The translations under genes were made by a program, and so were the position numbers. A stretch of 64,000 nucleotides of DNA, taken from contig JAKFUZ010000006.1 of assembly GCA_021732445.1 (NCBI GenBank), positions 1 through 64,000 of the forward strand, read 5' to 3'. Within the stretch, counting starts at the first letter, position 1. Each line of letters begins with the position of its first letter. This DNA is from Sphingomonas sp. GTDB taxonomy: Bacteria; Pseudomonadota; Alphaproteobacteria; Sphingomonadales; Sphingomonadaceae. Positions 1-64,000 of the stretch are shown here, one piece after another. Below the pieces are notes generated by a model. That model was not told where the DNA came from, did no database searches, and saw only the letters and a program-made list of their open reading frames with translations.

Positions 1-137
1 GAGGGGCGGCGGGAGGGGCGGCGATGCACCCGGTCGCGCGGATCGCGGTGGTGGAGCGCACCGTGCTGCCCCCGGCGTTGTGCGTCGCTGCGTGCGCAAG
101 GCGGCACCCGGCGGACAGGCGGGCGCCGCCGGGATGA
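1..137 (+). other. Possible 3' end of an upstream gene
   Basis: A reading frame open from the left edge ends at TGA 135-137, and this stop overlaps an ATG at 134 in an ATGA arrangement. In many alphaproteobacteria imuB lies just upstream of dnaE2, so this could be the imuB tail, but I do not recognise an ImuB C-terminus in the 44 visible residues. A second frame is also open and ends at 152-154. It could equally be an intergenic stretch. Confidence 0.25.
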
Positions 138-167
138 CGGGTGCCACGGCATGACGGGTGCCACGGC
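134..167 (+). repeat. Exact 17-bp tandem duplication at the dnaE2 start
   Basis: ATGACGGGTGCCACGGC occurs at 134-150 and again at 151-167, and ATGACGGG recurs at 168 as the dnaE2 start. Each copy encodes a six-codon mini-ORF (MTGATA) whose TGA overlaps the next ATG as ATGA. The result is a chain of coupled starts leading into dnaE2. Confidence 0.9.
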
Positions 168-3100
168 ATGACGGGCTTTGCCGAACTTGTGGCGGCGTCC
201 AACTATTCGTTCCTGCGCGGCGCCTCGCACCCTGCCGACATGGTTGCGCAGGCCATCGCGCTTGGGCAGGCCGGGCTCGGGCTTGCCGATCGCAACAGCG
301 TGGCGGGCGTGGTGCGCGCTCATGTCGCGGTGCGCCAGGCGCAGGAGGCGGCGGCGGAAGCGGGCCTGCCGCCGCCTGGCTTTGCCCTTGCGGTTGGTGC
401 GCGGCTGGTGTTTGCCGATGGCACGCCCGATATTGTCGCCTATCCTGAAAACCGCAATGGATGGGGCCGGCTGTGCCGCCTGCTCACGCTTGGCAACCGC
501 CGCGCGGTGAAGGGCGGGTGCCTGCTGGGCTTAAGCGATCTGGCCAGTCATCTGGAGGATCTGCTGCTCATCGTGATGCCGCAGACAAGTTTTGCCGGCG
601 GCGAGGCAGAACCCGTCGAGCGCGGCTTCGCGCTGCCCGAAACGGCGCTGCCCAAGGGCGATGAGCCCCGCCTGCGGGCGCTCGCGGCGATGGCGCCCGG
701 GCGGCTGTGGCTTGCCGCCCCCATGCACTATGGAGGCCGCGACCGGCGGCAGATCGCGCGCCGCGCCGCCCTTGCCGCGCGGGTTGGCGTGCCGCTGCTT
801 GCCACCAACGATGCGCTTTATGCCACCCCGCAATGCCGCCCGCTGCACGATGTGCTGACCTGCATCCGCCACGGCACGACGATTGCCGCGGCCGGCACGC
901 AATTGCTCGCCAATGCCGAGCGACACCTGAAGGGGCCTTGCGAAATGGCCCGGCTGTTCCGCGACTGGCCGGAGGCGGTTGAGGCGAGCACGCGCCTGCT
1001 CGAGCGCATCAATTTTTCGCTCGACGATCTGCGCTATGAATATCCGCACGAGCCGGTGCCGCCCGGCTGGAGCCCGCAGGACAGGCTGGAACATCTGGCG
1101 CTGGAGGCCGCGCGCGCGCGCTTTCCGGAAGGCATTCCGCCGCGTGTGGAGGCGATGCTGGACGAGGAGTTCACCCTCATCCGTCGCTGCGGCTATGCCT
1201 ATTATTTCCTCACCGTGCATGATGTGGTGAAATTTGCGCGTGCCCAAAATCCGCCGATATTGTGCCAGGGGCGCGGGTCTGCTGCCAATTCGGCGGTGTG
1301 TTTTCTGCTTGGCATCACCTCGGTTGATCCGATGAGGCACGACTTGCTGTTTTCGCGTTTCATTTCTGAAGAACGCCGCGAGCCGCCCGATATTGATGTC
1401 GATTTTGAGCATGAACGCCGCGAGGAAGTGATGCAGTATATCTACCGCCGCTATGGTCGCGAGCGGGCTGGCATCGCGGCGACCGTCATCCATTATCGCC
1501 CCAGGAGCGCGGTGCGGGACGTGGGCAAGGTGCTGGGCTTTACCGAGGATGTGACGAGCCGGATCAGCAGCACGATATGGGGCAGCTACGCCAGCGCCAT
1601 TGAGGAAAAACGCTTTGCCGAAACCGGCTTCAGCCTTGATGATCCCGGTGTCGCCCGGCTGAAATGGATGGTTGACCAGTTGCTTCATTTCCCCCGGCAT
1701 CTGTCCCAGCATGTCGGCGGTTTCGTGCTGACGCAGGGGCGGCTCGATGAACTGGTGCCGATCCACAACGCCGCCATGGCCGACCGCACCTTCATCGAGT
1801 GGGACAAGGACGATATCGACGCGCTCGGGCTGATGAAGGTCGATGTGCTGGCGCTTGGCATGCTCACCTGCATCCAGAAATGCTTCGAGATGATGCGTGA
1901 CTCAGGGCTTGGGGACTATCAGCTCGACAGCCTGCCCGCTGACGATCCGGCGGTGTATGACATGCTGTGCAAGGGCGACAGCGTTGGCGTGTTCCAGGTG
2001 GAAAGCCGCGCGCAGATGAACATGCTGCCGCGGCTGCGCCCGCGCGAATTTTATGATCTCGTCATTCAGGTGGCGATTGTGCGGCCCGGCCCCATTCAGG
2101 GCGATATGGTTCACCCCTATCTCCGGCGGCGGCAGGGGCGCGAGGCGGTCGCTTTTCCGTCCCCCGACCCGGAGCATGGCCCGGCGGATGAATTGCGGCA
2201 AGTGCTTGGCAAAACGCTTGGCGTGCCGCTGTTTCAGGAACAGGCGATGAAGCTTGCCATTGTCGCGGCGAAATTTTCAGGCGCGGATGCCAATCGCCTG
2301 CGCCGCGCGATGGCCACGTTTCGCAACCTGGGCACGATGCAGAATTTCGAGGCCAGGATGGTCGAGGGGATGGTCGCGCGCGGCTATGAGCGCGACTTTG
2401 CGACCCGGTGCTTCAGGCAGATCGAGGGATTTGGTTCTTATGGCTTCCCCGAAAGCCATGCGCTTGCCTTTGCCCGGCTGGTCTATGTCTCGTCATGGAT
2501 AAAATGCCACCACCCGGCAGTGTTTGCAGCCGGGTTGCTCAACGCGCAGCCGATGGGGTTTTATGCGCCTGCGCAAATCGTGCGCGATGCCCGTGAGCAC
2601 GGGGTCGAGGTGCGCGGCATCGACGTGAACGCAAGTGGCTGGGACAATGGCCTCGAGCCGCTCGGCCCCACGCCGGCGCACGGCCATGCGCTGCGGCTGG
2701 GATTTCGCCAGATCACCGGGTTTCGCAGCGAATGGGCTGAACGGCTGGCGCGCGCGCGGGTGGGGGAGGGCGGGGGCGATGATGGGGATATGCGCGCGGG
2801 CTTCACCTCGGTGGAGCAACTCGCCCGTGCGGCCAACCTCCCGCAGCGCGCGCTGCGGCTGCTGGCGGATGCCGATGCGTTTGGCTCCATCGCGATGGAT
2901 CGACGCGCCGCCCTGTGGGAAGTGCGCCGCACACCCGCGGGCGAGCTGCCCCTGTTCGCCTATGCGCGCGCAGCCGAGCTTGGCGCTGAGGCCGATGTCG
3001 CGCTGCCGCAAATGTCGGGTGCCGAACATGTCGTGGCCGATTATCAGCTCACGCGCCTGTCGCTCAAGGCGCACCCCATGACGTTTTTGCGCGATACGCT

Positions 3101-3545
3101 GCGGGCCGGGCGCGTGCTGAGCTGTGCCGAGACGGTGGCGGCGAAAAATGACGCGCTTGTGCGCACCGCAGGCATCGTGCTCGTTCGCCAGCGGCCTGGC
3201 AAGGGCAACGCGATTTTCATCACGCTGGAGGATGAAACGGGGGTGGTGAATGTTGTGCTGTGGGCGCGCCAGTTTGAGATATTTCGCCAGCAGGTGATGG
3301 CCGCGCGGCTGATGGAGGTCGTGGGCAAGGTGCAGCGCAGCGTGGAAGGCGTGGTGCATCTGATGGCCCAGCGGATCATCGACCGCACCGACCTGCTCGA
3401 CACGCTGTCAGCGCGCGGCGAAACGCCGACCCAGCGCAGCCGCGCCGACGAGTTCGACCACCCCCAGCACCCGCGCGGCAAAACGCACCGCGCCGGCCAC
3501 CCGCGGGATGTGCGCATCTTGCCAAAATCGCGGGATTTTCACTGA
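168..3545 (+). CDS. dnaE2: Error-prone DNA polymerase DnaE2
   Basis: C-family DNA polymerase used in SOS-induced translesion synthesis, normally acting with ImuA/ImuB. The 1125-residue product has an N-terminal PHP-type domain (NYSFLRGASHP near residue 12) and the palm motifs GRGSAANS (about 367) and PDIDVDFE (about 406), which holds two catalytic aspartates. The third aspartate lies in KVDVLALG (about 556), and a C-terminal OB fold contains ITLEDETGVVNVVLW (about 1020). It ends in HPRDVRILPKSRDFH, a typical DnaE2 tail rather than a DnaE1 one. I chose ATG 168 because MTGFAELVAASNYSF matches the family N-terminus; in-frame GTG 141 would add nine unrelated residues. No LexA box is visible in the short upstream stretch. 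It converges on the efflux operon with only 11 bases between stops. Confidence 0.95.
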   Translation: MTGFAELVAASNYSFLRGASHPADMVAQAIALGQAGLGLADRNSVAGVVRAHVAVRQAQEAAAEAGLPPPGFALAVGARLVFADGTPDIVAYPENRNGWGRLCRLLTLGNRRAVKGGCLLGLSDLASHLEDLLLIVMPQTSFAGGEAEPVERGFALPETALPKGDEPRLRALAAMAPGRLWLAAPMHYGGRDRRQIARRAALAARVGVPLLATNDALYATPQCRPLHDVLTCIRHGTTIAAAGTQLLANAERHLKGPCEMARLFRDWPEAVEASTRLLERINFSLDDLRYEYPHEPVPPGWSPQDRLEHLALEAARARFPEGIPPRVEAMLDEEFTLIRRCGYAYYFLTVHDVVKFARAQNPPILCQGRGSAANSAVCFLLGITSVDPMRHDLLFSRFISEERREPPDIDVDFEHERREEVMQYIYRRYGRERAGIAATVIHYRPRSAVRDVGKVLGFTEDVTSRISSTIWGSYASAIEEKRFAETGFSLDDPGVARLKWMVDQLLHFPRHLSQHVGGFVLTQGRLDELVPIHNAAMADRTFIEWDKDDIDALGLMKVDVLALGMLTCIQKCFEMMRDSGLGDYQLDSLPADDPAVYDMLCKGDSVGVFQVESRAQMNMLPRLRPREFYDLVIQVAIVRPGPIQGDMVHPYLRRRQGREAVAFPSPDPEHGPADELRQVLGKTLGVPLFQEQAMKLAIVAAKFSGADANRLRRAMATFRNLGTMQNFEARMVEGMVARGYERDFATRCFRQIEGFGSYGFPESHALAFARLVYVSSWIKCHHPAVFAAGLLNAQPMGFYAPAQIVRDAREHGVEVRGIDVNASGWDNGLEPLGPTPAHGHALRLGFRQITGFRSEWAERLARARVGEGGGDDGDMRAGFTSVEQLARAANLPQRALRLLADADAFGSIAMDRRAALWEVRRTPAGELPLFAYARAAELGAEADVALPQMSGAEHVVADYQLTRLSLKAHPMTFLRDTLRAGRVLSCAETVAAKNDALVRTAGIVLVRQRPGKGNAIFITLEDETGVVNVVLWARQFEIFRQQVMAARLMEVVGKVQRSVEGVVHLMAQRIIDRTDLLDTLSARGETPTQRSRADEFDHPQHPRGKTHRAGHPRDVRILPKSRDFH

Positions 3546-3556
3546 GCCGGCCAAAA

Positions 3557-5011
3557 TCAGCGCTGCGCACTCGACTGAGCCGGCCCCGCCGGGCCCGCCG
3601 GGCCCGCGCTGATCACCTGGTCGCCGCCCAGCGTGCGGTAGAGTGTGACGAGATTGGCCGCCTCCACAAGCTGCACGTTCACCAGCCCGCGCTCGGCGGC
3701 ATAGGCGGCGCGCTGTGCGTCGAGGCTTTCGAGAAAGCTGGACACGCCACCGCGATAGCGCAGATCAGACAGCCGGAAATTGTCGGCCGCAGCGCTTGCC
3801 AGAAGCTGTTGCGCGGCATGCTGCTCGGCAATCGTCCCCCGGCGGGCGAGCGCATCGGCAACTTCGCGAAACGCGGTCTGGATCGCCCTTTCATAGCCGG
3901 CGACCGCGGCGTCAAACTGCGCCCGCGCCTGCCGCACGCCGGCTTTTGCCGCGCCGCCCGAGAATAGCGGATAGCTGATGCCGGGCGTTGCCGAATAGTT
4001 GAAGGCGCCACCTGTAAACAGCCTCGACAAGGTGTTGCTCGCCAGCCCCGACAGGGTCGTGATCGAAATACGCGGGAACAGTGCCGCACGCGCCGCGCCC
4101 ACCTGCGCATTGGCGGCGCGCAGCCGATATTCGGCGGCCACAATATCGGGCCGCCCGAGCAACACGCCCGAATCAAGCCCGGCGGGCAATTCCGCGATCG
4201 TGGCGCCAGCCTCGGCAATGGTCGCGGGGAGGAGCGCGGGGTCAATGTCCGTGCCGACCAGCAGCCGAAGCGCGTTTGCATCTTGCGCAATGGCGGTTTT
4301 CTGGAGCGCCAGATCAGCCTGCGCGGTGGCGAGCACGGTTTTGGCCTGATCCACCTCGGTGCGCGGCGCAATGCCGCCATCGAGCCTGGCCCGGGTGAGC
4401 GCCACGCTGCGCCCGGCGCTGGCGACGGTTTGCTCGGCAACGCCGCGCAGGCTCTCATCGGCGGCATAGCGCAGCCAGGCGGCGGCAATATCGGCAACCA
4501 GCGTCAGCCGAACGGCGCGCGCATTGGCCTCGCTGGCAAAAAACTGCGCTTGCTGCGCTTCGGTGAGCGCGCGGACACGCCCGAACAGGTCCAGCTCGAA
4601 CGAGGTAATCGTGCTGGTGATGTTGAAGTTGGTGCGGCGCCCGCCGACCACCGGGCTGCCGCCCGCGTTGGTGCGGCCGGTGCCGCTGTCGGATTCGGTG
4701 ACCGTCGCCCCGCTGCCGATGACCGGCAGTTGCTCGGCGCGCACGATGCTGAACTGCGCGCGCGCGGTCTCGATATTGGCGAGCGCTGCCCGCAAGTCGC
4801 GATTGTTGGCAAGCGCCTGCTCGATCAGCTTTTGCAGGCGCGGGTCGCGAAAGACTTCGCGGTAGGACAGGGTTGGGCGCGCGGCAGCACCCGCCGCCGG
4901 AGCGGCGCCGCCTACCGGAAACGCGGGCGGCACCGGCGCTGCGGGGCGCGCATAGGGCGGCACCATCGAGCATCCGCCGAGCAGCGCCAGCAGGGCGAGC
5001 CTGCGGATCAC
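3557..5011 (-). CDS. RND efflux outer-membrane lipoprotein channel (NodT/OprM family)
   Basis: Outer-membrane channel of a tripartite RND exporter; it forms the trimeric exit duct that docks on the adaptor and pump. The 484 residues start with a lipoprotein signal (MIRRLALLALLGGCSM) whose lipobox cysteine is at about residue 14. Two Ala-rich OEP repeats follow, including IETARAQFSIVRAEQLP and the mirrored RLRAANAQVGAARAALFPRI. The tail (GPAGPAGPA) is a low-complexity extension. The start is GTG 5009-5011, overlapping the pump's TGA as GTGA, so translation is probably coupled. Last gene of an adaptor–pump–channel operon; substrate unknown. Confidence 0.93.
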   Translation of the reverse strand: MIRRLALLALLGGCSMVPPYARPAAPVPPAFPVGGAAPAAGAAARPTLSYREVFRDPRLQKLIEQALANNRDLRAALANIETARAQFSIVRAEQLPVIGSGATVTESDSGTGRTNAGGSPVVGGRRTNFNITSTITSFELDLFGRVRALTEAQQAQFFASEANARAVRLTLVADIAAAWLRYAADESLRGVAEQTVASAGRSVALTRARLDGGIAPRTEVDQAKTVLATAQADLALQKTAIAQDANALRLLVGTDIDPALLPATIAEAGATIAELPAGLDSGVLLGRPDIVAAEYRLRAANAQVGAARAALFPRISITTLSGLASNTLSRLFTGGAFNYSATPGISYPLFSGGAAKAGVRQARAQFDAAVAGYERAIQTAFREVADALARRGTIAEQHAAQQLLASAAADNFRLSDLRYRGGVSSFLESLDAQRAAYAAERGLVNVQLVEAANLVTLYRTLGGDQVISAGPAGPAGPAQSSAQR

Positions 5012-8000
5012 GGCAACGACCCCGCTGGCGCCACTGGCGCAGGGCGCGCGACCGGCTCGTGGTGCAGGCGCTTCAGCGTGTCACGGGTCGTGCGCCTGAC
5101 GATTACGAAAAACAGCGGAATGTAGAAAATGGCGAGCACCGTCGCGGTCAGCATGCCGCCGATGACCGAGGTGCCGATAGCGATGCGGCTATTGGCCCCG
5201 GCGCCGGTTGAAACGGCAAGCGGCAGCACGCCGAAGATGAACGCCAGGCTCGTCATCAAAATCGGCCGCAAGCGGATGCGTGCTGCCTCGATGGCCGCGA
5301 CGATGACGCGCTTGCCCCGCTTTTCGGCCTGTTCGGCGAATTCGATCATCAAAATCGCGTTTTTGGCGGCAAGGCCCATCGTGGTGAGCAGGCCGATCTG
5401 CAAATAGATGTCATTCTCCAGACCGCGTATCGTGACGGCGGCCACCGCGCCGACAAGGCCCAGCGGAATGACGAGCAGCACCGCCACGGGGATAGTCCAG
5501 CTTTCATAGAGGGCGGCCAGACACAGGAACACGACGAGCAGCGACAGGCCATAGAGCAGCGGCGCCTGCCCCGACAGGAGCCGCTCCTGATAGGACAGCC
5601 CGCTCCATGCGACTGACGTGCCCGGATAGTTGCCGGCAAGCTGCTCGATCCGGTCCATCGCCTCGCCCGAGCTGTGCCCGGCGGCCGCCTGACCCGAAAA
5701 TTCGAACGACGAAATGCCCTCAAATCGCGAAAGCGAAGGCGGCGCCGTGGACCAGGAGAGGCGCGAAAAGGCTGAAAATGGCACCATTTGTCCATCGCTT
5801 GCGCGCACATGCCAGGCCGCAAGGTCTTCCGGCGCGGACCGATAGGGCGCATCACCCTGCACGAACACGCGCTTCACCCGGCCGCGATCGTTGAAATCAT
5901 TGATGTAGCGGCCACCCCATGCGGCCGACAATGTGCTGGTCACATCGGCCTGGCTCACGCCAAGCGCGGCGAGCTTTTGCTGGTCGATCTCCACCTTCAG
6001 CGCGGGCTGGTCGTCAAGATCGCTCAGCCGCACCTGCGCGAGCACGGGGTCCGCGGTCGCCGCTGCCAGCAGCGCGGTGCGCGCGGCCACAAAATCAGCG
6101 CGGGCCAGATTGCCGGTGTTCTTGAGTTGCATCGTAAAGCCGTTCGACTGGCCCAACCCGCGAATGGCGCCCGGCACCAGCACGTTGACGCGGGCATCAC
6201 GAAAGCCGGCAAAGGCGGCGCTGGCGCGTGCGGCTATTGCGTCTGCTGAATTGCGCTGGCCAAGGCGCTGATCCCAGGGTTTCAGCGACACAAAGCCCCG
6301 GCCCTGATTCTGGCCGCCGGGGCTGCCGCCTCCGCCGCTGCCGCTCACCGTCAGCAGCGCGTTCACATTTTCGGCCTCATCTTTCAGGAAATATTGTTCG
6401 ATCCGCCGCTGCACCGCGGCCGTGCGGCCCTGCGTCGCGCCGGGGGGAAGTTGAAACAGCACTTGCGCGCCGCCCTGGTCCTCGGTCGGCAGGAAGCCGG
6501 TCGGGAGCCGCACAAACAAGATGGCGAGCAACGCGACCACGCCTGCATAAAACAACAGGAACACAAAGCGCCGGCCGACCACGCGCTCGATGGAGTTTGC
6601 ATAAAGATCCACCAGCGCGTCGAACCCCCGGTTGAAGCCATCCCGCGCGGCCGCCAGCCGGGCCCCGGGCCAGCCGCCGGTTGCATGCCCCCGGTGGCGA
6701 TGGCGCAGCAGCGTTGCGGTAAGCGCTGGGGTGAGGATGAGCGCGACAACCACCGAAAGCACCATTGCCGACACGATCGTCAGCGAAAACTGGCGGTAAA
6801 TGACGCCCGTCGATCCACCGAAAAACGCCATGGGCAAAAACACCGCCGACAGCACCAGCGCGATCGCGATAAGCGCCACGGTGATTTCGTTCATCGACTT
6901 GATCGTGGCATCACGCGGGCTGAGCGTTGGGTCTTCGTCCATCAGCCGCTCGACATTTTCAACGACGACAATGGCATCATCGACGAGGAGGCCAATCGCC
7001 AGCACCAGGCCAAACAGCGTCAGCGTGTTGATGGAAAAGCCGGCAGCGGCAAAAATGGCAAAAGTGCCGAGCAGCACGACCGGCACCGCAATAGTCGGGA
7101 TGAGCGTCGCGCGCCAGTTCTGGAGGAACACGAACATGACGAGGACGACCAGAATGATCGCCTCGATGAGCGTGACGACGACTTCATGGACCGAGAGCTT
7201 GATGAACAAGGTGCTGTCGCTTGGGTAGGTAACCCGAAAGCCCGGCGGCATCGCGTTGGTGCGCCGCGCGATTTCATCCTTGACGAGGGTGGCCGTTGTC
7301 AGCGCGTCGGCACCGGGCGCAAGCGACACGGCAAAGCCTGCACCGGGGTGGCCGTTGGTGCGGCTGCGCACTGTGTAGTTTTCCGCGCCCAGTTCCACCC
7401 GCGCGACATCCCCCAGCCTTACCGTCGCGCCGCTGCGCGCGGACTTGAGCAGGATGGCGCGAAATTCTTCAGCGGTGCTCAGCCGCGACTGCGCGGTCAC
7501 GGTTGCGTTCAGCATTTGCGTGTCGGGTTCCGGCTGGCCCCCGATTTCGCCGGCGGCAATTTCGGTGTTCTGGGCCTGCACGGCTTGCACGACATCGCTT
7601 GGTTGCAGCGCAAACGCGGCCAGCCGCGCCGGGTTCAGCCAGATCCGCATGGCATATTGCGCGCCAAACACATTGGTGTCGCCAACGCCCGGCAGCCGGG
7701 CAATCGGGTCTTGCAGGTTGGAAATGAGATAATCCGAAACGTCCTGATTGGTGCGCTGATCGGTCTCATCATAAATCGCAAAGATCATCAGAAAGTCGGC
7801 ATTAGACTTCGTAACAGTCAGCCCTTGCTGCTGCACTTGCTGCGGCAGCCGCGACACGGCCTGTTGCACGCGGTTTTGCACCTGCACCTGGGCGATATCG
7901 GGGTTGATGCCCTTGGCAAAGGTCGCCGAAATCGACACCGAGCCGCGTGAACTGGAACTTGAGCTGAAATAGAGCAGCCCATCGATGCCGGTGAGCTGTT

Positions 8001-8202
8001 GCTCGATGATTTGCGTAACGCTGTTTTCCAGCGTTTCCGCCGAGGCACCGGGATAAGTCGCGCGGATGTTGACTTGCGGCGGCGCGACATCGGGATATTG
8101 CTCGATCGGCAGCGACACTATCGCGCCAACGCCAAGCAGCATGATGATGATGGCAATCACCCACGCAAAAATCGGTCGGTCAATGAACAGGCGGGAGATC
8201 AT
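5008..8202 (-). CDS. RND multidrug efflux pump, AcrB/HAE1 type
   Basis: Inner-membrane proton-driven drug exporter of 1064 residues, the normal length for HAE1 pumps. Visible signs are the N-terminus MISRLFIDRPIFAWVIAII with TM1 and the porter segment DVAPPQVNIRATYPGAS. TM4 carries GLLVDDAIVVVENVERLM, with the paired proton-relay aspartates near residue 406. The C-terminal half repeats the fold (GLAAKNAILMIEFAEQ). It follows the adaptor by 5 bases and overlaps the channel gene by 4. The family exports hydrophobic drugs, dyes, detergents or solvents; the sequence does not show which. Confidence 0.96.
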   Translation of the reverse strand: MISRLFIDRPIFAWVIAIIIMLLGVGAIVSLPIEQYPDVAPPQVNIRATYPGASAETLENSVTQIIEQQLTGIDGLLYFSSSSSSRGSVSISATFAKGINPDIAQVQVQNRVQQAVSRLPQQVQQQGLTVTKSNADFLMIFAIYDETDQRTNQDVSDYLISNLQDPIARLPGVGDTNVFGAQYAMRIWLNPARLAAFALQPSDVVQAVQAQNTEIAAGEIGGQPEPDTQMLNATVTAQSRLSTAEEFRAILLKSARSGATVRLGDVARVELGAENYTVRSRTNGHPGAGFAVSLAPGADALTTATLVKDEIARRTNAMPPGFRVTYPSDSTLFIKLSVHEVVVTLIEAIILVVLVMFVFLQNWRATLIPTIAVPVVLLGTFAIFAAAGFSINTLTLFGLVLAIGLLVDDAIVVVENVERLMDEDPTLSPRDATIKSMNEITVALIAIALVLSAVFLPMAFFGGSTGVIYRQFSLTIVSAMVLSVVVALILTPALTATLLRHRHRGHATGGWPGARLAAARDGFNRGFDALVDLYANSIERVVGRRFVFLLFYAGVVALLAILFVRLPTGFLPTEDQGGAQVLFQLPPGATQGRTAAVQRRIEQYFLKDEAENVNALLTVSGSGGGGSPGGQNQGRGFVSLKPWDQRLGQRNSADAIAARASAAFAGFRDARVNVLVPGAIRGLGQSNGFTMQLKNTGNLARADFVAARTALLAAATADPVLAQVRLSDLDDQPALKVEIDQQKLAALGVSQADVTSTLSAAWGGRYINDFNDRGRVKRVFVQGDAPYRSAPEDLAAWHVRASDGQMVPFSAFSRLSWSTAPPSLSRFEGISSFEFSGQAAAGHSSGEAMDRIEQLAGNYPGTSVAWSGLSYQERLLSGQAPLLYGLSLLVVFLCLAALYESWTIPVAVLLVIPLGLVGAVAAVTIRGLENDIYLQIGLLTTMGLAAKNAILMIEFAEQAEKRGKRVIVAAIEAARIRLRPILMTSLAFIFGVLPLAVSTGAGANSRIAIGTSVIGGMLTATVLAIFYIPLFFVIVRRTTRDTLKRLHHEPVARPAPVAPAGSLP

Positions 8203-8209
8203 GCGCGGC

Positions 8210-9457
8210 TCAGCGACCCCGCTGCCCGGCGCCAGCGCCCGTATTGCCGTCTTTGTCAGGCGGCGCGGCGATGCGTTGCGGCGCGCCGAATGGCACGGGC
8301 CTGACCGGCTTGCCCGGCTTCACCTTGGCAAGGCCTTCAACGATCACGCGGTCGCCCGGCTTCAGCCCGTCCGTCACCACCCAGTTGGCGCCATCGGTGC
8401 GCGTGGTCGTGATGACGCGGTCGACCGGCATGTCGCCAGCGCCAACCAGCATGAGGTGGGCATTGCCCTTTTGATCGCGCGTTACCGCCTGTTGCGGCAC
8501 CAGAAAGGCGCCCGTGGCGGTCGCCTGGGCAAAGCGCGCGCGGACGACCATGCCCGGCAACAACAGGCCCTGCGGGTTGGGGAATTGCGCGCGCAGCGTG
8601 ACGGTGCCGGTGGCCGCGTCCACCGTTACTTCGCTGAATTCGACGGTGCCGGTCAGCCCGTAGTCGGTGCCGTCCTCCAGCATCAGGCGCGCACGCGCCT
8701 TGGCGGGCACGGCGCCGCCCTGCGCCAGCGCCCGGCGCAGCGCCAGCACGGCAGCGCTCGATTGCTGAATGTCTACATTGATGGGGTCGAGCCGCTGGAT
8801 GACCGCAAGCGGATCGGCCTGGTTCGCGGTCACCAGCGCGCCCTGCGTCACCAGCGATCGGCCGATGCGCCCGCTGATCGGTGCTGGAACGCGCGTCAGC
8901 CTCAGGGTGATCTGCGCCGTTGCGAGCAGGGCGCGCTGTTGCGCAACGGCAGCCTGTGCCTGCCGCGATTGCGCCAGCGCATCGGTATAATCCTGCGCGC
9001 TGACTGCCTGCGCTTCCGCGAGGGGACGCAGCCGCTCGGCACGGATGCGCGCGGCCTCGGCGCTCGCCTGCGCGCTGGCAAGGTTGGCGCGGGCCACATC
9101 GCCCGCCGCGCGGAACAGGCTGGGGTCGATTTCGTACAGCGTTTGCCCGGCGCGCACATAACCGCCTTCGGTAAACGCCCGGCGGAGGATGATGCCTGAA
9201 ACCTGCGGCCGCACTTCCGATGTCTGGAACGCAGCGGTGCGCCCTGGAAGGTCCGCAAACTGCGCCACGGCCTGCGGCGTCATGACGACAAACGCAACCT
9301 CTGGTGGCCCACCGGCGCCCGGTGTCCGCCCCCCTGCTTGCCGCGGGCCGGATGGGTTGCACGCGGTCAGCACCACCAAGCCGGCAATCAGCACGGGCCG
9401 CGCCGCAAACCCATAAGCGCCGGAGGAGGCGCGATGCCGTTTGGAAAGAGGAGCCAT
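8210..9457 (-). CDS. RND efflux periplasmic adaptor lipoprotein (MFP)
   Basis: Membrane-fusion protein linking the RND pump to its outer-membrane channel; 415 residues, first gene of the operon. The N-terminus has a hydrophobic stretch ending in VVLTAC, a lipobox, so the mature protein should be lipid-anchored in the periplasm. The order fits AcrA: lipoyl half-motifs (VSGIILRRAFTEGGYVRAGQ), an Ala-rich alpha-hairpin, the second lipoyl half (RVPAPISGRIGRSLVTQGAL), a beta-barrel, and a membrane-proximal domain with GLKPGDRVIVEGL. The ATG at 9457 has only a weak ribosome-binding site. Confidence 0.94.
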   Translation of the reverse strand: MAPLSKRHRASSGAYGFAARPVLIAGLVVLTACNPSGPRQAGGRTPGAGGPPEVAFVVMTPQAVAQFADLPGRTAAFQTSEVRPQVSGIILRRAFTEGGYVRAGQTLYEIDPSLFRAAGDVARANLASAQASAEAARIRAERLRPLAEAQAVSAQDYTDALAQSRQAQAAVAQQRALLATAQITLRLTRVPAPISGRIGRSLVTQGALVTANQADPLAVIQRLDPINVDIQQSSAAVLALRRALAQGGAVPAKARARLMLEDGTDYGLTGTVEFSEVTVDAATGTVTLRAQFPNPQGLLLPGMVVRARFAQATATGAFLVPQQAVTRDQKGNAHLMLVGAGDMPVDRVITTTRTDGANWVVTDGLKPGDRVIVEGLAKVKPGKPVRPVPFGAPQRIAAPPDKDGNTGAGAGQRGR

Positions 9458-9691
9458 TATCGGGTTACCATAGGTCGATTGCCCGCCTTAGCGCCTGAAT
9501 TTGACGCTGTGGCAACAAGTTTCCGCGCGGCGCCATAATATTCCTTTTTGCGCGCACCAGCGATATTCGCTTGCGCAAACTGGCGCTGGCAAAAGGCGTG
9601 CACCCGCGCCCGGCATTGCCGACCACGCCGGTACAATTTTGCGACAAATGCGGTGTATCGACGCGCTGAACAAGCAGGTTACTATCGTCAA
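9458..9691. promoter_or_regulatory. Divergent intergenic region between efflux operon and TonB receptor
   Basis: Non-coding spacer of 234 bases that must carry the promoters of the minus-strand efflux operon and the plus-strand receptor gene. I see no clear terminator and no strong palindrome, and I cannot place -35/-10 elements with confidence. Confidence 0.4.
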
Positions 9692-12475
9692 ATGCATAGA
9701 ATCAAAGCTAATCTTGCCCTTGCCATTGCGGTTGTGCCCTCGTTTGCGGCGGCGCAACAGACGGCGCCTGTTGCGGCCGGCCAGCGCCACGGTGCCCCGC
9801 CCGTTCGCCCGGCCGACGCTGCCGAGGGTGAGGATGGCGATATCCTTGTCACGGGCACCCGCAACCTGCCAGGATCGGTGGTGGGCGACATTCAGCCCGA
9901 GCAGCAGCTCGGCCCGGCTGATATCCGGTCCTATGGCGTAAGTTCAGTGGCTGAGTTGCTGACGGCGCTTAGCCCCCAAACCCGCAGCGGGCGCGGGGGT
10001 GGCGCGCCGGTGGTGCTGGTCAACGGCCGGCGCGTCGCGGGCTTTTCCGAAATCCGCAACCTGCCGACCGAGGCAATTTTGCGGGTAGATATCCTGCCCG
10101 AGGAAGTTGCGCTGAAATATGGCTTTGGGGCGGACCAGCGCGTTGTCAATTTCGTGCTCCGCCCGCGTTTTCGCGCCGTTACCGTGGAGCTTGAGGGCAC
10201 AGCGGCGACCGGTGGCGGGCGAGCCACGCCCAACACCGAGCTTGATTTGCTAAAGATCACGCAGCAGGGCCGCATCAACCTGCACGTTGAATATAACGAG
10301 AGTTCAGCGCTAACCGAGGCGGAGCGCGGCGTGCGCGCGGCTGCCAGCCCATTTTCGATCGCCGGCAATGTCGTGGCGGCCGGTGGCGGCGCGCTTGACG
10401 GCCGGCTTGTGGCGGGCGGGGTTCCGGTTACCATCGCCAGCGTGCCCGCGACGGCGGTGAACGGGCCACCGTCGCTTGCCGATTTCGCGGCGACAGCGGG
10501 GCAGCAAAGCCTGACCGACCCGACCCCGTTTCGCACCCTGTTGCCGGCCGCGCGCAGCTTTGGCGCCAACGCCATTTACGCGCGCGCGCTCACGCAAAAA
10601 GTCTCGGCGACGTTCAACGCGACAATCGACGCCAGCGACAGTCGCGGCCAGTTCGGGCTGCCAACGGTTGCCTTTGTCATTCCTGCCGGCAACCCGTTTT
10701 CGCCCTTTGCCAGCCCGGTCATTGTCGATCGTGCGCTGTCGGGTGATTTTGGGCCGCTGCGTCAGCGGCGGCGCACGCTTGGCGGCCATTTCGGCGCCAC
10801 GCTGAACGGCAGCATCAAAAAGTGGCAATGGTCGCTGATCGGCAGCTATGACCGCGTCGACAACGCGACGTTTACGGACACCGGCGTCGATGCAAGCGCG
10901 CTCCAGGCCCGCATTTTGGCCAATGATCGCACCGCCAACCCGTTTGGCCGCATCGGCGCGGGCGATGTGGCGATCAGCCCGGCCACGGTTGCCCGGTCGC
11001 TGACGGACAGCGCCGGGGTCGATGCGCTGGCCAATGGCACGATATTCCGGTTGCCTGCCGGCGGCGTTGCGGCTGCGGTCAGGCTTGGGGCAAGCGCGAT
11101 CGGCTTCAATGCAGAGACGACGCGGGGCCTCATCACGTCGGCCGCCAGCCTCAATCGCGGCTCGGCCAGCGGCCAGATCAACATCGACGTGCCGATCACC
11201 AACCGGGCAAAGCGCGTGCTGGGCGCGGTCGGCACCTTGTCGGCCAATGTGAATTATGCGCTCAACCGCCTGTCAGATTTCGGCACGTTGCGCACGCTTG
11301 GCTATGGGCTGAACTGGCAGCCGGTGGAGCCGGTCCGGCTTATCGCCACAACGACCGAGCGAACCGGCGCTCCGACGCCGCAACAGCTCGGCAACCCGCT
11401 CGTCACCACGCCCAATGTGCGGATCTTTGATTTTGTGCGCGGCGAAAACGCGCTGGTCACGACAATTTCGGGCGGAAACACCGCGCTTGTTGCGCAGCGC
11501 ACCCGCACGCGCAAGCTGGAGTTGACGCTCAAGCCATGGTCGGAAAAAGATATCAACTTTTCCGCCAATTATGTTGATGTGCGCAACCGCGGCGCGATTG
11601 CCGACTTCCCTAGTGCCACCGCGGCGATCGAGGCAGCGTTTCCCGCGCGCTTCACGCGGGATGGCGGCGGGCGGCTGACAAGCATTGACACCCGGTCGAT
11701 CAATTTTGCTGAAACCAGCCGGTCGGAGCTGCGCTCCGGCATCAATTTTTCGGTGCCGATCAAGTCCAAGATCCAAAAGCAGCTTGAGGCGTTTCGCGAA
11801 GGGCGCGGGCCAAACCCGTTTGCGGGCTTGCAACGCCCCGGCGGCGCAGGGCAGGCGGGGCAGGGTGGCCCGTTCGGGCAAAGCGTGCGCGGTGCAGGCG
11901 GTCCCGGCGGCGCGCCCGGCGGCTTTGGCGGCCCGCCGGGCGGTGGCGGGTTTCGTGGCGGCGGTTTTGGCGGCGCTGGCGCAGGCGGCGGTCGCGCGCA
12001 GTTTGCCATTTATCATACGCTCCATTTGACGGACCGGGTCCAGGTGCAGAACAGCCTGCCCGGGCTTGATCTGCTGCGCGGCGACACGATTGGCGGCGCT
12101 GGCGGCCAGGCCCGGCACGAGATCGAAATTCAGGCAGGATACAGCAATAACGGGCTTGGCGCCCGGGTTTCGGCCAACTGGCAAAGCGCAACCACGGTGC
12201 TGGGCGGCACGCCGCTTGCCCCCGACACGCTGCGTTTTGGCAGCATTGGCACGGCCGATTTGCGGCTGTTTGCCGATCTTGGCCAACAGCTCGGGTTCGT
12301 GAAGCGCAATCGCTGGGCGCGCGGCGTTCGGCTGTTTGTAGTGGTCGGCAATGTGTTCAACACCCGCCAGCGCGTGACCGATGGAACCGGCGCGACGCCC
12401 ATCAACTTTCAGCCCGCGTTTCGCGATTCGCTTGGCCGAACGGTCCGCCTGTCGATCAGGAAGCTGTTTTTTTAG
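9692..12475 (+). CDS. TonB-dependent receptor-like outer-membrane protein
   Basis: Predicted outer-membrane beta-barrel of about 927 residues. It starts with a signal peptide (MHRIKANLALAIAVVPSFAAAQQ, cut after AAA), then a TonB-box-like DILVTGTR at about residue 50. The plug segment includes VVLVNGRRVAG and VDILPEEVALKYGFG. The protein ends in RLSIRKLFF, with the terminal aromatic expected for a barrel. A Gly-rich stretch of about 60 residues (roughly nucleotides 11810-12000) interrupts the barrel. ATG 9692 is chosen because it gives a proper signal peptide; the frame is open further upstream. Substrate unknown. Its stop overlaps the convergent kinase stop by 4 bases. Confidence 0.85.
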   Translation: MHRIKANLALAIAVVPSFAAAQQTAPVAAGQRHGAPPVRPADAAEGEDGDILVTGTRNLPGSVVGDIQPEQQLGPADIRSYGVSSVAELLTALSPQTRSGRGGGAPVVLVNGRRVAGFSEIRNLPTEAILRVDILPEEVALKYGFGADQRVVNFVLRPRFRAVTVELEGTAATGGGRATPNTELDLLKITQQGRINLHVEYNESSALTEAERGVRAAASPFSIAGNVVAAGGGALDGRLVAGGVPVTIASVPATAVNGPPSLADFAATAGQQSLTDPTPFRTLLPAARSFGANAIYARALTQKVSATFNATIDASDSRGQFGLPTVAFVIPAGNPFSPFASPVIVDRALSGDFGPLRQRRRTLGGHFGATLNGSIKKWQWSLIGSYDRVDNATFTDTGVDASALQARILANDRTANPFGRIGAGDVAISPATVARSLTDSAGVDALANGTIFRLPAGGVAAAVRLGASAIGFNAETTRGLITSAASLNRGSASGQINIDVPITNRAKRVLGAVGTLSANVNYALNRLSDFGTLRTLGYGLNWQPVEPVRLIATTTERTGAPTPQQLGNPLVTTPNVRIFDFVRGENALVTTISGGNTALVAQRTRTRKLELTLKPWSEKDINFSANYVDVRNRGAIADFPSATAAIEAAFPARFTRDGGGRLTSIDTRSINFAETSRSELRSGINFSVPIKSKIQKQLEAFREGRGPNPFAGLQRPGGAGQAGQGGPFGQSVRGAGGPGGAPGGFGGPPGGGGFRGGGFGGAGAGGGRAQFAIYHTLHLTDRVQVQNSLPGLDLLRGDTIGGAGGQARHEIEIQAGYSNNGLGARVSANWQSATTVLGGTPLAPDTLRFGSIGTADLRLFADLGQQLGFVKRNRWARGVRLFVVVGNVFNTRQRVTDGTGATPINFQPAFRDSLGRTVRLSIRKLFF

Positions 12476-13842
12476 GAACCGGGCCGGTTGCGGGGCAGGG
12501 TTATCGTTGCATCAAGCCCGCCGCCGGGCCGGTTGACGAGAGTCAGTTCTCCACTGGCGTTCTGAACGATGGCGCGGGCCAGCGCCAGGCCAAGCCCGAT
12601 GCCGCCGGTTTCGCGATTGCGCGATTCCTCCAGCCGGGTGAACGGCGTGAATACCGCGTCAAGCCTTTCGGGCGGAATGCCGGGGCCGTCATCGGCCACC
12701 ACCACCGCTACGCTGCCGGGTCCCTCAGTGATCTGCACCCGCCCCCGCTCACCATATTTGACAGCGTTTTCAATGAGATTGCGGATGGCCCGGCGCATCA
12801 GCGAGGCGCGCAGGCGCAGCGTCACACGGCTCGCCTCGGCCATGTCAACAGGGGCACCAAGCGCGCGAAAATCCTCCACCACGGCATCGACCAGCGACCC
12901 CAGATCGACATCGGCGAGCGGCTCGTTTGGGCGGCCGAGCCGGGCGAGCGAGAGGATGTCGTCGAGCATGTGGTTCATCTCGTCGATCGTTTCGGCCATC
13001 CGTGCCCGGTCGGCCTCGTCCTCGACCGACTCGATCCGCACCCTGAGTGCGGCGAGCGGCGTGCGCAGATCATGGCCAATCGCGCCCAGCATCCGGTCCT
13101 TCTCGTCCAGCATGGCGCTAACCCGCAGCCGCAGCGCGTTGAACGCGGTGGTCACCGCGCGCACGTCTTGCGGCCCGCGCTCAATTAGCGGCGCATGGTC
13201 AATGCCCGGCGCAAAATCTCGCGCGGCGCCCGCCAGCGCCTGAAGCGGCCGCGAAATGTGGCGCGCCGCCCACAGCACCGGTACGAGCACGATGACATAC
13301 AGGATCAGCGTCTGCCCGAGCAATTGCCAGAACAGCCAGCCGGCGGCACGCAACCAGGGTGCGCTCAACACCAGCCAGCCGCGCCCGGGCAACTCGACGG
13401 CCATCACGAGTTCTGCACCAAACCGCGCATAACGCCGCGCGCGCGCGCGGCCGAACCGGGCGATACGCGGGTCGCTGGCGGAAATCCGGCGGATGTCGGT
13501 GTGGATCTGGCCAGCCGGCAGGCCCGCTTCGGCAAGCGCTGCCCGAAGCGCTGCCTCGACATCGGCGCTGTGCACCGCGCCGGCACCCAGGGGGTTGGCG
13601 GGCACCAGCCGCATCCGGCCGCGCCTGCGGACCTCTGCGTCGAGTGGCTTGCCTCCGGCAATCGCCTCATTGGCGTCGACAATGCGCGCGACGGCAGGCC
13701 CTACCACCTGCTGCAGCCGCAACTGGCGCCGCCCTTCCAGCAGCAGGGCAAGGTTGATGGCCTGCGCAACGAACAGCGCAATCGCGATGAGCAGCGCCAT
13801 CTGGCTCGACAGCCGCGCCGGCCAAAAGGCGGCCCGGCTCAC
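12472..13842 (-). CDS. Sensor histidine kinase
   Basis: Membrane sensor kinase of about 456 residues. TM1 (MALLIAIALFVAQAINLALL) is followed by a periplasmic domain of about 130 residues. TM2 (LLGQTLILYVIVLVPVLWA) is followed by HAMP, then HisKA with AIGHDLRTPLAAL (phospho-His near residue 258). The HATPase_c domain shows N-box NLIENAVKYG, VADDGPGIP and GIGLGLALARAIV. The start is GTG 13840-13842, overlapping the regulator's TGA as GTGA, which gives the normal coupled RR–HK arrangement. The signal sensed is not evident; the adjacent efflux operon and TonB receptor are possible targets by position only. Confidence 0.93.
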   Translation of the reverse strand: MSRAAFWPARLSSQMALLIAIALFVAQAINLALLLEGRRQLRLQQVVGPAVARIVDANEAIAGGKPLDAEVRRRGRMRLVPANPLGAGAVHSADVEAALRAALAEAGLPAGQIHTDIRRISASDPRIARFGRARARRYARFGAELVMAVELPGRGWLVLSAPWLRAAGWLFWQLLGQTLILYVIVLVPVLWAARHISRPLQALAGAARDFAPGIDHAPLIERGPQDVRAVTTAFNALRLRVSAMLDEKDRMLGAIGHDLRTPLAALRVRIESVEDEADRARMAETIDEMNHMLDDILSLARLGRPNEPLADVDLGSLVDAVVEDFRALGAPVDMAEASRVTLRLRASLMRRAIRNLIENAVKYGERGRVQITEGPGSVAVVVADDGPGIPPERLDAVFTPFTRLEESRNRETGGIGLGLALARAIVQNASGELTLVNRPGGGLDATITLPRNRPGS

Positions 13843-14558
13843 AGCCGCGTCACATCGGCTGCGAACACATAGCCTCCACCCCAAACCGTCTTGATGAAGC
13901 GCGGGTCTTTTGCGTCGGCCTCGACCTTGCGGCGCAGGCGGCTGATCTGGTTGTCGATTGCGCGGTCAAAGGCGCTTGCCTCGCGGCCCTGCGTCAAATC
14001 GAGCAATTGATCGCGTGTCAGCACCTGGCGCGGCCGCTGTACGAGGGCGAGCAACAGGCTGAATTCGCCCGTGGACAGCGACACTGACACGCCGCTGCGG
14101 TCGATCAAGATGCGCTCACCGGGTTTGAGCACCCACTCGCCAAAGGCATAGGCGCCACTGTCTGGTGCGCGCTGGCGCTTGCCAGCCGAGGCCACGCGCC
14201 GCAGCACCACTTTGGCGCGGGTGGCGAGTTCGCGGGGGGAAAAGGGCTTTACGACATAATCGTCCGCGCCCATTTCAAGGCCCACGATGCGGTCGGTCTC
14301 CTCCGTGCGCGCGGTAAGGAGGATAACCGGCACGTCGCTGGTCGCCGTGATGTGCCGGGTGAGGCTCAGCCCATCTTCGCCGGGCATCATGATGTCGAGG
14401 ATGACAAGGTCAATCGCATAGGCGGCGAGCTTGGTCCGTGCGGTGCCAGCGTCGGCCGCCTGCGTCACGCGAAAGCCATGCCGAGCCAGAAACAGCGCCA
14501 GCGGCTCGCGGATCGAGCGCTCGTCATCGACAAGCAACAGATGGGGCAGGTCGGCCAT
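13839..14558 (-). CDS. OmpR/PhoB-family response regulator
   Basis: Two-component regulator of 239 residues, first gene of the pair with the kinase. The receiver domain starts LLLVDDERSIREPLALFL (acidic DD pair) and has the phospho-acceptor in LVILDIMMPGEDGLS (Asp near 55), the switch Thr in ILLTARTEE and Lys in DDYVVKPFSPREL. The C-terminal winged helix shows LSTGEFSLLLALVQRPRQVLTR and AIDNQISRLRRKVE. ATG 14558 (MADLPHLLLVDDE) gives the family N-terminus; longer in-frame starts add a basic, unrelated leader. Confidence 0.94.
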   Translation of the reverse strand: MADLPHLLLVDDERSIREPLALFLARHGFRVTQAADAGTARTKLAAYAIDLVILDIMMPGEDGLSLTRHITATSDVPVILLTARTEETDRIVGLEMGADDYVVKPFSPRELATRAKVVLRRVASAGKRQRAPDSGAYAFGEWVLKPGERILIDRSGVSVSLSTGEFSLLLALVQRPRQVLTRDQLLDLTQGREASAFDRAIDNQISRLRRKVEADAKDPRFIKTVWGGGYVFAADVTRL

Positions 14559-14670
14559 GGCGGAGTCGTCTAGCACTATGGCAGCGGGCGATACGAGGGC
14601 CATTGGGCACTCCGTGCGGTGGGCCGGGCAAGCCCGGGAGGCGCTTGCGCGGCGATTGACGACAGCGCCG

Positions 14671-15276
14671 CTATTGCGGTGCGCCTTCGGGGTCGCCCGG
14701 GCGCGGTGGCGCCCGATCGTCACCTGGCCGCTGCTGCCCGAGGCCGCCGCGCCGGCCGGCCGCCGCGCGCAGTTCGGCGGGCATCAGATAGCCATCATGG
14801 TCGGTGTCGAGCCGGTCGAAGCGGTCACCGGGCATTTGCTGCACTTCGTCGCGCGCAAGCTTGCCGTCACCATTGGCATCGAGCCGGGCAAACATGGCGG
14901 CGCCACGGCCGGGGCCGTCATCAGCGGCGCGCGCGCCACCCCGGGCGGCGGCTTCTGCCCGGCCCGCCGGGGGGCCGGCAGGCCCCGCGCCTCGGGGGTC
15001 GCCCGGTGACAACGCCGCGCCGCCGCGCCGGCCTCGATTGCCGGCGCGCAGTTCGTCGGCTGAAAGTGCCCCGTCCTTGTTGATATCCATCCGGTCGAAC
15101 CGCAGGGCCGCCTGCGCCAGAAATTCCATGCGCGACAGGATGCCGTCACCATTGGTGTCGGCGTCGATAAGCCCGGGCGAATGACGCGGCGGCAAGGGCG
15201 CGCCTGCCGATTGCGCAACGGCTGTGCCGCAAAATGCGGCTGCCGCCATGACCACTGCAAAAACCATTCGTGTCAT
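14671..15276 (-). CDS. Secreted EF-hand calcium-binding protein
   Basis: About 201 residues with a signal peptide (MTRMVFAVVMAAAAFCGTAVAQ) and four EF-hand-like loops: DADTNGDGILSRME, DINKDGALSADEL, DANGDGKLARDEV and DTDHDGYLMPAEL. The loops form two pairs separated by a Gly/Pro/Arg-rich linker. Each keeps the D-x-[DN]-x-[DN]-G calcium ligands. Periplasmic or secreted location is expected. A ribosome-binding site (AAGGAA) lies about 9 bases before ATG 15276. Function beyond calcium binding is unknown. Not obviously operonic with the regulator downstream (a gap of more than 100 bases). Confidence 0.85.
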   Translation of the reverse strand: MTRMVFAVVMAAAAFCGTAVAQSAGAPLPPRHSPGLIDADTNGDGILSRMEFLAQAALRFDRMDINKDGALSADELRAGNRGRRGGAALSPGDPRGAGPAGPPAGRAEAAARGGARAADDGPGRGAAMFARLDANGDGKLARDEVQQMPGDRFDRLDTDHDGYLMPAELRAAAGRRGGLGQQRPGDDRAPPRPGDPEGAPQ

Positions 15277-15419
15277 TGGCCAAATTCCTTTTGCATCTCC
15301 CGCCGATGAGGCGACCTGCATGCTGCAAATGATGCCGGCCTGTGTCAGCTATTTGTCAGGTCAGGCGCCATTATGTCGCAAATTGTCGCAAAGGGGGGGG
15401 CGGCGACGTTCGAGCCACA

Positions 15420-15511
15420 GCTCAGCCAAAAATGGCGACGCTTGTTTGTGACCGCTCAGCCAAAAATGGCGACGCTTGTTTGTTAAGGCTCAGCCAAAAA
15501 TGGCGACGCTT
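15420..15511. repeat. Three tandem copies (34-bp period) of a thioesterase gene 3' end
   Basis: A 30-base unit beginning GCTCAGCCAAAAATGGCGAC occurs at 15420 and 15454, and a copy sharing the first 24 bases or so begins at 15488. The third copy is the real 3' end of the minus-strand thioesterase gene, encoding S-V-A-I-F-G-stop. The first two copies therefore repeat the gene's last codons and stop downstream of it. Confidence 0.9.
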
Positions 15512-16269
15512 TGCATTCCTTGCGCGATCAGGGTGCCGTCGGCATTCCACACGTTCATCGCCTGGCTGCTGCACCCGTTTTTCGCAAAGCCCGCGCGGGC
15601 GCCGAGCAGCCACCAGCCACCCGTTGTCGAGGGCGCGGGCGTCAGCATATTGACGATCCAGGTGAGTGAACTGACCGGCACCTGCACGCCCTTGTCGAAC
15701 AGCTTGAAGGCCGCCGGCGGCAGCCCGTCGGCAATGGCCAAAAGCTCGGTCATCGGATCAAGCCTCTCCCGCGCGCGGAGCCTTGTCCAGCGCAGATATT
15801 CAGCGGCACCAACGCGGTCATCGCGAATATCGAGAAAGTTGAAATTGCCGGTAAAAAACTCGTCCGGCCCTGTGTAAAGCGCGGCGTCGTCGGGCGGGGG
15901 GCGGCGGTCGGTCGTCACGCCATCGGCATAGCTGATTTTTGACGGCTGGTCGGCCATGAACACAAAAGTCGCGCGCAACCCAAGGCCGGCCGCGGACGCA
16001 ACATCGGCCTGGATGAAGGCGGCGTTGCGCCCCCGCCTCAGTTTCGTCGCGGTTACCGTCACGGCACCCGCCAGCGGCCCGATGAACGCAATCTGGGCGG
16101 ACCGGAGCGGGGGCAGGTCCGGCTCGCATTGCTGCGCTGCGTGGAGCGCAAGCGCGCTCGAAATGCCGCCATAGGCGGTGCGGCCCTGCATCCAGTCGGC
16201 CGGAATGGTCGCGGCAAGCCCGGTTTCGGTTAGGGTCGCTGCGTCCAGAATATCGGCGATGGGGGTCAT
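15490..16269 (-). CDS. Acyl-CoA thioesterase family protein (TesB-like hotdog)
   Basis: Predicted hydrolase of acyl-CoA thioesters, about 259 residues, in the double-hotdog TesB-like group. Signs are QGRTAYGGISSALALHAA near the N-terminus and SAQIAFIGPLAGAVTVTATK. The C-terminal half has the second hotdog (VSSLTWIVNMLTP, GWWLLGARAGFAKNGCSSQ, LIAQGMQSVAIFG). ATG 16267-16269 overlaps the ligase stop by one base (TAATG), so it is probably co-translated with the CoA ligase. A salvage or chain-release role beside the ligase is inferred. Confidence 0.85.
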   Translation of the reverse strand: MTPIADILDAATLTETGLAATIPADWMQGRTAYGGISSALALHAAQQCEPDLPPLRSAQIAFIGPLAGAVTVTATKLRRGRNAAFIQADVASAAGLGLRATFVFMADQPSKISYADGVTTDRRPPPDDAALYTGPDEFFTGNFNFLDIRDDRVGAAEYLRWTRLRARERLDPMTELLAIADGLPPAAFKLFDKGVQVPVSSLTWIVNMLTPAPSTTGGWWLLGARAGFAKNGCSSQAMNVWNADGTLIAQGMQSVAIFG

Positions 16270-17801
16270 TATTGCCCTTTCCCATATTGATCGCGCAGGT
16301 TGCGCTTCAGCACTTTGCCAATGGCGCTGCGCGGCAAATCGGCAAGGGGGATGAGCGCGGAGAGCCGCTGGGTCTTGCCCAGCCGGTCGTTCACCCACGC
16401 GAGGACTGCTTCCGGGTCCGGCGCCGGGTCGTCCGGGCGGGGCACGAAAAAGCCCACGGGCGTTTCGCCCCACGCCTCGCTCGGCACGCCGACAACACTG
16501 CCATCGGCGACGTGCGGATGCGCTGTCAGCACCGCCTCAATATCCGACGGGTAGATGTTGAAACCGCCCGAAATTATCAGGTCCTTCTTGCGGTCCATAA
16601 GCGTCAGGAAGCCTTCTTCGTCGAACCGGCCAATGTCGCCGTGGCGGATATAGCGGTGCCCGTCGGCGTCGAACCATTCCGCGGCGGCCGTGGCCTCTTT
16701 GCGGCCATGATAGCCGGTCATCATCGCGGGCGAGCGACCCACGACCTCGCCGGTTTCACCCTGCGGCACTTCGCGGCCATCATCGTCGATCAGGCGAATG
16801 TCATGGCCTTCGACCGGCACGCCAACGGTGTGCAGCTTGGCGGGATGGGCGTTGGCGACCAGCATCGTCGTGCCGCCGCCTTCGGTCATGCCATAATATT
16901 CCACCAGCAACCCCGGCCAGCGGGCAACGACGTCGGCCTTTAGCGCGGCCGAAAACGGCGCGCTGGTGCAGGTTTTCAGCCGGAAGCTGGCGAGGTCGAA
17001 ACGGTCGAAATCGGGTAGGGCCATGATCCGCTGATATTGGACAGGCACCAGCATGGCGTGCGTTGCCCGGTGCCGCGCCGCCAGCTCGACAAAGCGGCGT
17101 GCGTCGAATTTTGCCATCAGCACGGCGGTGCCGCCCCAGCCCAGCGTTGGCAGGAAGGTGACAAGCGTGGTGTTCGAATAAAGCGGCGTCGCGACCATCG
17201 TCACCGCCTCGCCAAAACCGGCGCCGGCATTGCGGTGGATATGCGCCCAGCGCATCGCATGGCTTTGCACAATGCCCTTGGGCGTGCCGGTAGTGCCCGA
17301 CGAATAGATGATGTTGAACGCATCCGCCGGGCCGACCACCACAGGCGCCGGGCGCGCGCCTTCGGGGGCGAGCCAGCCGGCAAAGCCTTCGTCCTCCAGC
17401 GGAATGGTCCGCGCGGCGACGGGCGTTTCCGCCAGCGCCACCCGCGCGGCACCATCTGCAAACAGCAGCGGCGCGGCGCAATCGGCCACCATTGCGGCGA
17501 TGGCGGCGGGCGCGGACGAGGGCGCAAGCGGCGCGGCCGCAGCGCCTGCGCGCAGCGCGGCCAGAAACACCACTGCATAGGGAATTGATGGCGCGCCAAC
17601 TATCGCCACCGACATGCCCTTTGCCACGCCGTCGCGCTGAAGCGCCGACGCTGCCCGGTCAACCAGCGCGTCAAGCGACGCATAATCGAGCTGGTCTGCG
17701 GCGCAAATCAGCGCGGTTTTGGTGCCGCGCCCGGCTGCGTGGGCGCGCACGAGGTCGCTGAGTGTGGCAAAATCGCTCGCCAGCATGGCCTTGGCGTGCA
17801 T
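16269..17801 (-). CDS. Acyl-CoA synthetase (class I adenylate-forming)
   Basis: AMP-forming ligase of 510 residues that activates a carboxylic acid to its CoA thioester. Motifs: A3 P-loop YSSGTTGTPKG (about 163), A5 YYGMTEGGG, A7 RHGDIGRFDEEGF, A8 DRKKDLIISGGFNIYPSDIE and the C-terminal A10 lysine in SAIGKVLKR. ATG 17801 is preceded by a good AGGA site. It is the first gene of a two-gene unit with the thioesterase and is divergent from the GST/SDR pair. The acid substrate cannot be read from the sequence. Confidence 0.92.
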   Translation of the reverse strand: MHAKAMLASDFATLSDLVRAHAAGRGTKTALICAADQLDYASLDALVDRAASALQRDGVAKGMSVAIVGAPSIPYAVVFLAALRAGAAAAPLAPSSAPAAIAAMVADCAAPLLFADGAARVALAETPVAARTIPLEDEGFAGWLAPEGARPAPVVVGPADAFNIIYSSGTTGTPKGIVQSHAMRWAHIHRNAGAGFGEAVTMVATPLYSNTTLVTFLPTLGWGGTAVLMAKFDARRFVELAARHRATHAMLVPVQYQRIMALPDFDRFDLASFRLKTCTSAPFSAALKADVVARWPGLLVEYYGMTEGGGTTMLVANAHPAKLHTVGVPVEGHDIRLIDDDGREVPQGETGEVVGRSPAMMTGYHGRKEATAAAEWFDADGHRYIRHGDIGRFDEEGFLTLMDRKKDLIISGGFNIYPSDIEAVLTAHPHVADGSVVGVPSEAWGETPVGFFVPRPDDPAPDPEAVLAWVNDRLGKTQRLSALIPLADLPRSAIGKVLKRNLRDQYGKGQ

Positions 17802-17895
17802 CTCATTTCCTCATCATGTTGCTGCGACAGCGCTAGGCGAGCGCGATTTGAAATGCCATACGCGATATTCGAAAAATCTGGTGCTGGAGGCTGCC
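17802..17895. promoter_or_regulatory. Divergent promoter region with small dyad
   Basis: Spacer between the minus-strand ligase and plus-strand GST. It holds the dyad GCGCT-aggcg-AGCGC at 17830-17844, a possible operator. No sigma-70 elements are clear. Confidence 0.35.
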
Positions 17896-18510
17896 ATGCT
17901 GCTTTACGATTGCCCGAACCCGGCCCCCAACCCGCGCCGCGTGCGCATGTTCCTGGCCGAGAAAGGGCTGACACTGCCGACCCGCGAGCTTTCGCTACGC
18001 AACGGCGACCACAAGGCGCCCGAGTTTTTGGCCGTAAACCCGATGGGTCAAATCCCGGCGCTGATGCTGGACGATGGATTTGCCATTACCGAGAGCATCT
18101 CCATCTGTCGCTATCTTGAGGCCAGGAACCCGGACCCGCCGCTGTTTGGCACTGACGCCAGGTCGATCGCGGAAGTTGATATGATGCTGCGCCGGGTCGA
18201 ATTGCGGCTGATGACGCCGCTGGCGATGATCTGGCGGCATACCCACCCGGCCACCGCGCATGTGGTGAAGCCGCAATATAAGGAATTTGGCGAGAGCAAC
18301 CGCGCGCCGGTTGCCGCGGTGCTGCGCGAGTTCGATGCGGTGCTGGCGGGCCGCCCGTTTCTGGCGGGCGAAGGCTATTCCATTGCCGATATCGCGCTGT
18401 ATTCGACGCTTGAATTCGCAACGCTCCTGGCCGTGACGATTGCCGACGAGACGCCCAACCTAAAGGCATGGCATGCGCGCTGCGCATCGCGGCCGAGCGG
18501 GGTCGCATGA
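17896..18510 (+). CDS. Glutathione S-transferase family protein
   Basis: About 204 residues. The N-terminal thioredoxin-like domain (LLYDCPNPAPNPRRVRMFLA, then VNPMGQIPALMLDDG with the cis-Pro and ESISICRYLE) is followed by an all-helical domain ending in FLAGEGYSIADIALYSTLEF, the GST N-capping region with its Asp. It conjugates or uses glutathione on an unknown electrophile. ATG 17896 is preceded by GGAGG at ideal spacing; longer in-frame starts lack this. The stop overlaps the next gene as ATGA. Confidence 0.9.
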   Translation: MLLYDCPNPAPNPRRVRMFLAEKGLTLPTRELSLRNGDHKAPEFLAVNPMGQIPALMLDDGFAITESISICRYLEARNPDPPLFGTDARSIAEVDMMLRRVELRLMTPLAMIWRHTHPATAHVVKPQYKEFGESNRAPVAAVLREFDAVLAGRPFLAGEGYSIADIALYSTLEFATLLAVTIADETPNLKAWHARCASRPSGVA

Positions 18511-19295
18511 AGGGGCGGGTCGCGATTGTGACGGGCGGCGGCACCGGCATTGGTGCCGCGGTCGTGCGCGCGCTCGCCGCGCGCGGGGTGCGCTGCGTCA
18601 TCAACTACGCGACCAGCCGGGCCGAGGCCGAGGCGCTGGCGGCGGAGGTGGGCGAGGGGGCAATCGCGGTGCAGGCGGACATAGTCGACGATGCACAGTG
18701 CCGCGCGCTGGCGGCGGCCGCCATCGGCGCATTCGGGCGGATTGATTTTCTGGTGAACAATGCCGGGCGCACCAAATTTGCCAATCATGAAGATCTTGAG
18801 GCGCTTGAGGCGGAGGATTTCGTCGATCTCTACCGGCTGAACACCGTTGCCGCCTTTCAGATGATCCGCGCCTGCGCGCCAGCCATGCGCGCGCAGGATG
18901 CAAGCGCCGTTGTGAATGTCGCCTCGGTGGCCGGCGTGTATGGCATTGGCTCGTCGGTTGCCTATGCCGCATCAAAGGGCGCGCTCATCACGCTCACGAC
19001 CAGTCTGGCGCGCGTGCTTGCGCCAGCCATCCGGGTAAACGCGGTGGCGCCCGGCTATGTCGGCACCGGCTGGTTTGAAAAGCGGCTGGGCGACGAGGGA
19101 TTTGCCCGGCTCAACGCGCGCATCGCGGCTGCCACGCCAATGGCAATGGCGGCAACCGCAGCCGATATTGCCGGACCGATCCTGATGCTGCTTGACCCGG
19201 CGAGCCATGTGCTGACGGGCGAGTGCATTGTGCTGGACGCCGGCGCGCATCTTGACATTGGCCTGTCGCGCCGGCCGGGGCGCGAGCCTTTTTAG
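18507..19295 (+). CDS. Short-chain dehydrogenase/reductase
   Basis: NAD(P)-dependent oxidoreductase of about 262 residues. It has the Rossmann motif VTGGGTGIG, NNAG, catalytic Ser in NVASVAG and the YAASK catalytic Tyr/Lys, with the C-terminal LTGECIVLDAGAH. ATG 18507 overlaps the GST stop, so the two are probably coupled. Substrate unknown; it probably acts on a hydroxyl or keto intermediate linked to the neighbouring acyl-CoA genes (inference). Confidence 0.92.
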   Translation: MKGRVAIVTGGGTGIGAAVVRALAARGVRCVINYATSRAEAEALAAEVGEGAIAVQADIVDDAQCRALAAAAIGAFGRIDFLVNNAGRTKFANHEDLEALEAEDFVDLYRLNTVAAFQMIRACAPAMRAQDASAVVNVASVAGVYGIGSSVAYAASKGALITLTTSLARVLAPAIRVNAVAPGYVGTGWFEKRLGDEGFARLNARIAAATPMAMAATAADIAGPILMLLDPASHVLTGECIVLDAGAHLDIGLSRRPGREPF

Positions 19296-19299
19296 ATGT

Positions 19300-20532
19300 T
19301 CACGTCGCAGGCGGCTTTGGGGACGTCCGCCGCAGCACCAGCACCCATATTATGGCCAGCGACAGGCCCGCAAGGCACGCGGCAAGCAGGAAGGCGGCAC
19401 CGGGAAACCCGCGCGCGATGCCCATTGCCAGCGTCTGCGTCAACACCAGTGGCGCTGCGATTGCGGCAACGCTCCCCATGCTGCCGATGCCGCCCTGCAG
19501 CGCGCCCTGGTGCGATGCGTCCGCCAGCCGGGAGAGCAGCCCGTTCATCGCCGGAAAGACCAGGCCAGACAGCGCGCTGATCGCAAAAATCGCATAAGCC
19601 TGCCACCCGGCCGTCACGAAAGCATAGAGGAGAAACGCCGCCGTGCCGCTTGCCAGCCCGATGACCGACGCCCGCCTTTCCCCGATCCGCGCGATGATGG
19701 GGCCGGTCAGGAAAAGCTGCACGGCCGCCATTACCAGCCCGACAAAGGCCAGGCTCCAGCCGATCGCGCGACCATCCCAGCCGAATGTCGCGGCTGACCA
19801 GAACGACCATGTCGCCGGATACACCGTGCTCGCGAGCTGCCAGGCGAACCAAGCCAGCAGCAGCGGCGCGGCCTCGCGGTAGCGGAACAGCGGCTTGAAC
19901 GACATGATGACATTGGCCTGTCGCCAGTCGAACGCGCGACGATTATCCGGTGCCAGCGTCTCTGGCATCAGCACGGCCATCACGGCCGCGTTCAGCAGCG
20001 CGAGTGCGGCGGCGGCGACAAATGGCGCGCGCGGGCCAAAGCCTGACAGCAGTCCGCCGAGGCCAGGGCCAAGGATGAAGCCAATGCCAAAGGCGGCGCT
20101 CATCCAGCCAAAGGCACGCGCGCGACCTTCTCCCGGCGTGACATCGGCCAGGACCGAACTTGCCGGGGCATACACCGCGCCGGCGACGCCTGCGATTGCG
20201 CGACCGGCAAACAGCCAGGCCAGCGTCGGTGCGGCCGCCATCAACAGATAGTCAAGGCCAAAGGCCAGCATCGCGCCGATGAGCACGGGCCGCCTGCCAA
20301 AACGGTCGGAGAGATTGCCCAGCACCGGCCCGGCAAAAAACTGCGTGACCGCAAATATCGCCAGGAGATAGCCGGCGGTGCGGGTCGCGGCTTCCAGATC
20401 CATATGGCCCAGCCGCTCGATCAGCCCGGGTAGCACCGGGATGACGATGCCAAAGCCGATCGTGTCGATGAGAACCGCGGCAAGAACCACCGGCACCGCG
20501 CGATTCGTGAGCTGGGCAGATTGGGTGGCCAT
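19300..20532 (-). CDS. MFS transporter, TetA/TCR-like
   Basis: Twelve-helix exporter of 410 residues. Signs are TM1 VVLAAVLIDTIGFGIVIPVLP, motif A GNLSDRFGRRPVLIGA after TM2, and GFILGPGLGG for motif C of drug/H+ antiporters. It resembles the DHA1 tetracycline-resistance branch, but that similarity does not establish tetracycline export. It converges on the SDR (4 bases between stops) and is divergent from the acyl-CoA dehydrogenase pair. Confidence 0.88.
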   Translation of the reverse strand: MATQSAQLTNRAVPVVLAAVLIDTIGFGIVIPVLPGLIERLGHMDLEAATRTAGYLLAIFAVTQFFAGPVLGNLSDRFGRRPVLIGAMLAFGLDYLLMAAAPTLAWLFAGRAIAGVAGAVYAPASSVLADVTPGEGRARAFGWMSAAFGIGFILGPGLGGLLSGFGPRAPFVAAAALALLNAAVMAVLMPETLAPDNRRAFDWRQANVIMSFKPLFRYREAAPLLLAWFAWQLASTVYPATWSFWSAATFGWDGRAIGWSLAFVGLVMAAVQLFLTGPIIARIGERRASVIGLASGTAAFLLYAFVTAGWQAYAIFAISALSGLVFPAMNGLLSRLADASHQGALQGGIGSMGSVAAIAAPLVLTQTLAMGIARGFPGAAFLLAACLAGLSLAIIWVLVLRRTSPKPPAT

Positions 20533-20674
20533 GGCTCCCTGGGTGCCACAGCGCGCTGTGCCTTACCAGATGGCGTGTGCCTCGCGGCACGGCGCAGAGC
20601 CCCGTGAAGCAGCACCGCGCACGGCGGACGGGGCTTTGCGTCCCCGGTCAATCTGTGCGATGAGCGCGACCATA

Positions 20675-20693
20675 CCCGAAATTCAGATTCGGG
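20675..20693. promoter_or_regulatory. Palindrome in the divergent MFS/ACAD promoter region
   Basis: CCCGAA-attcaga-TTCGGG is a perfect 6-bp inverted repeat with a 7-base spacer, 22 bases before ATG 20715. It is a candidate operator or processing hairpin. The first 12 bases of the element (ACCCGAAATTCA) also occur upstream of the acyl-CoA synthetase near 42167. Confidence 0.45.
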
Positions 20694-20714
20694 CCCGAGA
20701 GGAGTTTGTACGAC

Positions 20715-21935
20715 ATGGCCACCGCCCTACAGCCCGACCAGGACGCCGCCGCGCTCGACGCGTTTCGGCTGAGCGCCCGCGCCTGGCTCGCCGCCAATTT
20801 CCCTGCGTCGCTAAAGGGCAAGGACAATGTCCTGTCGAGCCTTGAAGGGCCAAGCGAGCACAGCGCGGATGAGGTCGCCTGGACCACGGCAATGGGCGAC
20901 AAGGGCTGGGGTGTCCCGACCTGGCCGGAAGCATATGGCGGCGGTGGGCTGTCGCGCGCCGAGGCCCGTATCCTGGCCGAAGAAATGGGCCGCATCGGCG
21001 CCTGGAACCCGATTGGTGGCATGGGCGTGATGATGTTCGGCCCGACGCTGCTCGAATATGGCAGTGAAGCGCAGAAACAGGAGCATATCCGCGCGATTGC
21101 CAAGGGTAAGGTCCGTTGGTGCCAGGGCTATTCGGAGCCTGGCGCGGGATCTGACCTTGCCTCGCTTCAGACGTTTGCCGAGGACAAGGGCGACCATTAT
21201 CTGGTCAATGGCCAGAAAACCTGGACGAGCGGCGGCCAATGGGCGGACAAATGCTTTGCGCTGGTGCGTACCGACAAGAGCCAGAAGCATGCCGGCATCA
21301 GCTTTCTGCTCATTGACATGACGTCACCTGGCGTCGAAGTGAAGCCCATCCGGATGATTTCCGGCCAGTCGCCATTTTGCGAAACCTTTTTCACCGATGT
21401 GAAAGTGCCCAAGGAAAATCTTGTCGGGCGCGAAGGGCAGGGCTGGGAAATCGGCACCCGCCTGTTGCAGCATGAGCGCAACAGCCTGTCGGGCGGTGGC
21501 GGGGCGGCGAGCCGCCTGTTCGCTGGCACGCCGCTGGCCCAGGTCGCCAAGCAGTATCGCGGCGCCAATGACGACGGCAAGCTGAGCGACACGGATTTGC
21601 GGATGCGGATTGTAAAGCACGAGATGGACCAGCGCGCCTTTGCGCTTACCCTGCGTCGTGCAGCGCTTGAGGCAAAATCCAATCAGGGGCCATCGGCGGC
21701 AACCTCGATCATGAAGAATGTCGGGGCGCGCATTACCCAGGATCGGGCCGAATTATCGATTGAAATCATGGGTATGGCTGGGTTAGGCTGGGAGGGTGAA
21801 GGCTTTACCGAAGCCGAGCTGACGCAGACCCGCACCTGGTTGTGGGGGAAAGCCGTGTCGATTTATGGCGGCTCGACCGAAATTCAGAACAATGTCATCG
21901 CCAAGCGCATCCTGGGGATGCTCGACCACCAATAA
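20715..21935 (+). CDS. Acyl-CoA dehydrogenase, large-subunit type
   Basis: FAD-dependent alpha,beta-dehydrogenation of an acyl-CoA; about 406 residues. Motifs: WPEAYGGGGLS, the FAD/substrate segment WCQGYSEPGAGSDLASL, GQKTWTSGGQWAD, and the C-terminal SIYGGSTEIQNNVIAKRIL containing the expected catalytic-base Glu region. ATG 20715 follows AGGAG by 11 bases; the in-frame TTG at 20706 is too close to that site. It lies 25 bases before a second, smaller ACAD, the layout seen for heteromeric acyl-CoA dehydrogenases such as PimC/PimD or actinobacterial steroid enzymes. Confidence 0.93.
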   Translation: MATALQPDQDAAALDAFRLSARAWLAANFPASLKGKDNVLSSLEGPSEHSADEVAWTTAMGDKGWGVPTWPEAYGGGGLSRAEARILAEEMGRIGAWNPIGGMGVMMFGPTLLEYGSEAQKQEHIRAIAKGKVRWCQGYSEPGAGSDLASLQTFAEDKGDHYLVNGQKTWTSGGQWADKCFALVRTDKSQKHAGISFLLIDMTSPGVEVKPIRMISGQSPFCETFFTDVKVPKENLVGREGQGWEIGTRLLQHERNSLSGGGGAASRLFAGTPLAQVAKQYRGANDDGKLSDTDLRMRIVKHEMDQRAFALTLRRAALEAKSNQGPSAATSIMKNVGARITQDRAELSIEIMGMAGLGWEGEGFTEAELTQTRTWLWGKAVSIYGGSTEIQNNVIAKRILGMLDHQ

Positions 21936-21960
21936 TTTTCGCGATTTTCCAAAGGTTTGC

Positions 21961-23034
21961 ATGATGGCCGTACTGAACGAAGAACAAACGATCCTGCGCG
22001 ACATGGTGCGCGAATGGGCGGACAATGAATCCCCCGTCACAGCGTTTCGCCAAATGCGCAACGCCGGCCCGCCCGAAGGCTATGACGCCAAGGCATGGTC
22101 GGTCATGGCTGAAATGGGGCTGGCGGGCATTGTGATTCCCGAGGAATTTGGCGGCACGGCGTTTGGCTATCTGTCGCTTGGGCTGGTGCTGGAGCAGCTT
22201 GGCCGCAACGTCGCGGCTTCGCCGCTGGCCGCCACGGCAACAGCGGCCACCGCTATCGTGATAGGCGGCACGGCCGAACAAAAGGCAAGCTGGCTGCCCC
22301 GCATTGCCTCAGGCGCCATCGTGGCTGCGCTCGCGGTCGATGAAGGCCCGGTACATAACCCGGCCATGCTGAGCACGAGCGTTTCCGGGGGAGCGCTCAC
22401 GGGCACCAAGGCATTTGTCGCGGAAGGTGACAGCGCGGGCGTGTTTGTCGTGGCGGCGGTTGACGGGCTGTATCTTGTGGCGGGCGACGCCGCCGGTGTC
22501 ACGCGTTCGGCGCGGCACATGGCGGATGCCCGCAGCCACGCCGAAATCCGCTTCGACAAGGCACCTGCCGACCGGCTGGGGGACACGACGCTCACCGCGG
22601 CGATTGTCGACCGGGCAACCGCGGCGGTATGTGCCGAAATGCTGGGACTTGCGACCCAGGCGTTCGAGACGACCAATGATTATCTCAAGACGCGGGTGCA
22701 GTTTGGCCAGCAGCTTTCGACCTTTCAGGCGTTGCAGCACCGCATGGCAAAAATGTTTACCGAGCTGGAGCTGATGCGCTCGGCGGTGGAGGGTGCGCTT
22801 GAAGCGATTGACGCAAACCGGTCCGACATCGACCAGGCGGTGAGCCTTGCCAAAGCGGTGGGCGGTGACACGCTAAGGCTCGTCAGCCGCGAAATGATCC
22901 AGCTTCACGGCGGTATTGGCATGACTGATGAGCATGACGCGCATTTCTATATGAAGCGTGCCGCTGTGCTGGAAGCGATGTGGGGCAACGCGTCCTTCCA
23001 CCGCGAGCGGTTTGCCCGGCTGAACGGCTATTGA
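21961..23034 (+). CDS. Acyl-CoA dehydrogenase, small-subunit type
   Basis: About 357 residues, a partner-type ACAD. It shows IVIPEEFGGTAFGYLSLGLVLEQ, a shortened middle domain (VDEGPVHNPAML where classical enzymes have a TEP-type segment), TRVQFGQQLSTFQALQHRMA and HGGIGMTDEHDAHFYMKRA. AAAGG precedes ATG 21961. Very likely forms a heteromer with the upstream ACAD; the same pair architecture recurs at 35104-37453. Confidence 0.9.
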   Translation: MMAVLNEEQTILRDMVREWADNESPVTAFRQMRNAGPPEGYDAKAWSVMAEMGLAGIVIPEEFGGTAFGYLSLGLVLEQLGRNVAASPLAATATAATAIVIGGTAEQKASWLPRIASGAIVAALAVDEGPVHNPAMLSTSVSGGALTGTKAFVAEGDSAGVFVVAAVDGLYLVAGDAAGVTRSARHMADARSHAEIRFDKAPADRLGDTTLTAAIVDRATAAVCAEMLGLATQAFETTNDYLKTRVQFGQQLSTFQALQHRMAKMFTELELMRSAVEGALEAIDANRSDIDQAVSLAKAVGGDTLRLVSREMIQLHGGIGMTDEHDAHFYMKRAAVLEAMWGNASFHRERFARLNGY

Positions 23035-23229
23035 TGGGCCGCGTGGCGGCGGCGATTAGAAAAACCGTTTTGTTGGTACAATTGCTACAATACTATGACT
23101 TTTGGGCAACACAGCCCGGAAAGGTGGCCTTTCGAAACGATTACAGGCCTTGACGTAGCGGTACCCTCTCTGCCATTTCGATGATACGGTACGGGGTTCG
23201 AAAATGCCCCGGCGTTTTGGGAGAGAGAG
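23035..23229 (+). promoter_or_regulatory. Leader region of the TonB receptor gene
   Basis: 195 non-coding bases between the ACAD pair and the TonB receptor. It contains an AT-rich stretch (TTGGTACAATTGCTACAATA around 23075-23094) that could hold a promoter. A TACGGTACGG near 23185 resembles the CGGTACGG next to the palindrome at 29049. No strong terminator hairpin is seen. Confidence 0.35.
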
Positions 23230-26200
23230 ATGCTAAAGACTCGGCTTCTGGCGGCATGCGCCGTCTCGGTTCTGGTGGCCGGAATGACCGCGCCTGCCGC
23301 GGCGCAATCTGCGGCCGCCGACGCGACGCTGCCGCAGACGGACCAGGCCGACGATCAGCCGGCGGCGCCCGAAATCGTCGTCACCGGCTCGCTCATCCGG
23401 GGCACGCCCGAAGACGCGGCGCTTCCGGTGGATGTCATCTCGGGCGATGAGCTGGCCCGGCAGGGCAGCCCATCCGCGCTCGATCTCCTCAAGAATTTGC
23501 CAACGTCAAATGGCGTCATCGGTGACGCGAACCAGTTCGATGCGCGCGCGCAAGGGTCTGAAGGCGTGGCCAGCGTCAATCTTCGCGGGCTTGGGCCGCA
23601 GCGTACCCTGGTGCTGCTGAACGGCCGACGCGTCGTCAGCGCGGGCACCGGCGTGCCCGTGGTTGACATCAACCTCATTCCCCAGGGCGCAATTGGCCGG
23701 GTGGAAATTTTGAAGGACGGTGCCGCGGCCACCTATGGGTCGGATGCGGTGGCGGGCGTCGTAAACTTCATCACCCGCTCGGAGCAGCAGGGGTTCCTGG
23801 CGTCCGGCGATTATCGCTATATTCGCGGGTCGTCGGGGGATTATACCGGCTCGATCAGCTTTGGCCACCACAAGGACGGGTTCCTGGTTTTTGGCGCCGT
23901 CGGCTACCAACACCGCAGCGAGCTGCGCACGACAGACCGCAGCTTTGCGGTGCAGCCCTATCCCAACAATCCGCAGGGCGGGTATACGGGTGGCGGCAGC
24001 CCCGGCAATTTTGACTTCAACGCGACGGTCGGCGGCGTCGCGTTCAGCGCCGATCAGGGCTGTACGACGCTTGGCGGGTTCCGCAGCCTTCCCGGCTCGA
24101 CGACGGACCGGTGCTTTACCAATTTTGGCCAGTTCGACAATCTCGTCGAGCCGGAGGATCGCTATCAGGCCTATCTGGAAACCAAGATTGACCTGGCACA
24201 CAATTTGAAGTTCTCGGCAAGCGCGCTGTACGGCTCGTCAAGCACGCGCATTACCACCTCGCCCAGCTATTTGCCGACCTTGCCGCCATCGGCCAATGCC
24301 GTGAATGGCGGCGCAGGTTTGTTCATCATTCCGACCAACGCCCCGGCGCTGCGCGATTATTGCGCGTTGTTTGGCGCCTCGTCGGGCTGCACCACGGTGG
24401 GCGGCGTGCCGGCAGCACCTGCCTTTGCGTTCCCCGTGCTGTTCCGGCCGTTCCTGCTCGGCGGCAACCCGTTGTTCCGCAACGCAACCAATGACCGCGG
24501 CTCTGCTTTCAGCCAGCGCCAGTCGGAGCAGGTGCGGCTGACCGCTGGTCTTGAATGGTCGATCACCGATGCGCTCACGCTCGATGGCGGCTTGACCTAT
24601 TCGGAGTATCAGCGCGGCATTGAGGGCACCGACACTTTTGGCGATTTGCTGCAAAACGCGATTTCGGGCTTTGGCGGGCCGAACTGCGCCTTTGCAACGC
24701 CTGCCCAGCGCGCCGGGTTGACGGCGGCTCAAGTCGCGGCATTGGCCGGCACCAATGGCTGCACCTTCTTCAACCCGTTTTCCACCGGCATTTCGATCAA
24801 CCCCGTAACCGGCCAGACCAACGCGAATTTTGCGGGTACGCGCAGCCCCGCCGGGTTCAATCTGGCGCCGGGCGCTGGGCTGGTGAACGATCTGGCGACG
24901 ATCGACAATTTCTTCCGCACCACCCGCAGCGACACTGTGACGCAGCTTTTTGTAGCGGATCTGGTGCTCAGCGGGCGCACCGGCCTGCGCCTTCCCGGCG
25001 GCGATGTGTCGTTCGCGGTTGGCGGGCAATATCGCCGCAACTCGTTTGATGTGCGCTTTAACGCTGACGCCAATCTTGCGATTAACCCGTGCCCCGGTTC
25101 CCCGCTTGATCCGAATGCGACCTGCGCCACGCAGACCGGCGCGCTCGGGTTTCTGGGCACCAACCTGAACCGCTCTGCAACCGGCGCCATCTACGCAGTG
25201 TTCGGCGAGCTCCAGGCGCCCGTTACGGATACGCTGAACGTGCAGTTCTCCGCCCGGTTCGAAGATTATGGCGGCAACACGGGATCGACCTTCAACCCGC
25301 AGGGCCGGGTGCGCTGGCAGGCGACGCCATGGCTGGCGTTGCGCGGCGGCGCGGGCACCACTTTCCGCGGGCCGCCGGCCGAAAATCTTGGCGGGCGCGT
25401 GACGTCGCTACAGGTGATTGGCACGGCGTTCCGCGCGATCGACATTCAGGGCAACCCGAATCTCGCGCCGGAGCGGGCCACCACCTATAGCGGCGGCGTC
25501 ATCCTCAATGCAGGCCCCTTCACCGCCAGCGTCGATTACTGGCGTTATGAGCTGCGCGGCCCGATTGAGGCGGAGCCGGTCGCTGGCATCGTCAGTGCGC
25601 TCTTTGGTGCAACTGGCGCGGCAAATTGCGGCAACCCGGCGTTTGCCCAGCTCCAGGCGCGCTTTACCTTTACGGGCGCCGGCTGCGGCGTTGGCAATGT
25701 GCAGCGGTTAACGACCAACCTCATCAACAGCGCCAACGTGCAAACCTCCGGCCTTGATTTTCAGGCGCAGGTTGCCAAGCAGTTTGACAGTGTAAAGCTC
25801 GTAGCCGGAATTGCCGGCACCTATGTCATCGATTACCGCGTGGCCGATCTTTCGGTTGCCGGCGTGGTTGTCCAGCCGACGTTCAACGCGGTGGGCCTGC
25901 TCAACTTCCAGACCAGCGCCTATCCGCTGCCGCCGATCAAGGGCAATGTGTATTTGCAGGGAGATGCCGGGCAGCACAGCGTGCGGCTGCAATATAATTA
26001 CATTGACGGTTATCGGGACCAGCGCACCGCCGCCATTTTTGGCCCCAACACCGGAGCACTTGCGGGGGCCTCGGTTACGACGGGCCAGAATATCGGCTCG
26101 TTCGGCACGCTCGATTTCACCTATCGTGTGAAGTTGCCCACGGGCACGACGATCTCGCTTTCGGCTCTCAACATTCTCGACAAGGCGCCGCCCTTTGCCC

Positions 26201-26280
26201 GACTCGACTTCAACTATGATCCGTTCACAGCGTCGCCGCTGGGGTTCAATGCAAAGTTCGGCATTAGTCAGAAGTTTTGA
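23230..26280 (+). CDS. TonB-dependent outer-membrane receptor
   Basis: Energy-coupled outer-membrane transporter of 1016 residues. Signal peptide MLKTRLLAACAVSVLVAGMTAPAAAQ; TonB box EIVVTGSLIRG near residue 50. The plug domain has VNLRGLGPQRTLVLLNGRRV, VEILKDGAAATYGSDAVAGV and NFITR. A 22-strand-type barrel ends in FGISQKF. A GGGAGAGAGAG ribosome-binding site precedes the ATG. A strong terminator follows, then a spinster-type MFS, so the pair may import one substrate across both membranes. Its place among acyl-CoA genes suggests a carboxylate or lipid-like substrate (inference). Confidence 0.95.
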   Translation: MLKTRLLAACAVSVLVAGMTAPAAAQSAAADATLPQTDQADDQPAAPEIVVTGSLIRGTPEDAALPVDVISGDELARQGSPSALDLLKNLPTSNGVIGDANQFDARAQGSEGVASVNLRGLGPQRTLVLLNGRRVVSAGTGVPVVDINLIPQGAIGRVEILKDGAAATYGSDAVAGVVNFITRSEQQGFLASGDYRYIRGSSGDYTGSISFGHHKDGFLVFGAVGYQHRSELRTTDRSFAVQPYPNNPQGGYTGGGSPGNFDFNATVGGVAFSADQGCTTLGGFRSLPGSTTDRCFTNFGQFDNLVEPEDRYQAYLETKIDLAHNLKFSASALYGSSSTRITTSPSYLPTLPPSANAVNGGAGLFIIPTNAPALRDYCALFGASSGCTTVGGVPAAPAFAFPVLFRPFLLGGNPLFRNATNDRGSAFSQRQSEQVRLTAGLEWSITDALTLDGGLTYSEYQRGIEGTDTFGDLLQNAISGFGGPNCAFATPAQRAGLTAAQVAALAGTNGCTFFNPFSTGISINPVTGQTNANFAGTRSPAGFNLAPGAGLVNDLATIDNFFRTTRSDTVTQLFVADLVLSGRTGLRLPGGDVSFAVGGQYRRNSFDVRFNADANLAINPCPGSPLDPNATCATQTGALGFLGTNLNRSATGAIYAVFGELQAPVTDTLNVQFSARFEDYGGNTGSTFNPQGRVRWQATPWLALRGGAGTTFRGPPAENLGGRVTSLQVIGTAFRAIDIQGNPNLAPERATTYSGGVILNAGPFTASVDYWRYELRGPIEAEPVAGIVSALFGATGAANCGNPAFAQLQARFTFTGAGCGVGNVQRLTTNLINSANVQTSGLDFQAQVAKQFDSVKLVAGIAGTYVIDYRVADLSVAGVVVQPTFNAVGLLNFQTSAYPLPPIKGNVYLQGDAGQHSVRLQYNYIDGYRDQRTAAIFGPNTGALAGASVTTGQNIGSFGTLDFTYRVKLPTGTTISLSALNILDKAPPFARLDFNYDPFTASPLGFNAKFGISQKF

Positions 26281-26303
26281 GCGGACACAGCAATCCTGAG
26301 TGA

Positions 26304-26347
26304 CCCGCCGCCCGATATGTTTTCCCAGGCGGCGGGTTTTCTTTTTT
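26304..26347 (+). terminator. Rho-independent terminator
   Basis: Stem CCCGCCGCC (26304-26312) pairs perfectly with GGCGGCGGG (26328-26336) across a 15-base loop and is followed by TTTTCTTTTTT. It lies just after the TonB receptor stop and 20 bases before the MFS start, so the MFS gene probably depends on read-through or its own promoter. Confidence 0.92.
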
Positions 26348-26366
26348 GACAAAGGACCGGCCCAGG

Positions 26367-27680
26367 ATGAGCGCAACCGCCCCCCCGATGGTCGAAACTG
26401 CCGACCAAAAGGCGCTGCGTCGGCGCGGGCTGACACTGGCGCTGCTGACGATCGTGTATTTTTTCAGCTTCATGGACCGGTATATCCTGACCATTCTGCT
26501 GGAACTCATCAAGGCTGACCTTAATCTTAGCGACACGCAGCTCGGGCTGCTCCAGGGCTTCGCCTTTGCGCTGCTCTATGCAACGCTTGGTATTCCGGTT
26601 GCGTGGCTGGCGGATCACCGCAACCGGCGCAATATCGTCGCGATTTCGCTGGCCATCTGGAGCGCGATGACGGCGCTTTCGGGCATCGCGCAGAATTATG
26701 CACAGCTCCTTGCCTTTCGCGTCGGCGTGGGCATTGGTGAGGCCGGATCCAGCCCGCCGAGCCACTCGATAATCGCGGATCTTTACCCTCCCGAAAAGCG
26801 CGCGGGCGCGATGGCCATTTATGCAACCGGCGTGGTGCTTGGTGGCGGGTTCGGCACGATGATCGGCGGCACCATCGCGCATTATTTCGGCTGGCGCTGG
26901 GCGCTGGCGGCGGTCGGGCTGCCGGGGCTGCTCCTTGCGCTGGTTGTCCGCCTGTTCGTGGTTGAGCCGCGCCGTGGCCTGTCTGATCCTGCGGCCGTGG
27001 CCGGTGGCGCCGCAGCCCGGCCCAGCGTGTGGGATGGGTTTCGCAGCTTGTTTGGCAATCCTGCTGCTGTGCATCTGGTAATGGCGATCACGGTTACCTC
27101 GCTGGTGGGGTATGCGCTGGCGGGGTTTCTGCCTTCTTTCTCGCAGCGCTCCTTTGGTGTGTCGCTGTTGACCATAGCGCTTATCCTGGCGCCGGCGCTT
27201 GCGATTGCCGGCACAATTGCCGGGATTTTCTGGGGCCGCGTGGCCGATGGCGTTGGCCGTCGTTATGGGCTGCACAGCCAGGCGTGGCTCGTCGCGGGCC
27301 TGAAGGCGCTGGCGTTTCCGTTCGTGGTGTATTTTTACCTGAGCTTTGATTATGTGATCGGCTTTGTTGCGCTGGTAATTTCCTATCTGTTTTCTGCAAG
27401 TTACCTGGGCCCAAGCTTTGCGCTGCTGCAAGGGCTTGCGCCGATGCGGATGCGGGCCGTGTGGGCGGCGATCACGCTGCTTGTCATCAACCTGATCGGG
27501 CTGGGCATCGGGCCGACGCTTGTCGGCGTGCTGAGCGATGTTTACAAACCGCGCTTCGGGCCTGAATCGCTGCGCTATGCCATGCTCACGGCGGAACTGC
27601 TCACGCCCTGGGCAATTTTTCATTATTGGCGCGCCGGTGTCATCCTGAAGCGGATGGGGGCAGCCGGGAACGACGTTTGA
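26367..27680 (+). CDS. MFS transporter, spinster-like
   Basis: About 437 residues, twelve predicted helices. The start of TM1 (LLTIVYFFSFMDRYILTILLE, the DR motif), LYATLGIPVAWLADHRNRRNIV (motif A) and GIGEAGSSPPSHSIIADLYPP are characteristic of the spinster-like branch common in sphingomonads beside TonB receptors. ATG 26367 is used; an in-frame TTG at 26346 lies inside the terminator tail. Probably inner-membrane uptake or export of the organic acid handled here (inference). Confidence 0.9.
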   Translation: MSATAPPMVETADQKALRRRGLTLALLTIVYFFSFMDRYILTILLELIKADLNLSDTQLGLLQGFAFALLYATLGIPVAWLADHRNRRNIVAISLAIWSAMTALSGIAQNYAQLLAFRVGVGIGEAGSSPPSHSIIADLYPPEKRAGAMAIYATGVVLGGGFGTMIGGTIAHYFGWRWALAAVGLPGLLLALVVRLFVVEPRRGLSDPAAVAGGAAARPSVWDGFRSLFGNPAAVHLVMAITVTSLVGYALAGFLPSFSQRSFGVSLLTIALILAPALAIAGTIAGIFWGRVADGVGRRYGLHSQAWLVAGLKALAFPFVVYFYLSFDYVIGFVALVISYLFSASYLGPSFALLQGLAPMRMRAVWAAITLLVINLIGLGIGPTLVGVLSDVYKPRFGPESLRYAMLTAELLTPWAIFHYWRAGVILKRMGAAGNDV

Positions 27681-27696
27681 TCTGGCGAGGCGCGCG

Positions 27697-28941
27697 CTAC
27701 TGCGCCAGTACCCGGTCGTCGAACAGCCCGAACAGCAATGTTGAGGCATAAAAGGCGATGGCGCGCTGGCGCGGCATGGTCGAGGCCCATTTGCGCATGT
27801 CGAATGCGGCATTTTGCAGCGCCATCAGCGCTTGCGCGGCGATGAGCGGATCGACCGCCCGGATCGAGCCTTCGGCGATGCCGTCGCTCATCATTCCGGC
27901 ATAGCGCCTTGCGATGCGGTTGGACCGCGCGACCATTGCGCTGCGCACATTACGCGGCAAGCCCGAGAGTGCGGTGGTGCGCATCAACGGCCCGCGTTCT
28001 GAAAACTGAATGTCGAGCAGGGTCGCGATGACGCTCGACAGCCGGTGCCAGTAATCGCCGCTTTCTGCCTCGGCCAGGCGCTGTGCCGCAACAATCGTGT
28101 CCAGGCTGCGCTTGTAACAGGCGATGACGAGATCGTCCTTGGCATCGAGGTGGTGGTAAAAGCTGCCCTTGGTTACGTTTAGCTCCGACGCGATTTTCTG
28201 CACCGAGGCCCCGCGATAGCCAAGCTCGTTGATCAGCCTGGTCGCGGCCAGCAAAAACGCCTCGCGGCCAGGTTCTGCCTCTTCATGCTCAAGGTCGAGC
28301 CGGGCAGGGGCCCAGGCGGCACGCTCGCCGGCAATGCCGTGTGCAAACACGCTCATCAACCGGGCCTGGATGCGCGCAAACTGATCGGCATCATAGCGGC
28401 CAAGCCAGACGGGGAGCCAGAAGGTGTTTTCGAGCAATACATGCGCGCGCGCGCCGAACAGATCGGTTTGCGCGCGCGTTTCGCCCGTGCCCCAAAGGCT
28501 GCGGGTCTTGCGAAAAACCTCGCGCCAGCCCGCCATCAACCGCCCGCGAACCGGCTCTTCCATGGCGCGCAAATCGGAAAGCACGGCAAAGGAGGTTGCC
28601 TCGCCCCGGTTGATGCGCGCCAGCCGGTCCATGTTGAGCGCCAGATAGCGCGCAACGCGGTCCTGCGGCGTCGGTTCACGAAGCGATGTACCGAGCATGG
28701 CCTGCAACTGATCGAGCGTGTATTCAAAGCACGCCGCGGCCAAATCTTCCTTGCGCTTGAAGTAATAGGTGACGCTGGTGGTGTTCAGGCCAACGCGCTG
28801 GGCCACGTCGGCAAAGGTCATGCCCTTGGCGCTTTGCTCGTTGATTGCCTGTGCGGCGGCCGCCAGAATGGCATCCCGCTTGGCGCGAAAGCGTTTTGTG
28901 CTGCTGTGTGTTGCCCCGTTTGGTAGCGCCCGCGCGTCCAT
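27697..28941 (-). CDS. Double TetR-family regulator (two TetR_N domains in one chain)
   Basis: 414 residues, about twice a normal TetR protein. The first DNA-binding domain covers about 19-80 (GMTFADVAQRVGLNTTSVTYYF, KRKEDL). The second covers about 225-285 (GASVQKIASELNVTKGSFYHHL, DAKDDL). Each is followed by its own helical ligand/dimer domain, so this is a tandem fusion, not a frameshift artefact. It is divergent from the ACAD-ADH-kinase-SDR operon, with a perfect palindrome between them, and is most likely that operon's repressor responding to an acyl-CoA (inference). Confidence 0.92.
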   Translation of the reverse strand: MDARALPNGATHSSTKRFRAKRDAILAAAAQAINEQSAKGMTFADVAQRVGLNTTSVTYYFKRKEDLAAACFEYTLDQLQAMLGTSLREPTPQDRVARYLALNMDRLARINRGEATSFAVLSDLRAMEEPVRGRLMAGWREVFRKTRSLWGTGETRAQTDLFGARAHVLLENTFWLPVWLGRYDADQFARIQARLMSVFAHGIAGERAAWAPARLDLEHEEAEPGREAFLLAATRLINELGYRGASVQKIASELNVTKGSFYHHLDAKDDLVIACYKRSLDTIVAAQRLAEAESGDYWHRLSSVIATLLDIQFSERGPLMRTTALSGLPRNVRSAMVARSNRIARRYAGMMSDGIAEGSIRAVDPLIAAQALMALQNAAFDMRKWASTMPRQRAIAFYASTLLFGLFDDRVLAQ

Positions 28942-29105
28942 TTTAAGAGCTTAACAGCATCTTTTCGAAGAAACAGTGTTTTTTGCAAGGCCGTCCCGCT
29001 GGCACAATCGGGGGGCGCAATGGCGCAACATCGCCACCACCAGCGCTTTACCGAATGTTCGGTACGGTCTAAGCGAGGTACATACCCGATTGCCGATGGA
29101 GAGAG
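28942..29105. promoter_or_regulatory. Divergent promoter region of tetR and the ACAD operon
   Basis: 164 bases between divergent genes, containing the 16-bp palindrome at 29049-29064 and an AT-rich stretch near 28960-28985 close to the tetR start. Exact promoters cannot be assigned. Confidence 0.55.
29049..29064. promoter_or_regulatory. Candidate TetR operator
   Basis: TACCGAA-tg-TTCGGTA is a perfect 7+7 inverted repeat 41 bases before the ACAD start, in the promoter region shared with the double-TetR gene. Size and symmetry fit a TetR-family operator. The link to this regulator is inferred from position. Confidence 0.65.
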
Positions 29106-30386
29106 ATGATGGATTTCACGCTGAGCGAACGCGAGACGTATTTTCGGGATCGCGTAAGAGATTTCATCGACCAGAACATCCGCCCGCGCAACCATATCTA
29201 TGAGCAGCAATCGCATGAGGGGGAGCGCTGGAAGGTCATCCCGGTCATCGAGGAGATGAAGGAAAAAGCGAAGGCGGCGGGCCTGTGGAACTTCTTCATG
29301 CCGCCGCATTCGGGCCAAGCGCATGTTGACGACAGCTTCGAATTTGAAGGGACGCAGCTCTCCAACCTCGAATATGCGCTGTGCGCCGAGGAAATGGGCA
29401 AGCTCGGCTGGGCATCTGAATGCTTCAATTGCTCGGCGCCCGACACCGGCAACATGGAAGTGCTCCACCGTTATGGCACGCGCGCGCACAAGGAACAGTG
29501 GCTGCGCCCGCTGATGCATGGAGAAATCCGCTCGGCCTTCTTGATGACAGAGCCCGCGGTCGCCTCGTCGGACGCGACCAATATCGAGACGAGCATGGTC
29601 CGTGACGGCGACCATTATGTCATCAACGGCACCAAATGGTGGTCTAGCGGGGTCGGGGATCCGCGGTGCAAAATCGCCATTGTCATGGGCAAGACCAACC
29701 CGGAAGGGTCGCGCCATTCGCAGCAGAGCCAGATACTCGTGCCGCTCGACGCGCCGGGCGTTACCATCAAGCGGATGCTCACCGTTTATGGCTATGACCA
29801 TGCCCCGCACGGGCACGGTGAAGTGGTGCTGAGCGATGTGCGCGTGCCCGTGGAGAACTGCCTGCTCGGCGAAGGACGGGGGTTCGAGATCGCGCAAGGG
29901 CGCCTGGGGCCGGGCCGCATCCATCACTGCATGCGCACCATCGGGGTGGCCGAGGCCGCCATCGAGGCCATGGCCAAGCGGCTGCTGACGCGCGTCGCCT
30001 TTGGCAAGCGGATTGCCGATCACTCGATTTGGGAGCAACGCATCGCCAAGGCGCGCATCGACATTGAGATGACGCGGCTGTTGTGCCTGAAGGCTGCTGA
30101 CATGATGGACAAGGCCGGCAACAAGAGCGCGCAGCTTGAAATCGCGATGATAAAAGTCGCGGCGCCCAACATGGCCCTGCAAATCCTCGATGATGCCATT
30201 CAGGCGCATGGCGGCGGCGGCGTGTCGGATGATTTCCACCTCGCCCATGCCTGGGCCGCAATGCGCACCCTGCGCTTTGCTGACGGGCCAGACGAGGTGC
30301 ATAACCGGGCGATTGCCCGCAACGAATTTGGCAAATACGCCGATTTGCCAGAGGCAGTGGCCGCCAAGGAAGCGGCGCGGCGCTAA
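29106..30386 (+). CDS. Acyl-CoA dehydrogenase, ACAD10/11-like
   Basis: About 426 residues. Signs are [36 protein letters not shown], the long middle insert ([20 protein letters not shown]) and the C-terminal [18 protein letters not shown], which carries the Glu region. This form matches the ACAD domain of ACAD10/ACAD11 and bacterial homologues. In those systems the enzyme works with an APH-like kinase on 4-hydroxyacyl-CoA. The kinase is encoded two genes downstream. GGAGAG precedes two adjacent ATGs (29106 or 29109). Confidence 0.92.
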
Positions 30387-30430
30387 GGCGCAGAGCGCCG
30401 GTTGCACGATGATAATGGAGATAGGCTGAC

Positions 30431-31516
30431 GTGAAAGCCGCTGTTCTGTACGAGCCGAAGAGCGACCTGCGGATTGAGGAGGTGGCGGTCGCCAAACCCG
30501 GCCCGCGCGAAGTGCTGATCCGCACGGTCGCGTGCGGGGTGTGCCGGTCCGACCTGCACTTTGTCGATGGCGCCTTCCCCCATCCGATGCCAACGGTGCC
30601 CGGCCATGAGGCAGCGGGCGTCGTGGAGGCGGTGGGAAGCGACGTCGCACGGCTGCGGCCCGGTGACCATGTCATCACCTTTTTCACGGTGTTCTGCGGC
30701 AGTTGCGAGATGTGCGTGACCGGTCGCCCGTCACTCTGCATCGACCCGTCGACGCGCCGCGCCAAGGGAGAGGCGCCGCGGCTGAGCCTGCCCGACGGCA
30801 CCGCGCTTGCCCCCTTCCTCAACCTGTCCGCCTATGCCGAGATGATGCTGGTGCACGAAAATGCGTGCGTGGCCATTGCAAAGGAGATGCCGCTTGACCG
30901 GGCAGCGCTGCTCGGCTGCGCGGTGATTACGGGGGCTGGCGCGATCTTCAACGACAGCCGGTTGCGCAGCGGCGAGAGTGTTGCCGTCATCGGCTGCGGC
31001 GGTATTGGCCTGGCGGCGGTTAATGCCGCCCGGATCGCGGGTGCGGGAACGATCATCGCGATTGATCCCGTCGCCGGCAAGCGGGCGCTGGCCGAGCGGC
31101 TGGGGGCAACGCACACGCTCGACGCGAATGATGCCGATGTCGCCAAGCACGTCGCGGGGTTGACGGGGGGCGGCGTCGATTATGCCATCGAAGCGGTCGG
31201 GCGCCCTGCCACGGCCGAACTTGCCTGGGCGATGCTCAAACGCGGCGGCACCGCGACCATTCTTGGCATGATCGCGCCGGGCAATATGGTGAGCTTGCCC
31301 GGCCCAAGCTTCCTCAGCGGCAAGAAGCTGCAAGGCTCGCTGCTTGGCTCCACGCGCTTTCCCATCGATATGCCCAGGCTGGTGCAGCTTTATCTCGATG
31401 GCAAGCTCGACCTGGACTCCATGGTGGCTGAGCGCATCCCGCTTTCGGGCGTGAACGGTGCACTCGAAAAGCTGCGCTGCGGTGACACGGTGCGCTCCGT
31501 CATCGAGTTCTCATGA
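30431..31516 (+). CDS. Zinc-dependent alcohol dehydrogenase (MDR family)
   Basis: 361 residues, medium-chain NAD(P)-dependent dehydrogenase. Catalytic zinc ligands are visible as CGVCRSD (Cys38) and GHEAAG (His59-Glu60). The structural zinc lobe has four cysteines in CGSCEMCVTGRPSLC. The cofactor site is VIGCGGIGLAAV followed by an acidic IAIDP, which favours NAD. GTG 30431 is the start, with GGAG upstream. The stop overlaps the kinase start as ATGA. It probably oxidises an alcohol intermediate in this operon. Confidence 0.92.
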   Translation: MKAAVLYEPKSDLRIEEVAVAKPGPREVLIRTVACGVCRSDLHFVDGAFPHPMPTVPGHEAAGVVEAVGSDVARLRPGDHVITFFTVFCGSCEMCVTGRPSLCIDPSTRRAKGEAPRLSLPDGTALAPFLNLSAYAEMMLVHENACVAIAKEMPLDRAALLGCAVITGAGAIFNDSRLRSGESVAVIGCGGIGLAAVNAARIAGAGTIIAIDPVAGKRALAERLGATHTLDANDADVAKHVAGLTGGGVDYAIEAVGRPATAELAWAMLKRGGTATILGMIAPGNMVSLPGPSFLSGKKLQGSLLGSTRFPIDMPRLVQLYLDGKLDLDSMVAERIPLSGVNGALEKLRCGDTVRSVIEFS

Positions 31517-32595
31517 TGGAAGACATGCCCGCCGAAACCGCTGATGTGACGATGGTGGGCACGATTCCGGTGCCCGATGACGATCGGATTGATGCCGGCG
31601 CGGTTGCTGCGTGGATGGCCGGCCATATGCCCGGGGTAGCGGGGCCGGTGCAGCTCGCAAAATTCAAAGGCGGGCAGTCGAACCCCACCTACCGCGTTGA
31701 TACAAAGAACAAAGCCTATGTGCTGCGGCGTCAGCCTTTCGGCAAGCTGCTGCCCAGCGCCCATGCGGTTGACCGCGAATATCGCCTGATTGCCGGGCTG
31801 CACCCGACGGGCTTTCCGGTTCCCGCTCCCTTTGGCCTGTGCGACGACCCGTCGGTTATCGGCGCGATGTTTTACATCATGGAACTGGTTGAGGGGCGCA
31901 GCCTGTGGGACGGGTCGCTGCCCGGTCTGGCGCCTGCCGCACGGACCGCGACCTACCATGCCATGGTCGATACGCTAGCCCAGCTTCACAACACCGACTA
32001 TGTAGCTGCCGGGCTGGAAAGCTATGGCAAGCCGGGCAATTACTTCGAACGGCAGGTCGCCCGCTGGACCAAGCAGTATCGCGCGTCGGAAACCGAGCAC
32101 ATGGCCGATGTCGAAGCGCTGATCGAATGGTTGCCGGCGACACTGCCGGCGCAGACGCGCAGTGCCATCGTGCATGGTGACTTCCGCATCGACAACATGA
32201 TCTTCGCGGGCAGTGAGGCGCGGGTGGTCGCCGTTCTCGACTGGGAATTATCCACCATCGGTGATCCACTGGCCGATTTCAGCTATTTCCTGATGAATTG
32301 GGTCACGCAGCCGGAGGGGCGCTCGGGCGTGATGGGGCTGGCCGGTGGCGAGTCCGGCATTCCGACAATCGAGCAGGTGGTCGAGCGATATTGCGCCGCG
32401 ACCGGGCGCGACGGTGTGCCGCAGCTCGACTGGTATTTCGCCTATAACCTGTTCCGGCTGACGGGCATCGTGCAAGGCATCAAAAAGCGCATCGTCGATG
32501 GCACGGCGTCAAGCGCACAAGCACATAAGACGGTGGAGCGCGTTCACGGCCTCGCCGCCGCCGCCTGGGGATTTGCAAAGCGCGCAGGCGCCTGA
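31513..32595 (+). CDS. APH-family phosphotransferase (ACAD10/11 kinase-like)
   Basis: 360 residues with the aminoglycoside-phosphotransferase/choline-kinase fold: VQLAKFKGGQSNPTYRV (ATP-binding loop), YVLRRQPFG (the lysine position is Arg here), catalytic HGDFRIDNMIF (about 220) and metal site LDWELSTIGDPLADF (about 242). In ACAD10/11 and in Pseudomonas LvaA, this subfamily phosphorylates the 4-hydroxyl of hydroxyacyl-CoA. Its presence in one operon with an ACAD11-like gene makes that function more likely here than antibiotic resistance. Coupled to the ADH by ATGA. Confidence 0.9.
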   Translation: MMEDMPAETADVTMVGTIPVPDDDRIDAGAVAAWMAGHMPGVAGPVQLAKFKGGQSNPTYRVDTKNKAYVLRRQPFGKLLPSAHAVDREYRLIAGLHPTGFPVPAPFGLCDDPSVIGAMFYIMELVEGRSLWDGSLPGLAPAARTATYHAMVDTLAQLHNTDYVAAGLESYGKPGNYFERQVARWTKQYRASETEHMADVEALIEWLPATLPAQTRSAIVHGDFRIDNMIFAGSEARVVAVLDWELSTIGDPLADFSYFLMNWVTQPEGRSGVMGLAGGESGIPTIEQVVERYCAATGRDGVPQLDWYFAYNLFRLTGIVQGIKKRIVDGTASSAQAHKTVERVHGLAAAAWGFAKRAGA

Positions 32596-32610
32596 AGGAG
32601 GACGGAACCG

Positions 32611-33375
32611 ATGAGCCAGTTTGATTTGACCGGCAAGGTCGCGATCATCACCGGGTCGACGCGCGGCATCGGCAAGGCGAGCGCCTGGGAAATGGCCGAG
32701 CACGGTGCGAAAGTCGTCATCTCCAGCCGCAAGCAGGATAGGTGCGACGAGGTCGCCAGTGAAATAAACGGCAAGTTTGGCGAGGGTACGGCCATTGCGG
32801 TTGCCGCCAACATCTCCGACAAGGCGGCGCTCCAGCAGTTGGTTGATGAAACGCGCCGCGCCTTCGGGCGCATCGACGTGCTGGTCTGCAATGCCGCCTC
32901 CAACCCCTATTACGGGCCGCAGGGTGACATCAGCGATGAGCAGTTCCGCAAGATACTCGACAACAATATCGTGTCGAACCACTGGCTGATCGCGATGGTC
33001 GCGCCGGAAATGCGGGCGCGGGGCGACGGGTCGATCATCATCATCTCGTCGATTGGCGGGCTGCGCGGCTCCCCGATCATTGGCGCCTATTGCATTTCGA
33101 AAGCGGCGGACATGCAGCTTGCGCGCAACCTCGCCATTGAATTCGGGCCAGATAATGTGCGCGTGAACTGCATTGCACCGGGCCTCATCAAAACCGATTT
33201 CGCGCGCGCGCTGTGGGAAGACCCGGAGCGGATCAAGGCTGCCAATGAGCGTGTGCCGCTGCGCCGCATCGGCGAGTCAGAGGAAATTGCCGGTGGCGTG
33301 GTGTTCCTGGCCAGCAAGGCGGCAAGTTTCATGACCGGGCAGACTATCGTCATCGACGGCGGCACCACGATTTAA
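32611..33375 (+). CDS. SDR-family oxidoreductase
   Basis: 254 residues: TGSTRGIG cofactor motif, NAAS in the NNAG position, catalytic ISSIGG Ser and YCISK Tyr/Lys, C-terminal [17 protein letters not shown] precedes the ATG. It is close to the 3-hydroxyacyl-CoA/3-oxoacyl reductase type (a LvaD-like role is possible) and lies 15 bases after the kinase. Confidence 0.92.
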
Positions 33376-33391
33376 CCATAAGGACAGGCAC

Positions 33392-34192
33392 ATGGCGCGC
33401 TTTACCGGCAAATCCATCATCGTCACGGGCGCAGGCTCAGGGATTGGCCGCGCCACCGCCTTGCTCTTCGCGCGCGAGGGCGGCCGCGTCGTGGTTGCCG
33501 ACAAGACTGACGGCGCCGATGAAACGGGCCGGCGGATCGCCGAGGCGGGGGGCGAGGCGGTCGCCATCCAGATGGATGCCGGGCTTGAGCAAGATGTCGC
33601 CCGCACCGTCGCGCTCGCGGTTGAAAAATTTGGTGGCCTCGACATCATGTTCGCCAATGCCGGGATTTCGGGCGGCATGGCCAATATTTTCGATACAGAT
33701 GTTGCGCTGATTACCGAGGTACTGCGCGTAAACCTCATCGGGCCCTATCTCGCCATCAAACACGCAGCGCCTGAAATCGCCAGGCGCGGCGGTGGCGCTA
33801 TTGTGCTGACGGCGAGTGTCGCGGGCATCAGGTCAGGTGCCGGGTCACCCGCTTATTCGGCGTCAAAGGCCGGCGTCATCAATCTCGCGCAGGTTTCGGC
33901 GCAGCAATTGGCCGGGTCCAACGTGCGGGTAAACGCCATCTGCCCCGGGCTGACCGAAACCGGGATGACCAAGCCGACCTTCGATTATGCGCGCGAGGCC
34001 GGCAAGATGGACCGGGTCGGGCGCCTGAACCCGTTGCGGCGCGGTGCGCAGCCCGAGGAGCTGGCAAATGTTGCAGCCTTTCTCGCATCCGACGAGGCAA
34101 GCTATGTCAATGGGCAGGCAATTGCTGTGGATGGCGGCCTGTCGTCCAGCCACCCGGTCACCAAGCAGGAATATGGCCGAACGGCGGTGTGA
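33392..34192 (+). CDS. SDR-family oxidoreductase
   Basis: 266 residues: [11 protein letters not shown], acidic VADKTDGAD after beta-2 (NAD preference likely), ANAG, catalytic TASVAG Ser and [18 protein letters not shown] and [13 protein letters not shown]. Last gene of the plus-strand operon, 16 bases after the previous SDR; it converges on the minus-strand thioesterase. Confidence 0.92.
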
Positions 34193-34210
34193 CGTTAAGG
34201 AACTTCGCGC

Positions 34211-35104
34211 TCATTCGCGCAGGCGGATCAGCCCCTCCTGCGCGCAACTTGCGACAAGGCGCCCGTCACGCGCAAAAATCTTGCCTCGGTTGAAGCCGCG
34301 GGCATGGCCGGCCCAGGGGCTGTCGCACGCATAAAGCAGCCACTCGTCGGCGCGAAAATCCTCGTGCAGCCAAACGGCATGGTCAAGGCTTGCGGTTTGC
34401 AGCTTGTGGGTCATCCAGTTTACGCCATGGGCGAGCACCGCCGTGCCCAGCAGCGACATGTCTGATGCATAGGCAAGGATCGCCCGGTGCATCGCCTTGT
34501 CGTCGCCAATCGGCGCGCAGATGCGGAACCAGGTGCATTGCCGCGGCTCCTGCTTTTCAGGCTTGAACCAGCTCCGTTGCGACACGGGCTTGCTCTCGAC
34601 AGGGCGCGCGCGCGTGAAGTGCTTGCGGAACTTTTCCGGCATCTGGTCCGCCGTCTCAAGCCGGATTTCATAGTCCGATTTCAGCTCCTCGGGCGGGGGT
34701 ACGTCGGGCATGGCGTCCTGATGGTTCAGCCCTTCTTCGGGCAGCTGCAGCGAGCAGGCAAGGTTCAGGATCGGCTGCCCGCCCTGCATGGCGATAACAC
34801 GGCGGGTTGCAAAGCTCTTGCCGTCGAAATCGCGGACAACGCGGTACAGGATCGGTTTGCCCTCGGCCCCGGGTCGCATGAAATAGGCGTGGAGCGAATG
34901 TGCCGCCTTGGGCGCGTCGGTCGATGCCTGCGCGGCTTGCAGTGCCTGGGCGATGACCTGCCCGCCAAATACCCGGCCAAAACCATCATCGCCGCAGCGG
35001 CCGCGATAAAGATCGGTATCGAGCTCCTCGATCGTCAACAGATCAACGAGACCTTGCGCAAGCTGCGCCGGGGCGGGTGCCGCGGGGGAGGGGTCGTCGC
35101 TCAT
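34211..35104 (-). CDS. tesB: Acyl-CoA thioesterase II
   Basis: About 297 residues, a full-length TesB double hotdog that hydrolyses acyl-CoA to free acid and CoA. Signs are LYRGRCGDDGFGRVFGGQVIAQALQAA, HSLHAYFMRPG, a C-terminal half with AILAYASDMSLLGTAVLAH and LDHAVWLHEDFRADEWLLY (catalytic Asp region), and ending in GLIRLRE. ATG 35104 overlaps the ACAD stop by one base (TGATG). Last gene of the minus-strand beta-oxidation operon, possibly preventing CoA trapping. Confidence 0.95.
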   Translation of the reverse strand: MSDDPSPAAPAPAQLAQGLVDLLTIEELDTDLYRGRCGDDGFGRVFGGQVIAQALQAAQASTDAPKAAHSLHAYFMRPGAEGKPILYRVVRDFDGKSFATRRVIAMQGGQPILNLACSLQLPEEGLNHQDAMPDVPPPEELKSDYEIRLETADQMPEKFRKHFTRARPVESKPVSQRSWFKPEKQEPRQCTWFRICAPIGDDKAMHRAILAYASDMSLLGTAVLAHGVNWMTHKLQTASLDHAVWLHEDFRADEWLLYACDSPWAGHARGFNRGKIFARDGRLVASCAQEGLIRLRE

Positions 35105-36231
35105 CAATATCCTGCCGCGCGCGCAAGTTGGTCTGCGTGGAAATTGGCGTCGCCAAACATCTCGGCCAGCACGCGCCCGCGCTTCATGTAAAAACCAATG
35201 TCATATTCGTCGGTCATGCCGATGCCGCCATGCATTTGGACGCCCTCCTGAACCGCAAGCGTGGCCGCCATCGCGCTCATTGCCTTGGCGACGCTGACCG
35301 CGTCATTGGTTGTGGCATCGGCTGCATCGAGCAATTGCTGCGCTTTGAGCACGGCAGCCCGGGCCACTTCCATCTCCGAATAAAGATGCGCTGCGCGGTG
35401 TTGCAGCGCCTGAAAACTGCCGATCCGCACGCCAAACTGCTTGCGTTCCTTAAGGTAGCTGACGGTCATGTCCATCGCGCCGCTGCCCACGCCAAGCAAC
35501 TCGGCCGATGCACCGACGCGCCCGGCGCGCAACAGGCGGCCAAGCGGGTCGCGGCCATTGTCCACCTCGCCGATTACGGCATCGGCATCCACCTCGACGC
35601 CGTCGAAGCTCACGCGTGCCGCAATGCTTGCGTCAGCCAGCCGCTCGGGCGCGGGCGCGAGCCCGGCTGCGCCCCGGTCGACCGCGAACAAGGTGACGCC
35701 CGCCGCATCGTCAGGCCCGCCCGCTGTGCGCGCGGCCACGATCATCATGTCCGCAACATGGCCGTGCACCACAAACTGCTTTGCGCCGGTCAGCCGGAAC
35801 CCGTTGCCTGAGCGCTCCGCGCGCAGCCCAACGCTCGCCCGGTGCTTTGCGCCTTCGTCAATCGCGAGCGCCGCCACGAGATCGCCGCGCAGAATCCCTG
35901 GGAAATACCGTTCGGCATGGGGGGTTCCGCTGAGCGCGGCGACTGCTGCCACCGCCGTGGTCAGAAACGGCGACGGGGCAAGGTTGCGCCCGATTTCCTC
36001 CAGCACGATGCCCGCCTCGACATGACCAAGCCCAAGGCCGCCTTCGTCCTCGCCGATCAGGATGCCGGTAAAGCCCATATCCGCGAACTGTCTCCACAGG
36101 TCGCGGCTGAACCCGTCGGCATTGTTCGTATCGCGCAGCGCCCGCATATGGCTCACAGGAGCTTGCTCAGCGATGAAACTCTGTGCGCTGTCCTTCAGCA
36201 TCACCTGATCGTCGTTCAGAAAAAGTGGCAC
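35104..36231 (-). CDS. Acyl-CoA dehydrogenase, small-subunit type
   Basis: 375 residues. It resembles the protein at 21961: ILIGEDEGGLGLGHVEAGIVLEEIG, a weak middle domain (AIDEGAKHRASVG), KERKQFGVRIGSFQALQHR and HGGIGMTDEYDIGFYMKRG. Starts at GTG 36231 with AAGGA about 8 bases upstream. Probably the partner of the preceding large-type ACAD (40 bases apart). Confidence 0.9.
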   Translation of the reverse strand: MPLFLNDDQVMLKDSAQSFIAEQAPVSHMRALRDTNNADGFSRDLWRQFADMGFTGILIGEDEGGLGLGHVEAGIVLEEIGRNLAPSPFLTTAVAAVAALSGTPHAERYFPGILRGDLVAALAIDEGAKHRASVGLRAERSGNGFRLTGAKQFVVHGHVADMMIVAARTAGGPDDAAGVTLFAVDRGAAGLAPAPERLADASIAARVSFDGVEVDADAVIGEVDNGRDPLGRLLRAGRVGASAELLGVGSGAMDMTVSYLKERKQFGVRIGSFQALQHRAAHLYSEMEVARAAVLKAQQLLDAADATTNDAVSVAKAMSAMAATLAVQEGVQMHGGIGMTDEYDIGFYMKRGRVLAEMFGDANFHADQLARAAGY

Positions 36232-36271
36232 GTAACTATCCTTGTATTATATAAACTTACCGCGCAGCATT

Positions 36272-37453
36272 TCAGGCGCTCGGCAGCTCCAGAATGCGTT
36301 TTGCGACAATGTTGAGCTGCACTTCGCTGGTGCCGCCCTCAATCGAATTGGCCTTGGTGCGCAGCCATGCCCGGGCGCTGGCGCCGCCGTTCGAGGCATC
36401 GCTCTCCCATTCCAGCGCGTTGGAGCCGCCCGCCGCCATCATCAGCTCATGGCGCGACTTGTTCAGCTCCGTGCCGTAATATTTCATCATGCTGGGCTGT
36501 GCCGGGTGCGCACGGCCTGCCTTCAACTCGTCGATGAAGCGCTCCGACATCATGCCAAACGCCTTGGCCCGCACCTCGAAGGCAGCGATGGCGGCGCGCA
36601 GCAGCGGGTCGGCGAGGCGCCCCTCATGGTCAAGGCCGATTGTCGCAATCGCGCCTTCAACCAGCGGGTTGCCGCTCACCGCGCCAAGCCCCATGCCCGA
36701 GATCATCTCGCGCTCATGCCCGAGCAGATATTTGGCGACGTCCCAGCCCTTATTCTCCTCGTGAACCCGCTGGCTTTTGGGCACCTTCACATTGTCAAAA
36801 AATGTCTCGCAAAAGGGCGAATAGCCTGAAATCAGGAGGATGGGCTTGGTCGACACGCCGGGTGACGCCATGTCGAACAGGACGAACGAGATGCCGTTGT
36901 GCTTGTCCGCCTTGTTGGTGCGCACCAGGCAGAAGATCCAGTCGGCCTTGTCGGCGTACGACGTCCACACCTTTTGCCCGTTGATGACATAATGGTCGCC
37001 GGCATCCTCGGCGGACGTCGCCAGGCTGGCCAGGTCAGAGCCGGCATTGGGCTCTGAATAGCCCTGGCACCAGCGAATTTCGCCACGCGCGATCCTGGGC
37101 AGATGCTCAAGCTTCTGCGCTTCGGTGCCATATTTTAGCAGTGCCGGCCCGAGCATGGAGATGCCAAAGCTGCTCAGCGGGTTGCGGCATTTCAACGCGG
37201 CCATTTCCTCGCGCAGCACCTTGGTCTCGGCGGCGCTCAGCCCGCCGCCGCCATAGGCCACAGGCCAGTCGGGCACGGTCCACCCGCGCGAGGCCATCGC
37301 CTCCATCCACGCCTGCTGGCCGGGGAGAAAATCGGGGTTGCGGCCGCCCCAGTTCGAGTCCTTGTCCGACCGGACAGGCTCGCGCATTTCGGGCGGGCAA
37401 TGCGCATCCAGCCAGGCGCGGGTTTCAACGCGGAAGGTTTCCAGATCGCTCAT
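36272..37453 (-). CDS. Acyl-CoA dehydrogenase, large-subunit type
   Basis: 393 residues: WPVAYGGGGLSAAE, WCQGYSEPNAGSDLASL, NGQKVWTSYADKADW, FCETFFDNVKVPK and SIEGGTSEVQLNIVAKRILEL (Glu region). The domain order is that of the 20715 protein, so the window holds two paralogous large/small ACAD pairs. It lies 4 bases after the amidase gene. Confidence 0.92.
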   Translation of the reverse strand: MSDLETFRVETRAWLDAHCPPEMREPVRSDKDSNWGGRNPDFLPGQQAWMEAMASRGWTVPDWPVAYGGGGLSAAETKVLREEMAALKCRNPLSSFGISMLGPALLKYGTEAQKLEHLPRIARGEIRWCQGYSEPNAGSDLASLATSAEDAGDHYVINGQKVWTSYADKADWIFCLVRTNKADKHNGISFVLFDMASPGVSTKPILLISGYSPFCETFFDNVKVPKSQRVHEENKGWDVAKYLLGHEREMISGMGLGAVSGNPLVEGAIATIGLDHEGRLADPLLRAAIAAFEVRAKAFGMMSERFIDELKAGRAHPAQPSMMKYYGTELNKSRHELMMAAGGSNALEWESDASNGGASARAWLRTKANSIEGGTSEVQLNIVAKRILELPSA

Positions 37454-37457
37454 CGTC

Positions 37458-38789
37458 TCAGCTCCTCATCAGATCATGGGCGGCGCGCGCCACGGCAATG
37501 GCTGTCCAGTCGCGGTTGTAATCGGCGATGACCTGCACGCCGATCGGCAGGCCATCGGCATCGGTGCCAATGCGGACGCTGGTTGCGGGCAGCATCGGGA
37601 AGGTCGCCAGGCCGGGCAGCGCCATCTGCATGGCAGCGGGATAGGCGGTGCCGTCGATGGTCAGCAGCCGCTCGCCAAGCGGCGTGTCGTCATGGAGATA
37701 GGCGGTCGTGCCCCAGATCGGCGCGATCACCGCGTCATAACTGCCGAACAGCCGGCTCCAGTCGCGCCGACATTTTGCCTGGGCGTCGATCAACGCGAAC
37801 CAGCCGCCAAGCGTGGTCGGCGAACCGCCCGCTGGGGGCGGTCCCCCGCGCGACATCGCCGTTAGCAACATGCGGATGTAATGAGCGGATTGCGCCGCGA
37901 GATCGGGCAGCAGGCCGCTCTCCCGATCGACCACGGCGCCCGCCGCCTCGAACGCTTTGCCTGTGGCGGCAATCGCCTCGCGGATCGACGCCTGCACCGG
38001 CACCTGCGGATGCGGGTCAAGCAGCAGGATGCGCCAGTCGCCCGTCGCGCGCGGCGCAGGGCGGGCAAGCGCATCGCCGCCCATCACCTCGAACAGCGCC
38101 TCAAGATCATCGGCATCGCGCGCCAATGGCCCGATGACGTTGAGCGCGACGCCGCAGCTCTCCGTTCGCGGGAAATTATGGCCAAAACTCAGCAGCGCAT
38201 TATAGGTCGGCTTGTGTCCCCACACGCCGCAAAACGCCGCTGGCAGGCGGATCGACCCGCCAATGTCCGATCCGATTTCAAGGGGCACAAAGCCTGCGGC
38301 GAGCGCCGCCGCCGCGCCGCCAGAGGAGCCGCCGGGCACACGCTCGGGGTTGATCGGGTTGCGCGTGCGGCCATAGACCGGATTGTTGGTTTGCAAATCG
38401 GCGAGCGCGACGGGTACATTGGTTTTGCCGAGAATGACGGCGCCCGCCCGCTTCAGCCGCTGCACCGCGACTGCATCTTCGCCCGGCACATAATCGGCAT
38501 GTTCGGTAAAGCCCCAGCTGGTCGGCAACCCAGCGACGTCGAAGCTCTCCTTCACCGTCATGGGGACGCCAAGCAAGGCGCCTGCCATGTCGCCAGCCGC
38601 GACCCGCGCGTCAATGGCACGTGCCGCCTCCAGCGCCCGGTCGAAGTCCCGCACGACGACCGCGTTGATTGTGCCGTCTCCCGCCTCGATCCGCGCGATT
38701 GCTGCCTCGCATTCGGCAAGCGCGGAGGTTTCGCCGCTGCGGATAGCGGCGGCGATTCCCAGCGCAGTCGTGGGCGCAGGTGCGACCAT
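37458..38789 (-). CDS. Amidase-signature family hydrolase
   Basis: 443 residues with the full Ser-cisSer-Lys triad: Lys80 in GVPMTVKES, Ser155 in PGGSSGG and Ser179 in GSDIGGSIRLPAAFCG. The family hydrolyses C-N amide bonds (acylamides, anilides, fatty-acid amides, Glu-tRNA amidotransferase A). No GatB/C partners are nearby, so a catabolic amidase is likely. Start ATG overlaps the FadJ-like stop by one base (TGATG). Being inside a beta-oxidation operon suggests it frees an acid from an amide before CoA activation (inference). Confidence 0.9.
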   Translation of the reverse strand: MVAPAPTTALGIAAAIRSGETSALAECEAAIARIEAGDGTINAVVVRDFDRALEAARAIDARVAAGDMAGALLGVPMTVKESFDVAGLPTSWGFTEHADYVPGEDAVAVQRLKRAGAVILGKTNVPVALADLQTNNPVYGRTRNPINPERVPGGSSGGAAAALAAGFVPLEIGSDIGGSIRLPAAFCGVWGHKPTYNALLSFGHNFPRTESCGVALNVIGPLARDADDLEALFEVMGGDALARPAPRATGDWRILLLDPHPQVPVQASIREAIAATGKAFEAAGAVVDRESGLLPDLAAQSAHYIRMLLTAMSRGGPPPAGGSPTTLGGWFALIDAQAKCRRDWSRLFGSYDAVIAPIWGTTAYLHDDTPLGERLLTIDGTAYPAAMQMALPGLATFPMLPATSVRIGTDADGLPIGVQVIADYNRDWTAIAVARAAHDLMRS

Positions 38790-40819
38790 CAGTTGAAGCG
38801 TCCGCCGCTCTCGGCCTTTTCCTTCAACAGAGCGGCAACCTTGAAGCCGTGCTTTTCAAGGCCGGCGACAATCTTTTTGAGCCCTTCGGTATCCGCCCAG
38901 AACATGGGGCCGCCGCGATACACCGGCCAGCCATAGCCATAAATCCACACAACATCGATGTCAGAGGCGCGCTGCGCCATTTTTTCCTCAAGGATCAGCG
39001 CGCCTTCATTCACCATGGTGTAGAGCGTGCGCTCGATGATCTCCTCATCGGTAATGTCGCGCTTGGCCATGTTCGATCTGGAGCGGAAATCTTCGATAAT
39101 CTCCGCCACGCGCGCAGAGGGCGTCGGGTTGCGCTTTTCATCATAGTCGTAAAAGCCCTTGCCGGTTTTCTGACCCCAGCGTCCTTCGGCGGCGAGCGCG
39201 TCGCGGATATTCTCGATGCGCGTTGGGTCGCGGTGCCAGCCGATATCGACGCCAGCCAGATCGCTCATCTGGAACGGCCCCATCGGCATGCCGAAGTCGA
39301 CATGCACCCGGTCAATCTGTTCAGGCGTTGCGCCTTCCATCAACAGTTTGTTGGCCTCCACCTGACGCGGCATCAGCATCCGGTTGCCAATAAAGCCGTG
39401 GCACACGCCGGCCACCACGGCGACCTTCTTGATCGGCTTGGAAAGCGCCATTGCAGTCGCAAGTACATCGTCGGCGGTTTTCGCCCCGCGCACGATTTCC
39501 AGCAGCTTCATTACGTTGGCGGGCGAGAAAAAGTGCATGCCGAGCACGTCCTGCGGCCTGCTGGTGCTGGCGGCAATCTCGTCGATGTTGAGGTAGGACG
39601 TGTTGGAAGCGAGGATCGCACCGGGCTTGGCGATCTTGTCGAGCTTGCCGAACAGCTCCTTCTTCACGTCCATATTTTCATAGACGGCCTCGATTATCAG
39701 GTCGCAATCCGCCAGGTCGTCAAGGCTTAGCGTCGGGCTGAGTGCGCCCATTGCCGCTTCTACCTGTTCTGGCTTCAGCCGGCCCTTGGCGGCGGATGCC
39801 TCGTAGTTTTTGCGGATGACGCCGGTGCCGCGGTCAAGCGCTTCCTGCTGCATCTCGACGATCGTGACGGGGATGCCGGCGCTCAAAAAGTTCATCGAAA
39901 TGCCGCCGCCCATGGTGCCGGCGCCGATCACGCCCACCTTTTTGATGGGCCGCAGCGTTATGTCGTCGGCAATGCCGTCGATCTTGGCGGCCTTGCGCTC
40001 GGCGAAGAAGATGTGGCGCTGCGCAGCAGATTGCACGCCAAACATGAGCTTCATGAATTCGGCGCGTTCAAACGCAATGCCATCAGCAAAGGAGGAGCCG
40101 TCGGTTGCCTTCTCCACACAGGCGATGTTGGCGGCCGGAGCCTCAAAGCCACGGAACCGGCGGGCATTTTCCTGCCTGAATGCGGCAATGGCTTCCGGGT
40201 CGGGCGTCGCGGTCTTGGCCGAAGCACGGGGCAGGGGGCGTGCATCTGCCACTTCACGGGCAAAGGCAATGGCGTCTGCTGCCAGTGAGTCGTCGCCCGC
40301 CAGCCGGTCAATCAACCCTGCGGCGAGCGCGACCTTGGCCGCGATGGGATCTCCCTTTGCCGTCATCTCCAGCGCAAGCTTCACGCCGGCCACGCGCGGA
40401 ATGCGTTGCGTGCCGCCAGCGCCCGGCAGCAGGCCAAGCTTCACCTCGGGCGTGCCGATTTTGGCCGACGGCACCGCGATCCGGTAATGGCAGCCAAGCG
40501 TCACTTCGCACCCGCCGCCAAGTGCGGTCCCGTGGATTGCCGCCACGACCGGTTTGTCGGCCGCTTCGATCATGTCGACAACGGTTGGCAACCCCGGCTC
40601 CTGCATAGGTTTGCCGAATTCGGTTATGTCGGCGCCGGCAAAAAAGGTGCGCCCGTCGCAGCGAATGACCATCGCCTTGATCGCAGGGTCGGCCAGCCCC
40701 TCTTTCAGCCCCGCTTCAAGCCCCTGCCTTACTGCCGCACCCAGCGCGTTGACGGGTGGGTTGTTCGAAATGATGACGAGCACGTCGCCGTGCCGTTCAG
40801 TGGTGATGGGTGAGGTCAT
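38789..40819 (-). CDS. Bifunctional enoyl-CoA hydratase / 3-hydroxyacyl-CoA dehydrogenase
   Basis: 676 residues, fused crotonase and HAD domains as in FadJ/FadB. N-terminal crotonase (1-190): [10 protein letters not shown] oxyanion loop and the two glutamates in GGGCEVTLG and [21 protein letters not shown] domain from about 295: [12 protein letters not shown] (NAD), [15 protein letters not shown] (catalytic His), GFIGNRM. Two C-terminal helical domains contain [15 protein letters not shown] and [11 protein letters not shown]. No thiolase follows, unlike fadBA. It starts 27 bases after the serine hydrolase stop. Confidence 0.95.
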
Positions 40820-40846
40820 GAAAATTTCTCCTGCAATATCAATATC

Positions 40847-42067
40847 TTACTTAAGTGCCGAATAGATTAGCGTTTTCAGCTCGCGGCGAATGGGGTAGGT
40901 GCTTGAAGGCCGCAGCTGAGTCATGAACACCATGGTTATGCGCTCAACCGGATCAATGAAAAAGGCGGTCGAGAACATGCCGCCCCAATGATATTCGCCA
41001 ACAGACCCTGGAATCATCGAGCGCGCGACGTCGATGTTCACGGCAAAGCCAAGGCCGAACCCGGTGCCGGCATTGGCTGCCTCGCTGAACAGGGATTTGG
41101 ACATTGCAGCAAGATCAGCGCCGCCCGGCAAGTGGTTGAGCGTCATCAGTTCAAGTGTCTTGCGACCGACAAGGCGAACATCGCCAAGCGTGCCGCCGTG
41201 AAGGCACATCGTGCAGAAGCGGTGATAGTCAAGCGCCGTCGAGACCAGCCCGCCGCCGCCGGACAGGAATTTGGGCTTGTGGCTCCACGCGCTGGTGGCG
41301 CCTGCGTCGAACAGTTTTGGCGCCGCGCCGGGGACGAAGTCATAACAATCGGTGAGCCGGTCGGTCTTGTCGAGCGGAACGGCAAAAAAGGTGTCGTGCA
41401 TACCGAGCGGCGCAAAGATGCGGGTGTGGAAAAAATCGTCCAGCGCCAGGCCAGACAGGCGCTGCACCGCCGCGCCCAGCACATCGGTTGACACCGAATA
41501 ATTCCACGCCTCACCCGGAGAAAACTCCAGCGGGAGGGTGCCGAGCGATGCCACAAACCCGTCAAGATCATGGTTGCCGAACCAGTTTTCCAGCCGGCCT
41601 TCGCGATAGGCCGCGTCGACATTCGAGCGGTTCTGGAAGCTGTAGGTAAGACCCGAGGTGTGGCGCAGCAGGTCGATCATCCGCATCGGCTGATCGGTCG
41701 GGCGGGTGAGGAACGGCACCCCGCCGCCGCCGCCATTGTAGACGCCTATTCCTTTGAACTCGGGCAGTACATGGTGCACTGGCGTATCAACCGCGACCTT
41801 GCCCTCCTCGACCAGCATCATGAAGGCGATCGAGGTGACCGGCTTGGTCATGCTGGCGATGCGGAACAGCGACCCCTCGTCAACGGGCTTCCCGCCGTGC
41901 CGGGCGGCGCCAAGATGCGAGAAATGGGCGATTTCGCCGTCGCGCGCGATGAGGATCTGGGCGTTGGGCAGCCTGCCGGGCGCGACATAGCGCTCGTTGA
42001 GCAACTGGTCGATACGGGCAAGGCCGGCGCGGTCGAAGCCAAGCGATTCCGCCTTGGTGATTGTCAT
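40847..42067 (-). CDS. Serine hydrolase, beta-lactamase/esterase family
   Basis: About 406 residues, class C beta-lactamase fold (EstB/PBP4* type). Nucleophile SMTK (Ser72/Lys75 from ATG 42067), Tyr in WNYSVSTDVLG, and HWGGMF near the end where KTG would be. No signal peptide is visible from this start, so it is probably a cytoplasmic esterase rather than a beta-lactamase. The longer in-frame starts (42079, 42166) add residues without a good ribosome-binding site. First gene of the six-gene minus-strand operon. Confidence 0.88.
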   Translation of the reverse strand: MTITKAESLGFDRAGLARIDQLLNERYVAPGRLPNAQILIARDGEIAHFSHLGAARHGGKPVDEGSLFRIASMTKPVTSIAFMMLVEEGKVAVDTPVHHVLPEFKGIGVYNGGGGGVPFLTRPTDQPMRMIDLLRHTSGLTYSFQNRSNVDAAYREGRLENWFGNHDLDGFVASLGTLPLEFSPGEAWNYSVSTDVLGAAVQRLSGLALDDFFHTRIFAPLGMHDTFFAVPLDKTDRLTDCYDFVPGAAPKLFDAGATSAWSHKPKFLSGGGGLVSTALDYHRFCTMCLHGGTLGDVRLVGRKTLELMTLNHLPGGADLAAMSKSLFSEAANAGTGFGLGFAVNIDVARSMIPGSVGEYHWGGMFSTAFFIDPVERITMVFMTQLRPSSTYPIRRELKTLIYSALK

Positions 42068-42168
42068 CGCTGGTTCCATACCTCTGGTTCGAAAGCTGAC
42101 AGCTCCTATTGCCTTGAGTGGCGCGCGAATCAACACTAACCTTGGCTGCAACGGCAAATATGCCAAAC

Positions 42169-42219
42169 CCGAAATTCAAGACTGGCCGAAATTCAAGACT
42201 GGCCGATATTCAAGACTGG
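42169..42219. repeat. Three tandem 17-bp repeats upstream of the acyl-CoA synthetase
   Basis: CCGAAATTCAAGACTGG occurs at 42169-42185 and 42186-42202 (identical) and at 42203-42219 with one change. It ends immediately before the GGAGAG site of the synthetase, inside the divergent promoter region, so repeat number could affect promoter or regulator spacing. Confidence 0.92.
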
Positions 42220-42229
42220 AGAGCATGCC

Positions 42230-43987
42230 GTGCCGATACCCGTCACTGAGGAGCCGCTGATCGCGATTGACCCGGCATGGCCAAAGATGGGCAATGACGA
42301 AATTCTGGCAGCACTGACCGCGCCCGGCGCCCGTTTCGAAATGGAGACGGTGGTCATCAACGGCGTGCCGACCCGCACATGGAAGAACGCGCCGCCCAAT
42401 CTGGCGGTGCTCGCGCGGCTTTCGGGCGGGCATGGCGCACGCACCTTCATCCTCTATGAAGACGAGCGGGTCAGTTATGACGCGCATTTCCGTGCGGTCG
42501 CCGTTTTGGCGAACAAGCTGCGCGCGCTTGGCGTCGGCAAGGGCGACCGGGTTGCGCTGGCCATGCGGAATTTGCCGGAATGGCCGGTGGTGTTCTTTGC
42601 CGGCGTTTCCATCGGCGCGATTGTCGTGCCGCTCAACGCCTGGTGGACGGGCGCCGAGCTGGAATATGGCCTGGCCGATTCGGGCGCCAAGGTGCTGATT
42701 GTTGACGATGAGCGGCATCAGCGGCTGGCGGCGCATTATGAGCAGTTGCCGCACATCGAGGGCATCTTTGTTTCGCGGGCGACCGGCAGCTTGACCGGCC
42801 GGGCGCTGGCGCTTGAGCATCTCATCGGCCGGCCGCCTGAATATGATAGCCTGCCCGAAGGCCAACTGCCCGACATTGCCATTCTGCCCGATGATGACGC
42901 TACGATTTTCTACACCAGCGGCACCACCGGCAATCCCAAAGGAGCGCTTGGCACGCACCGCAACCTCATCACCAACATCTTCTCCAGCGGCTATTCCGGC
43001 GCACGCACGCTGTTGCGGCGGGGGGACGAGGTGGGGCCGCCGGTGCCCAAGACACTGCTCACCGTCATCCCGCTGTTCCACGTCACCGCCTGCAGCGCGG
43101 GGATGATGGGATCGGTTGCGGCCGGCAACACCATAATCTTCATGCGCAAATGGGACGTGGTGCAGGCGATGGAACTCATCGAGCGCGAGAAAGTGCATAT
43201 GACGGGCGGCGTGCCCACGGTTGCCTGGCAGTTGCTTGAGCACCCCGAGCGGCACAAATACGACCTCTCGTCGCTGGAGGCGATTGCCTATGGCGGGGCC
43301 CCGTCCGCGCCCGAACTTGTCAAGCGCATCTTCACCGAATTCGGCGCGCTGCCCGGCAATGGCTGGGGCATGACCGAGACAATGGCCACCGTGACCGGCC
43401 ATGCGGCGGAGGATTATCTCAACCGGCCAACGAGCGCCGGGCCCCCGGTTGCCACCGCCGACCTGAAAATCATGGACGAGGCGGGCGAAAACGAGTTGCC
43501 CGTGGGCACGGTTGGCGAACTATGGGCGCGCGGGCCCATGATCGTGAAGGGCTATTGGAACAAGCCCGAGGCGACCGCTGCGACCTTTGTTGACGGCTGG
43601 GTGCGCACTGGCGACCTGGCGCGGCTGGATGACGAAGGTTTCCTATATGTTGTCGACCGGGCGAAGGACATGATTATCCGTGGCGGCGAGAACATCTATT
43701 CAAGCGAGGTGGAGAATGTGCTTTACGCCCACCCCGCCGTTACTGACTGTGCGCTGATCGGCATTCCGCACCGCACCCTTGGCGAAGAACCTGCAGCAGT
43801 CGTGCACCTGGCACCGGGCACGCAAGCAACCGAGGCGGAACTGCAAGCCTGGGTCAGGCAGCATCTGGCGATCTTCAAAACCCCGGTCGCGATAAAATTT
43901 GTGCCCGACACCCTGCCAAGGAACGCCAACGGCAAGATATTGAAGAAGGATTTGAAAATGTTGTTTGAGGACCGGGCGAGCGGCTGA
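42230..43987 (+). CDS. Acyl-CoA synthetase (long-chain fatty acid/AMP-forming type)
   Basis: 585 residues. Motifs: YTSGTTGNPKGA P-loop (about 227), PLFHVTAC, GWGMTETMA, GDLARLDDEGF, DRAKDMIIRGGENIYSSEVE and the C-terminal lysine in NANGKILKKDL. Activates a carboxylic acid to acyl-CoA, the probable entry step for the minus-strand beta-oxidation genes across the divergent promoter. Start GTG 42230 follows GGAGAG. Confidence 0.92.
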   Translation: MPIPVTEEPLIAIDPAWPKMGNDEILAALTAPGARFEMETVVINGVPTRTWKNAPPNLAVLARLSGGHGARTFILYEDERVSYDAHFRAVAVLANKLRALGVGKGDRVALAMRNLPEWPVVFFAGVSIGAIVVPLNAWWTGAELEYGLADSGAKVLIVDDERHQRLAAHYEQLPHIEGIFVSRATGSLTGRALALEHLIGRPPEYDSLPEGQLPDIAILPDDDATIFYTSGTTGNPKGALGTHRNLITNIFSSGYSGARTLLRRGDEVGPPVPKTLLTVIPLFHVTACSAGMMGSVAAGNTIIFMRKWDVVQAMELIEREKVHMTGGVPTVAWQLLEHPERHKYDLSSLEAIAYGGAPSAPELVKRIFTEFGALPGNGWGMTETMATVTGHAAEDYLNRPTSAGPPVATADLKIMDEAGENELPVGTVGELWARGPMIVKGYWNKPEATAATFVDGWVRTGDLARLDDEGFLYVVDRAKDMIIRGGENIYSSEVENVLYAHPAVTDCALIGIPHRTLGEEPAAVVHLAPGTQATEAELQAWVRQHLAIFKTPVAIKFVPDTLPRNANGKILKKDLKMLFEDRASG

Positions 43988-44126
43988 CCGGCACGCGCCC
44001 GGCAAGGCCCGCCGGGCCACCACGCCAAATGGGTCGCCGCTACGGCTTGCGGCACCGGGCGCGGCCTTGGCGCCTGGTCGGCGGGTGACGTAGGCTGATG
44101 CGGATGGGCGCTCGCCTTTTGGGGTG
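43988..44126. other. Intergenic spacer
   Basis: 139 bases between convergent genes. I see GC-rich sequence with no convincing terminator or ORF. Confidence 0.4.
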
Positions 44127-44738
44127 TCACGCCCCCGTTGCAAAGGCGCCGCTGACCTTGCCGACCGCGTCGTGATAGGGCGCCTGGATCAGCGCAATAT
44201 CGGCGGCATAATCGCCGGTCGGGTAAAAGACGCCGGCGATGCGGATAGTTTTGCGGCCATAATCGAGCACCGTCAGAACAATCGGTACGCCGGCCTGGCA
44301 GGCGATATGATAGAAGCCGGTCTTCCATTCGCGCGTCAGGCTGCGCGTGCCTTCGGGCGGGATGGCGAGGATCATCGCGTCGCGCGCGGCAAAAGCATCA
44401 CGCATCGCGCCAACCACATCATGCCGTGACGCCCGGTCGATGGGCACGCACCCCAGCCACAGCATCACCTTGCCAAAGGGGCCTGTCGTCAGGCTTTTTT
44501 TGCCCATCCAGCGCAATGTCACCCGGTAATAGCCGGCCGCCGCCAGCATGTTCACCCCGTCCCAGTTGGAGGTGTGGGGTGCAGCGAGCAACACTGCTCT
44601 TGTGAGCTGCGGCCAGTCGCCGTGCACGCGCCAGCCCCCCAGCCGGAGATAGCCATGGCCCAGCCATCGCAAAATTTCTACGCCAACACCGCGATAGGGG
44701 CCGGGTCGCCCGCTGCGTGCCGATTCTGCATCCGTCAC
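44127..44738 (-). CDS. 1-acylglycerol-3-phosphate acyltransferase-like protein
   Basis: About 203 residues of the PlsC/LPLAT family: HTSNWDG (HX4D catalytic motif), GCVPIDRAS, and PPEGTRSLTREWKTGFYHIA (substrate-binding EGTR). Membrane-associated acyl transfer to a lysophospholipid or similar acceptor. GTG 44738 is preferred because AAAGGGAG lies at good spacing; ATG 44837 would add 33 residues of unlikely composition. The neighbouring glycerol kinase makes a glycerolipid link plausible. Confidence 0.85.
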   Translation of the reverse strand: MTDAESARSGRPGPYRGVGVEILRWLGHGYLRLGGWRVHGDWPQLTRAVLLAAPHTSNWDGVNMLAAAGYYRVTLRWMGKKSLTTGPFGKVMLWLGCVPIDRASRHDVVGAMRDAFAARDAMILAIPPEGTRSLTREWKTGFYHIACQAGVPIVLTVLDYGRKTIRIAGVFYPTGDYAADIALIQAPYHDAVGKVSGAFATGA

Positions 44739-44879
44739 CGGCCCGCTCCCTTTGTGTCGACCTTGTTTATTGCGGTTCCCTGGCGGAACACCAGCGCAAT
44801 CCTGGCCGACGGGCATTGTGGGCAAGGGGCGACCCATTGCCGATGCTACTGCCGCCCGGCCGCCGGCATCCCGTGCCCG

Positions 44880-46367
44880 TCATGTCGTCGCGCCGGACAA
44901 GACCGCGTCCACCGCCTTTTGCCACCCTGCCAGCCGGGTCGCGCGCGCCTCCGGCTCCATTGCCGGCTCGAACCGCTCCACCGTGCCCCGCATGACGCTT
45001 GCCTCCTCAAGCCCGGTGAACAGCCCGCAGCCAACGCCCGCCAGCATCGCTGCACCAAGCGCTGTCGTTTCGGCAAATCGCGGGCGCTCCACCGGGATGC
45101 CGAGCATGTCGGCCATGTCCTGTGCCATCCAGTTGTTGGCGACCATCCCGCCGTCGATGCGCAAGGTGGCCCAGTCAACGCCATCGGCGGCGAAGGCTGT
45201 TTTCAGGTCATTGGCCTGATGTGCCATCGCCTCCAGGGCGGCGCGGACGATGTGCGCGCGCGTGTTGGCAAAGCTTAACCCCGAGAGCGCGCCGCGGGCT
45301 TCAGGCCGCCACCAGGGGGCGCCAAGGCCCGAGAGCGCCGGCACGAGGTAAACTCCGCCATTATCGGCCACGGAGCGGGCGAGCGCTTCGGTTTCCGCCG
45401 CGGTGCCGATCAGGCCAATCGAGTCGCGCAGCCATTTTATGAGGCTGCCGGCGACGAAAACCGATCCTTCCAGGGCATAGGCGCGCCGGCCGTCGAGCTG
45501 CCACGCAATTGTCGAGAGCAAGCGGTTGTGCGAAACTGGCGGTGTGGCGCCCGCCTGTGTCAGGATGAAGGCGCCCGTGCCAAAGGTCGCCTTGGTTTGC
45601 CCGGGCGCCAGGCACGACTGGCCAATCGTCGCCGCTTGCTGATCCCCCGCCAGGCCGCAGATCGCGATGGGCGCGCCAAACAGCCGCGTTTCGCCAAAAT
45701 GCCCGGCGCAATCGACAATCTCGGGCAAGGCTGCGCGCGGCACGCCGAACAGGTCGATCAGCCCGTCATCCCAGTGCCCGCTGCCAATCGCCATCAGTGC
45801 GGAGCGGCTGGCATTGGTCGCGTCAGCGATGTGCGCGCCGGCCGCCCCTTCGCCGGCGGTCAGCTTCCACACCAGCCAGCTCTCGACCGTGCCGACGGCG
45901 AGCCGAGCGCCCGCTGCGCGAAGCTGTGGCCAATGCCGCATCGCCCAGCCGATTTTTGAGCCGGAAAAATACGGGTCGAGCAGCAGCCCCGTCTTGGCCT
46001 GAACCGCCGGTTCGTTGCCTGCATCCTTCAACGCCCGGCAATCGTCGGCGGTGCGGCGGTCTTGCCAGACGATCGCGGGCGCGAGCGGCTCGCCGGAAAT
46101 CTTGTCCCAAAATACGATTGTTTCGCGCTGGTTGGTGATGCCGATTGCGGCAATCTTGTCCGCCCCGCCGGCCCGGGCGACAACCATGCCGGTGACCACG
46201 CGGGTGCGCTCCCAGATTTCGCGGGCATCATGCTCGACCCAGCCGGGTTGCGGGTAATGCTGCGTAAGCTCGCGCTGTTCGGTGGCAAGGCAGGTGCCGT
46301 CAGCGGCAAACAGCATGGCGCGCGTTGAGGTGGTGCCCTCGTCGATGACAAGAAGTTGGGTGCTCAT
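44880..46367 (-). CDS. glpK: Glycerol kinase
   Basis: FGGY-family kinase of 495 residues that makes sn-glycerol-3-phosphate from glycerol and ATP. N-terminal DEGTTSTRAMLF (usually DQGTTSSR), GITNQRETIVFWD, WQDRRTAD, DPYFSGSKIGW, CGLAGDQQAA, GTGAFILTQAG and DGGMVANNWMAQ are all in place. No glpF or glpD is adjacent. Divergent from the AI-2E-type transporter gene. Confidence 0.95.
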   Translation of the reverse strand: MSTQLLVIDEGTTSTRAMLFAADGTCLATEQRELTQHYPQPGWVEHDAREIWERTRVVTGMVVARAGGADKIAAIGITNQRETIVFWDKISGEPLAPAIVWQDRRTADDCRALKDAGNEPAVQAKTGLLLDPYFSGSKIGWAMRHWPQLRAAGARLAVGTVESWLVWKLTAGEGAAGAHIADATNASRSALMAIGSGHWDDGLIDLFGVPRAALPEIVDCAGHFGETRLFGAPIAICGLAGDQQAATIGQSCLAPGQTKATFGTGAFILTQAGATPPVSHNRLLSTIAWQLDGRRAYALEGSVFVAGSLIKWLRDSIGLIGTAAETEALARSVADNGGVYLVPALSGLGAPWWRPEARGALSGLSFANTRAHIVRAALEAMAHQANDLKTAFAADGVDWATLRIDGGMVANNWMAQDMADMLGIPVERPRFAETTALGAAMLAGVGCGLFTGLEEASVMRGTVERFEPAMEPEARATRLAGWQKAVDAVLSGATT

Positions 46368-46445
46368 CGCCGCAATCTAGCCGGGATTACAAGGCAGAGG
46401 AAAGCGCCTAGACTGACAACCCGGAATTTCAGGCAGGGGGCGGTG

Positions 46446-47747
46446 ATGGACGACGCGACGGGCGGTGACAGGGCGGAGCGCGTGCCCCGGTCGCATGATG
46501 CGCCCGCCGGCGCGGGCGGGCGCGCAAACCCGGCGACCGCGCCTGCCGCGATGGCTGCCGCCGCGCCCGCCGCAACGGGTCTGTCTGGCCCCGCTGCGAC
46601 GCCAGACGGCGCGTTTGGCCTGCCATTGCCCGAGCTGGCGGGCGAAAATGTCGATCGGGTCTCGCTCCGGCGCGACCGGTTGCTGGCCGCGCTCACGATG
46701 ATTGCCGGGCTTGCGCTCGCCTTTGTCATACCGTTTGCGCTGAAGGCCGGGGCCGAGTTTTTCCTGCCGGTGACGGCGGCCCTGGTCATTGCCGTTGCGA
46801 TGGTGCCGTTGCTGGAATGGCTGGAGCGGCGGCGCTTGCCGTCGCCACTTGCGGCGCTGACCTGTGTGGTGCTGTTCCTCGGCTTGGCCAATATCGCGCT
46901 GGCCGCGATAGTCGTGCCTGCCGCCCGGTTTTTCGCGCTTTTGCCGGAGCGGATTGGCCGGATTCGCGCCAATTTGGCGCCCTTGATTGATTTTTATCTG
47001 AACGTCGAAAAATATGTCGACAAAACAACCATGAAGCTCGCTATCGGGTCGGCGCGCCATGCCGCTTCGATGGCGCAACCCCGCCAGGCGCCGCCGGCCT
47101 CGCTGGTGGAGCTGATCGCGATGTCGGCGCCGCCGGTGTTCATCAAGATATTTTTCGGTACGCTGATCGTTTTTTTCTTTCTGGCCGGCTGGACCCGGCT
47201 GCGGCGGCGGACGATTACCAGCCGCACGAGCTTTGACGGCGCGATGGCGACGGCGCGGGTCATTCAGGCGGTGGTCGACGACACCTCCTCCTATCTCGGT
47301 ACGATTTCGCTCATCAACCTGCTGCTCGGCGCGCTGGTTGCGGCCATGCTGTGGCTCCTCGGCATGCCCTATCCGCTGATGTGGGGCGGCATTGTCGCGA
47401 TGCTGAACTATGTGCCTTATTTCGGGCCGATTGCGGCTGCCATCCTGCTCGCGCTTGCAGGGCTGATGGTGTTCAACGACATCTGGGTGGCGATGGCGCC
47501 CGCTGCGCTGATGGTGGTGGCGCACTTGACCGAATCGAACCTGGTAACGCCATTTGTGGTTGGGCACCGGCTGACGATAAATCCTATCATGATATTGATA
47601 TCCATTAGTTTTTGGACATGGGTGTGGGGCACTGCCGGGGCGCTTTTGGCGGTGCCGCTGCTCATCATCGGGCAGACGGTGCTGGCGGCTGCGGGCAAAC
47701 CCGATATTGCGGGCTTTCTGTTCGAACACGGCACGCTTGACCGGTGA
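46446..47747 (+). CDS. AI-2E/PerM-family membrane transporter
   Basis: About 433 residues. An Ala/Pro/Gly-rich, disordered N-terminus of about 75 residues precedes 7-8 membrane segments (LTMIAGLALAFVIPFALKA; IFFGTLIVFFFLAGW; LINLLLGALVAAMLWLLGM; the signature MLNYVPYFGPIAAAILLALAG). Family members export AI-2 or act as permeases; the substrate here is unknown. ATG 46446 has an AGGGGGCGG site and is preferred over upstream starts. Confidence 0.88.
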   Translation: MDDATGGDRAERVPRSHDAPAGAGGRANPATAPAAMAAAAPAATGLSGPAATPDGAFGLPLPELAGENVDRVSLRRDRLLAALTMIAGLALAFVIPFALKAGAEFFLPVTAALVIAVAMVPLLEWLERRRLPSPLAALTCVVLFLGLANIALAAIVVPAARFFALLPERIGRIRANLAPLIDFYLNVEKYVDKTTMKLAIGSARHAASMAQPRQAPPASLVELIAMSAPPVFIKIFFGTLIVFFFLAGWTRLRRRTITSRTSFDGAMATARVIQAVVDDTSSYLGTISLINLLLGALVAAMLWLLGMPYPLMWGGIVAMLNYVPYFGPIAAAILLALAGLMVFNDIWVAMAPAALMVVAHLTESNLVTPFVVGHRLTINPIMILISISFWTWVWGTAGALLAVPLLIIGQTVLAAAGKPDIAGFLFEHGTLDR

Positions 47748-47794
47748 GGGCGCAAGGGGTGGCCGCGCGTGGCCTAGATTTGGCAAGCAGCCGG

Positions 47795-47823
47795 TTGACA
47801 GCCAATCGCACCTAAACTAGGTG
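47795..47823 (+). promoter_or_regulatory. Candidate tRNA promoter
   Basis: A consensus -35 TTGACA (47795-47800), a 17-base spacer and TAGGTG (47818-47823) lie 22 bases before the tRNA. The -10 is a weak match. Confidence 0.45.
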
Positions 47824-47844
47824 CCGCGCCTCACGCTATTCCAA

Positions 47845-47921
<77 letters not shown>

Positions 47922-47959
47922 TAGCGCGCAGGCTTCCAACGCTATCGCAAGGGTTCGGC

Positions 47960-48670
47960 ATGGTCGGTGGCTGGGAAAAGTCGGCCGCTGCCTGGATCGC
48001 GTCACAGGGTGAAGCGGGGGATTTCACCCGGCGGCACGTGCTCGATTCGGTGATGCTGGGCCAGGTGGCTGGCCGCGGATATCGTCGCGCGCTTGATATC
48101 GGCTGCGGGGAAGGGCGCTTCTGCCGCATGATCGCGCCGCATGTCGCCTCGGTCACTGGGATCGACCCGGCACCATCATTGATTGCGGAGGCAAGGCGGC
48201 GGGACCCGTCAGGCGATTACCGCCTTGGCCGCGCGGAACAGCTCGATTTTGCGGATGCCTCGGTCGATCTTGTCGTGTCGTATCTGTCCTTCATCGATAT
48301 CGAGCAAATTGATCGGGCAATCGCCGAAATCGCTCGCATACTGGCCCCGGGTGGCACGCTGTTGGTCGCCAATCTGAACGGCTTCAATACTGCCGCTGCC
48401 AATGGCGGCTGGCAGACCGCCTGGCGCGGCGGCAAGCGCCATTTCGCGATTGACGATTATCTGGTGGCCCGGCCGAACCGCGCGGCCTGGTGCGGCATTG
48501 ATGTCATCAACTGGCACCGGCCGATGTCGACCTATATGACGCTGCTGATCGGTGCAGGGCTTCGCCTCACGCTTTTTGAGGAGCCGGCGCCGACGGGCGG
48601 TGATCCGGCGCGGGCCGACGCGTATCGCCGAGCGCCCTATGCGCATGTCATGACCTGGCGGCGCGATTAG
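47960..48670 (+). CDS. Class I SAM-dependent methyltransferase
   Basis: 236 residues: motif I ALDIGCGEGRFCRMIAPH, GIDPAPSLIAEA, GRAEQLDFADASVDLVVSYLSFIDI and ILAPGGTLLVANLNG. Methyltransf_11/25 fold; substrate unknown. It begins 38 bases after the tRNA. Confidence 0.9.
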   Translation: MVGGWEKSAAAWIASQGEAGDFTRRHVLDSVMLGQVAGRGYRRALDIGCGEGRFCRMIAPHVASVTGIDPAPSLIAEARRRDPSGDYRLGRAEQLDFADASVDLVVSYLSFIDIEQIDRAIAEIARILAPGGTLLVANLNGFNTAAANGGWQTAWRGGKRHFAIDDYLVARPNRAAWCGIDVINWHRPMSTYMTLLIGAGLRLTLFEEPAPTGGDPARADAYRRAPYAHVMTWRRD

Positions 48671-48722
48671 GCTTGGATCGCATTGCCGTGGCGCCGCCGC
48701 GTCCAGCCGCAGCGAGCCCGCC

Positions 48723-48932
48723 CTATGGGCGCCAGCGCCCTGTTTCCATCCAGCTTAGCAGCGGTTTCATCGGGGCGATCCAGATGACCCCGGTCAACGC
48801 ATAAAACGCCATCTGCCCGATGACCGGCCAGCTCGCGACCACGGCGGACAGGCTGGCGATCAGCACCACCCAGAAGGTGATGAGCACCAGCAGCGCCAGC
48901 GCGCCTGCGGGTTTGCGCCAGCTTGGCGTCAT
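48723..48932 (-). CDS. DUF2842-like small membrane protein
   Basis: 69 residues with two hydrophobic segments (LALLVLITFWVVLIASLSAVVA and MAFYALTGVIWIAPM) and a short W-rich C-terminus, matching the DUF2842 proteins of alphaproteobacteria. The start overlaps the 5-FTHF cycloligase stop by 4 bases. Function unknown. Confidence 0.8.
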   Translation of the reverse strand: MTPSWRKPAGALALLVLITFWVVLIASLSAVVASWPVIGQMAFYALTGVIWIAPMKPLLSWMETGRWRP

Positions 48933-49483
48933 CGCATGATCTCCGGGTTGATCCAGCCATTTTCGGTGATGATGCCGTGGAGCGGCATGTCCCAGGCGTC
49001 AACCGGTAAGTCGTCGACTTCCTGCACCGACCAAGCAATGCCGAGGCGCAGCGCATCGGGGGCGTCGGCAAAGGCGCGGTCATAATGCCCCGCGCCTTGC
49101 CCCAGCCGGTTGCCGTAGCGGTCAAAACCCAGCAGCGGGGTGAGCACGATGTCGGGGGCAAGCGCGCGCGCGCCATCCGGCGGCTGGCGCAGGCCCAACG
49201 GCCCGTCGTGCAGTGCATCGTCGTGTGACCATGCCAGAAATCGCAATGCGCCGGTTTTGCTGACAATATGGGGCAGGCAGAGCGTGGCGCCATGCGCGGC
49301 ACAGGCGGCTGCGATGAGGGCGGGGTCTGCCTCACCGCCAATCGGCAGATAGCTGGCGACGATGTTTCGCGAGGTGAGCAGCGCGGTCATTTCGGGCGGC
49401 ACCGGCAATGGCGGACGTCCGCGTGCAAACACGGCGCGCCTTGCTCTCAGCTCGGCGCGGAGCGCGCGTTTTGCCTCACTCAT
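48929..49483 (-). CDS. 5-formyltetrahydrofolate cyclo-ligase
   Basis: About 184 residues. Converts 5-formyl-THF to 5,10-methenyl-THF with ATP. Signs are the basic N-terminal helix KRALRAELRARRA, SYLPIGGEADP and the signature TPLLGFDRYGNRLGQGAGHYDRAF. It lies downstream of 6S RNA on the same strand, the conserved ygfA position. ATG 49483 is preferred over an in-frame TTG at 49495; neither has a strong ribosome-binding site. Confidence 0.93.
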   Translation of the reverse strand: MSEAKRALRAELRARRAVFARGRPPLPVPPEMTALLTSRNIVASYLPIGGEADPALIAAACAAHGATLCLPHIVSKTGALRFLAWSHDDALHDGPLGLRQPPDGARALAPDIVLTPLLGFDRYGNRLGQGAGHYDRAFADAPDALRLGIAWSVQEVDDLPVDAWDMPLHGIITENGWINPEIMR

Positions 49484-49500
49484 CGGGGTTGCCAACCGGT

Positions 49501-49541
49501 CTCACGCATCGGCCTCACGCATTGGCGCCACGCAGTGGCCT
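49501..49541. repeat. Degenerate 13-14-bp repeats in the cycloligase leader
   Basis: CTCACGCAT[CT]GG at 49501 and 49514, and a diverged CCACGCAGTGG near 49528, form an imperfect tandem array between 6S RNA and the cycloligase gene. Confidence 0.55.
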
Positions 49542-49588
49542 GGCCGACCGGACGCATCGGTCGCCCTCAGCCATTGCCGGGCGCACCC

Positions 49589-49622
49589 AGCCTCAGGCGA
49601 TGACTAGCCTCAGGCGATGATG
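49589..49622. repeat. Two tandem 17-bp repeats at the 3' flank of 6S RNA
   Basis: AGCCTCAGGCGATGA begins at 49589 and again at 49606 (period 17, 15 matching bases each), directly next to the 3' end of the predicted 6S RNA. Confidence 0.85.
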
Positions 49623-49623
49623 T

Positions 49624-49784
49624 GTGGCGGGACCACCATGGCCGTTTGCCTGAATATCCTCTGACGCCGGTAACGTCAGGTGGGAACCATATTCTCAGAC
49701 CAGGATCTGCGAAGGGACAGCCCCCATGGATGATGAATCGCCTCAGGGATGTTCCTAAAGCTCGTACCGGGCAGTACCCGCCAC
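49624..49784 (-). ncRNA. ssrS: 6S RNA
   Basis: About 161 nt on the minus strand between zapA and the 5-FTHF cycloligase, the conserved alphaproteobacterial 6S location. The ends close a stem: GTGGCGGG (complement of 49777-49784) pairs with CCCGCCAC (complement of 49624-49631). Internal arms such as TGACGTTACCGGCGTCA (a hairpin) and AGGAACATCCCTGAGGCGAT fit a long imperfect hairpin with a central bubble that mimics an open promoter and binds sigma-70 RNA polymerase. Boundaries are estimated from the stem. Confidence 0.8.
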
Positions 49785-49792
49785 TGCCCAAT

Positions 49793-50125
49793 CTAGGGAG
49801 TGTCGGGCCGGTCCTCAAGGGCCTTGGCAAGTTGCTCCAGCCGAACGGCCAGCCGGTCGAGCGTTTCATCGCTCACCCCCGTCGTGCCGATGGGTATGGC
49901 AGGTGCGGGCGGCGCGGCGCTGGCCTGCGCCTCGTCAAGGGCATCAGCGAGCATCAGCGCGACAAACAACATGGTGCGCTCATCGTTCATGCCCCCGGCG
50001 GCCTGGCTTGCGGCGGGCCACCGCTCGTCAAGCAGGCGGCTGACATGCAAAAGCTGCGCTTCCGATCCGTCACGGCAGGCGATGTGATGATCGCGGTTGC
50101 CGATGCGAAGCGTTACCTGCGCCAT
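49793..50125 (-). CDS. zapA: Cell division protein ZapA
   Basis: 110 residues: beta-hairpin head VTLRIGNRDHHIACRDGSEAQLLHV, then a long helix (MLFVALMLADALDEAQ) and a C-terminal coiled coil (LDRLAVRLEQLAKALED). Binds and bundles FtsZ. The start overlaps the zauP stop (TAATG). Confidence 0.92.
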   Translation of the reverse strand: MAQVTLRIGNRDHHIACRDGSEAQLLHVSRLLDERWPAASQAAGGMNDERTMLFVALMLADALDEAQASAAPPAPAIPIGTTGVSDETLDRLAVRLEQLAKALEDRPDTP

Positions 50126-50316
50126 TATTCGCGGCCGCTGCCGAGCACGCCGTCGAGCTGCGCGATGGCGAGCCGTACCTGCTGGCGAAGGGCATCGTGG
50201 CGTTCGGCCAGATTATTGTACTTGCCGGCCTGCGCGACCAATGCCGCCTCGATCCGCGCGATTGCCCGCTCGATACGCTCAGCGGCCGACAGGGGACTGC
50301 TCTCCACCATTTTCAT
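50125..50316 (-). CDS. zauP: ZauP-like coiled-coil protein (ZapA upstream partner)
   Basis: 63 residues, almost wholly helical heptads (AAERIERAIARIEAALVAQ, LAERHDALRQQVRLAIAQLD), in the place of Caulobacter ZauP, which acts with ZapA to focus the Z-ring. Named by position and coiled-coil nature, as the sequence is too short for firm homology. ATG 50316 is chosen because upstream in-frame residues are of non-coding composition. Confidence 0.72.
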   Translation of the reverse strand: MKMVESSPLSAAERIERAIARIEAALVAQAGKYNNLAERHDALRQQVRLAIAQLDGVLGSGRE

Positions 50317-50482
50317 GAGATAGCATGGCCGCCGCTGACCGCAAGCGGCATTGGAAGGCGCAGCGGCAGCCGCTGTGGTTGACGGCGCGCCGTGCGGGCC
50401 GCAAAGACCGCGCCGACACCATCGACTCGCCGGGCGCCGAAACCATGGCTCGCGCGCCGGCCCTCCAGGGGGGACACAACCT
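50317..50482. promoter_or_regulatory. Divergent region between zauP and tkt
   Basis: 166 bases that must hold promoters for the cell-division/6S unit and for the transketolase-gap-pgk genes. No specific element is recognised. Confidence 0.4.
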
Positions 50483-52468
50483 ATGGCCGCATCACCTAAC
50501 GATATGGCCAGCACCCTGGCCCGCCCGATGGCCAACGCCATCCGCGCGCTGGCGATGGACGCGGTCGAAGCCGCCAAATCCGGGCACCCCGGCATGCCGA
50601 TGGGCATGGCAGATGCCGCCGCCATGCTCTTTTCACGCTACCTCAAATTTGATCCGGCCGACCCTGCTTGGCCAGATCGTGACCGGTTCATCCTGTCTGC
50701 CGGGCACGGCTCGATGCTGTTGTATGCGCTGCTCCATCTGACCGGCTATGCCGCGCCCACCATCGACGACATCCGCCGCTTTCGCCAGCTGGGCAGCCCG
50801 TGCGCGGGCCACCCTGAAAACATTCATCTGGCCGGTGCGGAATGCACCACCGGGCCGCTCGGTCAGGGGCTCGCAATGGCGGTGGGTTTTGCCATGGCCG
50901 AGCGGCACCTGAACGCGGTGTTTGATGCCGCGCTGGTTGACCACCGCACCTGGGTGGTAGCCGGCGATGGCTGCCTGATGGAAGGCATCAACCACGAAGC
51001 GATTGGTCTTGCCGGCCATCTCGGGCTTGGGCGGCTGAACGTGCTGTGGGATGACAACCGCATCACCATTGACGGGCCGGTTACCCTGTCGTCGAGCGAA
51101 GACATTCCCGCGCGCTATGCAGCTGCTGGCTGGCATGTGACCGCATGCGACGGGCATGCGATGGACGACGTTGCCCGCGCCATCGAGCAGGCGATGGCCG
51201 ACCCGCGCCCCTCGCTCATCCAGTGTCGCACGATCATCGGCAAGGGCGCGCCCAACAAGCAGGGCACCTCCAAAACGCACGGATCGCCGCTTGGCGCCGA
51301 TGAAGTGGCGGCCGCGCGCACCGCTATGGGCTGGGACGCGCCACCCTTTGTCGTGCCCGAGCAGATAGGTGCCGCCTGGCGGGAGGTTGGCGCGCGGGGC
51401 GCTTCTGCGCGGGCGGCGTGGGGCGACCGGCTCGCCGCGCACCCGAGGCGTGCTGATTTTGAGGCGCGGATGGCCGGCGCCGCGGTTGATACCAGCCCGC
51501 TCGACGCGCATATCAAGGCGCTGATCGCTGCGCCCCAGAACATCGCGACGCGCAAATCATCGGAGATTGCGCTCGCCGCCATCACCGGGTCGCTTCCGCA
51601 GCTCGTGGGCGGATCGGCCGACCTCACCGGCTCAAATTTCACCAAGACGCCTGACCTCACCCCCATGATCCGCAGCGATTATGCCGGGCGTTATGTCAAT
51701 TATGGCATTCGCGAATTCGGCATGGCGGCGGCAATGAACGGCATGGCGCTGCACGGCGGTGTCATTCCGTTTGGCGGCACCTTTCTGGTGTTCAGCGATT
51801 ATGCGCGCCCCGCCATTCGCCTGTCGGCAATCCAGCATGCGCGGGTGATTTATGTGATGACGCATGACTCCATCGGCGTTGGCGAGGATGGCCCTACGCA
51901 CCAGCCGATCGAGCATGTCGCAAGCTTGCGGCTCATCCCCAATCTCGACGTGTTTCGCCCCTGTGATGCGGTGGAGACAGCGGAATGCTGGCAGCTCGCC
52001 ATCGCCCGTGCCGATGGCCCGTCGCTGCTGGCGCTGTCTCGGCAAAATCTGCCACAACTGCGGCGGGAGGCGGCTGAAAACCGCTCGGCACGCGGCGGCT
52101 ATCGACTTTTGGCCGCGCAGGCGCCGCGCAAGGTGGTGTTGGTGGCAACCGGCTCCGAGGTCGCGATTGCGGCCGATGTGGCGGCAACGCTTGAAGCGCA
52201 GGGCATTGGCGCCGATGTCGTTTCCATGCCGTGTACGAGCCGGTTTGACGCCCAAGACGCCGCATACCGGGCCGATATGCTGCCGGCCAGCGCGCTGCGG
52301 GTTTCCATCGAAGCCGGGTCCACGGTCGGCTGGGAACGCTACACTGGCGAGAACGGCCTGCGGATTGGGATCGACAGTTTTGGGGCGTCTGGCCCCATCG
52401 ACGCGCTATACGCACATTTCGGGCTGACGGCAGACGCCATCACGGCCCGGATTCTTGCAATGCTTTGA
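50483..52468 (+). CDS. tkt: Transketolase
   Basis: About 661 residues, TPP-dependent enzyme of the pentose phosphate pathway. Signs are AMDAVEAAKSGHPGMPMGMAD, LSAGHGSMLLYALLHLTGY, TTGPLGQGLAMAVG, the TPP motif GDGCLMEGINHEAIGLAGHLGL...WDDN, and DSIGVGEDGPTHQPIEHVASLR. ATG 50483 begins MAASPNDMASTLARPMANA; the ATG at 50504 is also possible. First of a tkt-gap-pgk run. Confidence 0.95.
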   Translation: MAASPNDMASTLARPMANAIRALAMDAVEAAKSGHPGMPMGMADAAAMLFSRYLKFDPADPAWPDRDRFILSAGHGSMLLYALLHLTGYAAPTIDDIRRFRQLGSPCAGHPENIHLAGAECTTGPLGQGLAMAVGFAMAERHLNAVFDAALVDHRTWVVAGDGCLMEGINHEAIGLAGHLGLGRLNVLWDDNRITIDGPVTLSSSEDIPARYAAAGWHVTACDGHAMDDVARAIEQAMADPRPSLIQCRTIIGKGAPNKQGTSKTHGSPLGADEVAAARTAMGWDAPPFVVPEQIGAAWREVGARGASARAAWGDRLAAHPRRADFEARMAGAAVDTSPLDAHIKALIAAPQNIATRKSSEIALAAITGSLPQLVGGSADLTGSNFTKTPDLTPMIRSDYAGRYVNYGIREFGMAAAMNGMALHGGVIPFGGTFLVFSDYARPAIRLSAIQHARVIYVMTHDSIGVGEDGPTHQPIEHVASLRLIPNLDVFRPCDAVETAECWQLAIARADGPSLLALSRQNLPQLRREAAENRSARGGYRLLAAQAPRKVVLVATGSEVAIAADVAATLEAQGIGADVVSMPCTSRFDAQDAAYRADMLPASALRVSIEAGSTVGWERYTGENGLRIGIDSFGASGPIDALYAHFGLTADAITARILAML

Positions 52469-52492
52469 GACACAGATACGGAGAACAGCGAC

Positions 52493-53503
52493 ATGACGGT
52501 CAAGGTTGCGATCAACGGGTTCGGGCGCATTGGGCGCCTGGTGGCGCGCGCGATGCTGGAGCAGGCCGATACCGGGCTTGAGCTGGTTGCCATTAACGAT
52601 CTGGGTGATGCGAAGGCCAATGCGTGGCTGTTCAGCCGTGATTCGGTCCACGGCAAATATCCCGGCACCGTGGCGGCCGAGGGTAATGAGATGGTGATCG
52701 ACGGCAAGCGCATCCGCGTGACTGCCGAGCGTGATCCCGCCAATTTGCCGCACCGCGAAATGGGCGTTGATCTCGTGCTGGAATGTACCGGCTTTTTCAC
52801 CGACCGGGCATCGGCGCAAAAGCATCTTGATGCTGGCGCCCGGCGGGTACTGATTTCGGCTCCCGCCAAGGGCGTGGACCTGACGGTTGTGTATGGCGTC
52901 AATCACGACCGGTTGACGGCGGACCACACAATCGTCTCCAACGCTTCCTGCACCACCAACTGCCTGGCACCCGTGGCCAAGGTGCTGAACGACGCGATCG
53001 GCATCGAACGCGGGCTGATGACCACGGTGCACGCATATACCAATGACCAGAAGATCCTCGACCAGTTGCACAGCGACCCCCGCCGCGCGCGGGCGGCGGC
53101 GATGTCGATCATTCCCACCACCACGGGGGCCGCGCGGGCGGTTGGTGAGGTGTTGCCGGAGTTGAAAGGAAAGCTTGACGGGTCGGCGATCCGCGTCCCC
53201 GTGCCCGATGTCAGCCTTGTCGACCTGACGTTCAACCCCAGCCGCGACGTTACGCGCGACGAAGTGAATGCCATTCTCAAAGCTGCTTCGGAAAGCGGGC
53301 CGCTCAAAGGGATTTTAGAGTATTCGCAAGAGCCTTTGGTGTCGATTGATCTGATGCACAACCAGGCATCGTCAACGATCGACAGCCTTGAGACGGCGGT
53401 GCTTGAGGGCAAGCTGGTGCGGGTGGTGAGTTGGTATGACAATGAATGGGGCTTTTCGTCGCGCATGGTTGATACCGCGCGGGCGATGGCGGCATTGGTT
53501 TAG
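52493..53503 (+). CDS. gap: Glyceraldehyde-3-phosphate dehydrogenase, type I
   Basis: 336 residues: [16 protein letters not shown] (NAD site), catalytic [13 protein letters not shown] (Cys near 153), [11 protein letters not shown] (catalytic His), [10 protein letters not shown], and [15 protein letters not shown] at the end. The INDLGD segment after beta-2 favours NAD. 24 bases after tkt. Confidence 0.97.
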
Positions 53504-53538
53504 GCGGGGCGCGGTCGACGCAGTAACGGAGGCGAACA

Positions 53539-54726
<1,188 letters not shown>

Positions 54727-55255
54727 GCTGGCAGGTACCGGTCGGCGCCGGGGCGGCCGCAGCGGTGGTAGGGGGGCCTGCTGCAACAAGGGCAGCAGCG
54801 CATTGTCGAGATTGGCCCGCAACGCGCCCGAAATCGCTCGAAACACCTGAGAGAGTTCGTAATTTCAGAGCGATCGTGGCCGGTTGATGATCCTGAGTCA
54901 ATTGAGGCGACAAGCGCTGCGCAGTGTGTTATGGCATTGGTCATCTCCTCATGATTGGACGCTTTGGCGGCTGTTTCGGGGAGACTGAGAGACCTCGCGC
55001 GCTCCCTTGGATTGTAAGTGGAGCGGCTCGCTTGATGGCATTTGTGAAATATTCGGCGGCAAGTCGCGCGTTGGCGGTGCACTGCACGCAGGTGCGGCTT
55101 GCCGCTTGTGCCGCTCCGGTCGCTGTGCGCCGCCGCTGAAAGTTTCGGCGAGTCGGCCGGGGCCGGACGATTCGTCGCTCTCATCTATCTCGGCCTCACC
55201 GGTGGCGCTGCCCGAGCGGTACGTCATCCGGCATTGCTACCAAGGAACCAAGACT
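54727..55255. other. Long gene-free stretch before the cold-shock gene
   Basis: 529 bases between pgk and the cold-shock gene. Short ORFs on both strands have no recognisable protein, and none has both a good ribosome-binding site and coding-like composition. The right half probably holds the cold-shock promoter and a long 5' leader. An sRNA cannot be excluded. Confidence 0.5.
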
Positions 55256-55462
55256 ATGCCGATCGGCACCGTAAAATTTTTCAACGCCGACAAGGGCTAT
55301 GGCTTCATCGCGCCGGAAGACGGCGGCAACGATGCCTTCGTCCACATCAGTGCGGTTGAAGCAGCCGGCATGCGCACGCTCGATAAGGAGCAGCGCGTGT
55401 CCTATGAGCTGGAGCAGGACCGTCGCGGCAAGATGTCCGCGGTGAATCTCTCCGCGGCCTGA
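55256..55462 (+). CDS. Cold-shock domain protein (CspA family)
   Basis: 68 residues: GTVKFFNADKGYGFIAPEDG (RNP1 KGYGFI) and DAFVHISAVEAAG (RNP2 FVHIS). Single-stranded nucleic-acid chaperone. ATG 55256 has AAGGAA about 9 bases upstream; the frame is open further upstream but lacks CSD similarity. Confidence 0.95.
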   Translation: MPIGTVKFFNADKGYGFIAPEDGGNDAFVHISAVEAAGMRTLDKEQRVSYELEQDRRGKMSAVNLSAA

Positions 55463-55470
55463 TCGCGATT

Positions 55471-55508
55471 TTCGGGGGTGGCGCGCCGCCTGGCAGGTCA
55501 TCCCCGAA
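55471..55508 (+). terminator. Hairpin after the cold-shock gene
   Basis: TTCGGGGGTG (55471-55480) pairs with CATCCCCGAA (55499-55508) with one G-T pair, around a GC-rich loop, 8 bases after the stop. The following tract (TTTCCTT) is weak, so this is a probable rather than certain terminator. Confidence 0.5.
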
Positions 55509-55572
55509 CATTTCCTTCCCGCCGGTTCAGCCCGGCCCGGCGCTTTCGGGCCATAACCATGCAAGGATAGCG

Positions 55573-55770
55573 ATGACGACGACGGCAATTTTCTGTCGCG
55601 AACGGGCGGAGCAATCCGCGCGCGATGCGGCATCGGCCCAGCTCGACAATGTGCGCGACCGCTATCTGCGGGCGGCAGTTGCCTGGGGCGAAATGGCCAC
55701 GCGCGCTGAAAAAACGGCCGAGCGCCGCGCTGTCAACGACCACGCCAAGGTCGATTTTTCGGTCGATTAA
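55573..55770 (+). CDS. Small helical protein of unknown function
   Basis: 65 residues (MTTTAIFCRERAEQSARDAA...), predicted mostly helical with a central LDNVRDRYLRAAVAWGEMA. Short proteins of this pattern occur in sphingomonads, but I know of no function. It has its own ATG and lies between a cold-shock and an aldolase gene. Composition is Arg/Ala-rich but coding-like. Confidence 0.6.
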   Translation: MTTTAIFCRERAEQSARDAASAQLDNVRDRYLRAAVAWGEMATRAEKTAERRAVNDHAKVDFSVD

Positions 55771-55897
55771 GGCCGCGCGCTGCGGGGGCGGCGCCCGGCG
55801 CGCCACGGAAACCCCGTTGCCCGTATGCGCGCGCACCGCTAACAGCGCGGCCAGGCATTTCTATGCATCGCCACAGGCACCGCGCGCGAGGGACATC

Positions 55898-56806
55898 ATG
55901 ACGCCAACCGTAAAAGCCATTCTCGATGGGTATGAATCCGACAATCCCGGCGTGAAGGGAAACCTGGCGCGTATCCTGATGCAGGGCCGGCTGGGGGGCA
56001 CTGGAAAACTCCTCATCCTGCCGGTCGACCAGGGCTTTGAACATGGCCCGGCGCGCAGCTTTGCGATCAATCCGCCGGCCTATGACCCGCATTATCACTT
56101 TCAGCTCGCAATCGATGCGGGCCTTAGCGCCTATGCCGCGCCGCTTGGCATGATCGAGGCAGGGGCGGCCACTTTTGCCGGCCAGATCCCGACAATCCTG
56201 AAGGTCAACAGCTCGAACAGTTGGGCCACGCAGATCAGCCAGGCGCTGACCGGCAGTGTGGATGATGCGCTGCGGCTGGGTTGCTCGGCGATCGGCTTCA
56301 CCATCTATCCCGGCTCTGACGACGTTTTTTCGATGATGGAACAAATCCGCGAAATGGCAGATCATGCCAAGTCGGTTGGCATCGCCACGGTAATCTGGTC
56401 CTACCCGCGCGGCGGCAAGCTCTCGAAAAAGGGAGAACTCGCGCTGGATGTGGGCGCCTATGCGGCGCACATGGCGGCGTTGCTCGGCGCACATATCATC
56501 AAGGTGAAGCTGCCAGGCGACCATATCGAACAGGATGACGCGAAAAAGGCATATGAAGGCATTGATGCCTCCACCCAGGCTAACCGCGTCGCGCATGTCG
56601 TGCAGAGCTGCTTCGGTGGCCGGCGCATCGTCGTGTTCTCAGGTGGTGCGGCCAAGGGCGAAGATGCTGTTTATCAGGATGCGCGCGACATCCGTGACGG
56701 CGGCGGCAATGGCTCGATCATCGGGCGCAACACCTTCCAGCGGCCGCGCGATCAGGCAATCGCGATGCTCGACAAGCTCGTACGGATCTATAAAAACGAG
56801 GAGTAA
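55898..56806 (+). CDS. Fructose-bisphosphate aldolase, class I (DhnA/FbaB type)
   Basis: 302 residues, metal-independent Schiff-base aldolase. Signs are KLLILPVDQGFEHGPARSF, VIWSYPRGG, and AHIIKVKLPGDH with the catalytic lysine near 202, then FSGGAAKGEDAVYQDA and GGNGSIIGRNTFQRP (phosphate site). GAGGG precedes ATG 55898. Longer upstream in-frame sequence is not coding-like. Completes the glycolytic group tkt-gap-pgk-fba. Confidence 0.93.
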   Translation: MTPTVKAILDGYESDNPGVKGNLARILMQGRLGGTGKLLILPVDQGFEHGPARSFAINPPAYDPHYHFQLAIDAGLSAYAAPLGMIEAGAATFAGQIPTILKVNSSNSWATQISQALTGSVDDALRLGCSAIGFTIYPGSDDVFSMMEQIREMADHAKSVGIATVIWSYPRGGKLSKKGELALDVGAYAAHMAALLGAHIIKVKLPGDHIEQDDAKKAYEGIDASTQANRVAHVVQSCFGGRRIVVFSGGAAKGEDAVYQDARDIRDGGGNGSIIGRNTFQRPRDQAIAMLDKLVRIYKNEE

Positions 56807-56810
56807 GCCC

Positions 56811-57479
56811 TTGGCTGGTCAGGCAGAATGGACGGCGGTTGACAATTATGGCGCCGCGCACCTGCTGGGCGAGGATGCGGTTCTGTCGGCCACGCTTGCA
56901 GCCAATGCGGCCGGCGGCCTGCCGGAAATCGACGTGTCGGCAGCGCAGGGCAAGATGCTCCATTTGCTGGCGCGGATGGCTGGGGCACGGCGCATTCTGG
57001 AAGTCGGTACGCTTGGCGGCTATTCCACGATATGTCTTGCGCGCGCGCTGCCCGACGGCGGGCGGCTGGTAACGCTGGAGCTGGAGCCGCACCATGCCGC
57101 TGTTGCGCGCGCCAATATTGCAGCGGCCGGGCTGGCGGACAAGGTCGAGCTGCGGGTCGGGCCGGCGAGCGAGTCGCTTGAAGCGATGATCGCCGCTGGC
57201 GAAGCACCCTTCGACCTGGTGTTCATTGACGCCGACAAGCCGTCTAACACCGCGTATCTGCGGGCAGCGATTGCGCTGTCGCGGCCGGGCACCACCATTA
57301 TCGTCGACAATGTGGTGCGCGAGGGCGATATTCTCGACCCCCACCACGCTGATCCGCGCGTGCAGGGGACGCGGGCGCTGTTCGAGGCGGCGGGCACCGA
57401 GCCGCGGCTGTCGGCGACCGTTGTGCAAACGGTTGGTGCAAAAAAATGGGACGGGTTCATGCTGGCCGTGGTTGATTGA
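56811..57479 (+). CDS. O-methyltransferase (family 3, catechol OMT-like)
   Basis: About 222 residues: ILEVGTLGGYSTICLARAL (SAM site), TLELEPHHAAVARANI, FDLVFIDADKPSN (metal/substrate site) and TTIIVDNVVREG. Starts at TTG 56811, with GAGGAG seven bases before it and overlapping the aldolase stop; no in-frame ATG gives a full fold. Acceptor unknown. Confidence 0.88.
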   Translation: MAGQAEWTAVDNYGAAHLLGEDAVLSATLAANAAGGLPEIDVSAAQGKMLHLLARMAGARRILEVGTLGGYSTICLARALPDGGRLVTLELEPHHAAVARANIAAAGLADKVELRVGPASESLEAMIAAGEAPFDLVFIDADKPSNTAYLRAAIALSRPGTTIIVDNVVREGDILDPHHADPRVQGTRALFEAAGTEPRLSATVVQTVGAKKWDGFMLAVVD

Positions 57480-57482
57480 GCG

Positions 57483-58169
57483 ATGATGCCGGACGACGAC
57501 CCGCTTGGCCCGCTCGATCCGCATTTCGCCGAGCAGTTCCGCCGTGATGACCGGCGGCCCGCGGGCCAGCTCTATCTCGTCTCGCCGCTAGAGGTCGGCG
57601 GCAGCTTTGCCGACCGGCTGAGGCGCGCGCTCGCGGCCGGGCCGGTCGCGGCGTTCCAGTTTCGCGTCAAAGGGCTCGATCAGCACGAGGCCGCGCGCCT
57701 TGCCGAGCCGCTCCAGCGGATTTGCGCAGACGCCGATGTTGCCTTCATCGTCAATGACAGCGTTGCGCTTGCCAAACGGCTGGGCGCGGACGGGGTGCAT
57801 CTGGGACAGGCGGACGGCAGCATTCGCGAGGCGCGGGCGACACTTGGCCCCTCGGTTCAGATCGGTGCGACGTGCCATGCCAGCCGGCACCTGGCGATGG
57901 AGGCGGGCGAGGCCGGCGCCGATTATGTCGCGTTTGGCGCCTTTTACCCGACCGTGACGAAGGTTGTGGACCATCACGCCGAGCCGGTGCTGCTGAGTTG
58001 GTGGGCGACAATGTTCGAGCTTCCCTGTGTCGCGATTGGCGGCATCACGCCGGCCAATGCGGCGCCACTTGTCGCGGCGGGCGCGGATTTTGTGGCGGTG
58101 TCGGGCGCGGTATGGGCCGGAGACGAGGCGGCCGCCGTCCGCGCTTTTGGCGCGGTGCTTTCAGGGTGA
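57483..58169 (+). CDS. thiE: Thiamine phosphate synthase
   Basis: 228 residues, TIM barrel joining HMP-PP and thiazole phosphate. Signs are AAFQFRVKGLDQHEA (phosphate-binding), DVAFIVNDSVALAKRLGADGVHLGQAD, IGATCHASRHLAMEA, GADYVAFGAFYPTVTK and VAIGGITPANAAPLVAAGADFVAVSGAVW. Follows the O-methyltransferase by 3 bases. Confidence 0.92.
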   Translation: MMPDDDPLGPLDPHFAEQFRRDDRRPAGQLYLVSPLEVGGSFADRLRRALAAGPVAAFQFRVKGLDQHEAARLAEPLQRICADADVAFIVNDSVALAKRLGADGVHLGQADGSIREARATLGPSVQIGATCHASRHLAMEAGEAGADYVAFGAFYPTVTKVVDHHAEPVLLSWWATMFELPCVAIGGITPANAAPLVAAGADFVAVSGAVWAGDEAAAVRAFGAVLSG

Positions 58170-58192
58170 TCGACCAAACCGCTTGGTCGATC
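58168..58192. promoter_or_regulatory. Perfect 10-bp inverted repeat between thiE and the iron-permease-like gene
   Basis: GATCGACCAA-accgc-TTGGTCGATC. The left arm begins inside the thiE stop codon, and the element ends 11 bases before the ribosome-binding site of the next gene. There is no U-run, so it is an operator or RNA hairpin rather than a terminator. Confidence 0.7.
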
Positions 58193-58215
58193 GCTGATCC
58201 AAAGGGAGTTTGTGG

Positions 58216-58626
58216 GTGTTAGACCGCGCCTTTACCATCATCGCCGGGCGCATCGCTGCCTTTGCCGGGCAGCCGCTGTCGTTCGTGCTGGCGTTCGCGG
58301 TCATCCTGTTTTGGGCGGCGACGGGGCCGATTTTCCACTATTCGGACACATGGCAATTGGTGGTGAACACGTCCACCACCATCATCACTTTCCTCATGGT
58401 GTTCCTCATCCAAAATTCGCAGAACCGCGATGCAGCCGCCATGCAGGCCAAGCTCGATGAGCTTATCCGCGCGGTTGAACAGGCGCGCGCGCAGTTTATT
58501 GGCATCGAGCACAAGACTGACCGGGAGATCGAGCAAATCCGGGCGGATCTTGAAGCTGAATGCGCGATTGACGACCCCGGCCGCCCGGTGGTTGCAAGCG
58601 TTGCGCGCCTGCGGCAGCGCTTCTGA
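58216..58626 (+). CDS. Low-affinity iron permease family protein
   Basis: About 136 residues. Two membrane helices (FVLAFAVILFWAATGPIF and VVNTSTTIITFLMVFLIQNSQNRD) are followed by a cytoplasmic helix (KLDELIRAVEQARAQF, IEHKTDREIEQIRADLE), the PF04120 pattern. Iron transport by bacterial members is not well proven. GTG 58216 gives good spacing to GGGAG; TTG 58210 is too close. Confidence 0.82.
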   Translation: MLDRAFTIIAGRIAAFAGQPLSFVLAFAVILFWAATGPIFHYSDTWQLVVNTSTTIITFLMVFLIQNSQNRDAAAMQAKLDELIRAVEQARAQFIGIEHKTDREIEQIRADLEAECAIDDPGRPVVASVARLRQRF

Positions 58627-58705
58627 GCCGTGGCCTGCTTGCCGGATGGCGCCGGGGCGGCTAAAGCGCGCGGCTTCGGCAGGGTTTATTGCGCAAGGCA
58701 CTTGA

Positions 58706-59269
58706 ATGAAAATCAGCGGCGTCGACATTCGTCCGGGCAACATCATCGAATATGAAGGCGGCATCTGGCGTGCGGTGAAAATCCAGCACACGCAGCCCGG
58801 CAAGGGCGGCGCCTATATGCAGGTCGAGATGAAGAACCTGATTGACGGGCGCAAGAACAATGTGCGGTTCCGTTCGGCCGAAACCGTGGAGCGGGTGCGA
58901 CTTGACACGACCGATTTCCAGTTTCTGTTTCGCGATGGTGACATGCTGACCTTCATGGACAAGCAAACCTATGACCAGATCACGCTCGACGCCGGGATTT
59001 TGGGTGATGCCGCCGCCTTTTTGCAAGACGGGATGGACGTGGTGATGGAGCTTTACGACGAGCGCCCGATTTCGGTGCAGCTCCCCGACACTATCGAAGC
59101 GTTGATCGTCGAGGCTGACGCGGTGGTGAAGGGGCAGACGGCGTCCTCCTCCTATAAGCCTGCCGTGCTGGAAAATGGCGTGCGCGTGATGGTGCCGCCG
59201 CACATAGGCGCGGGCACGCGGATCGTGGTCGATGTGTATGAGCAGACCTACGTAAAACGGGCCGATTGA
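58706..59269 (+). CDS. efp: Translation elongation factor P
   Basis: 187 residues, three beta-barrel domains. It relieves ribosome stalling at polyproline. The tip loop [10 protein letters not shown] carries Lys33, the site beta-lysylated by EpmA in some bacteria; no epmA or epmB is in the window. C-terminal [12 protein letters not shown] is typical. Confidence 0.96.
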
Positions 59270-59328
59270 GGCGGGACAGATGCGCTAAGCCGGGCCGCGC
59301 CTAACGGCTATGCCCTTGGGGCCCGCCA

Positions 59329-59399
59329 ACGCCTTTTGGCCGGCGACAGGCGCCCTGCCCTTGCCGCCTGTGGCGTTCTCTCACTCCCTCAAAAGGCGT
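59329..59399. promoter_or_regulatory. Inverted repeat between efp and the phosphatase gene
   Basis: ACGCCTTTTG (59329-59338) and CAAAAGGCGT (59390-59399) are perfect complements around a 51-base GC-rich loop, 19 bases before the next start codon. It could form a large leader hairpin; role unknown. Confidence 0.45.
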
Positions 59400-59417
59400 G
59401 GGCTGAAAGGATAGAAA

Positions 59418-60230
59418 ATGGTTTCCCATTCTGGCCTACTCACCGTCATGGAGCGCGCCGCGCGCAAGGCAGCGCCGCGGCTGCGCCGTGATTTCAACGA
59501 GGTTCAGCATTTGCAGGTGAGCCGGAAGGGGCCAGCCGACTTCGTGTCGATGGCCGACCAGCGCGCGGAGCAGACGCTTTATGAAGAGCTTCACCACGCC
59601 CGGCCCGACTGGGCCTTTGTAATGGAGGAACGCGGCGAGATTGCCGGCGATCCGGCCAAGCCGCGCTGGGTGGTCGATCCGCTCGACGGCACCTCCAACT
59701 TCCTCCACGGCATTCCCCATTTCGCGATTTCCATCGCGGTGGAAGAGCCGCGCCCTGATGGCCGCTGGGAGCCTGTTTCCGCCATCGTCTATCAGCCGTT
59801 GACCGATGAGAGCTTTTGGGCGGAGCGGGGCAGGGGCGCCTGGCTGCAGGACCAGCGGCTGCGTGTTTCCGCGCGCGGTGACCTGTCGGAGGCGCTGATC
59901 GCAACGGGCATCCCGTTTCTGGGGCATGGCGATTTTGCACAGTGGAGCCGCATTTTTGGCGCGGTTGCGCCAAGCGTTGCCGGCATTCGCCGGTTCGGCT
60001 CCGCCGCGCTGGATTTGGCCTGGGTCGCGGCCGGGCGCTATGACGGCTATTGGGAATCCGCGCTCAGCCGCTGGGATGTCGCGGCCGGCATCTTGCTGGT
60101 GAAGGAAGCAGGCGGCTACGTCACCGATTTTCGCGGCGGCGACAAGATGCACGAGCGCAACGAATTTCTGGCTGGCAACGACGCCCTGCATAACAAGCTG
60201 CACAAGCTGGTTGCCGGGGCGTTGCGATAA
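59418..60230 (+). CDS. Inositol monophosphatase family protein (SuhB-like)
   Basis: 270 residues, Mg-dependent sugar/inositol phosphatase. Metal site motifs are EERGE, WVVDPLDGTSNFLHGIPHFAIS and ALSRWDVAAGILLVKEAGG. May act on myo-inositol-1-phosphate or a related phosphate. Confidence 0.92.
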   Translation: MVSHSGLLTVMERAARKAAPRLRRDFNEVQHLQVSRKGPADFVSMADQRAEQTLYEELHHARPDWAFVMEERGEIAGDPAKPRWVVDPLDGTSNFLHGIPHFAISIAVEEPRPDGRWEPVSAIVYQPLTDESFWAERGRGAWLQDQRLRVSARGDLSEALIATGIPFLGHGDFAQWSRIFGAVAPSVAGIRRFGSAALDLAWVAAGRYDGYWESALSRWDVAAGILLVKEAGGYVTDFRGGDKMHERNEFLAGNDALHNKLHKLVAGALR

Positions 60231-60270
60231 TCGGTATCTGGCGGCTCCCGCTCGATTGACGGAGACGACC

Positions 60271-60675
60271 ATGCCGCCAATGACTGGTGCGATTGCGCTG
60301 TTTCAGGTGTTCGATATGCCAAATGCGATCGCGTTTTACTGCGACATTCTGGGTTTTGAGATTTACCGTCATTCCCCTTTTGTGGAAACAGCGGAAGGGC
60401 GCTTTTTCCACTGGGCATGGCTGCGCAACGGCCCGGTCGAACTGATGCTAAACACCGCCTTTGATGCCAACGAGCGGCCGCCTGCGCCCGATGCCGCGCG
60501 CTGGTCCGGGCATCGCGATGTCAGCCTGTCGCTTGGCTGTGCCGATGTCGATGCGGTCTATGCCGAACTGGTTGCAAAGGGGCTGGAAATGTCTCCGCCG
60601 CGGACGTCTCCACACGGCCCTCGCGAGCTGAGCGTGCATGACCCCGACGGCTATGAGCTGTGCTTTCGCAGCTAG
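60271..60675 (+). CDS. VOC/glyoxalase-fold protein
   Basis: About 134 residues: ALFQVFDMPNAIAFYCDILGFEIY, WLRNGPVELMLN, GCADVDAVYAELVAKG and ELSVHDPDGYELCF (metal-ligand Glu). Vicinal-oxygen-chelate fold, substrate unknown. GGAG precedes ATG 60271. Its stop codon lies within the thiolase-end repeat. Confidence 0.9.
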   Translation: MPPMTGAIALFQVFDMPNAIAFYCDILGFEIYRHSPFVETAEGRFFHWAWLRNGPVELMLNTAFDANERPPAPDAARWSGHRDVSLSLGCADVDAVYAELVAKGLEMSPPRTSPHGPRELSVHDPDGYELCFRS

Positions 60676-60716
60676 TCCATCACCTCCACCGCGACGGCTG
60701 TTGCCTCGCCGCCGCC
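60671..60716. repeat. 46-bp imperfect direct repeat, left copy
   Basis: Matches 62251-62296 at 43 of 46 positions. Both encode a thiolase C-terminus on the minus strand. The copies flank the DUF3047 fusion gene. Confidence 0.85.
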
Positions 60717-60719
60717 ATC
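60672..60719 (-). pseudogene. Thiolase 3'-end remnant (left)
   Basis: The minus strand reads DGGGEATAVAVEVMD-stop, a recognisable thiolase C-terminus (usually CIGGGEATA...). Nothing upstream continues it, so only about 15 codons survive. Confidence 0.7.
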
Positions 60720-60749
60720 ATAAGGTGGTTATGAGTCTCGGCCCCAAGG

Positions 60750-62024
60750 TCAAAATCGGCAAGGCGCACCCCGCTGCACAAGGTGAAGGTCGGCATAGGC
60801 TGCGTCGGCGATCTCGCCCGTATTGTCGGTATCGGTTGCCAGCGCGATTAACATGATCTTGCCTTCTGTCGTGCCGAACTGGCTCCGCATGTCGGAGACG
60901 AGATCTCGCCGTTCGGCAACCCATTTCCCTGCCTGTGCATTGCCCGATTGCAGGACGAACATCCGCGCGCGATCCGTATAGGCGTTGGGCACGATGGTCC
61001 CTACCGGCGCCCTATTGTCCCACACATAGTTGAGTGCCCCATCGGGCAACAGCTTGCCGAACCGAGAACGGCCCAGGGCCAGCTTCAAGCGCGTGCCGAG
61101 CGATAGTGCAGACCGCGGCAACGCCAGCCCCACCAATATGCGCGCGGCCTGATCGTCGCCACCCTTTTTGTGGATATCGGCGCGTTCGATAACACCCGCC
61201 ACGCGCCACCGCCAGCACAGGATCGGAGTCCGTTCGAGCATCGCATCAACATCGCGGATGAACAGCGCTTGGCTGTGATCGGCATGCGCCGCAATCCCGG
61301 CAACGCCGTCCTTGTGTGTAAGGGTGTAGCGCGTCGGCGCCACCTTGCTGTCGATCTTTCTAATCGACCAGCCCGACGTCCCCATCGCGAAACGTCCCAG
61401 CGGGACCACCTCGTTGCCCACGCCCCCCTCGGCCCGCGCGATACTTGCCGACAAAAGCGCCAGCGTCGCCGCATAGGGCAGCGCCACCAACGCGATGAGG
61501 CAACGCAACCAGCGACGCTGTGCAAATGCCAGAAGACGCCAGGCCATGAACAGGCCAATCGCCGATTCAAACGCCATTGCGGGCACACCAAAATGTTCCG
61601 GATCATAATATGAAATCGGGGAAACAAACTTCCAGTTCGATATCGGCCACAATTGCATATGTGCATCTTCGCGGTGGCAGAGGAAATCGATACAGCAATG
61701 CGCAAATCCGCCAGCGCCCGCAGCCAGCAGGATCGCCGGCAAACGGGCGGACGGCCATTGCCGCCGCGCTACCAGGGCAGTTGCGAGCAGCACCGGCCAG
61801 AGGATGAGGCTGTGCGCGATGCCGTTGATGTGCTGCCACCAGGGCTGGAAGTAGTCATGCTCAAATATCTCGCGCGCGCTGTGGCCCATTGTCCGCAATG
61901 CCGCGACGATGGCGAACATGGGCAAATCGGGCGCCATGCCGGCGATGGCGCCAGCCGCCATCAGTGTCGCATCGCGCCGACCGAAAAAATAGGCGCCGAT
62001 CAGCGCGTGCGTTTGCGTTTGCAT
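60750..62024 (-). CDS. Membrane metal-dependent hydrolase domain fused to DUF3047
   Basis: 424 residues. The N-terminal half (1-195) has several membrane segments and His/Asp sites: THALIGAYFFGRRD, MAPDLPMF, NGIAHSLILWP and HCCIDFLCHRED. This resembles the YdjM-type predicted membrane hydrolases (PF04307-like). The C-terminal half (about 200-424) matches DUF3047: SIRKIDSKVAPTRYTL, LCWRWRVAG, KKGGDDQAARILVGLA, YVWDNRAPVGTIVPNAY and ALATDTDNTGEIADAAYADLH. DUF3047 proteins are usually stand-alone secreted proteins, so the fusion is unusual. Flanked by thiolase-end repeats. Function unknown. Confidence 0.8.
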   Translation of the reverse strand: MQTQTHALIGAYFFGRRDATLMAAGAIAGMAPDLPMFAIVAALRTMGHSAREIFEHDYFQPWWQHINGIAHSLILWPVLLATALVARRQWPSARLPAILLAAGAGGFAHCCIDFLCHREDAHMQLWPISNWKFVSPISYYDPEHFGVPAMAFESAIGLFMAWRLLAFAQRRWLRCLIALVALPYAATLALLSASIARAEGGVGNEVVPLGRFAMGTSGWSIRKIDSKVAPTRYTLTHKDGVAGIAAHADHSQALFIRDVDAMLERTPILCWRWRVAGVIERADIHKKGGDDQAARILVGLALPRSALSLGTRLKLALGRSRFGKLLPDGALNYVWDNRAPVGTIVPNAYTDRARMFVLQSGNAQAGKWVAERRDLVSDMRSQFGTTEGKIMLIALATDTDNTGEIADAAYADLHLVQRGAPCRF

Positions 62025-62250
62025 GCGCCTAGCCGAACCGATGAGACAAAGCGGGGACGGTCATCAGGCCTCGTTGAGCTGCCGGTCACAATGGGAATTA
62101 CGCAGAGAATTTCGGTATCAGTTCAATAATCAAGCAAATTTGAATCCGGCTTTCCACCCTTGTTTCTGCGGCGTCAAATTTCGTCCTATCGATGCCGGCG
62201 CGCTATGTTCGGCCAACCGCCCGCTCGGGAGTCGCTGGCACCGCTGCGGC
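62025..62250. promoter_or_regulatory. Upstream region of the DUF3047 fusion gene
   Basis: About 226 bases, partly AT-richer than the surroundings (around 62110-62150). Probably holds the promoter of the minus-strand gene; nothing else is recognised. Confidence 0.35.
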
Positions 62251-62296
62251 GCTAGGCCATCATCTCCACCGCGGCGGCTGTTGCCTCGCCGCCGCC
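62251..62296. repeat. 46-bp imperfect direct repeat, right copy
   Basis: Same orientation as 60671-60716, 43 of 46 bases identical. The thiolase similarity continues 15 bases further here than in the left copy. Confidence 0.85.
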
Positions 62297-62311
62297 GATG
62301 CACAGGCTCGC
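62252..62311 (-). pseudogene. Thiolase 3'-end remnant (right)
   Basis: The minus strand reads ASLCIGGGEATAAAVEMMA-stop, the last 19 residues of an acetyl-CoA acetyltransferase-type protein. The gene is cut at about 62312, where virB11-like sequence begins on the other strand. Confidence 0.78.
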
Positions 62312-62496
62312 TCACCACCATTCATGCCGACAGCCCGGAAGGCGCGATTGAGCAAATGGCGCTCATCATCCTGCAATCCGGCGTGCAGCTGCGCCGCGCG
62401 GACATTGTCGATTATGTGCGCGGCGTGGTGGATGTGTTCGTGCAGCTCGAACGGCGTGGCGGCCAGCGGCGGGTGTCGCGCATTGTGGCGAAATAG
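62308..62496 (+). pseudogene. VirB11-like conjugation ATPase, 3' fragment
   Basis: Encodes SLTTIHADSPEGAIEQMALI, then VQLRRADIVDYVRGVVDVFVQ and a final RRVSRIVAK-stop, the C-terminal end of a type IV secretion VirB11/TrbB ATPase (HADSP motif after the Walker B region). About 62 codons remain. The Walker A part and start are missing, and it is fused to the thiolase remnant. A relic of an integrated conjugative element or plasmid. Confidence 0.78.
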
Positions 62497-62571
62497 GGGG
62501 CGGCTTGGCCGTGGTGGATATGGCAGGGCAGGCCGCGCAGGTGTGTCCATTAGGTATTGTGTTCCTGGAAT

Positions 62572-62907
62572 TCATTCCCCCTCTCTGTCGACTCCAATCA
62601 GCCGGGTAGGCGCCCCTTTGGAGAAGCAGTACGTAGTTGCGCCACCATACACTCGTGCTCTGGGAACAAATCTTATGCACGACCTATCGCTGAATCCCAG
62701 ATAGCTTATGTAAAAGCTATGCGATATCATGCTTTCGCTAGCACCCTCTTCTTTGATAAAGAACTTGGTAGCTGCAACCTCGTAAGGTTGGTCTGCATGT
62801 TGCACGAGAAAAATCTTCTCCAAAGAAGATAATCTGGAATACGTCATTACCAGCGCGGCCAGAATAACAATGGTCAATGCAATCCAGATTATGCGTTCAA
62901 ACTTCAT
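62572..62907 (-). CDS. Putative membrane-anchored immunity protein for the adjacent RHS toxin
   Basis: 111 residues: N-terminal membrane anchor (IIWIALTIVILAALVMTYS), then about 85 residues, probably periplasmic, with two Cys. No family recognised. It starts 2 bases after the RHS stop codon, so its ribosome-binding site lies inside the RHS gene and translation is probably coupled. GC is low: 50 of 120 bases are G/C at 62701-62820. Position and composition fit a toxin–immunity pair; function is inferred. Confidence 0.65.
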   Translation of the reverse strand: MKFERIIWIALTIVILAALVMTYSRLSSLEKIFLVQHADQPYEVAATKFFIKEEGASESMISHSFYISYLGFSDRSCIRFVPRARVYGGATTYCFSKGAPTRLIGVDREGE

Positions 62908-62909
62908 AA

Positions 62910-64000
62910 CTATTGCCCAGTATAACAGCGGATCGTTTTATCACGACCGATGACCATAGTTGTATAACCTGAGGGTGTGTTCTTTACGTCTGGTCCGCTC
63001 GGGCCTGTCGCTTGGGAGTGCGTGTGTACATCGAAGTTATCCAACGAACCCGGATTAAGATCTATGTTCGATTGAGACCCCTCGATAATGTCGCTCGTCA
63101 CAAAGCCTGGACCGAACAGGAACGGGAAGAGGTAGGGTCGCCCTGTGAAGCCGTATTCTCGGAAGGGAGGCCCACTTGGATTCCGCTGCTGCGCAGAAAA
63201 CGCCCGACGTTGCGCCTCCAGTGCTTTGGCTTGAACCCCCGGATCGTAAGAAGGCCCTCCAGCCGGACACGACTTATCGACCGTCACCTTCTGCGGCCCC
63301 GCGCCGGGTGTTCCTCTTTTGCCGACCCTGGCTGCGGTTACCAGGATTTCGCCAGCCTCACCGCTGGTCCCCCCGCCGCCACCGCACAGAACGCCGAGCG
63401 GTCCGCTGCACGGATCGCTACTTCCAAAGGAAAAACCGCCGCCGCCCAAGTCAAAATTTGAAAAACTCTCTGTCGCCTTGAATCGCTTTTCCGTAATTAC
63501 AATTTCGTCCTCCTCCAGCCCGCTCGGGTCGCGCCCATTGACTGGGTCGGAGCCGACATAATTATACCAGTTCAGCCCGTCGGCATAGCCGATGGGGTCG
63601 GTTTGGAGGAACCGGCCAAGCGTGGGGGAATACATGCGGGCCTTATAATAGTATAGGCCGATCTCGGGCAACCACGCCTGGCCGGTGTACTGAAACCGGC
63701 CGATGTTGGTGGCGGCGGGAATGCCATATTCGTCATACGAGTTGATCGCTGTTGCCAGGCCGCTGGCGTTGGTGACAGCGACCACACTCCCGCGCTCGTC
63801 CTGGACCAGCCAGCGCTTGTCGGTGGTGCCGGTGCCCTCGTACCAAACCAGCGGCTCATCGTCACCGGGGCCGTAAACATAGCGCCTGAGCGGCGCGGGG
63901 GACCCGCCCCACAGATATTCGCCGATGATGTTGGTGCCGTCGCTGGCGAACCGAAGATAGGTGCCTGACGTGGTGTTGAACCCCTGGAGTTCATCGAGCG
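62910..64000 (-). CDS. RHS-repeat protein, C-terminal part with JAB/DUF4329-like tip (runs off the right edge)
   Basis: 362 codons are visible; the frame is open to the edge, so the N-terminus lies beyond it. YD/RHS core: RRYVYGPGDDEPLVWYEG, RWLVQDERGSVVAV, FQYTGQAWLPEIGLYYYKAR and the RHS core end GRFLQTDPIGYADGLNWYNY followed by DPSGL. After this comes a variable tip of about 200 residues. It contains two TonB-box-like motifs (EIVITEKR, EILVTAAR), a Gly-rich linker and a terminal domain with DVHTHSQATGPSGPD, a JAMM/DUF4329-like metal motif. RHS cores encapsulate polymorphic toxins for contact-dependent delivery. GC falls from core to tip. Confidence 0.88.
   Translation of the reverse strand, partial: LDELQGFNTTSGTYLRFASDGTNIIGEYLWGGSPAPLRRYVYGPGDDEPLVWYEGTGTTDKRWLVQDERGSVVAVTNASGLATAINSYDEYGIPAATNIGRFQYTGQAWLPEIGLYYYKARMYSPTLGRFLQTDPIGYADGLNWYNYVGSDPVNGRDPSGLEEDEIVITEKRFKATESFSNFDLGGGGFSFGSSDPCSGPLGVLCGGGGGTSGEAGEILVTAARVGKRGTPGAGPQKVTVDKSCPAGGPSYDPGVQAKALEAQRRAFSAQQRNPSGPPFREYGFTGRPYLFPFLFGPGFVTSDIIEGSQSNIDLNPGSLDNFDVHTHSQATGPSGPDVKNTPSGYTTMVIGRDKTIRCYTGQ

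Follow-up and report, generated by a model that had tools for sequence, protein, structure and literature searches.

An orphan RHS tip module in Sphingomonas sp. pairs a tip carrying JAB-like motif residues with a candidate membrane-anchored immunity protein

The stretch of Sphingomonas sp. DNA analysed here, called the window, comprises 64,000 nucleotides and covers positions 1–64000 of a 287,630-base contig. At its far end, three features follow one another on the minus strand: the end of an RHS core (63513–64000), a toxin tip (62910–63294) and a small gene encoding a 111-residue immunity candidate (62572–62907). The minus-strand frame reads DPIGYADGLNWY from 63599, DPSGL from 63530 and HTHSQATGPSGPD from 63026, that is, a core closing on DPIGYADGLN...DPSGL followed by a tip with HTH-x6-SGPD, whose TAG stop lies at 62910–62912. 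The small-protein frame starts with the ATG at 62905–62907, leaving a 2-base gap after the TAG of the tip. The core end matches the NCBIfam model TIGR03696, Rhs_assc_core (E=2.6e-22; score 79.1 bits, model cut-off 32.5), and the homology continues to approximately 64097, outside the window. An earlier, sequence-only reading had listed this core boundary, the HTH-x6-SGPD tip, the 2-base spacing and the 111-residue partner, all of which are confirmed by direct reading. Of its G+C counts per 60 bases (36, 30 and 22), the values of 30 at 62941 (tip) and 22 at 62701 (small gene) stand, and the count at 63541 (core) is corrected to 35. The small gene, at 46.4%, is the G+C minimum of the window, which averages 64.2%: among 1274 sampled 336-base segments, just four have a G+C content of ≤46.4%, and each of these overlaps it.

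The tip and the immunity candidate together form a non-repeated cassette (62505–63294) that lies between two repeated arms. The arm on the RHS side (63295–63897, minus strand) is 95.4% identical, across 606 bases, to a neighbouring RHS copy just outside the window (contig 65470–66075), as found by blastn of the genome's own RHS stretches, and this identity ends at 63295, where the tip begins. The repeat resumes downstream of the immunity gene as the tail of virB11: here, a virB11 3' fragment (62305–62504, plus strand) is convergent with the immunity gene and shows 99.5% identity to 64275–64474 and 98.5% identity to 26000–26199 of contig C13. Both arms recur at other RHS copies, with the RHS core on one side and the virB11 tail on the other. 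The G+C content of the cassette is 51.4%, versus 61.9% and 65.5% for the arms. Thus, the view of the tip–partner pair as a cassette set between repeated arms holds in the blastn comparison and, because the cassette is flanked in this way, we infer that tip and immunity gene are exchanged jointly between loci.

Several further features are found around the module and at related loci. Just outside the window, another orphan RHS copy occupies contig positions 64579–66245 (L006). Its tip differs from that of the window copy, and the 170-residue frame behind it has a lipobox-like start, which makes this frame a second envelope-type immunity candidate. A 46-base stretch from the end of a thiolase gene occurs in three near-identical copies, at 60671–60716, 62251–62296 and contig 66193–66238. 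The third copy, beyond the window, forms the end of the thiolase gene proper (Pfam Thiolase_N/C). The copies flank the RHS modules together with a neighbouring gene, and resemble duplicated insertion-site ends. Beside the RHS module, at 60750–62024, a single gene fuses a YdjM-like membrane part (E=2.8e-8) to a DUF3047 domain (E=1.5e-61). On contig C27, near the contig end (L008, 18609–24471), two further orphan RHS copies lie beside a transposase-like frame, which we take to be of the IS1595 type, with a lipoprotein-like frame (22180–22572) between the two copies. At L069, L070 and L071 (genomes G245 and G566), full-length RHS genes have shorter RHS copies behind them or nearby, as in enterobacterial orphan arrays.

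The sequence-only reading had named the feature an RHS polymorphic toxin and, as the description of a complete protein, this name does not hold. The tip-bearing frame, open over 582 residues, extends beyond the window edge to 64658, yet its RHS homology starts only near 64097 (start by residue count on P0009), so that the RHS part is approximately 395 residues long. Upstream of this point, the frame reads through a virB11 3' fragment (64095–64482) in reverse complement; a longer virB11 copy on contig C13 matches Pfam T2SSE (E=4.2e-17). The core does end before a variable tip, as seen from the TIGR03696 match and from the divergence of the tip from the neighbouring copy past 63295. A YD-repeat barrel and an N-terminal export region in the same protein were not found in the window copy, for which the RHS_repeat match is weak (E=0.023), and the YD-repeat models TIGR01643 and PF25023 (TEN_YD-shell) have no match at E≤0.01 anywhere in the genome. 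Listed as 100% complete, the 2.8 Mb assembly of 38 contigs contains five RHS-core copies, in frames of 582, 611, 479, 334 and 332 residues; a complete main RHS gene was not found among the 38 contigs, a number at which one may be missed. Across the genus, the RHS core is present in 57 of 201 genomes, the own genome included, with many copies on frames of 1300–1500 residues. The window copy lacks a signal peptide and the YD-repeat part, whereas the same tip is present elsewhere on long, full-length RHS frames with signal-peptide-like starts (G616 and G631). Consisting of an RHS fragment, a tip and an immunity gene without a complete head, the feature is, as judged from its sequence, better named an orphan RHS tip module.

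The window copy is likely a silent spare or a leftover. As a silent reserve, it would have to recombine with a complete RHS gene before it could act. A stronger version of the leftover reading is that the RHS and VirB pieces are decayed remnants of a complete RHS/VirB locus that was lost, with no present function here. This is a serious contender, held at slightly less than an even chance, and it is compatible with the explanation preferred below. It is favoured by the absence of YD-repeat and VirB8 model matches from this genome (G000), which has virB11 fragments only, by the several partial RHS copies and by the thiolase gene end fragments repeated around the modules. Against it, the tip and immunity frames are stop-free and the tip retains the residues shared by all four tips, which argues against long decay, though not against silence.

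These residues are H103, H105, S112, D115, C22 and C136, identical in 4/4 aligned tips, and they are joined by a candidate Glu59 that precedes the HxH in three of the four. There is variation around the motif: the spacing between S and D differs among tips, the G631 tip reads GPSD in place of SxxD and the G616 tip carries HAH, not H[ST]H. The tip had been called JAB/DUF4329-like (DUF4329 being, we take it, PF14220) and a profile search against these families had been proposed. The recurrence of HxH, S and D in four tips speaks for this assignment; the searches do not, as the four tip-bearing sequences are without a Pfam hit up to E=10 and three tips scanned against NCBIfam and PADLOC are without a JAB hit, with profiles that may miss distant members. 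A usable PDB sequence match for the tip was not found either, and its structure model is unusable (pLDDT 34.2). The order of the motif residues fits Tox-JAB as tabulated in the available portion of Zhang et al. 2012 (PMC3482391), and the tip may work like a JAB enzyme.

The partner is better defined. Its membrane segment, residues 6–24, has a hydropathy of 2.38 and contains no cysteine, and a strongly hydrophobic segment near the N-terminus is present in 29 of 31 partner homologues. In the structure model (pLDDT 88.7), a long N-terminal helix (residues 2–33) is followed by helices and four strands that form a small alpha-beta domain with weak resemblance to cystatin-like and NTF2-like chains. 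Hydropathy, homologues and model helix thus agree with the N-terminal membrane segment proposed from the sequence. Cys77 and Cys94 are invariant in 28/28 aligned homologues, and a weak relative of the partner in G654 has a lipoprotein-like start. In the family libraries searched, no model matches tip or partner. Because of the N-terminal membrane segment, the invariant cysteines, the confident alpha-beta model and the lipoprotein-like relative, a periplasmic position of the domain is favoured; the charges next to the membrane segment would fit either orientation.

The RHS carriers also bear on the compartment. Signal-peptide-like starts are present in 36 of 43 long RHS frames, versus 48 of 139 non-RHS frames and 169 of 880 shuffles, and six of the seven long RHS frames that fail this test resemble signal peptides by eye. 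With a stricter pattern, the counts are 25/44, 26/217 and 29/880, respectively, the extra long frame having been admitted by a looser core pattern; the G616 carrier fails the stricter pattern. Full-length carriers would reach the periplasm by Sec and, because of this, the producer would need protection in the periplasm, which the anchored partner domain with its cysteine pair would supply. The preferred explanation, in which we place about even confidence, is that the module is a displaced RHS tip–immunity cassette, whose tip is likely a JAB-like metal-dependent hydrolase acting on the envelope side and is predicted to be blocked by the membrane-anchored partner encoded 2 bases downstream.

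Alternatively, the cassette may be equally cognate and the tip a cytoplasmic enzyme, such as a JAB-fold nuclease, with the membrane partner catching the tip as it enters or holding it at the inner membrane. In the available text of Zhang et al. 2012 (PMC3482391), toxin JAB domains are indeed proposed to be nucleases, since they lose the residues lining the ubiquitin-tail tunnel. Consistent with this alternative, the charges beside the membrane segment of the partner are compatible with a cytoplasmic domain, and a Pfam scan of 46 RHS tails (44 long frames, the window copy and P0001) finds the nuclease family Tox-REase-7 in two. The same scan finds envelope-type tails as well (Tlde1 in 1/46 and PLA2G12 in 1/46). 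These, together with the invariant cysteine pairs in tip and partner, the Sec-like carriers and the lipoprotein-like relative of the partner, make a cytoplasmic target rather unlikely.

The displaced-cassette explanation, with its envelope-side tip, requires that tip and small protein belong together, and this was assessed with two profiles, one for the tip (A4, built from two sequences) and one for the small protein (A3, built from 11), which were searched separately in 295 same-genus genomes. The tip profile matches three of these genomes and the small-protein profile 12. At all three tip loci the small protein adjoins the tip, with its start located from 19 bases before to 2 bases after the end of the tip gene. 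In G616, the tip closes a 1381-residue RHS frame, with a 4-base overlap between the RHS stop and the partner; in G631, the frame has 1514 residues and the overlap is 19 bases. The tips themselves are divergent, with identities to that of the window of 56% (P0010, the closest tip homologue, labelled Sphingomonas sp.), 36% (G616) and 30% (G631). The closest homologues of the partner sit on short metagenome contigs; gene order was read in the same-genus genomes. The proposed pairing is therefore upheld by adjacency at 3/3 tip loci from separate profiles and, by this gene order, tip and small protein are a cognate pair, of which three adjacent examples are known.

Occurrence of the small protein without RHS genes had been named in the sequence-only reading as evidence against such a pairing, and this was seen in part. 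Relatives occur alone at 10 places in 9 of the 295 same-genus genomes, with no RHS-core match in the 6–11 kb around each, and at four places in four genomes of another genus, with no RHS-core match within 14–15 kb; the pairing at 3/3 tip loci still stands. These solo genes may be orphan immunity genes or something else. The branch from the other genus (L017–L020, L127–L130), for which the homologue name labels include Blastomonas, occupies a fixed place beside a SPOR-like/TPR gene in three of four genomes (L017–L019). That the small protein is a general envelope protein lying behind some RHS genes by chance, as the solo relatives might suggest, is very improbable, since it lies directly beside the tip, overlapping or nearly touching, at every tip locus, though its profile matches only 12/295 genomes.

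An RHS gene follows homologues of VirB4, VirB6, VirB8 and VirB9 and a virB11-like frame in G566, and follows virB11 and a VirB2 homologue in G585; in G616, the next VirB-type feature is a VirB2 homologue ~2.6 kb beyond the tip. A class of VirB8 proteins, defined by a cut-off of E≤1e-57 that was chosen after a score gap was seen, is present in 30 of 57 RHS-positive genomes versus 8 of 80 RHS-negative genomes; a Fisher test that leaves shared descent aside, with 80 of the 144 RHS-negative genomes covered, gives p=5.5e-8. In 15 of these 30 genomes, VirB8 lies ≤15 kb from an RHS core, versus 0.76 expected by random placement in a 4.2 Mb genome, and in the other 15 it has no RHS core within that range. 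Among the tip-bearing relatives, VirB8 of this class is ~7 kb from the tip in G616 and on another contig in G631, and it has no match in the own genome. A full-text literature search did not bring up the RHS–VirB link, a negative that argues only weakly for its absence from the literature. The pattern would be equally expected from a mobile island on which RHS genes ride as passengers.

The RHS–VirB neighbourhood suggests a delivery route for RHS toxins. In a broader and doubtful model, RHS toxins that are exported by Sec and have swappable tips would be the cargo of a dedicated VirB-type system in this genus, folding in the periplasm and being carried on by VirB while envelope-anchored immunity guards the producer; JAB-like tips would then be envelope-attacking metalloenzymes rather than attackers of DNA or ubiquitin-like proteins. 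As a second pair, from another lineage, with a JAB-like tip, membrane-segment immunity and Sec-signal-like carriers, the module makes the target of JAB-type tips testable.

The closest known system is the Tox-JAB-1/Imm65 pair: in the available text of Zhang et al. 2012 (PMC3482391), the lipoprotein Imm65 is the strict partner of these RHS tips from Bacteroidetes. The likeness extends to the RHS carriers, the HxH, S and D of the tip, the envelope-anchored immunity and an export of T2SS/Sec type. Imm65 has a signal peptide and a lipobox, whereas the partner here has a cysteine-free membrane segment, the lineage is another one and no family model matches. The sequence-only reading had considered a peptidase-type effector with a membrane-anchored inhibitor unusual; this precedent tempers the claim, while the same authors term Imm65 exceptional for being lipobox-anchored (PMC3482391). 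The second relative is Tox-JAB-2/DUF4329 with Imm-NTF2 family 2 (PMC3482391), which shares the order E, H[ST]H, S, D and likewise occurs on RHS proteins and in alphaproteobacteria. It differs in that the tips here have no Pfam match up to E=10, that G616 has HAH and that the partner here is membrane-anchored. The weak resemblance of the partner model to cystatin-like/NTF2-like chains touches on Imm-NTF2 family 2.

The enterobacterial orphan rhs-CT/rhsI modules are described in a paper that we take to be Koskiniemi et al. 2014. As given in the available text (PMC3967940), they resemble the present module in comprising a partial core, a tip and an immunity gene without a complete head, with the same tip on full-length proteins elsewhere. 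The enterobacterial orphans lie downstream of a main rhs gene, whereas here a complete RHS gene was not found in the genome and the virB11 tail forms the other arm.

Effectors of the bacteria-killing X-T4SS use a C-terminal XVIPCD signal and are not known to carry a Sec signal. In the available account of this system and its X-Tfe/X-Tfi pairs (PMC6536674), the likeness lies in VirB-type genes and toxins occurring in one genus, and in immunity proteins against periplasm-acting effectors that carry a signal peptide and a lipobox. In contrast, the link between RHS and VirB here is one of gene neighbourhood only.

In bacterial teneurin-like proteins (PMC13018210, in the available text), the carrier is likewise a YD-shell, the C-terminus is polymorphic and toxic, and signal peptides are predicted; one of the C-terminal domains inhibited growth only when exported. 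They differ in that PF25023 (TEN_YD-shell) is without a match in the present genome. As far as the available texts go (PMC3482391, PMC3967940, PMC6536674, PMC13018210), there are separate precedents for JAB-type RHS tips, for envelope immunity, for orphan modules and for cassette exchange. What is new here is the tip–partner pair, its lineage and the statistical link of these RHS genes with one class of VirB genes.
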